Assembly: GCA_016180925.1 (NCBI GenBank)
Contig: JACPAH010000013.1
Coordinates: 1 to 35,563, forward strand
Length of the DNA: 35,563 bases
Origin: Candidatus Aenigmatarchaeota archaeon
GTDB lineage: Archaea; Aenigmatarchaeota; Aenigmatarchaeia; GW2011-AR5
Reading direction: 5' to 3'
In this document: piece after piece, positions 1 through 35,563 of the stretch
How the letters are laid out: every line of letters starts with the position of its first letter
Position numbering within the stretch: the first letter of the stretch is position 1
Made by a program: the position numbers and the translations under genes
The notes under the pieces: model-generated
Databases searched by the model: none
What the model was told of the DNA's origin: nothing
Seen by the model: only the letters and a program-made list of their open reading frames with translations

Positions 1-570
1 GTCGGCGGCCCGGGCATGTGCGACATGATACTCATAAAAGACGGCAAGTACAGGCTGGGCCACATCATAGCCGAGGACAGCATGAGGCGCGAGACCGCAC
101 TGTTCATTTTCCTGGCGAAGTTCGTGTTCAGGCTGTGCGACGTAATAATGATAGACGTTGTCAATACGAAGAGCGGGGAAAAATATCCGCTCAACTTCGG
201 CAAAGTATTCCGCGAAATACTGGACGATTCTGTCCTGAAAAAAAGATGGGACGGCATAGACGACTCATTTGACGCGTTCGCGAGGAGGTACAGGGAAAAG
301 GTGCCGTTCTTCATCATTCAGAAGTGGATGAACGAAGGGAAGGCCGAGGAAGAGGACATATTCAGGAACTTCAGAAACCTCCATCAGATAGTGGAAGAGG
401 AGAGACAGGAGATGCTCAAGATGAAGAAGGAACTGGAGAGCGACGACGCATTCACGTCAATCGGCAAGGGCAAGGATACAGCCACCCTTGAGAAAAAACT
501 CGGCTACATACAGGAAAAGTATAACATGCCTAAATCGGACGCTATTGCCCTGCTGAACCTCTTCCTATGA
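1..570 (+). CDS. Unrecognised protein, 3' part only
   Basis: The frame is open from the first base of the window, so the true start lies upstream; 189 codons are visible before TGA. I do not recognise the family. What can be seen is a hydrophobic stretch (ALFIFLAKFVFRLCDVIMI), then an alpha-helical, strongly charged second half rich in Glu, Lys and Met (around EEERQEMLKMKKELES) that looks coiled-coil-like, and a short hydrophobic C-terminus. The in-frame ATG at 16 could be an internal methionine rather than a start. The stop codon overlaps the end of the convergent alkD-like gene by six bases. Function unknown. Confidence 0.6.
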   Translation, partial: VGGPGMCDMILIKDGKYRLGHIIAEDSMRRETALFIFLAKFVFRLCDVIMIDVVNTKSGEKYPLNFGKVFREILDDSVLKKRWDGIDDSFDAFARRYREKVPFFIIQKWMNEGKAEEEDIFRNFRNLHQIVEEERQEMLKMKKELESDDAFTSIGKGKDTATLEKKLGYIQEKYNMPKSDAIALLNLFL

Positions 571-1260
571 GCGTCTCATGTAGAATTTCCTTTTCCTTTC
601 CGGCAGCCTTTCTACCGCATACCTGAGCATGGTCCGGGGCATCCTCCTGCTGTGCTTCACGAGGAATTTTTCCAGAAGCTCTGTATTGCGCTTCCCGAGC
701 TCGCGGAGCATCCATCCGACGGCCTTGTGTATGAGGTCGTGCTCGTCATCCAGCAGGATTTCGGCTATCCTGAGAGTATCGTCAAAATTGCCGTGTCTGA
801 TAAACTCAAACGTCGATATTATCGAAATTCTTCTGTCCCATAAGTTGTCTGATTTTGCCATCTCGTAGAGAATTGATTTATCCCTGTGCATCAAATGATT
901 TCCAAGAAGCTTGTCTGCGATGCAGTCAATGAGGTCCCAGTTATTGCCTCTGTTCCTGTGCTTCAGATAGAAATCTACTATTTTCTGTTTCCCTTTTTCA
1001 TCGGTTCTTTCATACTTGTAAACCAGTATCAGAAGTCCCGTCAGCCTGTGCTCGTGATACGCGCTGTAAAGCAATTCCCTGACATCACCAAGGCTGATGT
1101 CAAAATATTTTCTTGCCAGCCGCCTCTGCTCGGGCACGGTTATGCCCAGGAACACGTCTCCCTCGCCGTACTCGCCCTTCCCCGTCTTGAAGAACCTCGA
1201 ATACACCTCAGCTTTTTCAGGATTTCCGGCCGCCCGAAGCTCTTTCGTTATTTCTAGCAT
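565..1260 (-). CDS. AlkD-like DNA alkylation repair protein
   Basis: A HEAT-like-repeat DNA glycosylase of the AlkD/COG4912 family, which excises positively charged alkylated bases (3-methyladenine, 7-methylguanine). The 231-residue length fits the family. Diagnostic segments are NNWDLID (residues 106-112), LWDRRISIIS (140-149), HKAVGWMLRELGKR (178-191) and MPRTMLRYAVERLP (207-220); the Trp-Asp and Arg residues in these segments line the substrate cleft in characterised AlkD. The ATG at 1260 is preceded by a GGTG ribosome site and lies nine bases after the stop of the small zinc-ribbon gene, so the two are probably cotranscribed. An Ogg2 glycosylase lies a few genes away, so base-excision repair is represented twice in this part of the window. 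Confidence 0.88.
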   Translation of the reverse strand: MLEITKELRAAGNPEKAEVYSRFFKTGKGEYGEGDVFLGITVPEQRRLARKYFDISLGDVRELLYSAYHEHRLTGLLILVYKYERTDEKGKQKIVDFYLKHRNRGNNWDLIDCIADKLLGNHLMHRDKSILYEMAKSDNLWDRRISIISTFEFIRHGNFDDTLRIAEILLDDEHDLIHKAVGWMLRELGKRNTELLEKFLVKHSRRMPRTMLRYAVERLPERKRKFYMRRS

Positions 1261-1269
1261 GTCACCACG

Positions 1270-1377
1270 TCAGAAAAACATCGACCTTGCGTGGCGCGTG
1301 AAGCAGGAGTCGCAGTACTTGTCGTCCAGTGTGCTGTTCCCCTCCGTCAGTTCCGCGCCGCAGGCCTCGCACTTCAT
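1270..1377 (-). CDS. Very small zinc-ribbon protein (35 aa)
   Basis: A 35-residue reading frame beginning MKCEACGAEL with two CxxC pairs (Cys3/Cys6 and Cys22/Cys25, the latter in YCDSC), the layout of a single treble-clef or rubredoxin-like zinc site. It is in the same frame as the shifted remainder of the aldehyde dehydrogenase upstream, so a plain ORF call hides it inside a longer false product. A TATA-like element sits about 27 bases before the ATG, which supports leaderless expression. It is followed by alkD after nine bases. No enzymatic domain is visible; a structural, chaperone or nucleic-acid-binding role is only a guess. Confidence 0.55.
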   Translation of the reverse strand: MKCEACGAELTEGNSTLDDKYCDSCFTRHARSMFF

Positions 1378-1399
1378 GGGATACGATTGAGTGCAGAAT

Positions 1400-1407
1400 T
1401 TATAAAT
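1400..1407 (-). promoter_or_regulatory. TATA element for the zinc-ribbon/alkD unit
   Basis: Reads ATTTATAA on the minus strand, centred about 26 bases before the ATG at 1377, the spacing for leaderless archaeal transcription. It abuts the stop codon of the aldehyde dehydrogenase frame, so the small gene and alkD can be expressed independently of it. Confidence 0.45.
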
Positions 1408-2844
1408 CAGTCGAACTGCGCTTTCTGGAGCTTCCCTGAATAGTCTACGTAGAGCGTCTTCATTTCCGAGAATTCGTCGATGCCAAGAATGCCGCCCTCG
1501 CGCGTGCCGTTGCCCGTGTCCTTGACCCCGCCGAAGGGCAGATGGACCTCGGAGCCGATGGTGCTCGAGTTCACATAAGTGATGCCGGCCTGGAGGAGCT
1601 CGGCGGCCTTCATGGCGCTTGACACGTCTTTCGTGTATATGGACGAGCTGAGCCCGTAGTCCACGCCGTTCGCCTTCTCTATCGCGTCGTCCATCCATCA
1701 CCGACAGGACGGGGCCGAAAATCTCGTCCTGCGCTATCTTCATCCCGGCCTCGGCCATAAAAATTGTAGGAGAATAGAAGTATCCCTTTCCCTGCATGGG
1801 GCGGCCGCCGCACAGGAGGCTGGCGCCCTCCTTCTTCCCTACGTCGACGTATTTCTGGACCTTCTCGATGGCCTGCCTGTTGATGAGGGGCCCCATGTCG
1901 GTCTTCGGGTCTAGGCCGCTCCCCGTCCTGAGCTTCTTCGCCCCCGCGACAACGGCGGCGACCAGCTTCCTCCTGAGCTTCCTGTGGACTATAACCCTGG
2001 ACGCCGCGGTGCAGCGCTGTCCAGTCGTGCCGAAGGCGCCCCATATAATGCCGTCCACTGCAAGCTTCAGGTCGGCATCGTCCATGACTATAATGACATT
2101 CTTCCCGCCGAGCTCCAGCCCGACGCGCTTTATCCCGGCGTTCTGGAGTATCCAGGAACCCGTATCCCTTGAGCCTGTGAAGGACACGCAACCCACGCCC
2201 CTGTTCGCCACGAGCTCCTTTCCCAGGGCGCCGCCCGAGCCCGTGACCATGTTCACGACCCCCTTCGGGATTCCGGCGTCGTTCAGTATCTCCACAAGCC
2301 GGACGCCGCAGAGCGGCGTATCGCTGCTCGGCTTGAAGACGATAGTGTTGCCGCACACCAGCGCCGCGGACATCTTCCACGCCGGTATGGCTATAGGGAA
2401 ATTCCACGGCGTTATGACGGAGACGACGCCTATGGGCCTCCTCAGCGTCATGCAGAGCTTGTCCTTCAGCTCGGAGGGGGTGGTGTGGCCGAACAGCCTC
2501 CTTCCCTCGCCTGCCATGTACTCGAAGACGTCTATGGCCTCCTGAACGTCGGCGCGGGCCTCCGGGAGGATTTTCCCCATCTCCATCGTCTCAAGGCGCG
2601 CAAGCTCCTCCTTGCGCTCCCTCAGGATGCCGGCAACCCTTAGAAGGAGCGAGCCGCGCTTCGGGGCCGGGGTGCCGCTCCACTTGCCGAAAGCGGACGA
2701 GGCGGCTTCTATCGCCGCCTTCGCGTGCTTCCCGCTTCCCAGCTGGAACTCGCCGACGGGCTCCTCCGTGGCCGGATTCATGCTCATGAATGTTTTGTCA
2801 GAATGAGTCCACTTTCCGCCTATGAACATCCCGAACTTCTTCAT
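1407..2844 (-). pseudogene. NAD(P)-dependent aldehyde dehydrogenase, frameshifted
   Basis: Aldehyde dehydrogenase superfamily, oxidising an aldehyde to an acid with NAD(P); the substrate is not predictable. From ATG 2844, visible motifs are TPWNFP (about residue 146), FTGSRDTGS, the general base Glu in LELGGKN (about 244) and the nucleophile Cys in GQRCTAA (about 278). The frame breaks after GPVLSVM: the conserved C-terminus ([21 protein letters not shown]) continues in another frame from about 1694 to 1407. Relative to the family about four residues are also missing at the junction, where the DNA reads GATGGATGG, so a deletion of roughly 11-14 bases is likely. ATG 2844 was chosen because it overlaps the upstream stop as ATGA and has AAGGTG before it; 2853 is a GTG lying in that ribosome site. 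It is either a real pseudogene or an assembly error. Confidence 0.85.
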
Positions 2845-3857
2845 ACCAAACACACCTTGGGCGGCTTCCTGAGGAGGGCCGACAGCAGCTTTATGGCGTT
2901 TCTAACGTCCTTCGTGCTCGCGGCGCCAACGGTACTGTGGAGGTTCTTCACCGGGACGCCTACGACTGTCGCCGGCACGCCGCCCCTTGACAACGATATC
3001 GTCATGGCGTCCGATGTGCCCAGGTCGGAAACATCAAGCTGTATAGGTATCCTGTTCTTCTTCGCTATCCCCCTGAGGGTGTCGTCGAGGCACTTGTTGG
3101 CTATCATCGCCGCATCCTTGACCAGTATCGTGGGCCCCTTCCCCAGGAGCCTCATGTCCTTCGATTCGTACGTATTGGAAACGTCGACAGCTATGGCCCA
3201 GTCGGGGTTCACCTCGTAGGTTGATGTCTTGGCGCCGTACATCCCCATCTCCTCCTGGACCGTGAAAACGAAATTTATCTCGTGGGGTATGCGGCGCACC
3301 GTCTTTGCAAGCTGCATATTTATGTAACAGCCTATCCTGTCGTCGAGGGCCTTCCCGTAGAAAATGTCGTCATTAAGCATCCCCATGTCCTGCTTCAGCT
3401 CTATGACGGTGCCGATTTCGGCCCCCTTTGATGCAAGCTGCTTCCTGTCGAGTCCCGTGTCAACGAACATGTCCTCCAGCTTCGGCAGGGTCTCGATATA
3501 ATTCCCGTCAAGCATTTCGGCCGTGGTCACTATGCCGTTGAGCGGCTTTTTTGCAAGAATCGAAACGCGCTGCCCTATCAAAGTGAGGGGCTCTATGCCG
3601 CCTATGGTCGTGAACTTTATCCTGCCGTCGGACGATATGCTCTTCGCTATAAGCCCGATTTCGTCCATATGGGCGGCCAGCATGATGCGCCCGGCCCCCT
3701 TCCTGGTGCCTTTCTTCACGGCAACGAGATTTCCCATCTTGTCCATGAAAGTCCTGTCTACATGCTTAGAAATCTCTTTCTGGATAAGCGCCCTGACCCG
3801 CTGCTCGTAGCCGCTTATCCCGTCTGTCTCTATGAGCTTCCTGAGAAGGCTGTCCAT
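2841..3857 (-). CDS. M42 family metallo-aminopeptidase
   Basis: A cytosolic zinc or cobalt aminopeptidase of the M42 family (TET-type glutamyl aminopeptidase, FrvX or deblocking peptidase), which trims short peptides after proteasomal cleavage. All expected metal ligands and catalytic acids are present in 338 residues: His63 and Asp65 (AAHMDEIG), bridging Asp172 (ALDDRIG), catalytic Glu202 and ligand Glu203 (QEEMG), Asp225 (AVDVS) and His307 (NLHSTVG). The apical PDZ-like insert lies between the first His and the bridging Asp. A TATA element about 28 bases before the ATG suggests leaderless transcription. The stop overlaps the aldehyde dehydrogenase ATG as ATGA, which implies translational coupling. 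Confidence 0.93.
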   Translation of the reverse strand: MDSLLRKLIETDGISGYEQRVRALIQKEISKHVDRTFMDKMGNLVAVKKGTRKGAGRIMLAAHMDEIGLIAKSISSDGRIKFTTIGGIEPLTLIGQRVSILAKKPLNGIVTTAEMLDGNYIETLPKLEDMFVDTGLDRKQLASKGAEIGTVIELKQDMGMLNDDIFYGKALDDRIGCYINMQLAKTVRRIPHEINFVFTVQEEMGMYGAKTSTYEVNPDWAIAVDVSNTYESKDMRLLGKGPTILVKDAAMIANKCLDDTLRGIAKKNRIPIQLDVSDLGTSDAMTISLSRGGVPATVVGVPVKNLHSTVGAASTKDVRNAIKLLSALLRKPPKVCLV

Positions 3858-3878
3858 GATAATAGATTGCCGGAGCGC

Positions 3879-3891
3879 TATAAATATATTT
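3879..3891 (-). promoter_or_regulatory. TATA element of the M42 peptidase operon
   Basis: An A/T-only run reading TAAATATATTTAT on the minus strand, centred about 28 bases before ATG 3857. No ribosome site precedes that ATG, so a leaderless transcript is likely. Confidence 0.5.
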
Positions 3892-3924
3892 AAAAGACCT
3901 TCAGCGATATATTAAGGTCTTTTA
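3891..3924. repeat. 11-bp inverted repeat in a divergent intergenic region
   Basis: TAAAAGACCTT (3891-3901) and AAGGTCTTTTA (3914-3924) are perfect complements separated by 12 bases. It lies between the divergent M42 and BshA-like genes, just upstream of the M42 TATA element and immediately before a second palindrome. It could be an operator or a hairpin of the leader class seen elsewhere in the window. Confidence 0.6.
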
Positions 3925-3930
3925 GATATG

Positions 3931-3956
3931 TTAAACAATCTGAGATTGTTTAAATA
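3931..3956 (+). promoter_or_regulatory. Palindromic operator overlapping the TATA box of the BshA-like gene
   Basis: Arms TTAAACAATCT (3931-3941) and AGATTGTTTAA (3943-3953) are perfect complements around a single G at 3942. The right arm runs into TTTAAATA (3949-3956), a TATA element 26 bases before ATG 3979. A palindrome covering the BRE/TATA region is the classic place for an archaeal repressor. The palindrome also lies inside the longer frame that starts at ATG 3928. Confidence 0.5.
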
Positions 3957-3978
3957 TTTTCGTCTGCTTCTTATCTTC

Positions 3979-5172
3979 ATGGAAGAAATGAGGAAACTCG
4001 GCGAAGGGCTGGGGACGCTCATACACGAGCTTTCCCACAAGCCGATAAAGGCCGGCATAGTGTGCGAGATGGGCGTCGGAGGCTCGAGCATCGTGGGCTC
4101 CTCGCTTGCAGAAGGCCTCCGCAGAAACGGCAACGATGTCCATATAATCTCCTATTCCAGGTCGTTCAGGCGCCTCCCGAAGGAAATAAAATTTCACCAC
4201 ATACCGAGCAAGGATTTCAACGTGTTCCATCACCTGCCACTGACGCTTGTGACCGCCGGCAAGATAGAAGACGTCATAAGGAAAGAAAATCTGGATGTCA
4301 TAAACGTCCATTATGCGCTTCCTTACGCGGCTTCGGCATACCTCGCGAAGCAGATGGTGGCATCGCACGGGATAAAAATACCCGTGGTTACGACACTCCA
4401 CGGGACCGACGTACATACGGTAGGTGTCCACGACCAGTTCAGAAGCGTCACGAAATTCGTGCTTGAAAGCAGCGACGGGATTACAACGATATGCAAGTTT
4501 CTGGCCGACAAGGCAAAGGAGAATTTCGACATAGATTCCGAGATAAAGGTTATACACAACTTCGTCGACACGCAAAAGTTCAGGAGGAGGGAAAATCCCG
4601 GCTTCAGGAAATCAATCGCGGAAGAGAGCGAGAAGATAATGGTTCACGCGTCGAACTTCAGGCCGATAAAGAGGATAGACCATATAATAAGGGCGTTCAA
4701 AACGGCTTCAAAATCCATCCCCTCGAAGCTCATCCTTCTAGGCGACGGCCCTGAAATGCCGAAAATGAAGAGGCTTGCGTCGAAACTGAATATCGGGGAC
4801 AAGATAACATTCACCGGCGCCGTGAAGGACGTCCAGAAATATTTCTCGGTGTCGGATTTGTTCGTCATGGCTTCTGAAAACGAGGGCATGCCGCTTTCCA
4901 TAATGGAGGCCATGTCATGCAGAGTGCCTGCCGTGGCTGTGAACAGGGGAGGCATGCCTGAAATAGTCGAGGACGGGAAGACCGGATATGTGGCTGAATA
5001 CGGGGATACAAGGGATATAGCGGAGAAGTGCATGAAAATCCTTTCCGACGGAAGCCTTTGCGAAAAGATGGCGCGCAATTCAAGGGAGCGCATCGAGAAG
5101 GATTTTAACATGCGAAAGAACGTCGCCGAATACGAGAGGTACTACAGAAGGCTGATGCTGACGAGTATTTAA
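3979..5172 (+). CDS. GT4 glycosyltransferase, BshA-like
   Basis: A retaining GT-B glycosyltransferase. It closely resembles BshA, which joins GlcNAc from UDP-GlcNAc to L-malate in bacillithiol synthesis. BshA-like segments are the Gly-rich loop GVGGSS (about residues 32-37), VHYALPYAASAYLAKQM, TTLHGTDV (about 138-145), the ASNFRPIKRI block and the E-x7-E donor motif in ENEGMPLSIMEAM. Bacillithiol is mainly known from Firmicutes and no BshB or BshC is in the window, so the acceptor could be something else, such as another hydroxyacid or a lipid. ATG 3979 is preferred because TTTAAATA lies 26 bases upstream; ATG 3928 would add 17 residues and would sit inside the palindrome. The 397-residue length fits family GT4. 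Confidence 0.8.
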   Translation: MEEMRKLGEGLGTLIHELSHKPIKAGIVCEMGVGGSSIVGSSLAEGLRRNGNDVHIISYSRSFRRLPKEIKFHHIPSKDFNVFHHLPLTLVTAGKIEDVIRKENLDVINVHYALPYAASAYLAKQMVASHGIKIPVVTTLHGTDVHTVGVHDQFRSVTKFVLESSDGITTICKFLADKAKENFDIDSEIKVIHNFVDTQKFRRRENPGFRKSIAEESEKIMVHASNFRPIKRIDHIIRAFKTASKSIPSKLILLGDGPEMPKMKRLASKLNIGDKITFTGAVKDVQKYFSVSDLFVMASENEGMPLSIMEAMSCRVPAVAVNRGGMPEIVEDGKTGYVAEYGDTRDIAEKCMKILSDGSLCEKMARNSRERIEKDFNMRKNVAEYERYYRRLMLTSI

Positions 5173-5195
5173 TTTTCCAGAACATTTCTATACGC

Positions 5196-5825
5196 ATGGA
5201 CGATGAATTGTCCGGCAAATACATGCAGAAAAAAGACGCTATAGAGAAGCGCCTTCTGGACTTCAAGAACGTTTTCCGGAATTGCAGCGAAAAAGAGCTG
5301 TTCGCGGAGCTCTGCTTCTGCCTCCTGACCCCGCAGAGCAAGGCCAGGATATGCTGGCGCGCCATAGAGAAGCTGAAGGAAAACGGCAAGCTATACGACG
5401 GCAACGAAAAGGAGATACTTGCATGGCTCGCAGGGGTTCGGTTCAACATAGGAAAGTCCTCATACATAATCGAGGCCAGGAACATGTTCCACGACGGCAC
5501 GGACTTCGCAGTCAGGGAAAAGCTGCCCCCGGACGGGAAGGAGGCAAGGGAATGGCTTGCCGACAACGTGAAGGGGATGGGCATGAAGGAGGCCTCGCAT
5601 TTCCTGCGGAACATAGGATTCGAGGGGCTTGCAATACTCGACAGGCACATCCTGAAGCACCTTCACGAGAACGGGGTCATAGACGAGGCGAAGCCCCCTG
5701 GGACGCGCAAGAAATACTTGGAGATAGAGGGCAAGTTCAGGGCGTTCTCGGAGAGCGTAGGCATCCCCATGGACCACCTGGACCTGCTTTGGTGGAGCCA
5801 GGAGGCCGGGGAGATATTCAAGTAG
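5196..5825 (+). CDS. ogg: 8-oxoguanine DNA glycosylase/AP lyase, Ogg2 type
   Basis: A bifunctional HhH-GPD repair enzyme of the archaeal Ogg2 family (COG1059; Methanocaldococcus Ogg is the reference). It removes 8-oxoguanine and nicks the abasic site by beta-elimination. Visible are LLTPQSKA (44-51), the helix-hairpin-helix VKGMGMKEASHFLRNIG with catalytic Lys131, and Asp149 in LAILDRHIL. The protein ends EIFK; a C-terminal lysine is characteristic of this family, where the chain end contributes to 8-oxoguanine recognition. The 209-residue length is normal. A TATA-like TATTTAAT about 28 bases before ATG 5196 suggests leaderless transcription separate from the upstream glycosyltransferase, whose stop is only 23 bases away. 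Confidence 0.9.
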   Translation: MDDELSGKYMQKKDAIEKRLLDFKNVFRNCSEKELFAELCFCLLTPQSKARICWRAIEKLKENGKLYDGNEKEILAWLAGVRFNIGKSSYIIEARNMFHDGTDFAVREKLPPDGKEAREWLADNVKGMGMKEASHFLRNIGFEGLAILDRHILKHLHENGVIDEAKPPGTRKKYLEIEGKFRAFSESVGIPMDHLDLLWWSQEAGEIFK

Positions 5826-6089
5826 GGATTTAAATACTTTCCACTCGTCATATTTTCAGTGGTTAAATCTGATGGAAGGAAGGGTTAATTCTGAGGGTTT
5901 CGAGGCTTTATCAGAAGGGTTAATTCTGAACCATCCCTGCAAAGGAGCTTGCTCCTTTGAGGCCACGGAGAACAACGTTCTCCAGTGGTTTTGACCATAA
6001 TAAATCCTCAAAGAACGCATGTTCTTTGGGATGTCAAAGAGCAAAGCTCTTTGAACATTGCGGCAACGCATGAATGGAGGAATAGAAAA
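5826..6089 (+). promoter_or_regulatory. Promoter and multi-hairpin leader of the TRAM gene
   Basis: ATTTAAATA at 5828-5836 predicts transcription from about 5860, leaving a leader of roughly 230 bases. A 16-base direct repeat, GAAGGGTTAATTCTGA, occurs at 5879-5894 and 5914-5929; its TTCTGA/TCAGAA parts allow two exclusive pairings. Consecutive hairpins follow: CAAAGGAGC/GCTCCTTTG (5940-5959, loop TT), CCAC-GGAGAAC/GTTCTCC-GTGG (5963-5988), ATCC-CAAAGAAC/GTTCTTTG-GGAT (6004-6032), ATGT-CAAAGAGC/GCTCTTTG-ACAT (6031-6058) and TGCG-GCAA-CGCA (6059-6070, a GNRA-type loop). GGAGG at 6076-6080 then serves ATG 6090. A 40-codon frame (5872-5994) also crosses the first hairpins. No obvious protein gene is in this stretch. 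Confidence 0.7.
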
Positions 6090-6467
6090 ATGTACGGAGA
6101 CAGAAGAGGCGGAGGAGGCCACGGATTTGGTGGCGGAAGAGGATTCGGCGGAGGCGGCCGAGGTTTCGGTGGCGGAGGCGGAGGCGGATTCCAGCAGAGG
6201 GAAAAGCCTGTAAAGATCGGCGAGGAATACGACGTCAAGATAACTGACGTTGGCGCCAAGGGCGACGGTATAACGAAGGTAAACAACTTCATAATATTCG
6301 TCCCCAACACGCAGAAGAACGAGGAATGCAAAATCCGGATAAAGGAAGTTGCAAACAAGTTCGCAATAGCCGAGAAAGTCGGTGCCGGGGAAGAGGGCGG
6401 CTCGCAGGAAGCTGGAGGAGACGATGCCCAGGAATACGGCGCTGACGAAGACAAGCAGGAAGAGTAA
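6090..6467 (+). CDS. TRAM-domain protein with Gly/Arg-rich N-terminus
   Basis: A small RNA-binding protein. Residues 1-34 are an RGG/FGGG-type low-complexity segment, residues 40-98 form a TRAM domain (KIGEEYDVKITDVGAKGDGI ... VPNTQKNEECKIRI) and residues 99-125 are an acidic tail. Single-TRAM proteins are common in archaea and act as cold-shock-like RNA chaperones in methanogens. The Gly-rich arm resembles those of bacterial and plant cold-shock RNA-binding proteins and may promote RNA annealing or condensation. ATG 6090 was chosen for its GGAGG nine bases upstream and because upstream in-frame codons fall inside the hairpin leader. The long structured leader suggests control at the RNA level, possibly by the protein itself or by temperature; that is inference. 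Confidence 0.87.
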   Translation: MYGDRRGGGGHGFGGGRGFGGGGRGFGGGGGGGFQQREKPVKIGEEYDVKITDVGAKGDGITKVNNFIIFVPNTQKNEECKIRIKEVANKFAIAEKVGAGEEGGSQEAGGDDAQEYGADEDKQEE

Positions 6468-6471
6468 ATCC

Positions 6472-6492
6472 TCTTATTTTTTATTTTATTTC
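6472..6492 (+). terminator. T-rich terminator after the TRAM gene
   Basis: A run of T with isolated A residues (TTATTTTTTATTTTATTTC) directly follows the TRAM stop codon. Oligo-T tracts on the coding strand terminate archaeal RNA polymerase without a hairpin. The next gene begins 46 bases on with its own AT-rich promoter region. Confidence 0.45.
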
Positions 6493-6537
6493 ATTCTCAT
6501 TATTTCACCTTTTATCCGCATCTTTCAATTATTCACA

Positions 6538-6891
6538 ATGAGAAAGATAATACTGGACACCAACTTCCTGCTGGCGCCTGTCCAGTTCAAGGCGGACGTA
6601 TACTTGCTGGAAGGCGAGCTATTCACGCTCGAATCCTGCATCGGCGAGCTGGAGAAGATGTCGAAGGAGAGGACAAAGCGCGGAAGCCAGGCAAGGGTGG
6701 CGCTTGACATGGCCGAAAGAAACGGCGTGGCTGTGATAGAGGCCAGGACCAACGCCGACAAAACCCTCATAGAATACGCCAATAAGGGTTATATTATAGC
6801 GACGAACGACAAAAACCTCATAGAACGATTAAAAAATTTAGGGCACAATGTAATTAGGCTGAAACAGAAGAAGATTTTGGCTGAAGAATGA
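6538..6891 (+). CDS. PIN-domain ribonuclease-like protein (Fcf1/UPF0129 type)
   Basis: A 117-residue PIN domain with the acidic metal-binding set in place: Asp7 (LDTNFLL), Glu37 (IGELEK), Asp74 (TNADKTL) and Asp91 (ATNDKNL). The compact single-domain form and the position just before the pyrophosphatase and rpo7 match the archaeal Fcf1-like COG1412 proteins that cluster with transcription and translation genes. These are presumed rRNA-processing or RNA-decay nucleases. No antitoxin partner is adjacent, which argues against a VapC toxin. ATG 6538 is preferred over upstream codons because the preceding 60 bases are a T-rich spacer; a TTTTAT element about 25 bases upstream fits leaderless initiation. 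Confidence 0.82.
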   Translation: MRKIILDTNFLLAPVQFKADVYLLEGELFTLESCIGELEKMSKERTKRGSQARVALDMAERNGVAVIEARTNADKTLIEYANKGYIIATNDKNLIERLKNLGHNVIRLKQKKILAEE

Positions 6892-6903
6892 GAGGTGTTA
6901 ACA

Positions 6904-7431
6904 ATGAGCATGCTTGATAAAATACCGGTGGGAAAGAAGGCTCCGGACGAGGTAAACGTCATAATAGAGGTGCCTCTGGGCTCCCCGGACAAGATAGAAT
7001 ACGATGAGGGAATGGAGGCTTTCGTCCTCGACAGAGTCCTGTATACAAGGATGACATATCCCGGAAACTACGGCATGGTTCCCCAGACTGAGAGCGGCGA
7101 CGGCGACCCTGTGGACTGCCTCGTCCTGGGCGACCACCCGATAAGCACCGGACTAATAGTCGCAGTCCGCCCTGTGGGCGTGCTGGTGACGGAAGACGAG
7201 GACGGCGAGGACTCCAAGGTACTGGCCGTCGTGAAGAAGGACCCCAGATACGACTCAGTGAAGGACATAAAGGACGTCAACGACCACACCAAGAAGGAGA
7301 TAGCGCACTTCTTCGAGCAGTACAAGGCGCTGGAGCCGGGCAAATGGGTCAAAGTGAAGGGATGGGAAGACGCCTCCAGGGCAAGACACATCCTGAGGGA
7401 CGGCATCGAGCGCTTCAAGCAGGAAAAGTAA
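6904..7431 (+). CDS. ppa: Family I inorganic pyrophosphatase
   Basis: A soluble Mg-dependent pyrophosphatase that hydrolyses PPi to two phosphates and so drives nucleic acid and aminoacyl-tRNA synthesis. The 175 residues fit the archaeal/bacterial family I hexameric type. Active-site elements are Glu22 (IIEVPLGS), YPGNYGMVP (52-60), the GDGDPVD signature with Asp66, Asp68 and Asp71, and the KDPRYDSVKDIKD segment. ATG 6904 is chosen over GTG 6895 because that GTG is part of the GAGGTG ribosome site (6892-6897). It follows the PIN gene after 12 bases and is probably cotranscribed with it. Confidence 0.95.
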   Translation: MSMLDKIPVGKKAPDEVNVIIEVPLGSPDKIEYDEGMEAFVLDRVLYTRMTYPGNYGMVPQTESGDGDPVDCLVLGDHPISTGLIVAVRPVGVLVTEDEDGEDSKVLAVVKKDPRYDSVKDIKDVNDHTKKEIAHFFEQYKALEPGKWVKVKGWEDASRARHILRDGIERFKQEK

Positions 7432-7504
7432 TAATTGTTCGGAATTCAGATTTAAAAAGACTGTTTTTAATTCATTTTAGTTAATTACTACGAGGTTTAG
7501 ATAG

Positions 7505-8074
7505 ATGCTGAAAATTCTGACAGTAAAAGACGAGGCAAGGGTGGCGCCGACGAAGTTCGACATGGAGCTCAACCAGGCAGTAAAGGAGAGCCTTCAGGAG
7601 CAGTTCGAGGGGAAGATGAACCCCGATATAGGCGTTTTCCTGGTAGTGACAGAAGTCCTTACCGTGGGCGAAGGCAAGATAATACCAGAAGACGGAGCGA
7701 TATATTACCCGACCGAATTCAAGATGATGGCCTTCAAGCCGGAAATAAACGAGGTCATGCTCGGCGAAGTCGTTGACATAACCGAGTTCGGCGCGTTCAC
7801 CAGGATAGGACCGATAGACGCGCTTGTCCATGTCTCGCAGATTATGGACGACAAGATAGCGTACGACGGCAAGAACGCTATTTTCACGGGCAAGAAGAGC
7901 GGATACAAGATGAAGGAGGGCGACATAATAAGGACCCGCGTGGTCGGGGTTTCCCTCGGAAAGGGCCGGAACAAAATCTCTTTGACGATGAGGCAGCCGC
8001 TTCTCGGGGCCCTCGACTGGGTGGAGAAGGAGAAGAAGAACGTTGACAAGAAGGAGAAGAAAAAGAGGTCTTGA
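7505..8074 (+). CDS. rpo7: RNA polymerase subunit Rpo7 (RpoE')
   Basis: The archaeal counterpart of eukaryotic Rpb7. With Rpo4 it forms the polymerase stalk that binds nascent RNA and helps open-complex formation. The N-terminal RNP-like domain (residues 1 to about 80: MLKILTVKDEARVAPTKF onward) is followed by an S1 RNA-binding domain from about residue 82 (VMLGEVVDITEFGAFTRIGP). The C-terminus is very Lys-rich. GAGG lies about 10 bases before ATG 7505, and TTTAAAAAG near 7450 is a candidate TATA box. It is followed by spt4 after three bases, the standard archaeal arrangement. Confidence 0.95.
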   Translation: MLKILTVKDEARVAPTKFDMELNQAVKESLQEQFEGKMNPDIGVFLVVTEVLTVGEGKIIPEDGAIYYPTEFKMMAFKPEINEVMLGEVVDITEFGAFTRIGPIDALVHVSQIMDDKIAYDGKNAIFTGKKSGYKMKEGDIIRTRVVGVSLGKGRNKISLTMRQPLLGALDWVEKEKKNVDKKEKKKRS

Positions 8075-8077
8075 TAA

Positions 8078-8260
8078 ATGTCGAAGAAAGCGTGCAAGAA
8101 CTGCAAGAGAATTGTGATGAAGGGGAGCATGTGCCCCGTCTGCAAGACAGCCGACCTGACGTCAAGCTTTCAGGGGGTCGCCGTCATATTCGACGTCAAC
8201 TCGGAGATAGCAAAGAAGCTGAACGTGACTGCTCCGGGAAAATATGCTTTAAAAGTTTGA
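8078..8260 (+). CDS. spt4: Transcription elongation factor Spt4 (RpoE'')
   Basis: A 60-residue zinc protein with Cys6, Cys9, Cys19 and Cys22 (CKNC ... CPVC) forming one zinc site. This is the archaeal Spt4/RpoE2 family, which partners Spt5 to make the polymerase clamp processive. Its position immediately after rpo7 is diagnostic. The ribosome site GAGGT lies in the last codons of rpo7. The stop TGA overlaps an ATG (TGATG at 8258-8262) that opens a 55-codon frame running through the following leader, so ribosomes could reinitiate there. Confidence 0.95.
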   Translation: MSKKACKNCKRIVMKGSMCPVCKTADLTSSFQGVAVIFDVNSEIAKKLNVTAPGKYALKV

Positions 8261-8427
8261 TGAAGAGGAACATAGTTCCTCTATACTCAAAGACATTAAT
8301 TTTTGTACAAATAATGTCTTTGGTATATCTGAATGACATTATAATGTTCAATAAATTATGTCATTCAGTATATATCCAAAAGGAGTGCAACTCCTTTGCG
8401 GATATGCACTCAAGGTGTAGAAAATGA
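8260..8427 (+). CDS. Leader-spanning open frame between spt4 and eS24 (doubtful as a protein)
   Basis: A 55-codon frame starts at an ATG overlapping the spt4 stop (TGATG) and ends at a TGA overlapping the eS24 start (ATGA at 8424-8427). It runs through all four hairpins of the leader without a stop. The peptide starts MKRNIVPLYSK and ends MHSRCRK; I recognise no domain. The double overlap is what a translationally coupled leader cistron would look like, since ribosomes crossing it would unwind the hairpins. It could still be chance, because the DNA is under hairpin constraint rather than obvious protein constraint. Confidence 0.3.
   Translation: MKRNIVPLYSKTLIFVQIMSLVYLNDIIMFNKLCHSVYIQKECNSFADMHSRCRK
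8261..8423 (+). promoter_or_regulatory. Multi-hairpin leader of the eS24 gene
   Basis: TTTAAAAG at 8248-8255 is a possible TATA box in the end of spt4. Four hairpins follow: AGAGGAAC/GTTCCTCT (8264-8282, loop ATA); TATAC-CAAAGACATTA paired with TAATGTCTTTG-GTATA (8282-8327, one bulge, 16 bp); CTGAATGACAT/ATGTCATTCAG (8329-8368); and ATATCC-AAAGGAGT paired with ACTCCTTT-GGATAT (8372-8405, loop GCA). AAGGTG at 8412-8417 is the ribosome site for ATG 8424. Ribosomal protein leaders often bind their own product, which is a testable model here. Confidence 0.7.
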
Positions 8428-8693
8428 AAGTCAAATTTGTCAGCGAGAAGGAGAACAAGCTCCTCGGAAGGAGCGAGATGGAGATTGAAATAGAGCATGC
8501 AGACGCCACGCCATCAAAGGCCGCGCTGCAGCAGTACATAGCAAAGGAGAAGAAGAAGGATGCGGAGTGCGTCGAAGTCCTGAACATACTGACAGGCAAG
8601 GGGATAAAGATGTCCAGGTCGTCGGTAAACCTGTGGAACGAGAAAAAGGTCAAGGACCTCAGCAAGAAAGAAGAGGAGAAAAAGACGGAATAA
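8424..8693 (+). CDS. rps24e: Ribosomal protein eS24
   Basis: A small-subunit ribosomal protein found in archaea and eukaryotes. The start MKVKFVSEKENKLLGRSEMEIEIEHADATPSK matches the family pattern of an antiparallel sheet with a conserved ATPS turn (residues 28-31), followed by a helix and a Lys-rich tail; 89 residues is slightly short but within the archaeal range. AAGGTG lies six bases before the ATG. It sits between spt4 and eS27, the usual archaeal order. The 163-base structured leader in front is unusual for this gene. Confidence 0.88.
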   Translation: MKVKFVSEKENKLLGRSEMEIEIEHADATPSKAALQQYIAKEKKKDAECVEVLNILTGKGIKMSRSSVNLWNEKKVKDLSKKEEEKKTE

Positions 8694-8703
8694 GTGATAT
8701 TCT

Positions 8704-9108
8704 ATGGCAAGAGAAAAAAAAGAGGACCCGAAGGCAAAGGCCGCTGCGGCACCCGCTGCTCCTGCAAAAGGGGCGGCAGCTGCCCCTGTGAAAGGAGCCC
8801 CGGTTGCCCCGGCCAAGGGAGTTCCCGCGAAGGCGGCGCCTGGCGCCAAAGGCGCCCCAGTGCCGGAGGCAGAGGTGAAGAAGGAGAAGCCCAAGAAAGA
8901 GAAGCGCTCCCAGAAGGAAAGGCCCCATTCAAAGAAGAAACACGCCAAGGTGCAGGTGTGGAAGCTGTACGAGATAAAAGACGGGAAGGTTTCGCGAAAG
9001 AAGGAGAACTGCCCGAGATGCGGGACAGGAACGTTCCTCGCGTCATACAAAAATCGCAAATATTGCGGCAAGTGCGGCTACGGGCAAATCGCGGCCGAGA
9101 AGAAATAA
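8704..9108 (+). CDS. rps27ae: Ribosomal protein eS27 (S27ae) with Ala/Pro/Lys-rich N-terminal extension
   Basis: The C-terminal part (about residues 75-134) is the S27ae zinc ribbon: Lys-rich entry HSKKKHAKVQVWKLYEI, then Cys103/Cys106 (CPRC) and Cys121/Cys124 (CGKC). Archaeal versions are normally only about 50-65 residues. Here about 70 additional residues precede it, made almost entirely of Ala, Pro, Gly and Lys (AKGAPVAPAKGVPAKAAPG and similar) and resembling histone H1 tails. In eukaryotes the same position carries a ubiquitin fusion. The GTGAT in TAAGTGATATTCT upstream is the likely ribosome site, and no better internal ATG exists. Confidence 0.87.
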   Translation: MAREKKEDPKAKAAAAPAAPAKGAAAAPVKGAPVAPAKGVPAKAAPGAKGAPVPEAEVKKEKPKKEKRSQKERPHSKKKHAKVQVWKLYEIKDGKVSRKKENCPRCGTGTFLASYKNRKYCGKCGYGQIAAEKK

Positions 9109-9153
9109 TTCAGCAACTTTTGTGAAAAACCTATTACCTTTTCGTCCCTGTTT
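9109..9153. terminator. T-rich spacer between converging genes
   Basis: The 45 bases between eS27 and the convergent methyltransferase contain several T runs on the plus strand (CAACTTTTG, CCTTTTCG, GTTTTCATTTTC), suitable as an archaeal oligo-T terminator for the ribosomal protein operon. No hairpin is evident. Confidence 0.35.
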
Positions 9154-9831
9154 TCATTTTCTCAACTTAAATATTATGAAGTCTTTGATATTTTTCCCCT
9201 TCAACTTATATTCCGGGGTGAAAAATACGCCTACCAGCTTTAATCCCAATTCCTCATACACCCTCTCATACCATTCAATAGGGCGGTGATTCTCAATAAT
9301 TTGATAACCACCCTCTTTTTTGGTTTTCATATAGCTGTGGTTTTCTTCGTATTTATGACTGGGTTTCGGTCTCAGGTCAAGATTCGTTTCCTGGACATCC
9401 AATAATTTCGGGTTACAGAAACCGATAAAAGCAAACCCTTTTTTATTCAAGGCATTTTTAATATTTTTAACGATTCTTTTAACTTCGTCCTCTGAAACGA
9501 TGCATAAAACCAAGTTACAAATAATCAAATCGAATTTATTTTTAGGAATTTCCCCGACATTATGATAAATATTTTCTTCCCCAATTTTTTCAGAGGCTTT
9601 TTTCCTCATGTCCTCCGAAATGTCGTATTCTTTTATATCAGCCCCGAGTTTTTTTAGTGTAATAGCCAAAACCCCAGGACCGCCGCCATAATCCAATATC
9701 TTCCTATTTTTTACATTTCCTAAAAGCGATATAACCGTATTATCGTAGAAAGCCAACTTTATTTTTTCGGCTTTCAGCTCTTCAGCAACCCGGCTCCATT
9801 CGGTTTCCTCAGAAATTAATTTTTTTACCAT
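9154..9831 (-). CDS. Class I SAM-dependent methyltransferase, probably acquired
   Basis: A Rossmann-fold methyltransferase of 225 residues. Motif I is ILDYGGGPG (45-53), the acidic residue ending strand 2 is in IKEYDIS, and motif IV is KFDLIICNLVLC. The C-terminal part (HSYMKTKKEGGYQIIENHRPIEWYERVYEELG) resembles UbiE/Coq3-like small-molecule methyltransferases, but the substrate is not predictable. Codon use is markedly AT-rich, with AAA, ATT and TTT dominating, unlike the AGG/GCC/CTC-rich neighbours, which suggests recent horizontal transfer. It is a single gene convergent with the ribosomal operon and divergent from the HAD gene. Confidence 0.8.
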   Translation of the reverse strand: MVKKLISEETEWSRVAEELKAEKIKLAFYDNTVISLLGNVKNRKILDYGGGPGVLAITLKKLGADIKEYDISEDMRKKASEKIGEENIYHNVGEIPKNKFDLIICNLVLCIVSEDEVKRIVKNIKNALNKKGFAFIGFCNPKLLDVQETNLDLRPKPSHKYEENHSYMKTKKEGGYQIIENHRPIEWYERVYEELGLKLVGVFFTPEYKLKGKNIKDFIIFKLRK

Positions 9832-9881
9832 AAACTAATTTGAAAGCAGTTTATTTATATCCCCTGTCCCAATTAAATCCA

Positions 9882-10562
9882 ATGAAAGTTGTTTGCTTCG
9901 ATTTTGACAATGTCATAATAAACGACTCGGTGTCGTGTTTTCTGAGCCTGGTCGGGAGCCGGATGGAGAAGCTGAAAATAGAGATAGACTTCCTGCAGGA
10001 CAACATGGAGCCGCGGAAGTTCTTCAGGTTCGCGAAAAAGCTTGCGCAGATGGGAAAAGGGCTTGACTATGAGAGCGTTGTCAGCATGATGCTGAAAAAA
10101 GTGAAGCTCACGAAAGGCGTTGAGCGCATGTTCAAGAGGCTGAAGGCCGACAACCACAAGATAGTGATAGTAAGCACGAACGACGGGAAATTCATAAGGC
10201 GCGTCCTGGAGAAGGAAGGGCTGCTCAGGTATGTTGACCATATCTATGCGTCCGAGCTCGTCGTAAAGGACGGAATGCTTACAGGCGAGATAAGGGGCGA
10301 CGTGGTAAAGACCGAGAAAAAAGGCGCCGTGAAGAAGGTCAAGAGCCTGTTCAGGACGACAGAAAAGAACATAGTGTACATCGGCGACGGCCTCACCGAC
10401 ATACCGATAATGAAGCTTGTAGGAAGGAGCGTCCTCTTCCGGCCCAACCTGATAACAAGGGCCGAGGTAATGAAAGACAGGGCCATGCGCAGGATGGAAA
10501 GGGACGGGCGGCTGTTCGTCGTCCATGAAGACAACCTGATGCATGCCATGCAGTTCGTGTGA
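9882..10562 (+). CDS. HAD-family phosphatase (phosphoserine phosphatase-like)
   Basis: Haloacid dehalogenase superfamily hydrolase, 226 residues. Motif I is FDFDN with the nucleophile Asp7 and acid Asp9, motif II is IVSTND (Ser98), motif III Lys is near residue 148-152 and motif IV is GDGLTD (168-173). The helical cap between residues 15 and 80 resembles the SerB type. Dephosphorylation of a small phosphomonoester is likely; serine phosphate is possible but unproven. ATG 9882 is chosen because TTTATTTATA lies about 28 bases upstream; the frame starting at 9840 would include the promoter. The SemiSWEET gene follows after six bases. Confidence 0.82.
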   Translation: MKVVCFDFDNVIINDSVSCFLSLVGSRMEKLKIEIDFLQDNMEPRKFFRFAKKLAQMGKGLDYESVVSMMLKKVKLTKGVERMFKRLKADNHKIVIVSTNDGKFIRRVLEKEGLLRYVDHIYASELVVKDGMLTGEIRGDVVKTEKKGAVKKVKSLFRTTEKNIVYIGDGLTDIPIMKLVGRSVLFRPNLITRAEVMKDRAMRRMERDGRLFVVHEDNLMHAMQFV

Positions 10563-10568
10563 GCAACC

Positions 10569-10913
10569 ATGACCCAGATGAGCCAGGCACTCCATCACTT
10601 CCACAGGAGGAAGAGGATATACAAGCGCCACGAGCGCTATCCGAGCCCGAACAAGTGGAAAAGGCTGATGGACAAGCTCATCTTCGCGGTCGGCGTGCTG
10701 GGGCCGATAATGACCATACCGCAGCTTCTCAAGATATTCGCCGAAAGGAACGCGGCAGGTCTGTCAATCGTCACGTTCGTATCCTACCTCATACTCGACT
10801 TCTTCTGGCTCGCGTACGGCATAATGCACAAGGAGAAGCCGATAATAATAACGTTCGCGGCGTGGATACTCCTCAACATCATCATAATAGCCGGCATCAT
10901 GATGTATGGATGA
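10569..10913 (+). CDS. SemiSWEET-like PQ-loop membrane transporter
   Basis: A 114-residue protein with a basic cytosolic N-terminus (HHFHRRKRIYKRHERYP) and three membrane helices at about 36-56, 66-86 and 91-112. The IPQL motif at 50-53 in helix 1 is the PQ-loop signature. The triple-helix unit is a half transporter that dimerises, as in bacterial SemiSWEETs, which move sugars down their gradient. A substrate cannot be inferred. An internal ATG at 10578 is an alternative start. It lies six bases after the HAD gene, so a transported and dephosphorylated sugar phosphate is one possible link. Confidence 0.78.
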   Translation: MTQMSQALHHFHRRKRIYKRHERYPSPNKWKRLMDKLIFAVGVLGPIMTIPQLLKIFAERNAAGLSIVTFVSYLILDFFWLAYGIMHKEKPIIITFAAWILLNIIIIAGIMMYG

Positions 10914-11282
10914 CTATTTCTTGAACAGCAGCCAGTTCCTGCCGCGGAACTTGAGGAGGACATAGTCGCCCTTCATTTTCTTTCCGGATAGGGTGAAAAC
11001 CATCTTGTTTCTTTTGCATGACACGGGCTTGTACATACCCGAATCCCATATCTTCACGGTGCCCTTGCCGTAGCCTTCCTTTATCGTCCCTTCAAACTTC
11101 CTGTAGGAGAAGTCGTGGTCTTCCACCTGAATGGCAAGGCGCTTCACGCCTTTCGCCTTCGGGGGCTCCTTGGGGACCGCCCATGACTTGAGGACCTTCC
11201 TGCCGGCGCGGTTCTTCATCTCAAGGCGGAGGTCCCAGTGAAGATTTCGGGCCTTGTGGCGGTGGACGACGAATATGGGCAT
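10914..11282 (-). CDS. Stand-alone LigD-type 3'-phosphoesterase
   Basis: A 122-residue protein equal to the 3'-phosphoesterase (PE) module of bacterial LigD, which heals 3' ends by removing 3'-phosphates and terminal ribonucleotides. Signature residues are visible: His9, His15, Asp17 and Glu21 in HRHKARNLHWDLRLE; SWAVPKEPP (33-41); His56 in VEDHDFSYRKFEGTI; and YGKGTVKIWD (71-80). Free-standing PE proteins are known from archaea and some bacteria. No ligase, primase or Ku gene is in the window. It starts opposite tsaC, with the two promoters sharing the 42-base gap. Confidence 0.9.
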   Translation of the reverse strand: MPIFVVHRHKARNLHWDLRLEMKNRAGRKVLKSWAVPKEPPKAKGVKRLAIQVEDHDFSYRKFEGTIKEGYGKGTVKIWDSGMYKPVSCKRNKMVFTLSGKKMKGDYVLLKFRGRNWLLFKK

Positions 11283-11324
11283 GAAAAATATTGGCTTTAA
11301 TAGCTAATAAAATTCATTTTTATT

Positions 11325-11894
11325 ATGACGATAATCTCGCGCGACATAAAGCTTGCCGTAAGAATCCTGAGGAGGGGCGGTATAGTGGCGTATCCGACAG
11401 AAAGCAGCTATGCCATGGGATGCGACGCGACAAATCCTGCAGCAGTCAGAAAAATATACGCGCTGAAGAAGAGACCTAAAAAGAAACAAATAACAGTCAT
11501 AGTCGGCAGCATGAAAGCAGCCGAAAGGCATGCGCTCCTGAGCAGGGAAGACAGGAACGTCGTCAGAAAGCTTATGCCTGGAAGGCTGACTCTTGTCTGC
11601 AGGAGCAGGAACGGAGGCGAGTTCGCGTTCAGGATACCGCTGCATAAGACGGCCTTTGCCCTGGCAAGAAGATTCAGCAAACCCATAACAGCGACATCCG
11701 CCAACATATCCGGCAAGAGACCTATCCACAGCACCGCGAGCCTGCTGAAGCTTTACGGAGGCGTGATAGACATGGTTCTTGACGGCGGAACGCTTCCGGG
11801 AAACAGGGCATCAACTGTCGCTAGCATGATGAACGGCATCGAGATAAGAAGGAAAGGCCCTGTTACCAAAAAGCAGATAGAGGGCGCGCTATGA
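11325..11894 (+). CDS. tsaC: Threonylcarbamoyl-AMP synthase, TsaC/YrdC type
   Basis: Makes threonylcarbamoyl-AMP from threonine, bicarbonate and ATP, the first step of tRNA t6A37 synthesis. The protein has 189 residues and is a YrdC domain alone, without the Sua5 C-terminal domain. Visible features are PTESSYAMGCDA (24-35), the KKRPKKKQ loop (48-55) and ITATSANISGKRP (121-133), which bind ATP and threonine in this fold. A TTTAATAG element about 27 bases before ATG 11325 fits leaderless transcription. Its stop overlaps the kae1 start as ATGA (11891-11894), directly coupling the two steps of the same pathway. Confidence 0.92.
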   Translation: MTIISRDIKLAVRILRRGGIVAYPTESSYAMGCDATNPAAVRKIYALKKRPKKKQITVIVGSMKAAERHALLSREDRNVVRKLMPGRLTLVCRSRNGGEFAFRIPLHKTAFALARRFSKPITATSANISGKRPIHSTASLLKLYGGVIDMVLDGGTLPGNRASTVASMMNGIEIRRKGPVTKKQIEGAL

Positions 11895-12880
11895 TATCCG
11901 TCGGCATAGAGAGCACTTCCCACACCTTCGGCATAGGGATATGCGAAGGAAAAAAGATAATCGCCAACCAGCGGGATGTATATGTCCCCGACCTTGGATG
12001 GGGAATAAAGCCGGAAGAAGCGAGGAAGCACCACGAATCCGTGATGGATGCAGTTCTGGAAAAGGCCCTCCAGGAAGCCGGCATTTCCATAGACGACGCC
12101 GGCATAATATCATTCGCTGCCGGGCCGGGCCTGCCTCCATGCCTCAAGACAGGGACAAAATTCACCAGGAAGATAATGGGAAAACGCCCGGCGATAGCGG
12201 TCAACCACCCTGTAGCTCACATAGAGATCGGGCGGCTATTGTGCAAATGTAGTGACCCGATAGTGCTTTACGTTTCAGGAGGCAACACGCAGGTTATAGG
12301 CTACTCTTCCGGGAGGTACAGGGTCTTCGGAGAGACCCAGGACATGGCCATAGGGAACGCGAGGGACGTCCTTGCACGGTACATGGGCCTCGGGTATCCT
12401 GGCGGCCCCGAAATAGACAAGCTTGCATCGAAGGGCTCGAAGTATGTGCAGCTCCCATATACGGTAAAGGGGATGGATGTCAGCTTCACGGGGATATTGT
12501 CCGATGCCAAGAGAAAGCTGGCCTCGCACGCCAATGAAGACGTAGCGTTCTCGTTCGCCGAGACCACTTTTGCGATGCTGACCGAGATAACCGAAAGGGC
12601 TCTGTCGCATGCGGAAAAGAACGAGGTCCTCCTGACAGGCGGCGTGGCGGCCTCGCCGCGGCTACAGGAGATGCTCAAGATAATGTGCGATGAAAGGGGG
12701 GCTGAATGCCATGTGTGTCCCGGAGAATACAGCAGCGACAACGGAGCCATGATAGCATGGGCAGGCCTTCTGGCGTACAGGGGCGGCCAGAAACCAGTCA
12801 AGAAACCAGACTACATAGCCAGGTGGAGAACGGATGAAGTGAAAATAATATGGAGAAAGAAAAAAAGAAAAAAAACATAA
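11891..12880 (+). CDS. kae1: Kae1/TsaD, tRNA threonylcarbamoyltransferase
   Basis: The catalytic subunit of the KEOPS complex, which transfers the threonylcarbamoyl group to A37 of ANN-decoding tRNAs. It is an ASKHA-fold protein of 329 residues. Metal ligands are His106 and His110 (NHPVAHIEIG) and Asp283 (SSDNGAMIAW); the nucleotide-binding segment is YVSGGNTQV (127-135), and GYPGGPEIDKLA and VSFTGILSD are family hallmarks. Many archaea fuse Kae1 to the kinase Bud32; here it ends at a basic tail (RKKKRKKT) with no kinase domain, so Bud32 must be elsewhere. Confidence 0.95.
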   Translation: MISVGIESTSHTFGIGICEGKKIIANQRDVYVPDLGWGIKPEEARKHHESVMDAVLEKALQEAGISIDDAGIISFAAGPGLPPCLKTGTKFTRKIMGKRPAIAVNHPVAHIEIGRLLCKCSDPIVLYVSGGNTQVIGYSSGRYRVFGETQDMAIGNARDVLARYMGLGYPGGPEIDKLASKGSKYVQLPYTVKGMDVSFTGILSDAKRKLASHANEDVAFSFAETTFAMLTEITERALSHAEKNEVLLTGGVAASPRLQEMLKIMCDERGAECHVCPGEYSSDNGAMIAWAGLLAYRGGQKPVKKPDYIARWRTDEVKIIWRKKKRKKT

Positions 12881-12890
12881 GCATGAAATT

Positions 12891-12941
12891 TTACATATCG
12901 CCTTTCGCAGCAGCAGCTTTCTTTGCCTTCTTCTTTGCCAT
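12891..12941 (-). CDS. 16-residue Lys/Ala-rich peptide
   Basis: A 16-codon frame, MAKKKAKKAAAAKGDM, preceded by a very strong ribosome site (GGGGGTG a few bases before ATG 12941). It lies 21 bases after the SEC-C mini-gene, with which it shares the MAKKKA start. The strength of the ribosome site is the main evidence that it is translated. It looks like a free basic tail of the kind that binds nucleic acid. Function unknown. Confidence 0.4.
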   Translation of the reverse strand: MAKKKAKKAAAAKGDM

Positions 12942-12962
12942 TTTTCACACCCCCAAAGGAAG

Positions 12963-13061
12963 TTATCCGCAGCAGTCCTTTGACATCATACCGGAACCGC
13001 AGGAGCATACCTGAGACGATTTCTTTGAAGCTTTTCTCTTTGACGCTTTCTTCTTGGCCAT
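12963..13061 (-). CDS. Minimal SEC-C zinc-motif protein (32 aa)
   Basis: A 32-residue frame with a basic N-terminal half (MAKKKASKRKASKKSS) and a C-terminal half that is essentially only a SEC-C motif: CSCGSG, five residues, then CCG. In SecA and many other proteins this CxCGSG-x5-CC/H-G motif binds one zinc and contacts the ribosome or SecB-like partners. Here it is the entire protein. GAGG about eight bases before ATG 13061 is a usable ribosome site. It is probably cotranscribed with the 16-residue peptide downstream. A free zinc-knuckle with a histone-like tail could bind rRNA or the ribosome; this is inference. Confidence 0.55.
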   Translation of the reverse strand: MAKKKASKRKASKKSSQVCSCGSGMMSKDCCG

Positions 13062-13185
13062 CTTAATTGCCTCTTTTCTTTAATTAACTGCCGCCGGATT
13101 TAAGCTTTGCGATGAAGCAGATTACATATTCGGCACAAACAATATACATGAAATATATGTTTCAGAATAAAATTAGCATGCTGTG
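13062..13185. other. Short intergenic spacer
   Basis: 124 bases between the start of the SEC-C mini-gene and the end of the aquaporin gene, both on the minus strand. It holds a GAGG ribosome site, an AT-rich promoter-like stretch (TTAATTAA near 13080) and a stop-proximal AT-rich part. I see no gene or repeat in it. Confidence 0.5.
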
Positions 13186-13842
13186 TTACTGGGACTCTTT
13201 CGAGGAGAGAACCCTGTCATAGGCGAGGGCGGCCACTATCGCCCCTATTATCGGACCTATCCAGTAGACTACCTGATTTTCCCAGAAGCCCGACGCAAGG
13301 GCCGGGCCAAAGGCGCGTGCCGGGTTCATGGCAGCGCCGGTCAGAGTCCCTCCTGCCAGGATGTCGAAAGTAAGCACCAGACCTATGGCAAGCCCGTAGA
13401 AACCTGCCGGCGCCCTCTTGTCAACTGCGACGCCGAATATCGTGAATATGAGGAAAAACGTCAACACGGCCTCTACAAGAATCCCGCTGGCAACAGGCAG
13501 GCCGGAAGCGAGAGCCGGAGTGCCTAGGTTGAGGGCCGGGGCGGAAGGGAATATCGCGGCCAGGAAGAATCCGGCCACTGCCGCACCTACAAGCTGGGAA
13601 ATTATATACAAAGCAGCCTTTGAAGAGCCTATCTTCTTTGTCACAAGCATCCCTACTGTCACAGCCGGGTTGATATGAGCCCCGGACACGTGGGCGGTAG
13701 CGTAAACCATGCACATCAATACCAGGCCGTGGGCAAGGGCCACGCCTATGATGTCATTTCCAGCAAGTATCGAACCGGCGCCTATGAAAACAAGGGAAAA
13801 TGTCGCAATGGCTTCGGCCACATAAACGCTATATACTTTCAC
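13186..13842 (-). CDS. Aquaporin (MIP family channel)
   Basis: A six-helix membrane channel of 218 residues with both half-helix motifs intact: HINPAVT (NPA at 58-60) and MNPARAFGP (NPA at 173-175, followed by the selectivity-filter Arg177). The short loops and the small TLTGAAMNPAR region favour a water-type channel over a glycerol facilitator. Water-type aquaporins often also pass hydrogen peroxide, which would suit the operon with a peroxiredoxin. The start is GTG at 13842 with GGTG five bases upstream; it lies four bases after the peroxiredoxin stop, so ferredoxin, peroxiredoxin and aquaporin form one minus-strand operon. Confidence 0.92.
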   Translation of the reverse strand: MKVYSVYVAEAIATFSLVFIGAGSILAGNDIIGVALAHGLVLMCMVYATAHVSGAHINPAVTVGMLVTKKIGSSKAALYIISQLVGAAVAGFFLAAIFPSAPALNLGTPALASGLPVASGILVEAVLTFFLIFTIFGVAVDKRAPAGFYGLAIGLVLTFDILAGGTLTGAAMNPARAFGPALASGFWENQVVYWIGPIIGAIVAALAYDRVLSSKESQ

Positions 13843-13846
13843 ATTT

Positions 13847-14287
13847 TCACCTGATATTCTTCAGCAGTTCCTCATCATCCAGCTTTTCGGACGGCTTAGC
13901 CATGACATGCTTGTACCTGACCATGCCGTTTTCATCTATGAGAAAATAAGCCCTCTCGGAGAAGCCTTCCGGCCTGAGCACTCCGAAGCTCTTAGCCGCA
14001 TTCTTGTCAAAATCAGAAAGCAGCGATATATCAACGTCCATACTGTCAGCAAACGCCTTGTTCGCCCAGTGGCTGTCAACTGAAATTCCGACCACTTGGA
14101 CGCCTCTATCCTTGAATTTCTCCATGTCGTCCATGAAGCACCCGAACTCGTCGGTGCACACAGGAGAGAACGCGAATGGGAAGAACGAAAGAAGGACCTT
14201 TTTACCTCTGAAGGTAGAAAGCTTCACGACCTTACCGTCGACATTCTTCAGTTCGACATCTGGCGCCTTTTCTCCTACGTTGACCAT
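13847..14287 (-). CDS. Peroxiredoxin (AhpC/TSA family)
   Basis: A thioredoxin-fold peroxidase of 146 residues that reduces H2O2 and organic peroxides. The peroxidatic Cys44 lies in FFPFAFSPVCTDEFGC, followed by Cys50, which may act as an intramolecular resolving cysteine. This and the overall length resemble AhpE-like or 1-Cys types rather than typical 2-Cys AhpC. A strong ribosome site (GGGGTGTGAT) precedes ATG 14287. It lies between a ferredoxin gene and the aquaporin gene, so the operon may couple peroxide entry or efflux with its reduction; the ferredoxin could supply electrons, directly or through a reductase. Confidence 0.9.
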   Translation of the reverse strand: MVNVGEKAPDVELKNVDGKVVKLSTFRGKKVLLSFFPFAFSPVCTDEFGCFMDDMEKFKDRGVQVVGISVDSHWANKAFADSMDVDISLLSDFDKNAAKSFGVLRPEGFSERAYFLIDENGMVRYKHVMAKPSEKLDDEELLKNIR

Positions 14288-14299
14288 TTTATCACACCC

Positions 14300-14563
14300 C
14301 TAGATTATCTTCTCGCCTGTCTTCTGGTCTATTATGTGTATGACGTTGACAGGGCATGATTCAGCAGCTTCCTTGTTGCACTTTATGTCGTCAAACTCGA
14401 GCTCCTCGAGAACGATTTCGTCCCCTTCCTTGGTCTCCTTCGAGCCCACAAGGTCCGACTTGCCGTCGTCAGGGCTCATCGTCCACGAACCCGGGCAAAC
14501 GGCTGCGCATGCTCCGCATCCTATGCAGTTCGGCCTGTCGTGCTCGATTTTCCAGTTGGACAT
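14300..14563 (-). CDS. Ferredoxin with [4Fe-4S]-type motif
   Basis: An 87-residue electron carrier. The N-terminal motif CIGCGACAAVCP provides Cys13, Cys16, Cys19 and Cys23; Cys62 and Cys70 (SCPVNVIHI) lie in the second half, an arrangement typical of the single- or seven-iron ferredoxins of archaea. The acidic middle (EGDEIVLEELEFDD) is also typical. The first gene of the ferredoxin-peroxiredoxin-aquaporin operon, it has an AT-rich promoter (TTTAAA near 14586) on its minus-strand side. The ferredoxin at 28975 is a paralogue with fewer cysteines and the same C-terminal pattern (VIHI ... KTGEKII). Confidence 0.9.
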   Translation of the reverse strand: MSNWKIEHDRPNCIGCGACAAVCPGSWTMSPDDGKSDLVGSKETKEGDEIVLEELEFDDIKCNKEAAESCPVNVIHIIDQKTGEKII

Positions 14564-14626
14564 ACAATCAACTTTTCCGCATACGATTTAAAGGTTTTTA
14601 TGCTTTCAAAAAGTGCTAAAAGTTCA

Positions 14627-15226
14627 TCACTTTGCCGCCGCGAAATGCTCATTGACTTTATCCCAATTGATTACATTGAAGAATGCAGCGACATACTCGT
14701 TGCGCCTGCTCTGGTACTTTAGGTAAAAGGCGTGCTCCCAGACATCAATGCCCAGCAGCGGAGTCTTGCCTTCGCTCAGCGGGCTGTCCTGATTGGCGGT
14801 GCTCATTATATCGAGCTTGCCATTATGAGAGATAAGCCAGGCCCATCCGCTGCCGAATCTTCCCATAGCAGCGTTAGTGAATTCTTCCTTGAACTTATCA
14901 AAGCTGCCGAACCTCTTCTCTATCGCGCCGAGGACTTCGCCCTCGCATTTGACGTCTTTCTTCAGGATATCCCAGAAAAACGAGTGATTGGCGTGCCCGC
15001 CGCCATGGTTCCTGACAGCGGTGCGTATGCTTTCCGGCACGGAATTGAGGTCGCTCACAAGCTCTTCAACGCTTTTTTGCTTCAGGGCATCGTGGCCCTC
15101 AAGCGCCGCATTGAGCTTGTCTATGTAAGCCTGGTGGTGCTTCGTGTGGTGTATGCGCATGGTCTGCTCGTCTATGAAAGGCTCCAGCGCGTTATATCCG
15201 TAAGGAAGCTGCGGTAAAACATGCAT
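14627..15226 (-). CDS. sodA: Fe/Mn superoxide dismutase
   Basis: Converts superoxide to O2 and H2O2. In 199 residues all four metal ligands are visible: His26 ([10 protein letters not shown]), His81 (HANHSFFW), Asp161 and His165 ([10 protein letters not shown]). Gly77 with Gln146 (STANQDSPL) is the combination seen in manganese-type enzymes, so Mn or cambialistic use is more likely than strict Fe. ATG 15226 has GAGGTG six bases upstream. The promoter contains an 18-bp perfect palindrome just downstream of the TATA element, nearly identical to one in front of the Tes gene. The H2O2 it produces would be handled by the peroxiredoxins nearby. Confidence 0.96.
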
Positions 15227-15247
15227 CTAAATCACCTCAAATCCCTG

Positions 15248-15279
15248 TTTTTAGAAATTTCTAAAAGTTATAATATATA
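15248..15279 (-). promoter_or_regulatory. Superoxide dismutase promoter with palindromic operator
   Basis: The perfect palindrome TTTTAGAAATTTCTAAAA occupies 15249-15266. On the minus strand it follows directly after the TATA-like TATATTATAAC (15268-15278) and covers the expected start of transcription, so a bound protein would act as a repressor. The same arrangement and nearly the same sequence occur at 31217-31243 before the Tes gene. Confidence 0.6.
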
Positions 15280-15318
15280 GTTATAAGACTAAACATATAT
15301 AAAACTATTGTGATGTTC

Positions 15319-15936
15319 ATGAAGAAAAAACCGAAGCTCAGGATCATGGTCGCCGGCGACTTCCATGGCAACAAGAAAACTGTCGAGAAGCTGGTTGAAA
15401 AGGCCGAAAAGTACAAAGTAGACGTAGTCATTATAACAGGTGATGTGACCGCCTTCGATGTGGACAAGGAAGGTATGATAGGTCCTTTCCTGAAGAAAGG
15501 GAAGAAGGTCCTGTTCATCGGCGGCAACCACGACAGCGCAGAGACCATAGAGCAGATAGAGAAAGAATACAAGATACCGAATCTCCAGAAATACGCAGTG
15601 ACAATAAATGATGTAGGTTTCTTCGGCTCAGGCGGCGGGAACATAGGAATAAACTACGTGCCAGACAAGGAGATGTTCAAGGCGATAAGAAACGGCTTCA
15701 GCTACGTGAAGAATGCCAAAACGAAAGTAATGGTCACGCACGTGCATCCGAAGGGCAGCCTCATAGAGAAATTCTCTTTCCCAGGCAGCGAGGCCGTGAC
15801 CAAGGCCATTTACGAGATGAAGCCCGATATAGAAGTGTGCGGGCACATCCACGAGCTCGAGGGGGCCGTTGAAGTGATGGGCAGCACAAGAGTCGTGTGC
15901 GTCGGTTCCTCGGGGAAGATAATTGATATCGACTAA
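15319..15936 (+). CDS. Calcineurin-like metallophosphoesterase
   Basis: A two-metal phosphoesterase of about 205 residues in the Icc/COG2129-like archaeal group. The full motif set is present: GDFHG (13-17), GDVT (41-44), GGNHD (68-72), THVHPKG and GHIHE. Such proteins hydrolyse phosphomonoesters, phosphodiesters or nucleotides; the substrate cannot be told from sequence. ATG 15319 is preferred over GTG 15310 and ATG 15313 because TATATAAA at 15295-15302 is about 21 bases before it, fitting a leaderless start. Its stop overlaps the convergent MtnA-like gene by four bases. Confidence 0.87.
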   Translation: MKKKPKLRIMVAGDFHGNKKTVEKLVEKAEKYKVDVVIITGDVTAFDVDKEGMIGPFLKKGKKVLFIGGNHDSAETIEQIEKEYKIPNLQKYAVTINDVGFFGSGGGNIGINYVPDKEMFKAIRNGFSYVKNAKTKVMVTHVHPKGSLIEKFSFPGSEAVTKAIYEMKPDIEVCGHIHELEGAVEVMGSTRVVCVGSSGKIIDID

Positions 15937-16979
15937 GAAAACAGGCTTCTGACAGCTTCTTCACTGGGCTTTATTATTCCCTTTTCAGTTATAATGCCGG
16001 TAATCAGCTCAGCCGGCGTGACGTCGAATGCGGGATTCAAGGCGCCGGAACCTGGGGAACACACCAAAACCTTCCGCATGACACCTTCCTCATCAGGACC
16101 CGTCTGATATAGCACTTCGTCCTCGCTTCTTTCCTCTATAGGTATGGCATCTCCTGTTTCACAATCAAGGTCGAATGTGGATGTCGGGGCCGCAACATAG
16201 AAAGGCACCCCGAACCTTGCTGCGCATATGGCTCTCTCATACGTTCCTATCTTGTTTGCCGTATCGCCGTTTGCTGCTATCCTGTCGGCGCCCACTATCA
16301 TCATGTCTACCATGCCTCTTGACATACAATGCGCCCCAGCATTGTCCGGGATGATTGCGTGCGGGACACCTTCATTCCTGAGTTCCCATGCAGTGAGCCT
16401 TGCACCCTGGCTCCTTGGCCTCGTCTCGTCCGCATAAACAAAAACATTCTTCCCGCTTCTATGCGCAACATATACCGGAGACAGCGCACTTCCGAAATCG
16501 ACAAACGCAAGCCATCCTGCATTACAATGCGTCTCTATTCTAAAGCCGTCTTCTATCAGCATGTTCCCATTCTCGCCTATCCTCATGCAATTTTCTGCAT
16601 CCTCATCCGCTATTCTCTGCGCCTCTTCCAAAGCAGTCCGGGCAGGTTTTTTCGAGCCGGCAGCAGAATTATAGACGCGGTTTGCGGCATAGAAAAGGTT
16701 CTGCGCTGTCGGCCGTGTTGCTTCTAAACATCTCTTGGCTTCGTCAACATATTTCATGTTTTCATCGGATTCCAGGAACGCCTGGGCCATACCATAGCCG
16801 GCCGAGGCGCCTATCGCACCGGCCCCCCTCACTATCATCGTTTTTATGGCCATGCAGGTATCTGCATGAGTCCTCGCCTCATATATTTCAAAGGAAAACG
16901 GCAGCTTGTTCTGCTCTATGAAATTCACCGAAGAACCAGACATCCACACGGTTCTGTAGTCCTTTCCACCGACTTTCAT
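15933..16979 (-). CDS. mtnA: S-methyl-5-thioribose-1-phosphate isomerase (MtnA)
   Basis: Aldose-ketose isomerase of the eIF2B-like family acting in methionine salvage, or in archaeal shunts that recycle methylthio- or deoxyribose phosphates. Visible are RGAGAIGASAGYG (from residue 51), ETHCNAGWLA with the catalytic Cys152 and GADRIAANGDTANKIGTY with the catalytic Asp232. These cysteine and aspartate residues separate MtnA from regulatory eIF2B subunits and from ribose-1,5-bisphosphate isomerase. ATG 16979 gives a family-typical 348 residues, and an ATTAAAA element lies about 25 bases upstream; the longer frame to 17012 would include the promoter. Confidence 0.92.
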   Translation of the reverse strand: MKVGGKDYRTVWMSGSSVNFIEQNKLPFSFEIYEARTHADTCMAIKTMIVRGAGAIGASAGYGMAQAFLESDENMKYVDEAKRCLEATRPTAQNLFYAANRVYNSAAGSKKPARTALEEAQRIADEDAENCMRIGENGNMLIEDGFRIETHCNAGWLAFVDFGSALSPVYVAHRSGKNVFVYADETRPRSQGARLTAWELRNEGVPHAIIPDNAGAHCMSRGMVDMMIVGADRIAANGDTANKIGTYERAICAARFGVPFYVAAPTSTFDLDCETGDAIPIEERSEDEVLYQTGPDEEGVMRKVLVCSPGSGALNPAFDVTPAELITGIITEKGIIKPSEEAVRSLFS

Positions 16980-17074
16980 GATTTCATAATAAAACGAGCC
17001 TTTTAATTTCAATCATAGCCGCTATACGAAGAAAATCTTTATAATGCTTAGTGTCAGCGTCTTATACTAAACCT

Positions 17075-17767
17075 TCAAATCTCATCTATTGCTTTTTCTA
17101 ATAGACGATTATGATAATCAACCGCCCAGTTCCTCATCAATAATGCCTGAGGTACGTTTCTGGTGTATGAAGAACAAAAAGCGCTTACAGCAAGATACGT
17201 TCCTAGGACACTTTCTTTATGAACCTTTTGTGTCAAAGCAGTCCGGTGTTCATATTCCAGCATAGTTTCGTGTGGTATTAGAAGGCGGTCGTCTTCATGA
17301 GTACTCCCATAAATGATTCCGACATTTGGCGCTATCTCAACTTCATCTATCTCTGCAATATTTCCATGTTCCTCCAGTACAATACCATTTGTTATACAAA
17401 CCATAGGGCAGAGTCCTATTTCATATGGTTCAGGTTCGTCCAATTCCCATCTCATCGAAAGAACCTCATTGAAAGGAGAAAAAGTAAATCTCCATCCATC
17501 ATTCCATCGCCTATATTCATCTAATTTTAATGAAGGACGTGTATGATAGCCCATCGATATCAGAGCTTCGATGTATGCACCAGAATCTGTTTCAAAATGC
17601 TCCCTGATCGCCCTCAAGGCTTCCATTGCATACGTCTCATCGGTCAAAACGGAACCATCAAGCCTTAGGACTTCGGGATGTGCTGGAACAACTGCCTGAC
17701 AGCCATCCACATTATCTTTTATTTGTATCAATAATTGCCTTCTGTCAAGCGGCGTCAGTATTTTCAC
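17075..17767 (-). CDS. Unrecognised acidic protein (230 aa)
   Basis: I do not recognise this family. The protein is soluble, acidic and has several histidines and aromatic residues. Recognisable landmarks are ALISMGYHTRPSLKLDEYRRW (about 68-88), ELDEPEPYEIGLCPMVCITNG and EHGNIAEIDEVEIAPNVGIIYG, which read like alternating strands of a beta-rich fold. The start is probably GTG 17767: no ATG is near it, there is no ribosome site, and TATATAAG lies about 25 bases upstream, as expected for a leaderless message. Codon use is more AT-rich than most neighbours. It lies downstream of the RHH gene on the same strand but has its own promoter. Confidence 0.55.
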   Translation of the reverse strand: MKILTPLDRRQLLIQIKDNVDGCQAVVPAHPEVLRLDGSVLTDETYAMEALRAIREHFETDSGAYIEALISMGYHTRPSLKLDEYRRWNDGWRFTFSPFNEVLSMRWELDEPEPYEIGLCPMVCITNGIVLEEHGNIAEIDEVEIAPNVGIIYGSTHEDDRLLIPHETMLEYEHRTALTQKVHKESVLGTYLAVSAFCSSYTRNVPQALLMRNWAVDYHNRLLEKAIDEI

Positions 17768-17796
17768 TATTAATCCATCGTAAAAACCCTTATATA

Positions 17797-17982
17797 TCAG
17801 TGCCTTATCCTGAACTTCTTCTTTATGCCGCCGTGCACAACACCTTCAATTGCCTTCACAGACTTCAGGTACTCATACAGGGCTATTCTCGACATCTCGC
17901 TTTCCTTCAGACCCAGCCTCTCGCACACACCCTTCAGGATTTGATGGGTTTCATCCGGAACTTTGTATCTTATATATCCCAT
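17797..17982 (-). CDS. Ribbon-helix-helix DNA-binding protein
   Basis: A 61-residue protein with the RHH layout: a short strand GYIRYKVPDETHQ (residues 2-14), helix 1 ILKGVCERLGLK and helix 2 ESEMSRIALYEYLKSV, then a basic tail (IKKKFRIRH). Small RHH proteins dimerise and insert the paired strand into the major groove at repeated short sites. Here three TGATGTAT half-sites lie immediately upstream, between its TATA box and start codon, so autoregulation is very likely. No toxin partner is obvious; the downstream unknown gene is a candidate only by position. It may also control the divergent oxidoreductase operon. Confidence 0.75.
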   Translation of the reverse strand: MGYIRYKVPDETHQILKGVCERLGLKESEMSRIALYEYLKSVKAIEGVVHGGIKKKFRIRH

Positions 17983-17984
17983 AT

Positions 17985-18028
17985 ATACATCAACTATACA
18001 TCATGATGTATTATTAAAGTATTTAAAT
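17985..18028. promoter_or_regulatory. RHH operator cluster and shared divergent promoter
   Basis: ATACATCA occurs at 17985-17992 and 17996-18003, with its inverse TGATGTAT at 18004-18011, giving a 16-bp perfect palindrome plus one extra direct half-site 11 bases away (one helical turn). TTTAAAT at about 18022-18028 can serve as the TATA box for the RHH gene on the minus strand and, being symmetric, for the oxidoreductase operon on the plus strand. Confidence 0.6.
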
Positions 18029-18050
18029 GAAAATGGAAAAGAATATAAGT

Positions 18051-18234
18051 TATGAGGGGAACTATTTGTATTCAACTTTTATGTACAACGGCATTGAAAA
18101 CCTCCAATGGAACGAAGTTCCATTGATGGATGAAACACAATGCCGTTGACATGACAAAGATGTTAGAAACCGGCATCTTTAGATGCCGGAGATATAAACA
18201 TCTTTGCTCATAGTTGCGCAATATCTGTGATAAG
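18051..18234 (+). promoter_or_regulatory. Nested-hairpin leader of the 2-oxoacid oxidoreductase operon
   Basis: Candidate TATA boxes are TTTAAAT (18022-18028) and AATATAAG (18043-18050). Two double hairpins follow. The first has an outer stem CAACGGCATTG/CAATGCCGTTG (18086-18096 with 18138-18148) around CAATGGAAC/GTTCCATTG (18105-18125, loop GAA). The second has an outer stem CAAAGATGTT/AACATCTTTG (18155-18164 with 18197-18206) around CCGGCATCT/AGATGCCGG (18170-18189, loop TT). Two short frames coincide with them: 18081-18149 (22 codons) and 18151-18213 (20 codons). The oxidoreductase starts 21 bases later. Confidence 0.68.
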
Positions 18235-20019
18235 ATGAGAAATAAATTCTCCTGGAAAATAGCCGGCGAAGCCGGAGACGGCATACTAAATGCAGGCCTC
18301 ATGTTTGCGAGGATGTGCATGAGGGGAGGGCTGAATGTCTTTGCGTCGGCCGAATACCCGTCTCTCATAAGGGGCGGCCACAACCATCTTGACGTCATAG
18401 CCGACGAGGAGCCTCTGTTCGCCCACACCAAATACACCGACGTCCTTGTCGCGCTAAACAAGGAATCCGTCGAGAAGCACGCCGGCAAGGTGTCGCAGAA
18501 TGGCGGCATAATCTACGACGGCGACAAGCTGCAGATAGACAAGAACGAAATACGCGATGACATAAAGCTTTTCCCCATGCCGCTCCTGAAGCTCGCAGAG
18601 CAGAACGGCGGAAAAATAATGAGGAACGTCGTGGCCATGGGTGCGACAGTGGCTCTGATAGACTACGACATAGAGCTTTTCAACCAGGTGATAAAGGACA
18701 ATTTCGGCAGGAAGAAAGGCGAGGAGATAGCGAACTCAAATATCGGGGCCGCAAAAGCCGGCTATGATTACGTGAAGCAGAATTTCAAGTTCGACTACAG
18801 GCTCCAGAAAAGGACAGGCAAGGACACCATATTCATGTCCGGGAACGAGGCTGTAGTCGCCGGGGCCATAAAAGCAGGATGCAAATTCCTGTCGGCGTAT
18901 CCGATGACGCCGGCGACATCTGTCATGACCACGATGGCAACCCAGGAGAAAAATTATAACATAGTCGTAAAGCATACTGAGGACGAGATAGCTGCCATAA
19001 ACATGGCCATAGGCGCCGCTTACGCAGGAACAAGGGCTATGACATGCACATCCGGAGGCGGATTCTGTTTAATGGTTGAAGGTCTGGGGCTTGCAGCGCA
19101 GACCGAGGTTCCGATTGTAATAGTGGAGGCCCAGCGACCCGGGCCTGCAACCGGAATGGCAACGCACACCGGACAAGGCGACCTGAGATTCGTCATGCAC
19201 GCATCAACAGACGAATCACCGCGCGCCATAATTGCGCCGGGCGACCAGGAAGAATGCTTCCACAGGACGATAGATGCATTCAACGTGGCGGAGAAATACC
19301 AGATGCCTGTCTTCGTACTGACGGACAAATATCTTGGCGAAAGCTACAAGTCAATGCCCATATTCGACACTTCGAACGTGTCAATAGACAGGGGAAAGCT
19401 CCTCACCCAGGAGAACCTCAACGACATGAAGGACTTCAAGAGATACCAGCTGACAGAAGACGGAATATCGCCAAGAAGCATTCCGTCACAGAGCGGCGGC
19501 CAGCACACAGCAAGCAGCTACGAGCATGACGAGGAAGGCTACGAGCGCGAGGAGGAGGAAATACGCGTCCAGATGCACCACAAGAGGTTCAGGAAATTCG
19601 AGAACCTTAAGAGAGAACTGCCTCCGCCCCAATTCTTCGGTGACAAGGACGCAGACGTGACGATAATTTCATGGGGCTCAACAAAAGGCCCGATACTTCA
19701 GGCAATGAGAAAGCTCGGGCAGAAAGGCATAAAGACCAATTTCTGCCAGATAGTATATCTCAGCCCGTTCCCAAATGAGCATGTGGGTAGAATAATAAGG
19801 AACGCAAAACGCACGGTGATAATAGAGAACAACAAGACATCCCAGCTCTCGGGAATAATAAAGGAACTCACAGGCCTTGACACAGACTACAGAATACTGA
19901 AATACGACGGAAGACCGTTTTACCCGGAGGAAATAGTCCATGGGATAAAGGACGTAGTTGAAAAGAACAGCTCGAAGGAGATAATATTCAGCAAGAACGC
20001 GGTCGTAGAAGCCAGATGA
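18235..20019 (+). CDS. 2-oxoacid:ferredoxin oxidoreductase, fused gamma-alpha subunit
   Basis: The large subunit of a two-subunit OFOR that oxidatively decarboxylates a 2-oxoacid to acyl-CoA with ferredoxin as acceptor. Residues 1 to about 190 are the gamma domain (KIAGEAGDGILNAG, YPSLIRGGHN); residues from about 200 form the alpha TPP-pyrimidine domain with the YPMTPAT motif at about 222. The C-terminal part holds the transketolase-C-like domain (IISWGSTKGPI, FCQIVYLSPFP). The fused form is typical of 2-oxoglutarate or broad-specificity enzymes in archaea. ATG 18235 is preferred over TTG 18214; a GTGAT precedes it. The beta subunit begins 11 bases after its stop. Confidence 0.93.
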   Translation: MRNKFSWKIAGEAGDGILNAGLMFARMCMRGGLNVFASAEYPSLIRGGHNHLDVIADEEPLFAHTKYTDVLVALNKESVEKHAGKVSQNGGIIYDGDKLQIDKNEIRDDIKLFPMPLLKLAEQNGGKIMRNVVAMGATVALIDYDIELFNQVIKDNFGRKKGEEIANSNIGAAKAGYDYVKQNFKFDYRLQKRTGKDTIFMSGNEAVVAGAIKAGCKFLSAYPMTPATSVMTTMATQEKNYNIVVKHTEDEIAAINMAIGAAYAGTRAMTCTSGGGFCLMVEGLGLAAQTEVPIVIVEAQRPGPATGMATHTGQGDLRFVMHASTDESPRAIIAPGDQEECFHRTIDAFNVAEKYQMPVFVLTDKYLGESYKSMPIFDTSNVSIDRGKLLTQENLNDMKDFKRYQLTEDGISPRSIPSQSGGQHTASSYEHDEEGYEREEEEIRVQMHHKRFRKFENLKRELPPPQFFGDKDADVTIISWGSTKGPILQAMRKLGQKGIKTNFCQIVYLSPFPNEHVGRIIRNAKRTVIIENNKTSQLSGIIKELTGLDTDYRILKYDGRPFYPEEIVHGIKDVVEKNSSKEIIFSKNAVVEAR

Positions 20020-20029
20020 GGTGCATGAA

Positions 20030-21985
20030 ATGTCAGTAACAAAAACTTTGGAAAAAGGGGCGACGGTGGCGGAGCTTACGACAAAGGAAGCGCCTACATG
20101 GTGCATGGGCTGCGGCGATTTTTCCATACTGTCGGTGCTGAAGCTTTCCATAGCTGAAGCGAAGCTTGACCCTGCGAGCACAGTGATAGTATCAGGCATA
20201 GGATGCCTGCCGCCCGAAGAAATGGTCTCTGTCGGCCATGATTGGGTACCAATATCGGAATTGGGGGGCAACGATGTGATAATAAATGGAGATGGAAAAT
20301 TTGCAGATATTGCATTCAAAACAATAAATCATTTCGAGGGAAACATGATTGAAATCACCCCATTTGTCTCCCCTTTCAACTCGTTTAGGCTTACACCAGA
20401 ACATCCTGTTTTGTGTGTGCGTAGAAAAAGTATAAGAACAAGAAATCATGTCGACAAGAAAAAATTAGCCAAAATAGAGCCTCATTTCGAAGATGCTGAA
20501 AATCTTGAAAAAGGCGATTATATTGTTTTTAATTGGAATAGAGAAGTTAAAGATAGTGAGATGTACACGAAAGACTTCTGCAGGCTTATTGGCTATTATT
20601 TAGCCGAGGGTTATGTAAACGAAGGCGGAGGAAGAAATCGCGATAGCGCTAATGTAAGTTTTGCACTAAATAGCAATGAAAAAGAAATTATAGATGATAT
20701 TTCAAGGCTTTCATTGGTTCTCACAGGAAAAAAGCCATATATAAGAAACAGGGAAAATATCGGAAATGTTACAGAAATCACGATATGTTCTAAAAAACTC
20801 GCGCTTCTCTTAAAGAGGATATGCGGAAAAGGCGCTGGAAATAAAAAAGTTGTTGAAGAAATTATGGTTCTGCCGGCCGAAAAACAGAAAGAGATTATTG
20901 ATGCTTACTTCGAAGGCGACGGTTATTCAGATACTGAAACTCTAGGAAAACATCCCCATTTTCGCGCCAATACACTGTCGGTATTCCTCGCTATTCAAAT
21001 GCAGGAAATGCTTGCAAGATCGGGTATTTTCGCTTCTATTTATAGAAAAAAAATGAAACCTCATGTATACAAAGGAAGAGTAATCAGACCTTCAGGAGAT
21101 CAGTACTATATTGCATATCAACCAGAAAAGGAATTCAGCTCGGTACAAAAAATAAATCATGGTTTTCTTATCCCAATAAAAAACATCAATAAGTCTCACT
21201 ATGAAGGGCTTGTTCATAATCTTGAGACCATAAACGATCCGCATTCCTATCTCGTAAAGGGATTTGTTGTTCATAACTGTGGTTCCAAGACCAATCATTT
21301 CATAAAGACATACGGATTCGAAGGGCTTCATGGAAGAGCCTTGCCCGTTGCAACCGGCATAAAGATAGCAAACCATAATCTGAACGTCATAATCGTAACC
21401 GGCGACGGGGACGGATACGGAATAGGCGGCAACCATTTCATACATGCCGCGCGCCGGAACCTCAACATGACATACATAATCCAGAACAACGAGGTCTACG
21501 GGCTCACGAAAGGGCAGACATCACCCACGAGCGAAAAGGGGTTCAAGTCGAATTCGACGCCCCAGGGCGCTCTCGAAGAGCCTGTGAATCCGCTGGCTCT
21601 CGCGATAACTATGGGCGCGACATTCGTCGCCAGGGGATACGCGCTCGACATTCCCGGGCTGAAGAAAATGATGGCCGAAGCGATAAACCACAACGGCTTC
21701 GCTGTCGTTGACGTTTTCCAGCCGTGCTCCACTTACAACAAGATAAACACCCCGGACTGGTACAAGGCAAGGATATTCAAGCTGGATGACTCATATGATG
21801 CTTCCAACAAGGTCAAGGCATTCGAAATGGCAAACACATGGGGCGACAGGATACCCACAGGCGTTCTTTACAGGGAGCAGAAACCGACATACGAGGGCGG
21901 GCTGCCTCAGATAAGCGAGAAGCCCCTGGCAGAGCAGGACATAGAAAATATCGATATATCCATGTTCCTCGACAGATTCAAGTAA
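20030..21985 (+). CDS. 2-oxoacid:ferredoxin oxidoreductase beta subunit, intein-containing
   Basis: The TPP-binding beta subunit. The extein has about 293 residues: TWCMGCGD with Cys25/Cys28 for the [4Fe-4S] cluster, VSGIG at residues 54-58, then after the intein CGSKTNHF, GLHGRALPVATG, the TPP/Mg motif GDGDGYGIGGN and the EVYGLTKGQTSPTS loop. The intein occupies residues 59-416 and must splice for activity because it separates VSGIG from the conserved Cys that completes the cluster site. ATG 20030 is chosen because GAGGTG (20018-20023) precedes it; GTG 20021 is part of that site. It is followed by a 2[4Fe-4S] ferredoxin that may serve as the delta subunit or acceptor. Confidence 0.95.
   Translation: MSVTKTLEKGATVAELTTKEAPTWCMGCGDFSILSVLKLSIAEAKLDPASTVIVSGIGCLPPEEMVSVGHDWVPISELGGNDVIINGDGKFADIAFKTINHFEGNMIEITPFVSPFNSFRLTPEHPVLCVRRKSIRTRNHVDKKKLAKIEPHFEDAENLEKGDYIVFNWNREVKDSEMYTKDFCRLIGYYLAEGYVNEGGGRNRDSANVSFALNSNEKEIIDDISRLSLVLTGKKPYIRNRENIGNVTEITICSKKLALLLKRICGKGAGNKKVVEEIMVLPAEKQKEIIDAYFEGDGYSDTETLGKHPHFRANTLSVFLAIQMQEMLARSGIFASIYRKKMKPHVYKGRVIRPSGDQYYIAYQPEKEFSSVQKINHGFLIPIKNINKSHYEGLVHNLETINDPHSYLVKGFVVHNCGSKTNHFIKTYGFEGLHGRALPVATGIKIANHNLNVIIVTGDGDGYGIGGNHFIHAARRNLNMTYIIQNNEVYGLTKGQTSPTSEKGFKSNSTPQGALEEPVNPLALAITMGATFVARGYALDIPGLKKMMAEAINHNGFAVVDVFQPCSTYNKINTPDWYKARIFKLDDSYDASNKVKAFEMANTWGDRIPTGVLYREQKPTYEGGLPQISEKPLAEQDIENIDISMFLDRFK
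20204..21277 (+). mobile_element. Intein with LAGLIDADG homing endonuclease in the OFOR beta subunit
   Basis: A 358-residue in-frame insertion beginning at Cys (CLPPEEMVSVGHDWVPI, block A) and ending VVHN before a Cys +1 residue (block G). The block B TxxH is in RLTPEHPVLC, and the block F-like segment is NDPHSYLVKGF. Two dodecapeptide motifs of a DOD endonuclease are present, LIGYYLAEG (about intein residue 127) and AYFEGDGY (about 230), so it is potentially a homing-competent element. Its base composition is clearly more AT-rich than the extein, consistent with horizontal arrival. The site is the conserved cluster-ligating Cys of the host enzyme. Confidence 0.93.
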
Positions 21986-22039
21986 GTATTAAATGCGTTT
22001 CCGCTTTAATTAAGATATTCCAAAAATGGTGTGAACAAG

Positions 22040-22270
22040 ATGCTCGAAGTCAACGATTCAAGATGCATAGCATGCGGCGGCTGCGTCGGGGTGTGCCCTG
22101 TCGATGCGCTGGAGCTCGACCAGGGAAGGGACATCCTGGTGGACAACAAAAAATGCATAGACTGCCAGATATGCGTCAGGTTCTGCCCTGTCGGGGCGCT
22201 CAAGGTGTTTGATAAAGACATGAAGGAGAAGCCGCTGACTTTGATAAAGCTTCCGTCAAAGGGGTTCTGA
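22040..22270 (+). CDS. 2[4Fe-4S] ferredoxin (OFOR delta-like)
   Basis: A 76-residue bacterial-type ferredoxin with two complete cluster motifs, CIACGGCVGVCP and CIDCQICVRFCP, carrying eight cysteines. It follows the oxidoreductase beta subunit and precedes geranylgeranyl reductase, so it is well placed as the electron acceptor of the first and donor for the second. A TTTAATTAAG element near 22003-22012 could give a separate transcript. GGTGTG at 22028-22033 is the ribosome site for ATG 22040; the GTG at 22031 lies inside it and is unlikely to be the start. Confidence 0.92.
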   Translation: MLEVNDSRCIACGGCVGVCPVDALELDQGRDILVDNKKCIDCQICVRFCPVGALKVFDKDMKEKPLTLIKLPSKGF

Positions 22271-22447
22271 ATGACAGAATATGAAATGGAGAGAGGTATT
22301 GGAATCGGATTGTGCCAAAGAGGAGGGGCAATTATGCTCCAAATCTACGAAGATGGAAAACTCGTCAGTGATGTTCCAATAAATGACCCCGCCACAGATG
22401 TCCAAAGAGCCATTTCTGAATACAGACGACAAAGGGTAGAGGGATAA
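22271..22447 (+). CDS. Small uncharacterised protein (58 aa)
   Basis: A 58-codon frame that begins on the base after the ferredoxin stop and ends two bases before the geranylgeranyl reductase start, so it fills an operon gap exactly. The sequence (MTEYEMERGIGIGLCQRGGA, then MLQIYEDGKLVSDVPINDP and a polar C-terminal helix) reads like a small beta-beta-alpha domain with a single Cys15. I recognise no family. Tight packing between two co-functional genes is the main evidence for it. It might be a small accessory or regulatory subunit of the reductase; that is only inference from position. Confidence 0.55.
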   Translation: MTEYEMERGIGIGLCQRGGAIMLQIYEDGKLVSDVPINDPATDVQRAISEYRRQRVEG

Positions 22448-22449
22448 AT

Positions 22450-23694
22450 ATGGTTTTGCAAAAGCTGATAAAAAACGAGTACGACGTTGTCGTGGTCGGC
22501 GCAGGCCCTGCCGGAAGCACGGCAGCCGAGAGGTGCGCGGAACACGGCCTCAGCGTGCTTCTCCTCGAGAAGAGGCAGGAGATAGGCGCGCCTGTCCGAT
22601 GCGGCGAGGGCGTCTCGGAGAAGAACATGGATGAGCTCGGGATGAAGCTGCCGAACCATGTGTGGAGGCAGCGCATCCTCGGGGCATACGTATACGCGCC
22701 CAACGGCAAGGAGATAAAAATCCGCGGCGAGAAGACGAATGGTTACATTCTTGAAAGAAAAGCTTTCGACAAGTGGCTGGCAGAGAACGCGGCAAAGAAA
22801 GGCGCCATGGTAGTGACAAAGGCCACAGTGCATGATTTGATAATCGAAAAAAGCGCGGATGCGCAGGGGAAAGAAGTCGTCACGGTGAAGGGCGTCAAGG
22901 CCAACATCGGTGGCGACGACTTTGAGATAAGGAGCAAGGTCGTGGTGGCAGCTGACGGCGTGGAGTCCATGACGCTGCGCAAGGCCGGCATCCGCAGCCA
23001 GAAAAAGCTGCATCTGGTGGACTCCGCGTTCCAGTATCTGATGACCAACATAAAGAACCGCGAGCCGGAGATGATAGAAATATGGCTGGGGGAGAAGATA
23101 ACGCCGAGAGGATACATATGGAACTTCCCGAAGGGGCAGGACTCCGGCAACGTCGGGATAGGTGTCGGCGGCATATGGTACGGGAAGACAGCGAAGGAGT
23201 TCCTTGATGAATGGATAGAGACACAGGACTGGCTGAAGGACGGAAAAATAGTTGAAACAGTGTGCGGCTGCGTTCCTGTAGGCGGCCTGTGGAAGGACAT
23301 GACAGGAAACGGCATACTCGGCGTGGGAGACGCCGTGAACATGGTCAACCCGATACACGGCGGCGGAATCGCGGAGAGCATATTCGGCGGCCGCATCGCA
23401 GGGGATATAATAGGATGGGCGATAAAGAAAGGCGACGTCTCGAAAAATACTCTTAACGTTTACAATGAAAGATGGGAGGCGGAGCGCGGGCAGAAGCTGA
23501 GGGAAGTGGAGCGCGTGAGGGAGATGTTCGAGAAGATGAGCGATGATGAGATGAATATACTTTCCGACGTCCTTTCCGGAGAAGACCTGGAGGACCTGGC
23601 AAGGGGCAAGAACGTCGTGAAGCTGGCGACGCTTTACACCAAATTCCAGGCCAAGCGCGCCGCGAGCAAGATAAAGTCCGCACTTGGTGTCTAG
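22450..23694 (+). CDS. Geranylgeranyl reductase (archaeal lipid saturation)
   Basis: An FAD enzyme that saturates the double bonds of geranylgeranyl chains in archaeal ether lipids. In 414 residues it has the Rossmann FAD motif GAGPAGS (17-23), ELE at the end of strand 2 (LLLEKR), the family signature PVRCGEG (48-54) containing the conserved Cys51 and the second FAD motif GVGDAVNMVNPIHGGGI (about 295-311). Residues YxWxFP (GYIWNFPKG) also match the family. Ferredoxin is a known electron donor for archaeal members, and a ferredoxin gene lies just upstream. GAGGG before ATG 22450 overlaps the end of the 58-aa gene. Confidence 0.93.
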   Translation: MVLQKLIKNEYDVVVVGAGPAGSTAAERCAEHGLSVLLLEKRQEIGAPVRCGEGVSEKNMDELGMKLPNHVWRQRILGAYVYAPNGKEIKIRGEKTNGYILERKAFDKWLAENAAKKGAMVVTKATVHDLIIEKSADAQGKEVVTVKGVKANIGGDDFEIRSKVVVAADGVESMTLRKAGIRSQKKLHLVDSAFQYLMTNIKNREPEMIEIWLGEKITPRGYIWNFPKGQDSGNVGIGVGGIWYGKTAKEFLDEWIETQDWLKDGKIVETVCGCVPVGGLWKDMTGNGILGVGDAVNMVNPIHGGGIAESIFGGRIAGDIIGWAIKKGDVSKNTLNVYNERWEAERGQKLREVERVREMFEKMSDDEMNILSDVLSGEDLEDLARGKNVVKLATLYTKFQAKRAASKIKSALGV

Positions 23695-24156
23695 ATGATT
23701 ATGACATTGAAAGCCGGCGACAGGGCACCCGGTTTCGAGCTGCCAGATGTCAATGGAAATAATGTGAAACTTTCTGATTTCCGAGGGCAGTATGTGGTGC
23801 TTTATTTCTACCCGAAAGACGACACGCCCGGCTGCACGACAGAAGCGTGTGAGTTCCAGAAGGATGAAAGGAAATTCGGGATGAAAGGCGTGAAGATAAT
23901 AGGCATAAGCGCCGACCCTCCTGAGAGCCACCGGAAGTTCATCGAGAAATACAAGCTGAGATTCACGCTCCTGTCGGACGAGGGCCACAAGGTCTGCGAG
24001 AAATACGGCGTATGGGTCGAGAAGAGCATGTACGGCAGGAAATACATGGGCATCGCCCGCACGACATTCGTCATCGGCAAAGACGGCACCATAAAGCGCG
24101 TCCATGAAAAGGTCAAGCCCGAGGGGCACAGCAGGGAAGTACTCGGAGAAGTTTAA
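23695..24156 (+). CDS. bcp: Peroxiredoxin, Bcp/PrxQ type
   Basis: A thioredoxin-fold peroxidase of 153 residues. Peroxidatic Cys47 lies in YPKDDTPGCTTEAC and is followed five residues later by Cys52, the atypical 2-Cys arrangement of Bcp/PrxQ. It reduces H2O2 and lipid hydroperoxides. The ATG follows the geranylgeranyl reductase stop directly (TAGATG), so it is the last gene of that operon; protection of lipids or of the flavoenzyme from peroxide is a plausible reason. ATG 23701 is an alternative start. It is distinct from the AhpE-like peroxiredoxin at 13847. Confidence 0.93.
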   Translation: MIMTLKAGDRAPGFELPDVNGNNVKLSDFRGQYVVLYFYPKDDTPGCTTEACEFQKDERKFGMKGVKIIGISADPPESHRKFIEKYKLRFTLLSDEGHKVCEKYGVWVEKSMYGRKYMGIARTTFVIGKDGTIKRVHEKVKPEGHSREVLGEV

Positions 24157-24180
24157 GTAGGTATCTGAAATACTTCCTGT

Positions 24181-24903
24181 ATGAAATTAAGAACAATCGC
24201 CATAACACCTATTTTGATAGCAGCGCTTTCGGGCGAAGGCCGTGCCAGTGACGTCGTCATCGGCACGAGGGGTCCTACAAGTTACCAGCTGGACCAGCGA
24301 GCTGCTTATTCACAAAACAGCGGAAGCCAAAGCCTGACATTAAACACTATTCCAAAATACTGGACAGGAAAAGAAAGCGGATTCTGGGCCGGCGCCAATA
24401 TTCCATACAAACACACAGAATCATCCAACGGCCTGGGGGATGTTACATTGTTCGGCGGACCCAGAGGAACTGTCAGCGCTGGAGGCGGCAATTTTCACTT
24501 TCTCTCGTATATAGGCGAGACACTTCCGACCGGGGGCTTGATGGGAAACAGCAGGTACGACACGAGGGTGGGCGTTCACGGGACATACCTGTCGGCAGGC
24601 AGGAGATTTGAGGCCGACATGACGGCAGAATACAGCATGACAGGCAAAGAAAGGCCGGACGAAATATTCGGAGGCGTCCTGGCCGGAGGCGGCGGCAAAA
24701 GGCTGAGAGGCGCCGCAGGATTCACAGGGCTCAGGAGAAAAGATGGCTATACGGCAGGACTGAGAGGGGTTGCAAGGCTCACCCCTCCGAGAGACAACAG
24801 ATTTCACGTCGAGTTTGTCGGCGATGCCGCAGTAAAGGCCAAAAACATCAGAAAGTCAAGAAGCGCGGCCGTTTTCCTGAGGTATAACCTAGGCAAGCTG
24901 TGA
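24181..24903 (+). CDS. Exported beta-rich protein resembling an outer-membrane barrel
   Basis: A 240-residue protein with a signal peptide (MKLRTIAITPILIAALSGEG, cleavage probably near residue 22). The mature part is rich in Gly, Thr, Tyr and alternating polar/hydrophobic strands (GFWAGANIPYKH, NFHFLSYIGETLPTG, RFEADMTAEYSMTG, KDGYTAGLRGVARL), and ends with a hydrophobic strand, AAVFLRYNLGKL. The segment SSNGLGDVTLFGG recalls bacterial barrel transporters with an SGLGD turn. No hydrophobic transmembrane helix follows the signal. TTTAAGTA about 25 bases before the ATG suggests its own leaderless promoter. An archaeal surface-layer or cell-surface protein is the conservative alternative. Confidence 0.5.
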   Translation: MKLRTIAITPILIAALSGEGRASDVVIGTRGPTSYQLDQRAAYSQNSGSQSLTLNTIPKYWTGKESGFWAGANIPYKHTESSNGLGDVTLFGGPRGTVSAGGGNFHFLSYIGETLPTGGLMGNSRYDTRVGVHGTYLSAGRRFEADMTAEYSMTGKERPDEIFGGVLAGGGGKRLRGAAGFTGLRRKDGYTAGLRGVARLTPPRDNRFHVEFVGDAAVKAKNIRKSRSAAVFLRYNLGKL

Positions 24904-25223
24904 CATTATCAGCCAGCTTTTCCTGACCGCTCGGTTTATAAGTGTTTTCTTCAATTAAGATAATTCCCATTTAAATCCTCGACTCCAAGATAATTACTTA
25001 TGAAAACGCAACAGCCGTTCCGTTTAATTGCTCAAAGGACTGTCAATGACCACTGTCTAAAGACAGTGGCTTGTTCAAGTACAACAAGTTCATTGAGCAT
25101 CTCAGAATTCCACTCTACCACCATTTCAAAACGGTGGAATTCTGCAGATTTCAATCCTTTAGCATGTCGAAAAGCAGAGCTTTTCGGACATTCCGAAACA
25201 GAGATTTATGAGGTGTTTCAGAA
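24904..25223 (+). promoter_or_regulatory. Promoter and branched multi-hairpin leader of the PHP gene
   Basis: ATTTAAAT at 24969-24976 predicts transcription from about 25000. Pairings: outer stem GCT-AAAGGA (25030-25039, C33 bulged) with TCCTTTAGC (25155-25163). Inside it is a perfect three-way junction: TCAATGA/TCATTGA (25043-25049 with 25090-25096) holding CCACTGTCT/AGACAGTGG (25050-25069, loop AA) and CTTGTT/AACAAG (25070-25088). Then CAGAATTCCAC/GTGGAATTCTG (25103-25144). After the outer stem, TGTCGAAAAGC/GCTTTTCG-ACA (25165-25190) competes with TTTCGG/CCGAAA (25182-25198). GAGGTG at 25209-25214 serves ATG 25224. The first 65 bases of the gap hold nothing I recognise. Confidence 0.7.
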
Positions 25224-25227
25224 ATGA
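25000..25227 (+). CDS. Leader-spanning open frame before the PHP gene (doubtful as a protein)
   Basis: A 75-codon frame begins at an ATG placed about 27 bases after a TATA element, as for a leaderless message, crosses the whole branched leader without a stop, and ends at a TGA that overlaps the PHP start codon (ATGA, 25224-25227). The peptide begins MKTQQPFRLIAQRTVNDHC and is Ser/Thr-rich without any domain I recognise. Start and end positions both suggest translation coupled to the next gene, but the sequence constraint looks like RNA pairing rather than protein. The eS24 leader has the same arrangement. Confidence 0.3.
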   Translation: MKTQQPFRLIAQRTVNDHCLKTVACSSTTSSLSISEFHSTTISKRWNSADFNPLACRKAELFGHSETEIYEVFQK

Positions 25228-26054
25228 AGATGGAACTGCACTCCCACACGACGTACTCCCACGGGACGAAGGTCTATTATGACGGCATAAACTCGCCGGA
25301 GGAGATGGTGGAAGGCGCCGCGCTGAAAGGGCTTGATGCCATCGTGATTACAGACCACAACACGATGTTCGGCGCCGAGCAGGCGGCGAAATATGCGAAG
25401 AAATACGGCGTCATGGTGATAAAAGGCGAGGAGATAAGCACTTCCGGCGGCGACATAGTGGCTCTCGGAATAGAGGAAGTCATAAGACCCAGGATGAGCG
25501 CCGAGGAGACAGTCGACGAGATACATTCCCAGGGAGGGGTTGCCATTGGCGTCCACCCGTTCGCCATAAAGGAGATAGGCCTCGGGGAAAAAGCCGCTCT
25601 TTGCGACGCTGCCGAAGTCTTCAACTCCCTCAGCATAGACAGAATATCCAACCGCCGGGCCCACAAATTCGCCAAAAGGATGAAACTGAACATGGTAGCC
25701 GGAAGCGACGCCCACTGCAGGGAGATGCTGGGCAACGGAATGACCATCGTGGAGGCGGACAGCGAGGAAGGCGCGCTGAAGGCCATAAGAACCGGTAAAA
25801 CGGCGCTGCAGACCACACACACGCCCCTCAATGTCATAAAGGACCTTGCCATAAGGCGCCTGGTTATGTCATACGACTACACGCTGAAATACATAATGGA
25901 GAATTACAGCGGGCCCAAGAAGATGATGAGCAAGGCGATGCTCCCGATGGTGAAGCACTACCCCGGCAAAGTCAATTTACTGTTCAACCTGATGTCATAC
26001 ATATCTTTCGGCGGCGTGGTGTTCTACGGCATAAGCAAGAATATGGGGCGTTGA
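25224..26054 (+). CDS. PHP-domain metal-dependent phosphoesterase
   Basis: A PHP (polymerase and histidinol phosphatase) domain protein of 276 residues. Metal-binding motifs in order are HSHTTYSHG (His6, His8, His13), ITDHNT (Asp44, His45), KGEEIST, GVHPF and AGSDAHC. It probably hydrolyses a small phosphoester or a nucleotide. Residues from about 200 (THTPLNVIKDLAIRRLVMSY and onward) form a C-terminal helical part that ends with a hydrophobic stretch (LLFNLMSYISFGGVVFYGIS), which may attach the protein to the membrane. ATG 25224 follows GAGGTG. The elaborate leader in front suggests regulated translation. Confidence 0.87.
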   Translation: MKMELHSHTTYSHGTKVYYDGINSPEEMVEGAALKGLDAIVITDHNTMFGAEQAAKYAKKYGVMVIKGEEISTSGGDIVALGIEEVIRPRMSAEETVDEIHSQGGVAIGVHPFAIKEIGLGEKAALCDAAEVFNSLSIDRISNRRAHKFAKRMKLNMVAGSDAHCREMLGNGMTIVEADSEEGALKAIRTGKTALQTTHTPLNVIKDLAIRRLVMSYDYTLKYIMENYSGPKKMMSKAMLPMVKHYPGKVNLLFNLMSYISFGGVVFYGISKNMGR

Positions 26055-26089
26055 AAGACGCTTAAAAAATATTCTACAATAGCTTTCAG

Positions 26090-26425
26090 ATGACATACAT
26101 ACCAGGAATCTGCAACATCACCCCGGGCGGCAGGAGGAAGAGGCTTGCTGCCGGGATAGTATTCGCCGTGGTCTCCATTACATCTTACTTATATGCGCCG
26201 ACGTTCCTTACGGTAATACTGGTGTTCATAACATGCGTCCTTCTCATAGAATACGTCCAGAGCTTCTGTGTTTACAAGGGATTGTGGGGCATGCACGAGG
26301 ACGAAAACGGCGTGCATCACACGAACAGGCGCTTCGCAGGAGCCGACAGGAAGAAGTCATGGAAAATCATAATCATGGCTACGATAATCACCGCTATCGT
26401 AACCGCTGCCGCGTCATTTTTGTGA
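26090..26425 (+). CDS. Small membrane protein with three helices
   Basis: A 111-residue membrane protein. The N-terminus YIPGICNITPGGRRKRLAAG contains a Cys-Asn-Ile-x-Pro segment followed by a basic patch; hydrophobic helices lie at about 20-36, 38-58 and 92-111, with a charged loop between (KGLWGMHEDENGVHHTNRRF). The CNIxP...RxxR...G pattern occurs in a group of small conserved membrane proteins of unknown function in archaea and bacteria. It lies 35 bases after the PHP gene and could be in its operon. No function can be assigned. Confidence 0.65.
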   Translation: MTYIPGICNITPGGRRKRLAAGIVFAVVSITSYLYAPTFLTVILVFITCVLLIEYVQSFCVYKGLWGMHEDENGVHHTNRRFAGADRKKSWKIIIMATIITAIVTAAASFL

Positions 26426-26470
26426 CGCGCCCGGTTAAAGGCATTAATAATTATAAGCATTCTGAATAGC

Positions 26471-27235
26471 ATGGAAACGTCATCGATGCAGAAACAGGAG
26501 CAGTTCAACAAGCTCAAAGCCAATCTCGACAGGATAAAATACAAGGTGGCAGTTCTTTCCGGGAAGGGCGGCGTCGGGAAGACGACAATTGCCGTGAACA
26601 TAGCCGCGCTTCTCGCGAAGAAAGGCTACAAAGTCGGGCTCATGGATGCCGACATCGACTGCCCCAACGTGGGCAAGATGCTTGGCATCAAGGAAAACTT
26701 CCGTATTGAGGACGGCAGGCTCGTGCCGGTGGACAAATACGGGATGAAGATACTTTCAATGGCTTTCTTCCAGTCAGACGACGCGCCGACGATATGGCGC
26801 GGGCCCCTCATCCATTCCGCAATAATGCAGCTGGTGGAAAAATCCGACATGGGCGACCTGGACTACCTGATAATAGACATGGCTCCGGGAACTCATGACA
26901 GCACGCTCACAGTCTTCCAGTTCCTTGACGTGTCGGCCGCTATAGTGGTGACAACGCCGCAGCCTCTCGCCATCATGGACGCGAAGAAATCGTCCCTGGC
27001 GGCCAGGCATTTTGGGAAGCCCGTCGGCATCGTCGAAAACATGGCGGGGGATATGTTCGGCGCGGGCAAAGGCTTGGAACTGGCAAATGAGCTGAAGGCG
27101 CCTTTTCTGGGAAGCGTACCGATGTCAAAGGAAATGACGTCGGAAAATCCTATACCTGCCGTCCTTCGCAGCGAAGAAATAAAGGCTATGTTTGAAGAAA
27201 TAGCTGAAAACATGAAGGAAAAACTTCTGGAATAA
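26471..27235 (+). CDS. Mrp/NBP35-like P-loop ATPase lacking the CxxC
   Basis: A SIMIBI-class ATPase of the Mrp/ApbC/Nbp35 group, which carries Fe-S clusters to target proteins. In 254 residues it has the deviant Walker A SGKGGVGKTT (30-39), switch I MDADIDCPNVGKMLG, and the Walker B/switch II segment LIIDMAPGTHDSTLTV. Mrp proteins normally have a CxxC after VENM(S/A) that binds the bridging cluster; here that segment reads VENMAGDMFGAGKG with no cysteine. It may therefore work without a bridging cluster or have a different role, such as a ParA/MinD-like or assembly ATPase. An ATTATAAG element lies upstream of ATG 26471. Confidence 0.85.
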   Translation: METSSMQKQEQFNKLKANLDRIKYKVAVLSGKGGVGKTTIAVNIAALLAKKGYKVGLMDADIDCPNVGKMLGIKENFRIEDGRLVPVDKYGMKILSMAFFQSDDAPTIWRGPLIHSAIMQLVEKSDMGDLDYLIIDMAPGTHDSTLTVFQFLDVSAAIVVTTPQPLAIMDAKKSSLAARHFGKPVGIVENMAGDMFGAGKGLELANELKAPFLGSVPMSKEMTSENPIPAVLRSEEIKAMFEEIAENMKEKLLE

Positions 27236-27252
27236 AAACTATCTTCCAATGT

Positions 27253-27332
27253 ATATATTTTGTAGGTTAATAATGCTATTTTTAAGAGCCTATCCGCTAT
27301 CCTAATATATGCCTAGGGATATATTTTATAGG
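27253..27332 (+). promoter_or_regulatory. Repeated element in the promoter of the GNAT pair
   Basis: ATATATTTTGTAGG (27253-27266) and ATATATTTTATAGG (27319-27332) differ at one base. The palindrome CCTAGG lies at 27312-27317 between them, and CCTAATATAT (27301-27310) is a partial inverse copy. The second copy includes the GGTG ribosome site of the 53-aa gene. Repeated sites in front of a two-gene toxin-like unit suggest autoregulation. Confidence 0.4.
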
Positions 27333-27340
27333 TGCTTTTG

Positions 27341-27502
27341 ATGGCCAAGTTTATAAAATCAATGCCGAAACTATCTGACAACGAAGTGAAGTCTTTTCTC
27401 AGAGACTTGTCCATGCCTGAAAACATAACAGAGCCGGAAAAAAACCTTATCCATGAAGTAAGAAAGATGAGGAAGAGCATAGGCTCCCCAATAAAGCCGT
27501 AG
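27341..27502 (+). CDS. Small protein upstream of the GNAT gene, candidate antitoxin (53 aa)
   Basis: A 53-codon frame with GGTG eight bases before ATG 27341. The sequence MAKFIKSMPKLSDNEVKSFL continues with a charged helical region and ends MRKSIGSPIKP. It has no transmembrane or metal motif. The GNAT gene starts on the base after its stop codon, so the two are one unit. GNAT toxins of the TacT type are always paired with a small upstream antitoxin, usually RHH; this protein is about the right size, but I do not see a clear RHH strand. I infer an antitoxin role only from size and position. Confidence 0.5.
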   Translation: MAKFIKSMPKLSDNEVKSFLRDLSMPENITEPEKNLIHEVRKMRKSIGSPIKP

Positions 27503-28048
27503 GTGGTTAAGACGGCTGAAAAAATACCTTTTTCTGAGCTTTCACTGGTAAAACTTGAGGAACGTCATGAATTATCAAAATTTGACTGCATATTGAATGG
27601 TGAAGACAAGGAAGCACAGGAATTCCTGCAAACCACTGCCTTGAAATATCAAAATATGAATATGGCTGTGACCTATCTGTGCAGATATAAAAATGATATT
27701 GTAGGTTTCATAACGATATGCACAAATTCTGTGGAATTTGACTGGAAGCAAATTGAAAATTTGGACGAGAAAATAAGGCATAAAGAGGTGCCGGCACTAA
27801 AAATTGCATGGCTCGGGACACATAAAGATTTCAGAAAACGTGATATAGGAAAATTCATGGTTTTCAGCGCAGTGGATTTGGCTCTTCTTCTGTCATCTAC
27901 AATTGGCATCAGAATAATAACGCTTGACACTAGAGAAGACCTCATATCATATTATCAGAAATTAGGTTTCAGAATAATTAACAAGGAGACAAAAGAAAAG
28001 GAACATCCTGTGATGTATTTTGACTTGATGAAGGACAGCATTATTTAG
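27503..28048 (+). CDS. GNAT acetyltransferase, TacT-toxin-like
   Basis: A GCN5-related acetyltransferase of 181 residues. The N-terminal FDCILNGEDKEAQEFLQTTALKY, followed by VTYLCRYKNDIVGFITI, closely follows the layout of GNAT toxins (FDC-GN-LD-FL, then tyV-d-iVGf-tl). The acetyl-CoA loop is HKDFRKRDIGKFMV (107-120) and the C-terminal motif is YYQKLGFRII. Such toxins acetylate the amino group of charged tRNAs. The start appears to be GTG 27503, directly after the small upstream gene's stop, since no ATG follows for over 150 bases. Codon use is AT-rich relative to neighbours, in line with a mobile toxin-antitoxin cassette. Confidence 0.75.
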   Translation: MVKTAEKIPFSELSLVKLEERHELSKFDCILNGEDKEAQEFLQTTALKYQNMNMAVTYLCRYKNDIVGFITICTNSVEFDWKQIENLDEKIRHKEVPALKIAWLGTHKDFRKRDIGKFMVFSAVDLALLLSSTIGIRIITLDTREDLISYYQKLGFRIINKETKEKEHPVMYFDLMKDSII

Positions 28049-28059
28049 CGAAGAGAAGC

Positions 28060-28184
28060 TTATTTAACCATAAAATTTATTATAATGTAATATGAAAAAG
28101 ATACATACCATTGCCACCTCCAATTAAGCGTTGAGTCCATAGAAGCTATGGACAAACAAACTCGGCGCTTGGCAGGTGGAGGGT
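28060..28184 (+). promoter_or_regulatory. Leader with short peptide frame and ribosome-site-sequestering hairpin
   Basis: TATTTAA near 28060-28066 predicts transcription from about 28090. A nested hairpin follows: CCACCT (28114-28119) with AGGTGG (28174-28179), AAGCG (28126-28130) with CGCTT (28166-28170), and TCCATAG/CTATGGA (28136-28152, loop AAG). AGGTGG is the only ribosome site for the next gene, so the outer stem hides it. The hiding strand lies in the last codons of an 11-codon frame at 28092-28127, so translation of that frame would expose the site. Confidence 0.6.
28092..28127 (+). CDS. Candidate 11-residue leader peptide
   Basis: ATG 28092 lies at the predicted transcription start, about 28 bases after a TATA element, and opens MKKIHTIATSN followed by TAA. 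The codons for Ala-Thr-Ser contain CCACCTCC, which is complementary to the ribosome site of the next gene. The layout matches translational attenuation by a leader peptide, but it is inferred from sequence alone. Confidence 0.35.
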   Translation: MKKIHTIATSN

Positions 28185-28433
28185 TTGGAATTTGAAATAG
28201 AAAAAAGAAAAATAGCATGTAATGGATGCAAAGAAATCACAGATGACTTCAAAGCAATCTATTTGTCAGGGAAATCTGCAAAAAAGCACGGCGGAAAATT
28301 TGCAGGACTTTTTTGTAGAGAATGCAGGCGAATGCAAATTTGGGTAGAGAATGCAGGCGAATGCAAATTTGGAATTAACCGAAGCTCTTGCCGCAGCCGC
28401 ACGAGCTCTCGGCATTCGGGTTCTCTATCTTGA
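28185..28433 (+). CDS. Small zinc-ribbon protein with a duplicated, frameshifted 3' end
   Basis: The product begins (M)EFEIEKRKIACNGCKEITDDF and contains CNGC and, about 30 residues later, CREC, a zinc-ribbon pair. TTG 28185 is the likely start, with GGTG at 28175-28178 upstream; GTG 28176 is inside the ribosome site. The 3' end contains a 29-base tandem duplication. Without it the protein would end CRECRRMQIWN with a TAA overlapping the convergent HesB-fusion stop, as other convergent pairs in the window do. With it the frame runs on for some 20 residues and antisense into the neighbour. The ancestral protein is therefore about 60 residues. Confidence 0.55.
   Translation: MEFEIEKRKIACNGCKEITDDFKAIYLSGKSAKKHGGKFAGLFCRECRRMQIWVENAGECKFGINRSSCRSRTSSRHSGSLS
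28315..28372. repeat. 29-bp perfect tandem duplication
   Basis: 28315-28343 and 28344-28372 are identical; each begins GTAGAGAATGCAGG and ends CAAATTTGG. The copy number shifts the frame of the zinc-ribbon gene. The length is the same as that of the duplication at 34128. Confidence 0.95.
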
Positions 28434-28962
28434 ATCCCGCGCCCTGCAGGCTTTCCACATAATCAACGACTACTCCGTTCATCATCTGCATGCTGCCGGG
28501 GTCGACAAAATACTTGAGGCCGTCATTCTCGAAAACAGCGTCGTCCTGCGCCGGGGACTGCTCGAAATCCATCAGGTAAGAATATCCTGAGCAGCCGCCG
28601 CGCTTCACGCCTATCCTGAGGCCCCATCCTTCCTTCCCGCTGCTCTTCATTATTTCAAGCACTTTCTTGGCGGCAAAATCCGTAACTACGACCTTCCCGC
28701 CCCCGAGCTTCTTTATCTCCTCTGCCGGCATCGTGGCGCGCTTCGCGACAGCGGCATTCATCTCATCGAGCATGCTATGCAAAGTGGCGTCCTCCATCCC
28801 ATGGCTTACGATACCCTGCTCCAGCGTCTCATGGACATTGACGTGGCACCCGAAGCAATGGAGCCCGTAGCTCATCATTATGTCGACGGTTTCGGGGTAC
28901 TTCTCGACGATATCCCCTATGGTCATGTCTTTTGTGACGGCATGCTCGGTCTTGGTTTCCAT
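28375..28962 (-). CDS. DUF1858-HesB/IscA fusion, Fe-S cluster carrier
   Basis: A 195-residue two-domain protein. Residues 1 to about 72 are a DUF1858-type domain (TIGDIVEKYPETVDIMMSYG followed by LHCFGCH with Cys36/Cys39), as found near hybrid cluster proteins and ScdA-like repair proteins. Residues about 88-195 are an A-type Fe-S carrier (HesB/IscA/ErpA) with Cys124 (GGCSGYSY) and Cys188-Gly-Cys190 at the C-terminus. A-type carriers hand [4Fe-4S] or [2Fe-2S] clusters to target enzymes. ATG 28962 has AAGGTG six bases upstream; GTG 28971 lies in that site. The ferredoxin stop is 12 bases before the start, so they form one operon. A radical SAM enzyme with several clusters lies just upstream. 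Confidence 0.9.
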   Translation of the reverse strand: METKTEHAVTKDMTIGDIVEKYPETVDIMMSYGLHCFGCHVNVHETLEQGIVSHGMEDATLHSMLDEMNAAVAKRATMPAEEIKKLGGGKVVVTDFAAKKVLEIMKSSGKEGWGLRIGVKRGGCSGYSYLMDFEQSPAQDDAVFENDGLKYFVDPGSMQMMNGVVVDYVESLQGAGFKIENPNAESSCGCGKSFG

Positions 28963-28974
28963 AATTATCACCTT

Positions 28975-29238
28975 CTAAAATATCTTTTCTCCCGTTTCTT
29001 TATTAAAGATATGGATGACAAGCGTAGGGCAGCCCTCGGCAGCCTGTTTATTCGCCGGAAGGTCCTGCTCGTCTATCTCCTTGACCCACAAGCCTTTCGC
29101 CTCGTCGAACTTTCCGCCCTTCAGCACGGCCTTGCCATTGGCAGCGATTTCCCAGTCCTTCTCGGAGAAGGCGGCGCAGACGCCGGCCCCTATGCATCCC
29201 TTTTCGTCGTATTCTACAATATACTTGCCCATAAGCAT
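28975..29238 (-). CDS. Ferredoxin with a reduced cysteine set
   Basis: A ferredoxin of 87 residues related to the one at 14300, sharing the pattern of a C-terminal VIHI and KETGEKIF. The cluster motif reads CIGAGVCAAFSEKDW: the central Cys is replaced by Ala and the distal CP is absent, leaving only three cysteines (in CIG, GVC and GCPTLVIHI). Three cysteines can hold a [3Fe-4S] cluster, or a [4Fe-4S] with a non-Cys ligand, as in haloarchaeal and some thermophile ferredoxins. ATG 29238 is chosen for its position about 25 bases after TTTAATAT; ATG 29232 is an alternative. It is flanked by the Tes gene and the DUF1858-HesB gene. Confidence 0.88.
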   Translation of the reverse strand: MLMGKYIVEYDEKGCIGAGVCAAFSEKDWEIAANGKAVLKGGKFDEAKGLWVKEIDEQDLPANKQAAEGCPTLVIHIFNKETGEKIF

Positions 29239-29277
29239 CACAGAAAAGTATAAAGCAAAAATATTAAAATGCGGGGC

Positions 29278-31197
29278 TTAGCAGCCGCATCCACTTGAAC
29301 AGCCGCCTCCGGCAGGGTTCTCCATCGTCGCTTTTTTATGCGCGGGCTGCGGAGCGCCGAGCATCTGAAGCGGCACGAATCCGCCCGAAGTCGCTGCCGG
29401 CATGGGCTCATAAGCCTCCTCTCCCCAGTCGCTCTCAGGGACCACCTTGGTCATGGAGCGCCTGTACTGGTTGAAGTTGCCGACTATGCTCTGGATTTCC
29501 TCCTTGGAGAACTTCCTGTGGTGCTTGTCCTCGTTCAATTTCTTTCCGGTCCTCTTCTCCCATTCCACCGCAGGGATGCTGAATTTCCTCTGTATGCGGT
29601 CCCTGTAGAGTTCCGGGATGACATTGAACGTGCAGAAAGGAAGCACGCGGCCGTCAGGCGTAGCGTAGTGAATATCGCACTTGTGTATGCGGTCGATGTC
29701 CCAGTTGAACGGGTCCTGGAAGTGCATCATGCCGAGGAACAGCGAATTCATGTGGAATTCCGCCAGTCCATGGTAGTTGGAGCCGCCGACAGCCCCTGCA
29801 AGCATCCTCACGAACTTGAGGTTCTTCGGCTTCTTGTCCTCGTCAACGTACTTGCGTATGTTTAACATGAGCTTGGCAAGTGACAGGGTGGTCCTGAGCT
29901 TCCTGAACTTGGCCGCCTCTATGTCCCTCGTAAGCTGGCCAAGATAGTCAAAAAAGCCTTCGACGTCGAAGAACTCCGGCAAAGGCACGATTCTGTTTCC
30001 GTCCTTGAATATGTAAGTCGCCATGCCGCACTGGAAGTGGATTGACAGGCGGTATTTGGGCTCCTGCTTCACCGACTCAATGAAATCGGTTATCTGCTTG
30101 GCGCAGGGCACGGGGAACCAATGTTCCCTCCCGATTTGCCCGTCAGTCTGGGCCTCTATGCGCTTTATGGCGCCGGGTATCGTTATTCTCTGCTTCTTTC
30201 GCAGGGCATCGGGCATCCTTCCCACCAGTGAAACAGGCTGGAAGTTGACGCTCCTGACTTTCCCTATGTTTCCGATGCCGAATCTTATTATGTCGCCGAG
30301 TTCGTGGTCGTTGATGCCCCCTATCACGGTTGGCACGAGAACGACTCCTATTCCCGCCTTGGCGCAGTTGTCTATCGCCTGCTGCGCCTCCCAGTAATTC
30401 TTCGGGTTCGTCTCAGGCGTCATGCCGTCGAAGCTCATGTAAAGGTTGCTGACCCCGGCGGTGCGCAGATTAACAGACAATTGCGGGTCGCGGCAAAGGT
30501 TGATGCCGTTCGTATTAAGCTGGACGTGGCTGTATCCGAGGTCCTTGGCTGCCTTCACGATTTCAGGCAAATCCTCCCTCAGGGTGGGTTCGCCGCCCGT
30601 ATACTGGACTGAATTCGCGCCTACAGGCTTCTCGTTCTTCATCCTCTTGAGCATGAATTTTATCTGGTCCATTGTTGGCTCGTATATTGGCTCCCCTTCC
30701 TTTGCATAGAAGAAGCAGTACCAGCACGTCAAATCACACCGATTCGTCACTACTATGTTGCCAAGACCGGTGTGCGACTCATGCTCAACACAGAGGCCGC
30801 AGTCAGTCGGGCAGTCGATTTCAAACTGGGATTTGTCAATATGGGGATTGAGTATCTTTATTCCGGGGTCCTGGAATCTTTCCGCTTTCTTGTACATCTC
30901 GTAGTCGCCCCAAGACAGTTCTTTATACACTCCATGCTCGGCGCACTGCTTCATTATCCATACCTTGTTGTGCCTCGCGAACGTGACCGAGTCTATCTTC
31001 ATCATGTCGAATTTTTCCTCGTCCACGCAACCAGGACACAAGGACTGGTGGAACTTGAGGATGCGGGCGTCTTCGGGCAGCAAAGCCACAAGACGCTGCT
31101 TCCTATCAATAGAATAATCCTTCACATACGGCGAAGTCGCGACCTCTGCGAAATCGCTCCTGTTCTTCTCGATTGCCTGCGGATATGCATTCACCAT
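29278..31197 (-). CDS. tes: Radical SAM enzyme, tetraether lipid synthase (Tes) family
   Basis: Member of the MJ0619/COG1964 radical SAM family; MJ0619-type Tes joins the phytanyl chains of two archaeol molecules to make GDGT tetraether lipid. In 639 residues: a rubredoxin-like metal site with CPGC (Cys54, Cys57) and CAEHG (Cys85), an auxiliary cluster motif CPTDCGLC (Cys129, Cys133, Cys136), the radical SAM motif CDLTCWYC (Cys154, Cys158, Cys161) and GGEP (201-204). The C-terminal tail ends GGGCSSGCGC, an unusual cysteine cluster. GGAGGAGA precedes ATG 31197. The promoter has an operator like that of superoxide dismutase, and a MarR/GbsR-like regulator is divergent. Confidence 0.82.
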   Translation of the reverse strand: MVNAYPQAIEKNRSDFAEVATSPYVKDYSIDRKQRLVALLPEDARILKFHQSLCPGCVDEEKFDMMKIDSVTFARHNKVWIMKQCAEHGVYKELSWGDYEMYKKAERFQDPGIKILNPHIDKSQFEIDCPTDCGLCVEHESHTGLGNIVVTNRCDLTCWYCFFYAKEGEPIYEPTMDQIKFMLKRMKNEKPVGANSVQYTGGEPTLREDLPEIVKAAKDLGYSHVQLNTNGINLCRDPQLSVNLRTAGVSNLYMSFDGMTPETNPKNYWEAQQAIDNCAKAGIGVVLVPTVIGGINDHELGDIIRFGIGNIGKVRSVNFQPVSLVGRMPDALRKKQRITIPGAIKRIEAQTDGQIGREHWFPVPCAKQITDFIESVKQEPKYRLSIHFQCGMATYIFKDGNRIVPLPEFFDVEGFFDYLGQLTRDIEAAKFRKLRTTLSLAKLMLNIRKYVDEDKKPKNLKFVRMLAGAVGGSNYHGLAEFHMNSLFLGMMHFQDPFNWDIDRIHKCDIHYATPDGRVLPFCTFNVIPELYRDRIQRKFSIPAVEWEKRTGKKLNEDKHHRKFSKEEIQSIVGNFNQYRRSMTKVVPESDWGEEAYEPMPAATSGGFVPLQMLGAPQPAHKKATMENPAGGGCSSGCGC

Positions 31198-31202
31198 TCT
31201 AT

Positions 31203-31245
31203 CTCCTCCGAATTAACTTTTAGGAATTTATAAAAGTTATAAATA
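31203..31245 (-). promoter_or_regulatory. Tes promoter with operator shared with superoxide dismutase
   Basis: The plus-strand sequence CTTTTAGGAATTTATAAAAG (31217-31236) matches the superoxide dismutase operator at 17 of 20 positions, and the identity runs on into TTATAA, the TATA box of the minus-strand gene. As at 15248, the operator sits just downstream of the TATA box, over the expected transcription start. The ribosome site GGAGGAGA follows at 31202-31209. Confidence 0.6.
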
Positions 31246-31307
31246 ATATGGCTTTTCAAACTATATAAATGTTTAAACTTCTACAAATCATTACCTGATG
31301 ATAGTTT

Positions 31308-31775
31308 ATGGGAGACGACATGGAGTTCAGGAAGAGTATATATTCGACTTTCTCGGCGGTAGCTTCAACTCTCGGGTATAGCGAGGTCCACGGCATGATA
31401 ATATCGTCCCTTCTGGTGGAGAACAAGCCGCTCTGCCTGGATGATATCGCCAAAAAGACGGGATATTCGCTGTCGTCAATATCCATATCGCTGGACCTGC
31501 TGGAGCTGGTGGGTATAATAAGGAAGATGAAGAACACCGGCGACAGGAAAATATACGTGAAGCTTGAAGGGGACCTCCTCGAGAGCCTGAAAACGGCGTT
31601 CATACTGAAGCTGAAGAAGGAGATACTGAAGACGAAGATGGAGATGTCAAAGCACAGGAGCGACTCGAAGGACAAAAACACGTCCCAGATGATATTCACC
31701 ATGGAGAAGGAGCTGAAGAGGCTGGACACATACATAGACAGGCTGGCCCAGGTGCAGATACCGCCCAAGAAATAG
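31308..31775 (+). CDS. GbsR/MarR-like winged-helix regulator
   Basis: A 155-residue transcriptional regulator. The winged-helix domain lies at about residues 10-85 (SEVHGMIISSLLVENKPLCLDDIAKKTGYSLSSISISLDLLELVGII, then a wing MKNTGDRKIYVKLEG), and residues 90-150 form a long charged dimerisation helix. This is the layout of the GbsR branch of MarR-type regulators (COG1510). No metal- or cluster-binding cysteine pair is present: there is only Cys44, so redox sensing would have to use a single thiol or a ligand. It is divergent from Tes and is the natural candidate for the factor that binds the shared Tes/superoxide dismutase operator. Confidence 0.8.
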   Translation: MGDDMEFRKSIYSTFSAVASTLGYSEVHGMIISSLLVENKPLCLDDIAKKTGYSLSSISISLDLLELVGIIRKMKNTGDRKIYVKLEGDLLESLKTAFILKLKKEILKTKMEMSKHRSDSKDKNTSQMIFTMEKELKRLDTYIDRLAQVQIPPKK

Positions 31776-31777
31776 CT

Positions 31778-31798
31778 TTAAATATATAGAGTTCTATA
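31778..31798 (+). promoter_or_regulatory. Toxin-antitoxin promoter with small inverted repeat
   Basis: TTTAAATATA (31778-31787) is a TATA element. It overlaps the inverted repeat TATAGA (31785-31790) and TCTATA (31793-31798), spaced by two bases. The antitoxin ATG follows at 31821 with GGTGA before it. This is the expected position for autorepression by an RHH antitoxin. Confidence 0.45.
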
Positions 31799-31820
31799 GT
31801 TAGTTATTGGTGAACATATA

Positions 31821-32048
31821 ATGTCAGCCGTTACGACCATACAAATAGACAAAAAAGTTCTGGAAAAGTTAAAAGAGGCAAAAGAATATCCAGAACAGAC
31901 TTACAATTCACTGCTTGAAAAAATGGTTGAAACCTTCAAAGACGTCAGAAAAAGGGACAGCTACGACAAATATCTGCACCACATTCAAAAACAGAAAATG
32001 AAGGAGCTTTGGGATAACAAGGAAGATGAGGAATGGGAGCATGCCTAG
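31821..32048 (+). CDS. Antitoxin, RHH/DUF7557-like
   Basis: A 75-residue protein with an N-terminal strand (TTIQIDKKVLEKLKEA) and following helices (TYNSLLEKMVETFKDV) matching the ribbon-helix-helix pattern of archaeal type II antitoxins. The second half (KRDSYDKYLHHIQKQKMKELWDNKEDEEWEHA) is charged and probably disordered until it wraps around the toxin. GGTGA lies seven bases before ATG 31821. The toxin gene starts inside its last codons, overlapping by eight bases. Codon use is AT-rich compared with the adjacent regulator gene. Confidence 0.78.
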   Translation: MSAVTTIQIDKKVLEKLKEAKEYPEQTYNSLLEKMVETFKDVRKRDSYDKYLHHIQKQKMKELWDNKEDEEWEHA

Positions 32049-32352
32049 TTCAGGCGATGTTGTCCTTGCAGAGGTTCAGTTTACGGATACATTTGAAGTA
32101 AAGTCAAGACCAGCTGTTGTTTTATTTGAAGAGCTAGGAAATATCGTCATAGCAGGCATAACAAGTAATACTTCCATGAAAGGCGTAAAACTGACAAAAA
32201 AAGATGGTGCCATAAAAGACAGCATAATAAAAACAAATTATATATTTACAATAACAGAAAATGCCATTAAAAAGAAATTATTTTCATTGAACAAACAGAA
32301 AAAAATCGAGCTTTACGAGGATATAAACAACAAACTTTCAAATTTGAAATAA
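32041..32352 (+). CDS. PemK/MazF-like toxin
   Basis: A 103-residue protein of the PemK/MazF endoribonuclease fold. Recognisable parts are PSSGDVVLAEVQFTD (strand 1, which normally reads GdivlvdfpptD), KSRPAVVLFEELGNIVIAGITSN (the K-x-RPavV signature with the catalytic-type Arg and Thr/Ser residues) and the C-terminal helix LNKQKKIELYEDINNKL. MazF toxins cleave mRNA at short sequence motifs and are neutralised by the partner antitoxin. ATG 32041 is preferred over 32026 because GAGG lies nine bases before it and it gives the tight overlap with the antitoxin. Low GC is consistent with a mobile cassette. Confidence 0.8.
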   Translation: MPSSGDVVLAEVQFTDTFEVKSRPAVVLFEELGNIVIAGITSNTSMKGVKLTKKDGAIKDSIIKTNYIFTITENAIKKKLFSLNKQKKIELYEDINNKLSNLK

Positions 32353-32354
32353 AT

Positions 32355-33167
32355 TTAACCTACAACGACTTTCCCGCTTTCTGTATCGAGTTCGGCGCCC
32401 TTGGAATGGAACCCTTTCTTTACCGTGGCGATGCAAAAGCCACCAGCGGAGCTCGTGACGTTCCCGGCTTCCTTACCATCCTTGAAAAGCTTTTCGCCTT
32501 TCTTCACGTCTCCGCGGAGCATTACAACTCTTTTCGGCAGCTCTCCGCCGTACGCCTTCATGCGGGCGACGATTTCCTGGCCTGTGTAGCAGCCCTTGTC
32601 GTAGGATATAATATTATCAAGGCCTAGCTCTAGAACCATACAAGAGCTGTCATAATCCTTCCCGTGTTCAGGAAGGCCTTTCCCTATCCTGTACACCTCG
32701 TAATCCTCCGCCGCGCCTTTCTCGAAGGCCTTCTCCCAGAATCTTTCGGCATGTTCCACTGGCACGAGGAAGTCAGCCCTGTCAATGAGGCAGTTCCCCA
32801 TATCCAGTGTCTTCGCGCCGGCGAATTCGCCCTCAATGATTTCACCCCTCTTGGCGCACCACATCGAGGAGAAGGATATATAAGTGCCTGAAAGGTCTTC
32901 AACAGCGCATTTATCTAATGGAGAAGGCTTCAGGTGTTCCATCAGGGGTTTGTGCGCGGCAGCATCCGATACCAAGACGTAATACCCGCCTATGCTGTAA
33001 ACGCTGCTTATTGCAATAACTTTCCCGAACCTGTCGGTGAAGGCCGTGCCGATTCCTTCACCGGGCTTCAGGCCCTTTATGTCGTTGGTGCACACGCTAT
33101 GGAGGAAGTCGCAGGCGCCGATGCCGGAGACCTTCAGGGCGCTCAAAGGGAGGCGGACGAGCTTCAT
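32355..33167 (-). CDS. ygfZ: YgfZ/IBA57-like folate-dependent Fe-S protein factor
   Basis: A GcvT-fold protein of 270 residues with the diagnostic KGCYTGQEIVARMKAYGG segment (from residue 191) that contains the essential Cys193. YgfZ/IBA57 proteins use folate to help build or repair [4Fe-4S] clusters in target enzymes, including radical SAM proteins. That role would fit a window with a multi-cluster radical SAM enzyme, an A-type carrier fusion and an Mrp-like ATPase, though it is not in an operon with them. Its start MKLVRLPLSALKVSGIGACDFLHS matches the N-terminal GcvT fold. The stop lies two bases from that of the convergent toxin gene. Confidence 0.88.
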   Translation of the reverse strand: MKLVRLPLSALKVSGIGACDFLHSVCTNDIKGLKPGEGIGTAFTDRFGKVIAISSVYSIGGYYVLVSDAAAHKPLMEHLKPSPLDKCAVEDLSGTYISFSSMWCAKRGEIIEGEFAGAKTLDMGNCLIDRADFLVPVEHAERFWEKAFEKGAAEDYEVYRIGKGLPEHGKDYDSSCMVLELGLDNIISYDKGCYTGQEIVARMKAYGGELPKRVVMLRGDVKKGEKLFKDGKEAGNVTSSAGGFCIATVKKGFHSKGAELDTESGKVVVG

Positions 33168-33193
33168 GGAATGAAATAAAACAGCAATGCTCT

Positions 33194-34314
33194 TTAGCCT
33201 TCGTATTTCATGAATGCGCCGTTCCTTACTATTCTCAATTCGATGGGCATCCTGGAATTTCCATTTTCGTCAATGCTGATTATGCCGTTCACCCCGCGAT
33301 AACCCTTCACTTCGAGCAGCTCGTCTTTCACACATTCCGTATTTTTGCCGCATTTCCTGACTGCACCGGCCATAATCTTGGCGGCGTCATAGCCAGCGCC
33401 GACGTACATGGGCAGGGATGCCTCGCTTTTCCCGAACTTTTTGTTGTATTTATCCAGGAATACCGTGAATTCTTCGGAACCTGAAATCTGCGGATATGTG
33501 TAAATTATGCCTTCGGTGAGATTTCCCGTAGCGGCAACTATTGCAGTGTCCTGGATGTTCGACACGCTGAAAACGCCCTTCCCTACGTCTAGTTCCTTCA
33601 TCTGGCTTATGATATTTATGAAGTTCGGCGAATATCCCACCAGAACAACGGCCTGCGATCCGTCATTCTTTATTTTTGCCAGGATGCCCCTGAAATCCGC
33701 ATTCGACCTGTCAAATGCCTCTGCATTCAGTATATTTCCTCTGTATGCATTCTCAAAAGTTTCCTTATTCTCAACACCATATTCGTCATTCACATAAACA
33801 ATTGAAACAGAGCCGATTCCTTTATCTTCCATATGTTCCGCCAGGGCTTTCGTCTGCAATCCTATGGAAGGAAGTATGGTGAAGCTGAAATCACCGGCTT
33901 CCCTTATTGCCCTTGTGCTGACCCCAACAGTAATCATTACTACATGCTCCTCTTCGGCAAGCTTTGATGCCGGAATTGATGCCGCATTGCAGAGAGGCCC
34001 CAGAATAAACCTGTTTTCTTTCAAGACATTGAATGAATTTATGGCTGCCTGGCCCTGGCACTGGTCGTCCTGAATAACGTATTCGAATCCCTCCTCGTCC
34101 TTTGCTATTTCCATTCCCTGCAATGCCCATCCACCAAGATGAGAAGCGGCGCCGGTCATCCACCAAGATGAGAAGCGGCGCCGGTTAACGGCAAAGAAAC
34201 CCCTATATTGATTCTGCCAGAAACCACGTTTGCCGTCGGACTGTACATCAGAAAAATCCCGGATAATACAGCGGTTAAAGCAATCAAAACAAGTGCCTTC
34301 TTCCTCACACCCAT
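33194..34314 (-). pseudogene. Periplasmic branched-chain amino acid/ANF-type binding protein, frameshifted by a duplication
   Basis: A type 1 periplasmic binding protein of the LivK/amide-binding family that captures a substrate for an ABC importer or sensor. From ATG 34314 the sequence begins MGVRKKALVLIALTAVLSGI (signal or membrane anchor), then INIGVSLPLTGAASHLGG, the expected first strand and loop, and stops at a TGA created by a 29-base tandem duplication at 34128-34185. The rest continues in frame from an ATG at 34159, itself created by the repeat junction (MTGAASHLGGWALQGMEIAK), to the end at 33194. Removing one repeat copy restores a single protein. The downstream frame alone would lack the signal sequence. 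Confidence 0.85.
34128..34185. repeat. 29-bp perfect tandem duplication
   Basis: 34128-34156 and 34157-34185 are identical; each starts CATCCACCAAGATG and ends GCGCCGGT. It encodes TGAASHLGG twice in different frames and interrupts the binding-protein gene. Confidence 0.95.
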
Positions 34315-34372
34315 CAGTGTTAAATAAACTTTTGACAGCTTATTATTAATTTACCCCCTCTGGAGGTAACAT

Positions 34373-35107
34373 ATGGAAAATGAGATATTGCGTGATATGG
34401 GGTTTTCCGAGAGGGAAGCCAAGGTATACATCAGCCTGCTTTCCCTCGGGGAGACAACGGTAGGCCCCATAGCGGCCAAAACAAGGATACAGCACAGCAA
34501 GATATACCAGACGCTTGAAAAGCTCATCGACCGCGGGCTCGTCACTTTCGTGATAAAATCCAGGACAAAGTACTTCTCGGCCCAGAACCCGAAAATCATC
34601 CTTAACATGATAAAGGAAAAGGAGAGAAAATTCTCGGAAATCCTGCCAGATTTGCAGAAGAAAGCCGAATTCTCGAAAAAGCCACAGATAGCAACGGTAT
34701 ACGAGGGATACAGGGCAATAAAATCTATGTTTGAAACAATTCTGGACAGCGTGAATGAAAACAGCTTCTATTATGTCTTTGCGTTCAAGAGCGAATACAT
34801 AGAATCGCAAAATGCCCAAAAATTCCTGCAAAATACGCACATAAGGCTGTCGGAAATCGGCGTCGATGACAGGCTTATTGCAAACATATCGATAAGAAAT
34901 GAAATAAAGAATAACTATTCCGGCATAAAGAACATGAAGATAAGGTTTACAACTCTTAACATGCCAGTAGGCCTCATGATAATCAACAACAGGGTGATAA
35001 ACTGGGTATGGGGCGAAAGGCCTACGGCAGTCGAGATAGTTTCAGGCCAGATAGCATCCCAATACAAGAAATTCTTCCTTGACATCTGGGCAGAATCCAA
35101 GGCTTAA
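34373..35107 (+). CDS. TrmB-family transcriptional regulator
   Basis: A 244-residue archaeal regulator. The N-terminal winged helix is typical of TrmB: LRDMGFSEREAKVYISLLSLGETTVGPIAAKTRIQHSKIYQTLEKLIDRGLV (about residues 6-57), followed by a coiled linker (MIKEKERKFSEILPDLQKKAEF) and a C-terminal domain with the EGYRAIKSMFE segment common to the family. Sugar-binding TrmB proteins are longer, about 340 residues; this short form may respond to another ligand. A strong ribosome site GGAGGTAA precedes ATG 34373. It is flanked by two binding-protein genes, one divergent and one convergent, so it probably controls uptake or sensing of their ligand. Confidence 0.88.
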   Translation: MENEILRDMGFSEREAKVYISLLSLGETTVGPIAAKTRIQHSKIYQTLEKLIDRGLVTFVIKSRTKYFSAQNPKIILNMIKEKERKFSEILPDLQKKAEFSKKPQIATVYEGYRAIKSMFETILDSVNENSFYYVFAFKSEYIESQNAQKFLQNTHIRLSEIGVDDRLIANISIRNEIKNNYSGIKNMKIRFTTLNMPVGLMIINNRVINWVWGERPTAVEIVSGQIASQYKKFFLDIWAESKA

Positions 35108-35563
35108 AGCGGTTCTATAGCTTCAGTGCCGTTGACTATCCTTATTTCGGCCCAGCTGTCGAAGTAAGGGTCGCCGCTTTCCTTGAACCTGTAATTTGCA
35201 GACGCGCCTGAATATTCAAGCTCGCTGAAATAATCCCTGACGCAGTCCGTGTTATCGCCGCATTTTTCTATGGCGCCTTTCAGCATATAGGTTGCGTCAT
35301 AGGATGCCGACACATAAAATAAGTTATACGGCACCCCTGATTGATACTTGTTTCTGTATTTTTCTATCAGTTCAGAGGCTTCCTTGGTGTTTTTGTCGGT
35401 AAATGGTATCACTGAAAACGTATTCTCATCAAACCCTCTGCCTGATTTTTCATGGACAGAAGTTGTGACAAGAATGGGATTCCCAAAAATTGGCAGTTTA
35501 ATTCCTTCTTCTTTCATCTGCTTCAGGATAATCACTGCCGCATTTGGATTCTGTGGCGATATG
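35104..35563 (-). CDS. Second periplasmic binding protein (ANF/LivK type), C-terminal part
   Basis: The C-terminal part of a type 1 periplasmic binding protein, open to the window edge, so the start is missing. Segments PNAAVIILKQM, FYVSASYDATYMLKGAIEKC and CGDNTDCVRDYFSEL align with the same regions of the protein at 33194 (YVGAGYDAAKIMAGAVRKC, CGKNTECVKDELLEV), so the two are paralogues. The paired cysteines in the CGxNTxCV loop probably form a disulfide in both. Its stop overlaps that of the TrmB gene by four bases. An ABC permease is not visible here. Confidence 0.85.
   Translation of the reverse strand, partial: ISPQNPNAAVIILKQMKEEGIKLPIFGNPILVTTSVHEKSGRGFDENTFSVIPFTDKNTKEASELIEKYRNKYQSGVPYNLFYVSASYDATYMLKGAIEKCGDNTDCVRDYFSELEYSGASANYRFKESGDPYFDSWAEIRIVNGTEAIEPL

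Follow-up and report, generated by a model that had tools for sequence, protein, structure and literature searches.

The tram Locus

The window (the whole stretch of DNA analysed, 35,563 nucleotides) is contig 1 of a Candidatus Aenigmatarchaeota archaeon assembly that totals 844 kb in 41 contigs and is 81% complete. The gene at 6090..6467 (+) encodes a standalone TRAM protein of 125 aa (PF01938, E 3.6e-12) whose start is rich in Gly/Arg and whose tail is acidic. The assembly holds one copy of this gene, here called tram. Relatives of the protein found by name belong to Candidatus Aenigmatarchaeota, archaeon GW2011_AR5 among them. According to our home-made gene caller, tram is preceded by genes for a glycosyltransferase and an Ogg-type glycosylase and followed by genes for a PIN protein, a pyrophosphatase, an Rpb7-like protein and Spt4. 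The features of the leader, including matches to a covariance model (R1) of the repeated unit described below, are as follows.

5829..5836 (+): TATA-like box TTTAAATA, read in the sequence; expected transcription start ~5857
5859..5867 (+): 5' arm of P1, a TRAM-specific basal stem; mean pair probability 0.94, in the eight leaders tested
5872..5994 (+): upstream ORF of 40 codons; its start motif, A/GTG(G)AAGG, is near-constant in family leaders
5879..5894 (+): 16-base direct repeat, copy 1, exact match
5914..5929 (+): 16-base direct repeat, copy 2, exact match
5936..5988 (unstranded): module 1, hairpins 1 and 2; R1 33.6 bits, E 1.4e-5
first half of module 1: lower stem 5936-5938/5960-5962, bulge 5939, hairpin 5940-5959
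second half of module 1: lower stem 5963-5966/5985-5988, hairpin 5967-5983, bulge 5984
5990..5998 (+): 3' arm of P1, from the fold and the comparison of leaders
6005..6057 (unstranded): module 2, hairpins 3 and 4; R1 55.5 bits, E 4e-11
first half of module 2: lower stem 6005-6007/6029-6031, bulge 6008, hairpin 6009-6028
second half of module 2: lower stem 6032-6034/6055-6057, hairpin 6035-6053, bulge 6054
6059..6070 (+): hairpin 5, 4 bp with a GCAA loop; -4.3 kcal/mol at 37 °C folded alone
6076..6080 (+): Shine-Dalgarno (SD) sequence GGAGG, predicted to be mostly unpaired

The TTTAAATA stretch is also kept in the congener and lies at the same position ahead of other family TRAM leaders. Its position suggests that transcription starts at about 5857, 5' of the hairpins, giving a leader of about 230 nt, and a long structured tram leader is likely. 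The 264-nt leader stretch folds at -91.4 kcal/mol, compared with -65.6 ± 5.1 kcal/mol for 200 shuffled sequences (z = -5.06), none of which folded as well. Upstream leaders with apparent inverted repeats were also seen by eye at TRAM genes of other archaea (L025, L028, L029).

A first-pass annotation of this DNA had listed five hairpins and an exact 16-base direct repeat upstream of them, and both descriptions hold. Four of the hairpins are strong when folded singly (-11.2 to -13.3 kcal/mol at 37 °C); at the place of the fifth, the congener has a 7-bp hairpin. The two copies of the repeat pair largely with each other in the minimum-energy fold. Absent from that annotation were the lower stems with single bulges in hairpins 1–4, the likeness of hairpins 1+2 to hairpins 3+4 as two units, the stem 5859-5867/5990-5998 around the first unit, and the recurrence of such units throughout the genome. 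With these additions, the tram leader is best read as a composite of two dispersed modules and a separate gene-specific stem, P1. A known Rfam family for the leader was ruled out, with 0 matches at the gathering score in the window, where no tRNA was found either.

A Dispersed Twin-Hairpin Module

Four of the five leader hairpins constitute two copies of a dispersed module of ~53 bp. It comprises two adjacent hairpins of 7–9 bp standing on lower stems of 3–4 bp, with single bulged bases in mirror-image positions, one lying 5' of the first hairpin and the other 3' of the second. Its two halves take the same form once the second is reverse-complemented, which makes the module an inverted dimer; the unit is TNNx-[hairpin]-N'N'A, and both pairs in the window fit this geometry. 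One big outer stem around every module was also considered and rejected, the longest outer complementary word barely exceeding that of shuffled pairings.

The genome contains 64 occurrences of the pattern CAAAG..CTTTG and 11 of its reversed control. In the 350 kb analysed of the organism's own DNA, 179 perfect hairpins have stems of 8 bp or longer, 155 of them intergenic; concatenated intergenic DNA (86 kb) holds 153, compared with 6–21 in five order-2 simulations. Close pairs of hairpins number 45 in intergenic DNA and 0 in the simulations. Their typical internal spacing is 6–7 nt, and the exact mirrored-bulge form was found in 26 of 48 close pairs in the 350 kb.

Model R1 gave 119 matches (65 merged places) in the 350 kb of own DNA, a density not to be extrapolated because the contigs were mostly picked for CAAAG..CTTTG matches, and 86 matches (44 merged places) in 405 kb of the congener. 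Matches are symmetric on both strands; merging by hand or by a 15-nt rule yielded 109 and 110 places. With rough E-values, the module was detected in at least 36 of 115 relatives at E ≤ 0.001 (best 50 candidates per genome scored) and in at least 34 of 156 genomes of the phylum at E ≤ 1e-4 (best 37 scored), including at least 18 of the 19 of the family. Among 21 other genomes reached through their TRAM loci, 18 had no R1 match and three, all haloarchaea, had weak ones (best 38.3 bits). The haloarchaeal matches are also close hairpin pairs, most of them by eye without matching lower stems; loci L256-L259 (Haloarcula, Halapricum) carry close pairs of 19–21 nt triloop hairpins 6 nt apart.

Modules are mostly intergenic and often lie beside TA dinucleotides, with some enrichment 5' of genes. 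Divergent gaps hold 25 of them (~17 expected) and convergent gaps 10 of the 92 placed (~18 expected); 22 of the 25 in divergent gaps are within 100 nt of a start codon.

Other hairpins were noticed as well. Similar single hairpins occur in the window at 8264-8282 and 8379-8397, in the gap 3' of the Spt4 gene. A second dispersed type, with CC..GG ends and TTTA, TAAA or TTCA loops, is found in the window at 18170-18189 and 25050-25069, and at L122 16918 and L129 11980. At the last of these, the same gap of the congener has a hairpin whose stem is largely different yet paired.

Signs of Mobility

The modules are apparently mobile. In 94 syntenic gaps compared between the organism's own genome (G000) and its congener (G001), 15 hold a module, which is present in one species only in 13 cases and in both in two. 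A few weak matches are doubtful; at L118 16231, the hairpin also stands in the congener though only one side scored. In the same comparison, no clean empty site or target-site duplication could be defined for solo modules.

In G005, a genome of the same family, the 20 module copies read are near-identical inside and have widely differing flanks, as is typical of dispersed miniature inverted-repeat transposable elements (MITEs). The end sequence TATAGTGRACCAA occurs 47 times forward and 45 times in reverse, with 0 occurrences of the control, and many of these ends bound elements of 97 or 149 bp. The two forms differ by a 52-bp module, which in the long form exactly separates the two TA halves of the TATA seen in the short form, and further elements are nested at TA. 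Terminal inverted repeats (TIRs) with TA ends, another MITE trait, belong to this composite four-hairpin element only; in G000 and G001, 8 of 109 modules are flanked within 75 nt by both a left-hand TATAG and a right-hand CTATA, against a background of 1.1%. The distance between inward-facing TIR neighbours in G005 is usually 97 or 149 bp and reaches ~0.5 kb by eye; no transposase-sized element was made out between them. Y1_Tnp (PF01797), the only transposase family searched for, is absent from G000, G001, G004 and G005.

In this reading, some modules would stand by themselves and others form the core of a miniature transposon-like element with four hairpins; copies probably spread by insertion or recombination, as the presence/absence pattern and the identical copies suggest. 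Among the open-licence papers searched for DPANN or Aenigmatarchaeota MITEs and repeats and for tandem hairpin repeats, none describes this element in its title or the opening of its abstract; the accessible part of the RepRanger paper (PMC12306157) mentions neither DPANN nor Aenigm.

At two of the compared sites a module is present in both species. Module 2 of tram is common to both congeners, with one two-sided paired change and 21 unchanged pairs, while module 1 is absent at this place in the congener. A second shared module lies 23 nt before the start of a gene that we take to be ftsZ from its GGGTGTGSAP motif (L125 15337-15392 and L201 6804-6859 in the two congeners), so that the shared orthologous modules stand 20–35 nt before start codons. 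They have been kept in both species as if useful there, and local co-option as leader hairpins is possible. Being 3' of the expected tram start, the tram modules should be transcribed and are predicted to fold, in a way that would leave the SD free.

Maintenance at the DNA or RNA Level

Watson–Crick pairs make up 97% of the scored pairs (2235 of 2305 at 110 places, with 115 further cells gapped), in a census biased against any mismatch because R1 was trained on near-perfect Watson–Crick copies. This bias should not differ between G–U and A–C once the modules are oriented by gene. Where a start codon lies no more than 150 nt away (63 places), the sense strand carries 12 G–U, 11 A–C and 15 other mismatches. 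RNA-level selection should favour G–U; the lack of a sense-strand G–U excess therefore favours maintenance of the arms at the DNA level. At the orthologous modules, two-sided paired changes affect 1 of 22 pairs at tram and 5 of 22 at ftsZ, where two one-sided changes were also found. Complementarity of the arms may be kept through recognition of the folded DNA or through palindrome repair at replication.

These features can be gathered into a broader proposal, which is tentative and rather less probable than not: a DPANN mobile element recognised by shape instead of sequence. A recombinase or transposase would read the folded twin hairpins with their mirror bulges, the stems would drift while their complementarity is kept, nested arrays would form, and modules, as at tram and ftsZ, would be co-opted locally as leader hairpins.

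The P1 Stem and the Upstream ORF

P1 begins at the expected 5' end of the mRNA and was found in all eight family leaders tested, a set that leaves out G004 (no clear P1) and G009 (near-identical to G014). Across the eight leaders its third pair is U–A, U–G or C–G and its sixth G–C or A–U. G–U accounts for 14 of its 64 pairs, in a helix search that allowed G–U, unlike in the modules. The P1 pattern was found in 5 of 14 genomes, one of them with an unrelated sequence and four with TRAM-leader sequence; in three of these four it lies directly before tram and in one near a contig end. The sequence pattern occurs once per genome in four genomes of the genus g10. P1 thus displays the covariation, the G–U tolerance and the link to one gene that mark a cis-regulatory RNA, and it is read as tram's own leader element. 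Because the family leaders keep P1 with paired changes, leader-based control of tram, and hence regulation through P1, is possible; P1 would probably act on mRNA stability or translation.

A short ORF with an ATG or GTG start inside P1 is present in all eight leaders. It ranges from 6 to 40 codons, and the encoded peptides are dissimilar; the G014 leader departs from the near-constant start context. Either translation into a leader peptide or a role as an RNA motif is possible.

Alternative Explanations

From the hairpins and the neighbouring RNA chaperone gene, the first-pass annotation had proposed a cold-shock style leader, whose hairpins would sense temperature or be bound by the TRAM protein, which would thereby autoregulate tram. 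The long structured leader ahead of such a gene, the retention of module 2 in the congener and the published activity of a Methanococcus TRAM protein, which unfolds 5'UTR hairpins of 9–13 bp in an anti-terminator-like manner according to the available text of that study (PMC6705878), all agree with this proposal; by analogy, hairpin unfolding by the TRAM protein is a plausible partner activity for the leader. The structured leader itself therefore stands, with its strong fold and conserved P1, but its hairpins are dispersed over the genome and missing from the eight other family TRAM leaders (two of the eight loci have a module ~900 nt upstream or 3' of tram), so they are not specific to tram. 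As to pairing in orthologous leaders, suggested in the annotation as a check, that of P1 is preserved with paired changes, and module 2 is kept in the congener. Thermosensing is not supported by the modelling. The probability that the tram SD is unpaired is 0.85 at 5 °C, 0.88 at 37 °C and 0.64 at 65 °C, and the SD is mostly unpaired at 5–80 °C in both species, so neither the modules nor P1 hide it; identity as an RNA thermometer was rejected on this ground. Methanolobus TRAM leaders, in the portion of the report consulted (PMC5572242), likewise show no temperature-dependent alternative 5'UTR structures. Since G–U is also not in excess in the modules, a cold-shock style leader is unlikely, and the leader hairpins are probably not a thermometer made for tram. 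Equally improbable is a global RNA regulon, in which the modules are transcribed hairpins recognised by one shared RNA-binding protein, TRAM being a candidate. The closeness of divergent-gap modules to start codons and the similar placement of the tram and ftsZ modules speak for it, but the matches are strand-symmetric, sense-strand G–U is about as frequent as A–C, presence and absence turn over rapidly, and convergent gaps are occupied too.

Two further readings fare less well. Repetitive extragenic palindromes (REP/BIME) mobilised by a RAYT (IS200-like) transposase would explain inverted pairs of short imperfect hairpins that are intergenic, high in copy number and preceded by a short 5' tag. 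The tag, however, is not constant here (TCTG 60, TGTG 29, TCCT 16 and TGCT 15 among 205 aligned matches), and tag and arms differ between copies while pairing is kept; the four genomes without Y1_Tnp are among those with the highest counts. Identity with RAYT/REP was rejected on the varying tags and this absence, leaving the idea very improbable. Transcription terminators of clustered hairpins, proposed for bacteria in the accessible part of one paper (PMC8355165), would agree with the adjacency of the hairpins, but T-runs stand beside 1 of 212 module ends (2.6% background), and terminator identity was rejected; moreover, convergent gaps hold fewer modules than expected, and tram itself has two copies after its TATA box and ahead of its start codon. 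This is the least credible of the readings considered. With a probability of roughly three in four, the whole is best explained by a dispersed, apparently mobile twin-hairpin module lying in the leader together with a separate tram-specific P1.

Significance and Comparison with Known Systems

If the mobile-module reading is true, an archaeal phylum about which little is known carries an abundant hairpin element in its small genomes, and the strict geometry of the element points to an undiscovered enzyme. The case also warns that striking arrays of leader hairpins may consist of dispersed DNA elements rather than riboregulators, for which counting G–U against A–C mismatches on the sense strand offers a simple check. 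With P1, in turn, an archaeal gene for an RNA chaperone has a defined leader RNA that can be put to the test.

The tram leader resembles cspA-type leaders and RNA thermometers in being long, structured and placed before an RNA chaperone gene; it differs in that the SD is not hidden at the modelled temperatures and the hairpins are not gene-specific. REP, BIME and REPIN sequences, as characterised in the available sections of two papers (PMC3116915, PMC2817692), are likewise short imperfect palindromes in inverted pairs, intergenic and of high copy number. The module differs from them in having no conserved sequence, mainly its fold being kept, and in the absence of Y1_Tnp/RAYT in the four genomes searched. 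RUP of pneumococcus and other TA-ended prokaryotic MITEs share TIRs with TA ends and a non-autonomous nature, as far as the accessible text describes them (PMC2229807). The modules differ from these in being nested hairpins, and an autonomous partner was found neither between the G005 TIRs nor as PF01797 in the four genomes.

The end sequences of the G005 element may resemble those of Correia elements. Correia/NEMIS elements of Neisseria are intergenic miniature mobile elements, often 5' of genes, with hairpins and TA ends, and come in two size classes of ~107 and ~155 bp with an internal difference of ~50 bp (PMC2229807 and PMC2649163, in the sections available), to which the 97- and 149-bp forms of G005, differing by the 52-bp module, may be compared. 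Common descent is not claimed. The present element differs in its archaeal host, in its inner twin hairpin with mirrored bulges, which also stands alone at many places, and in module stems that vary freely between copies.
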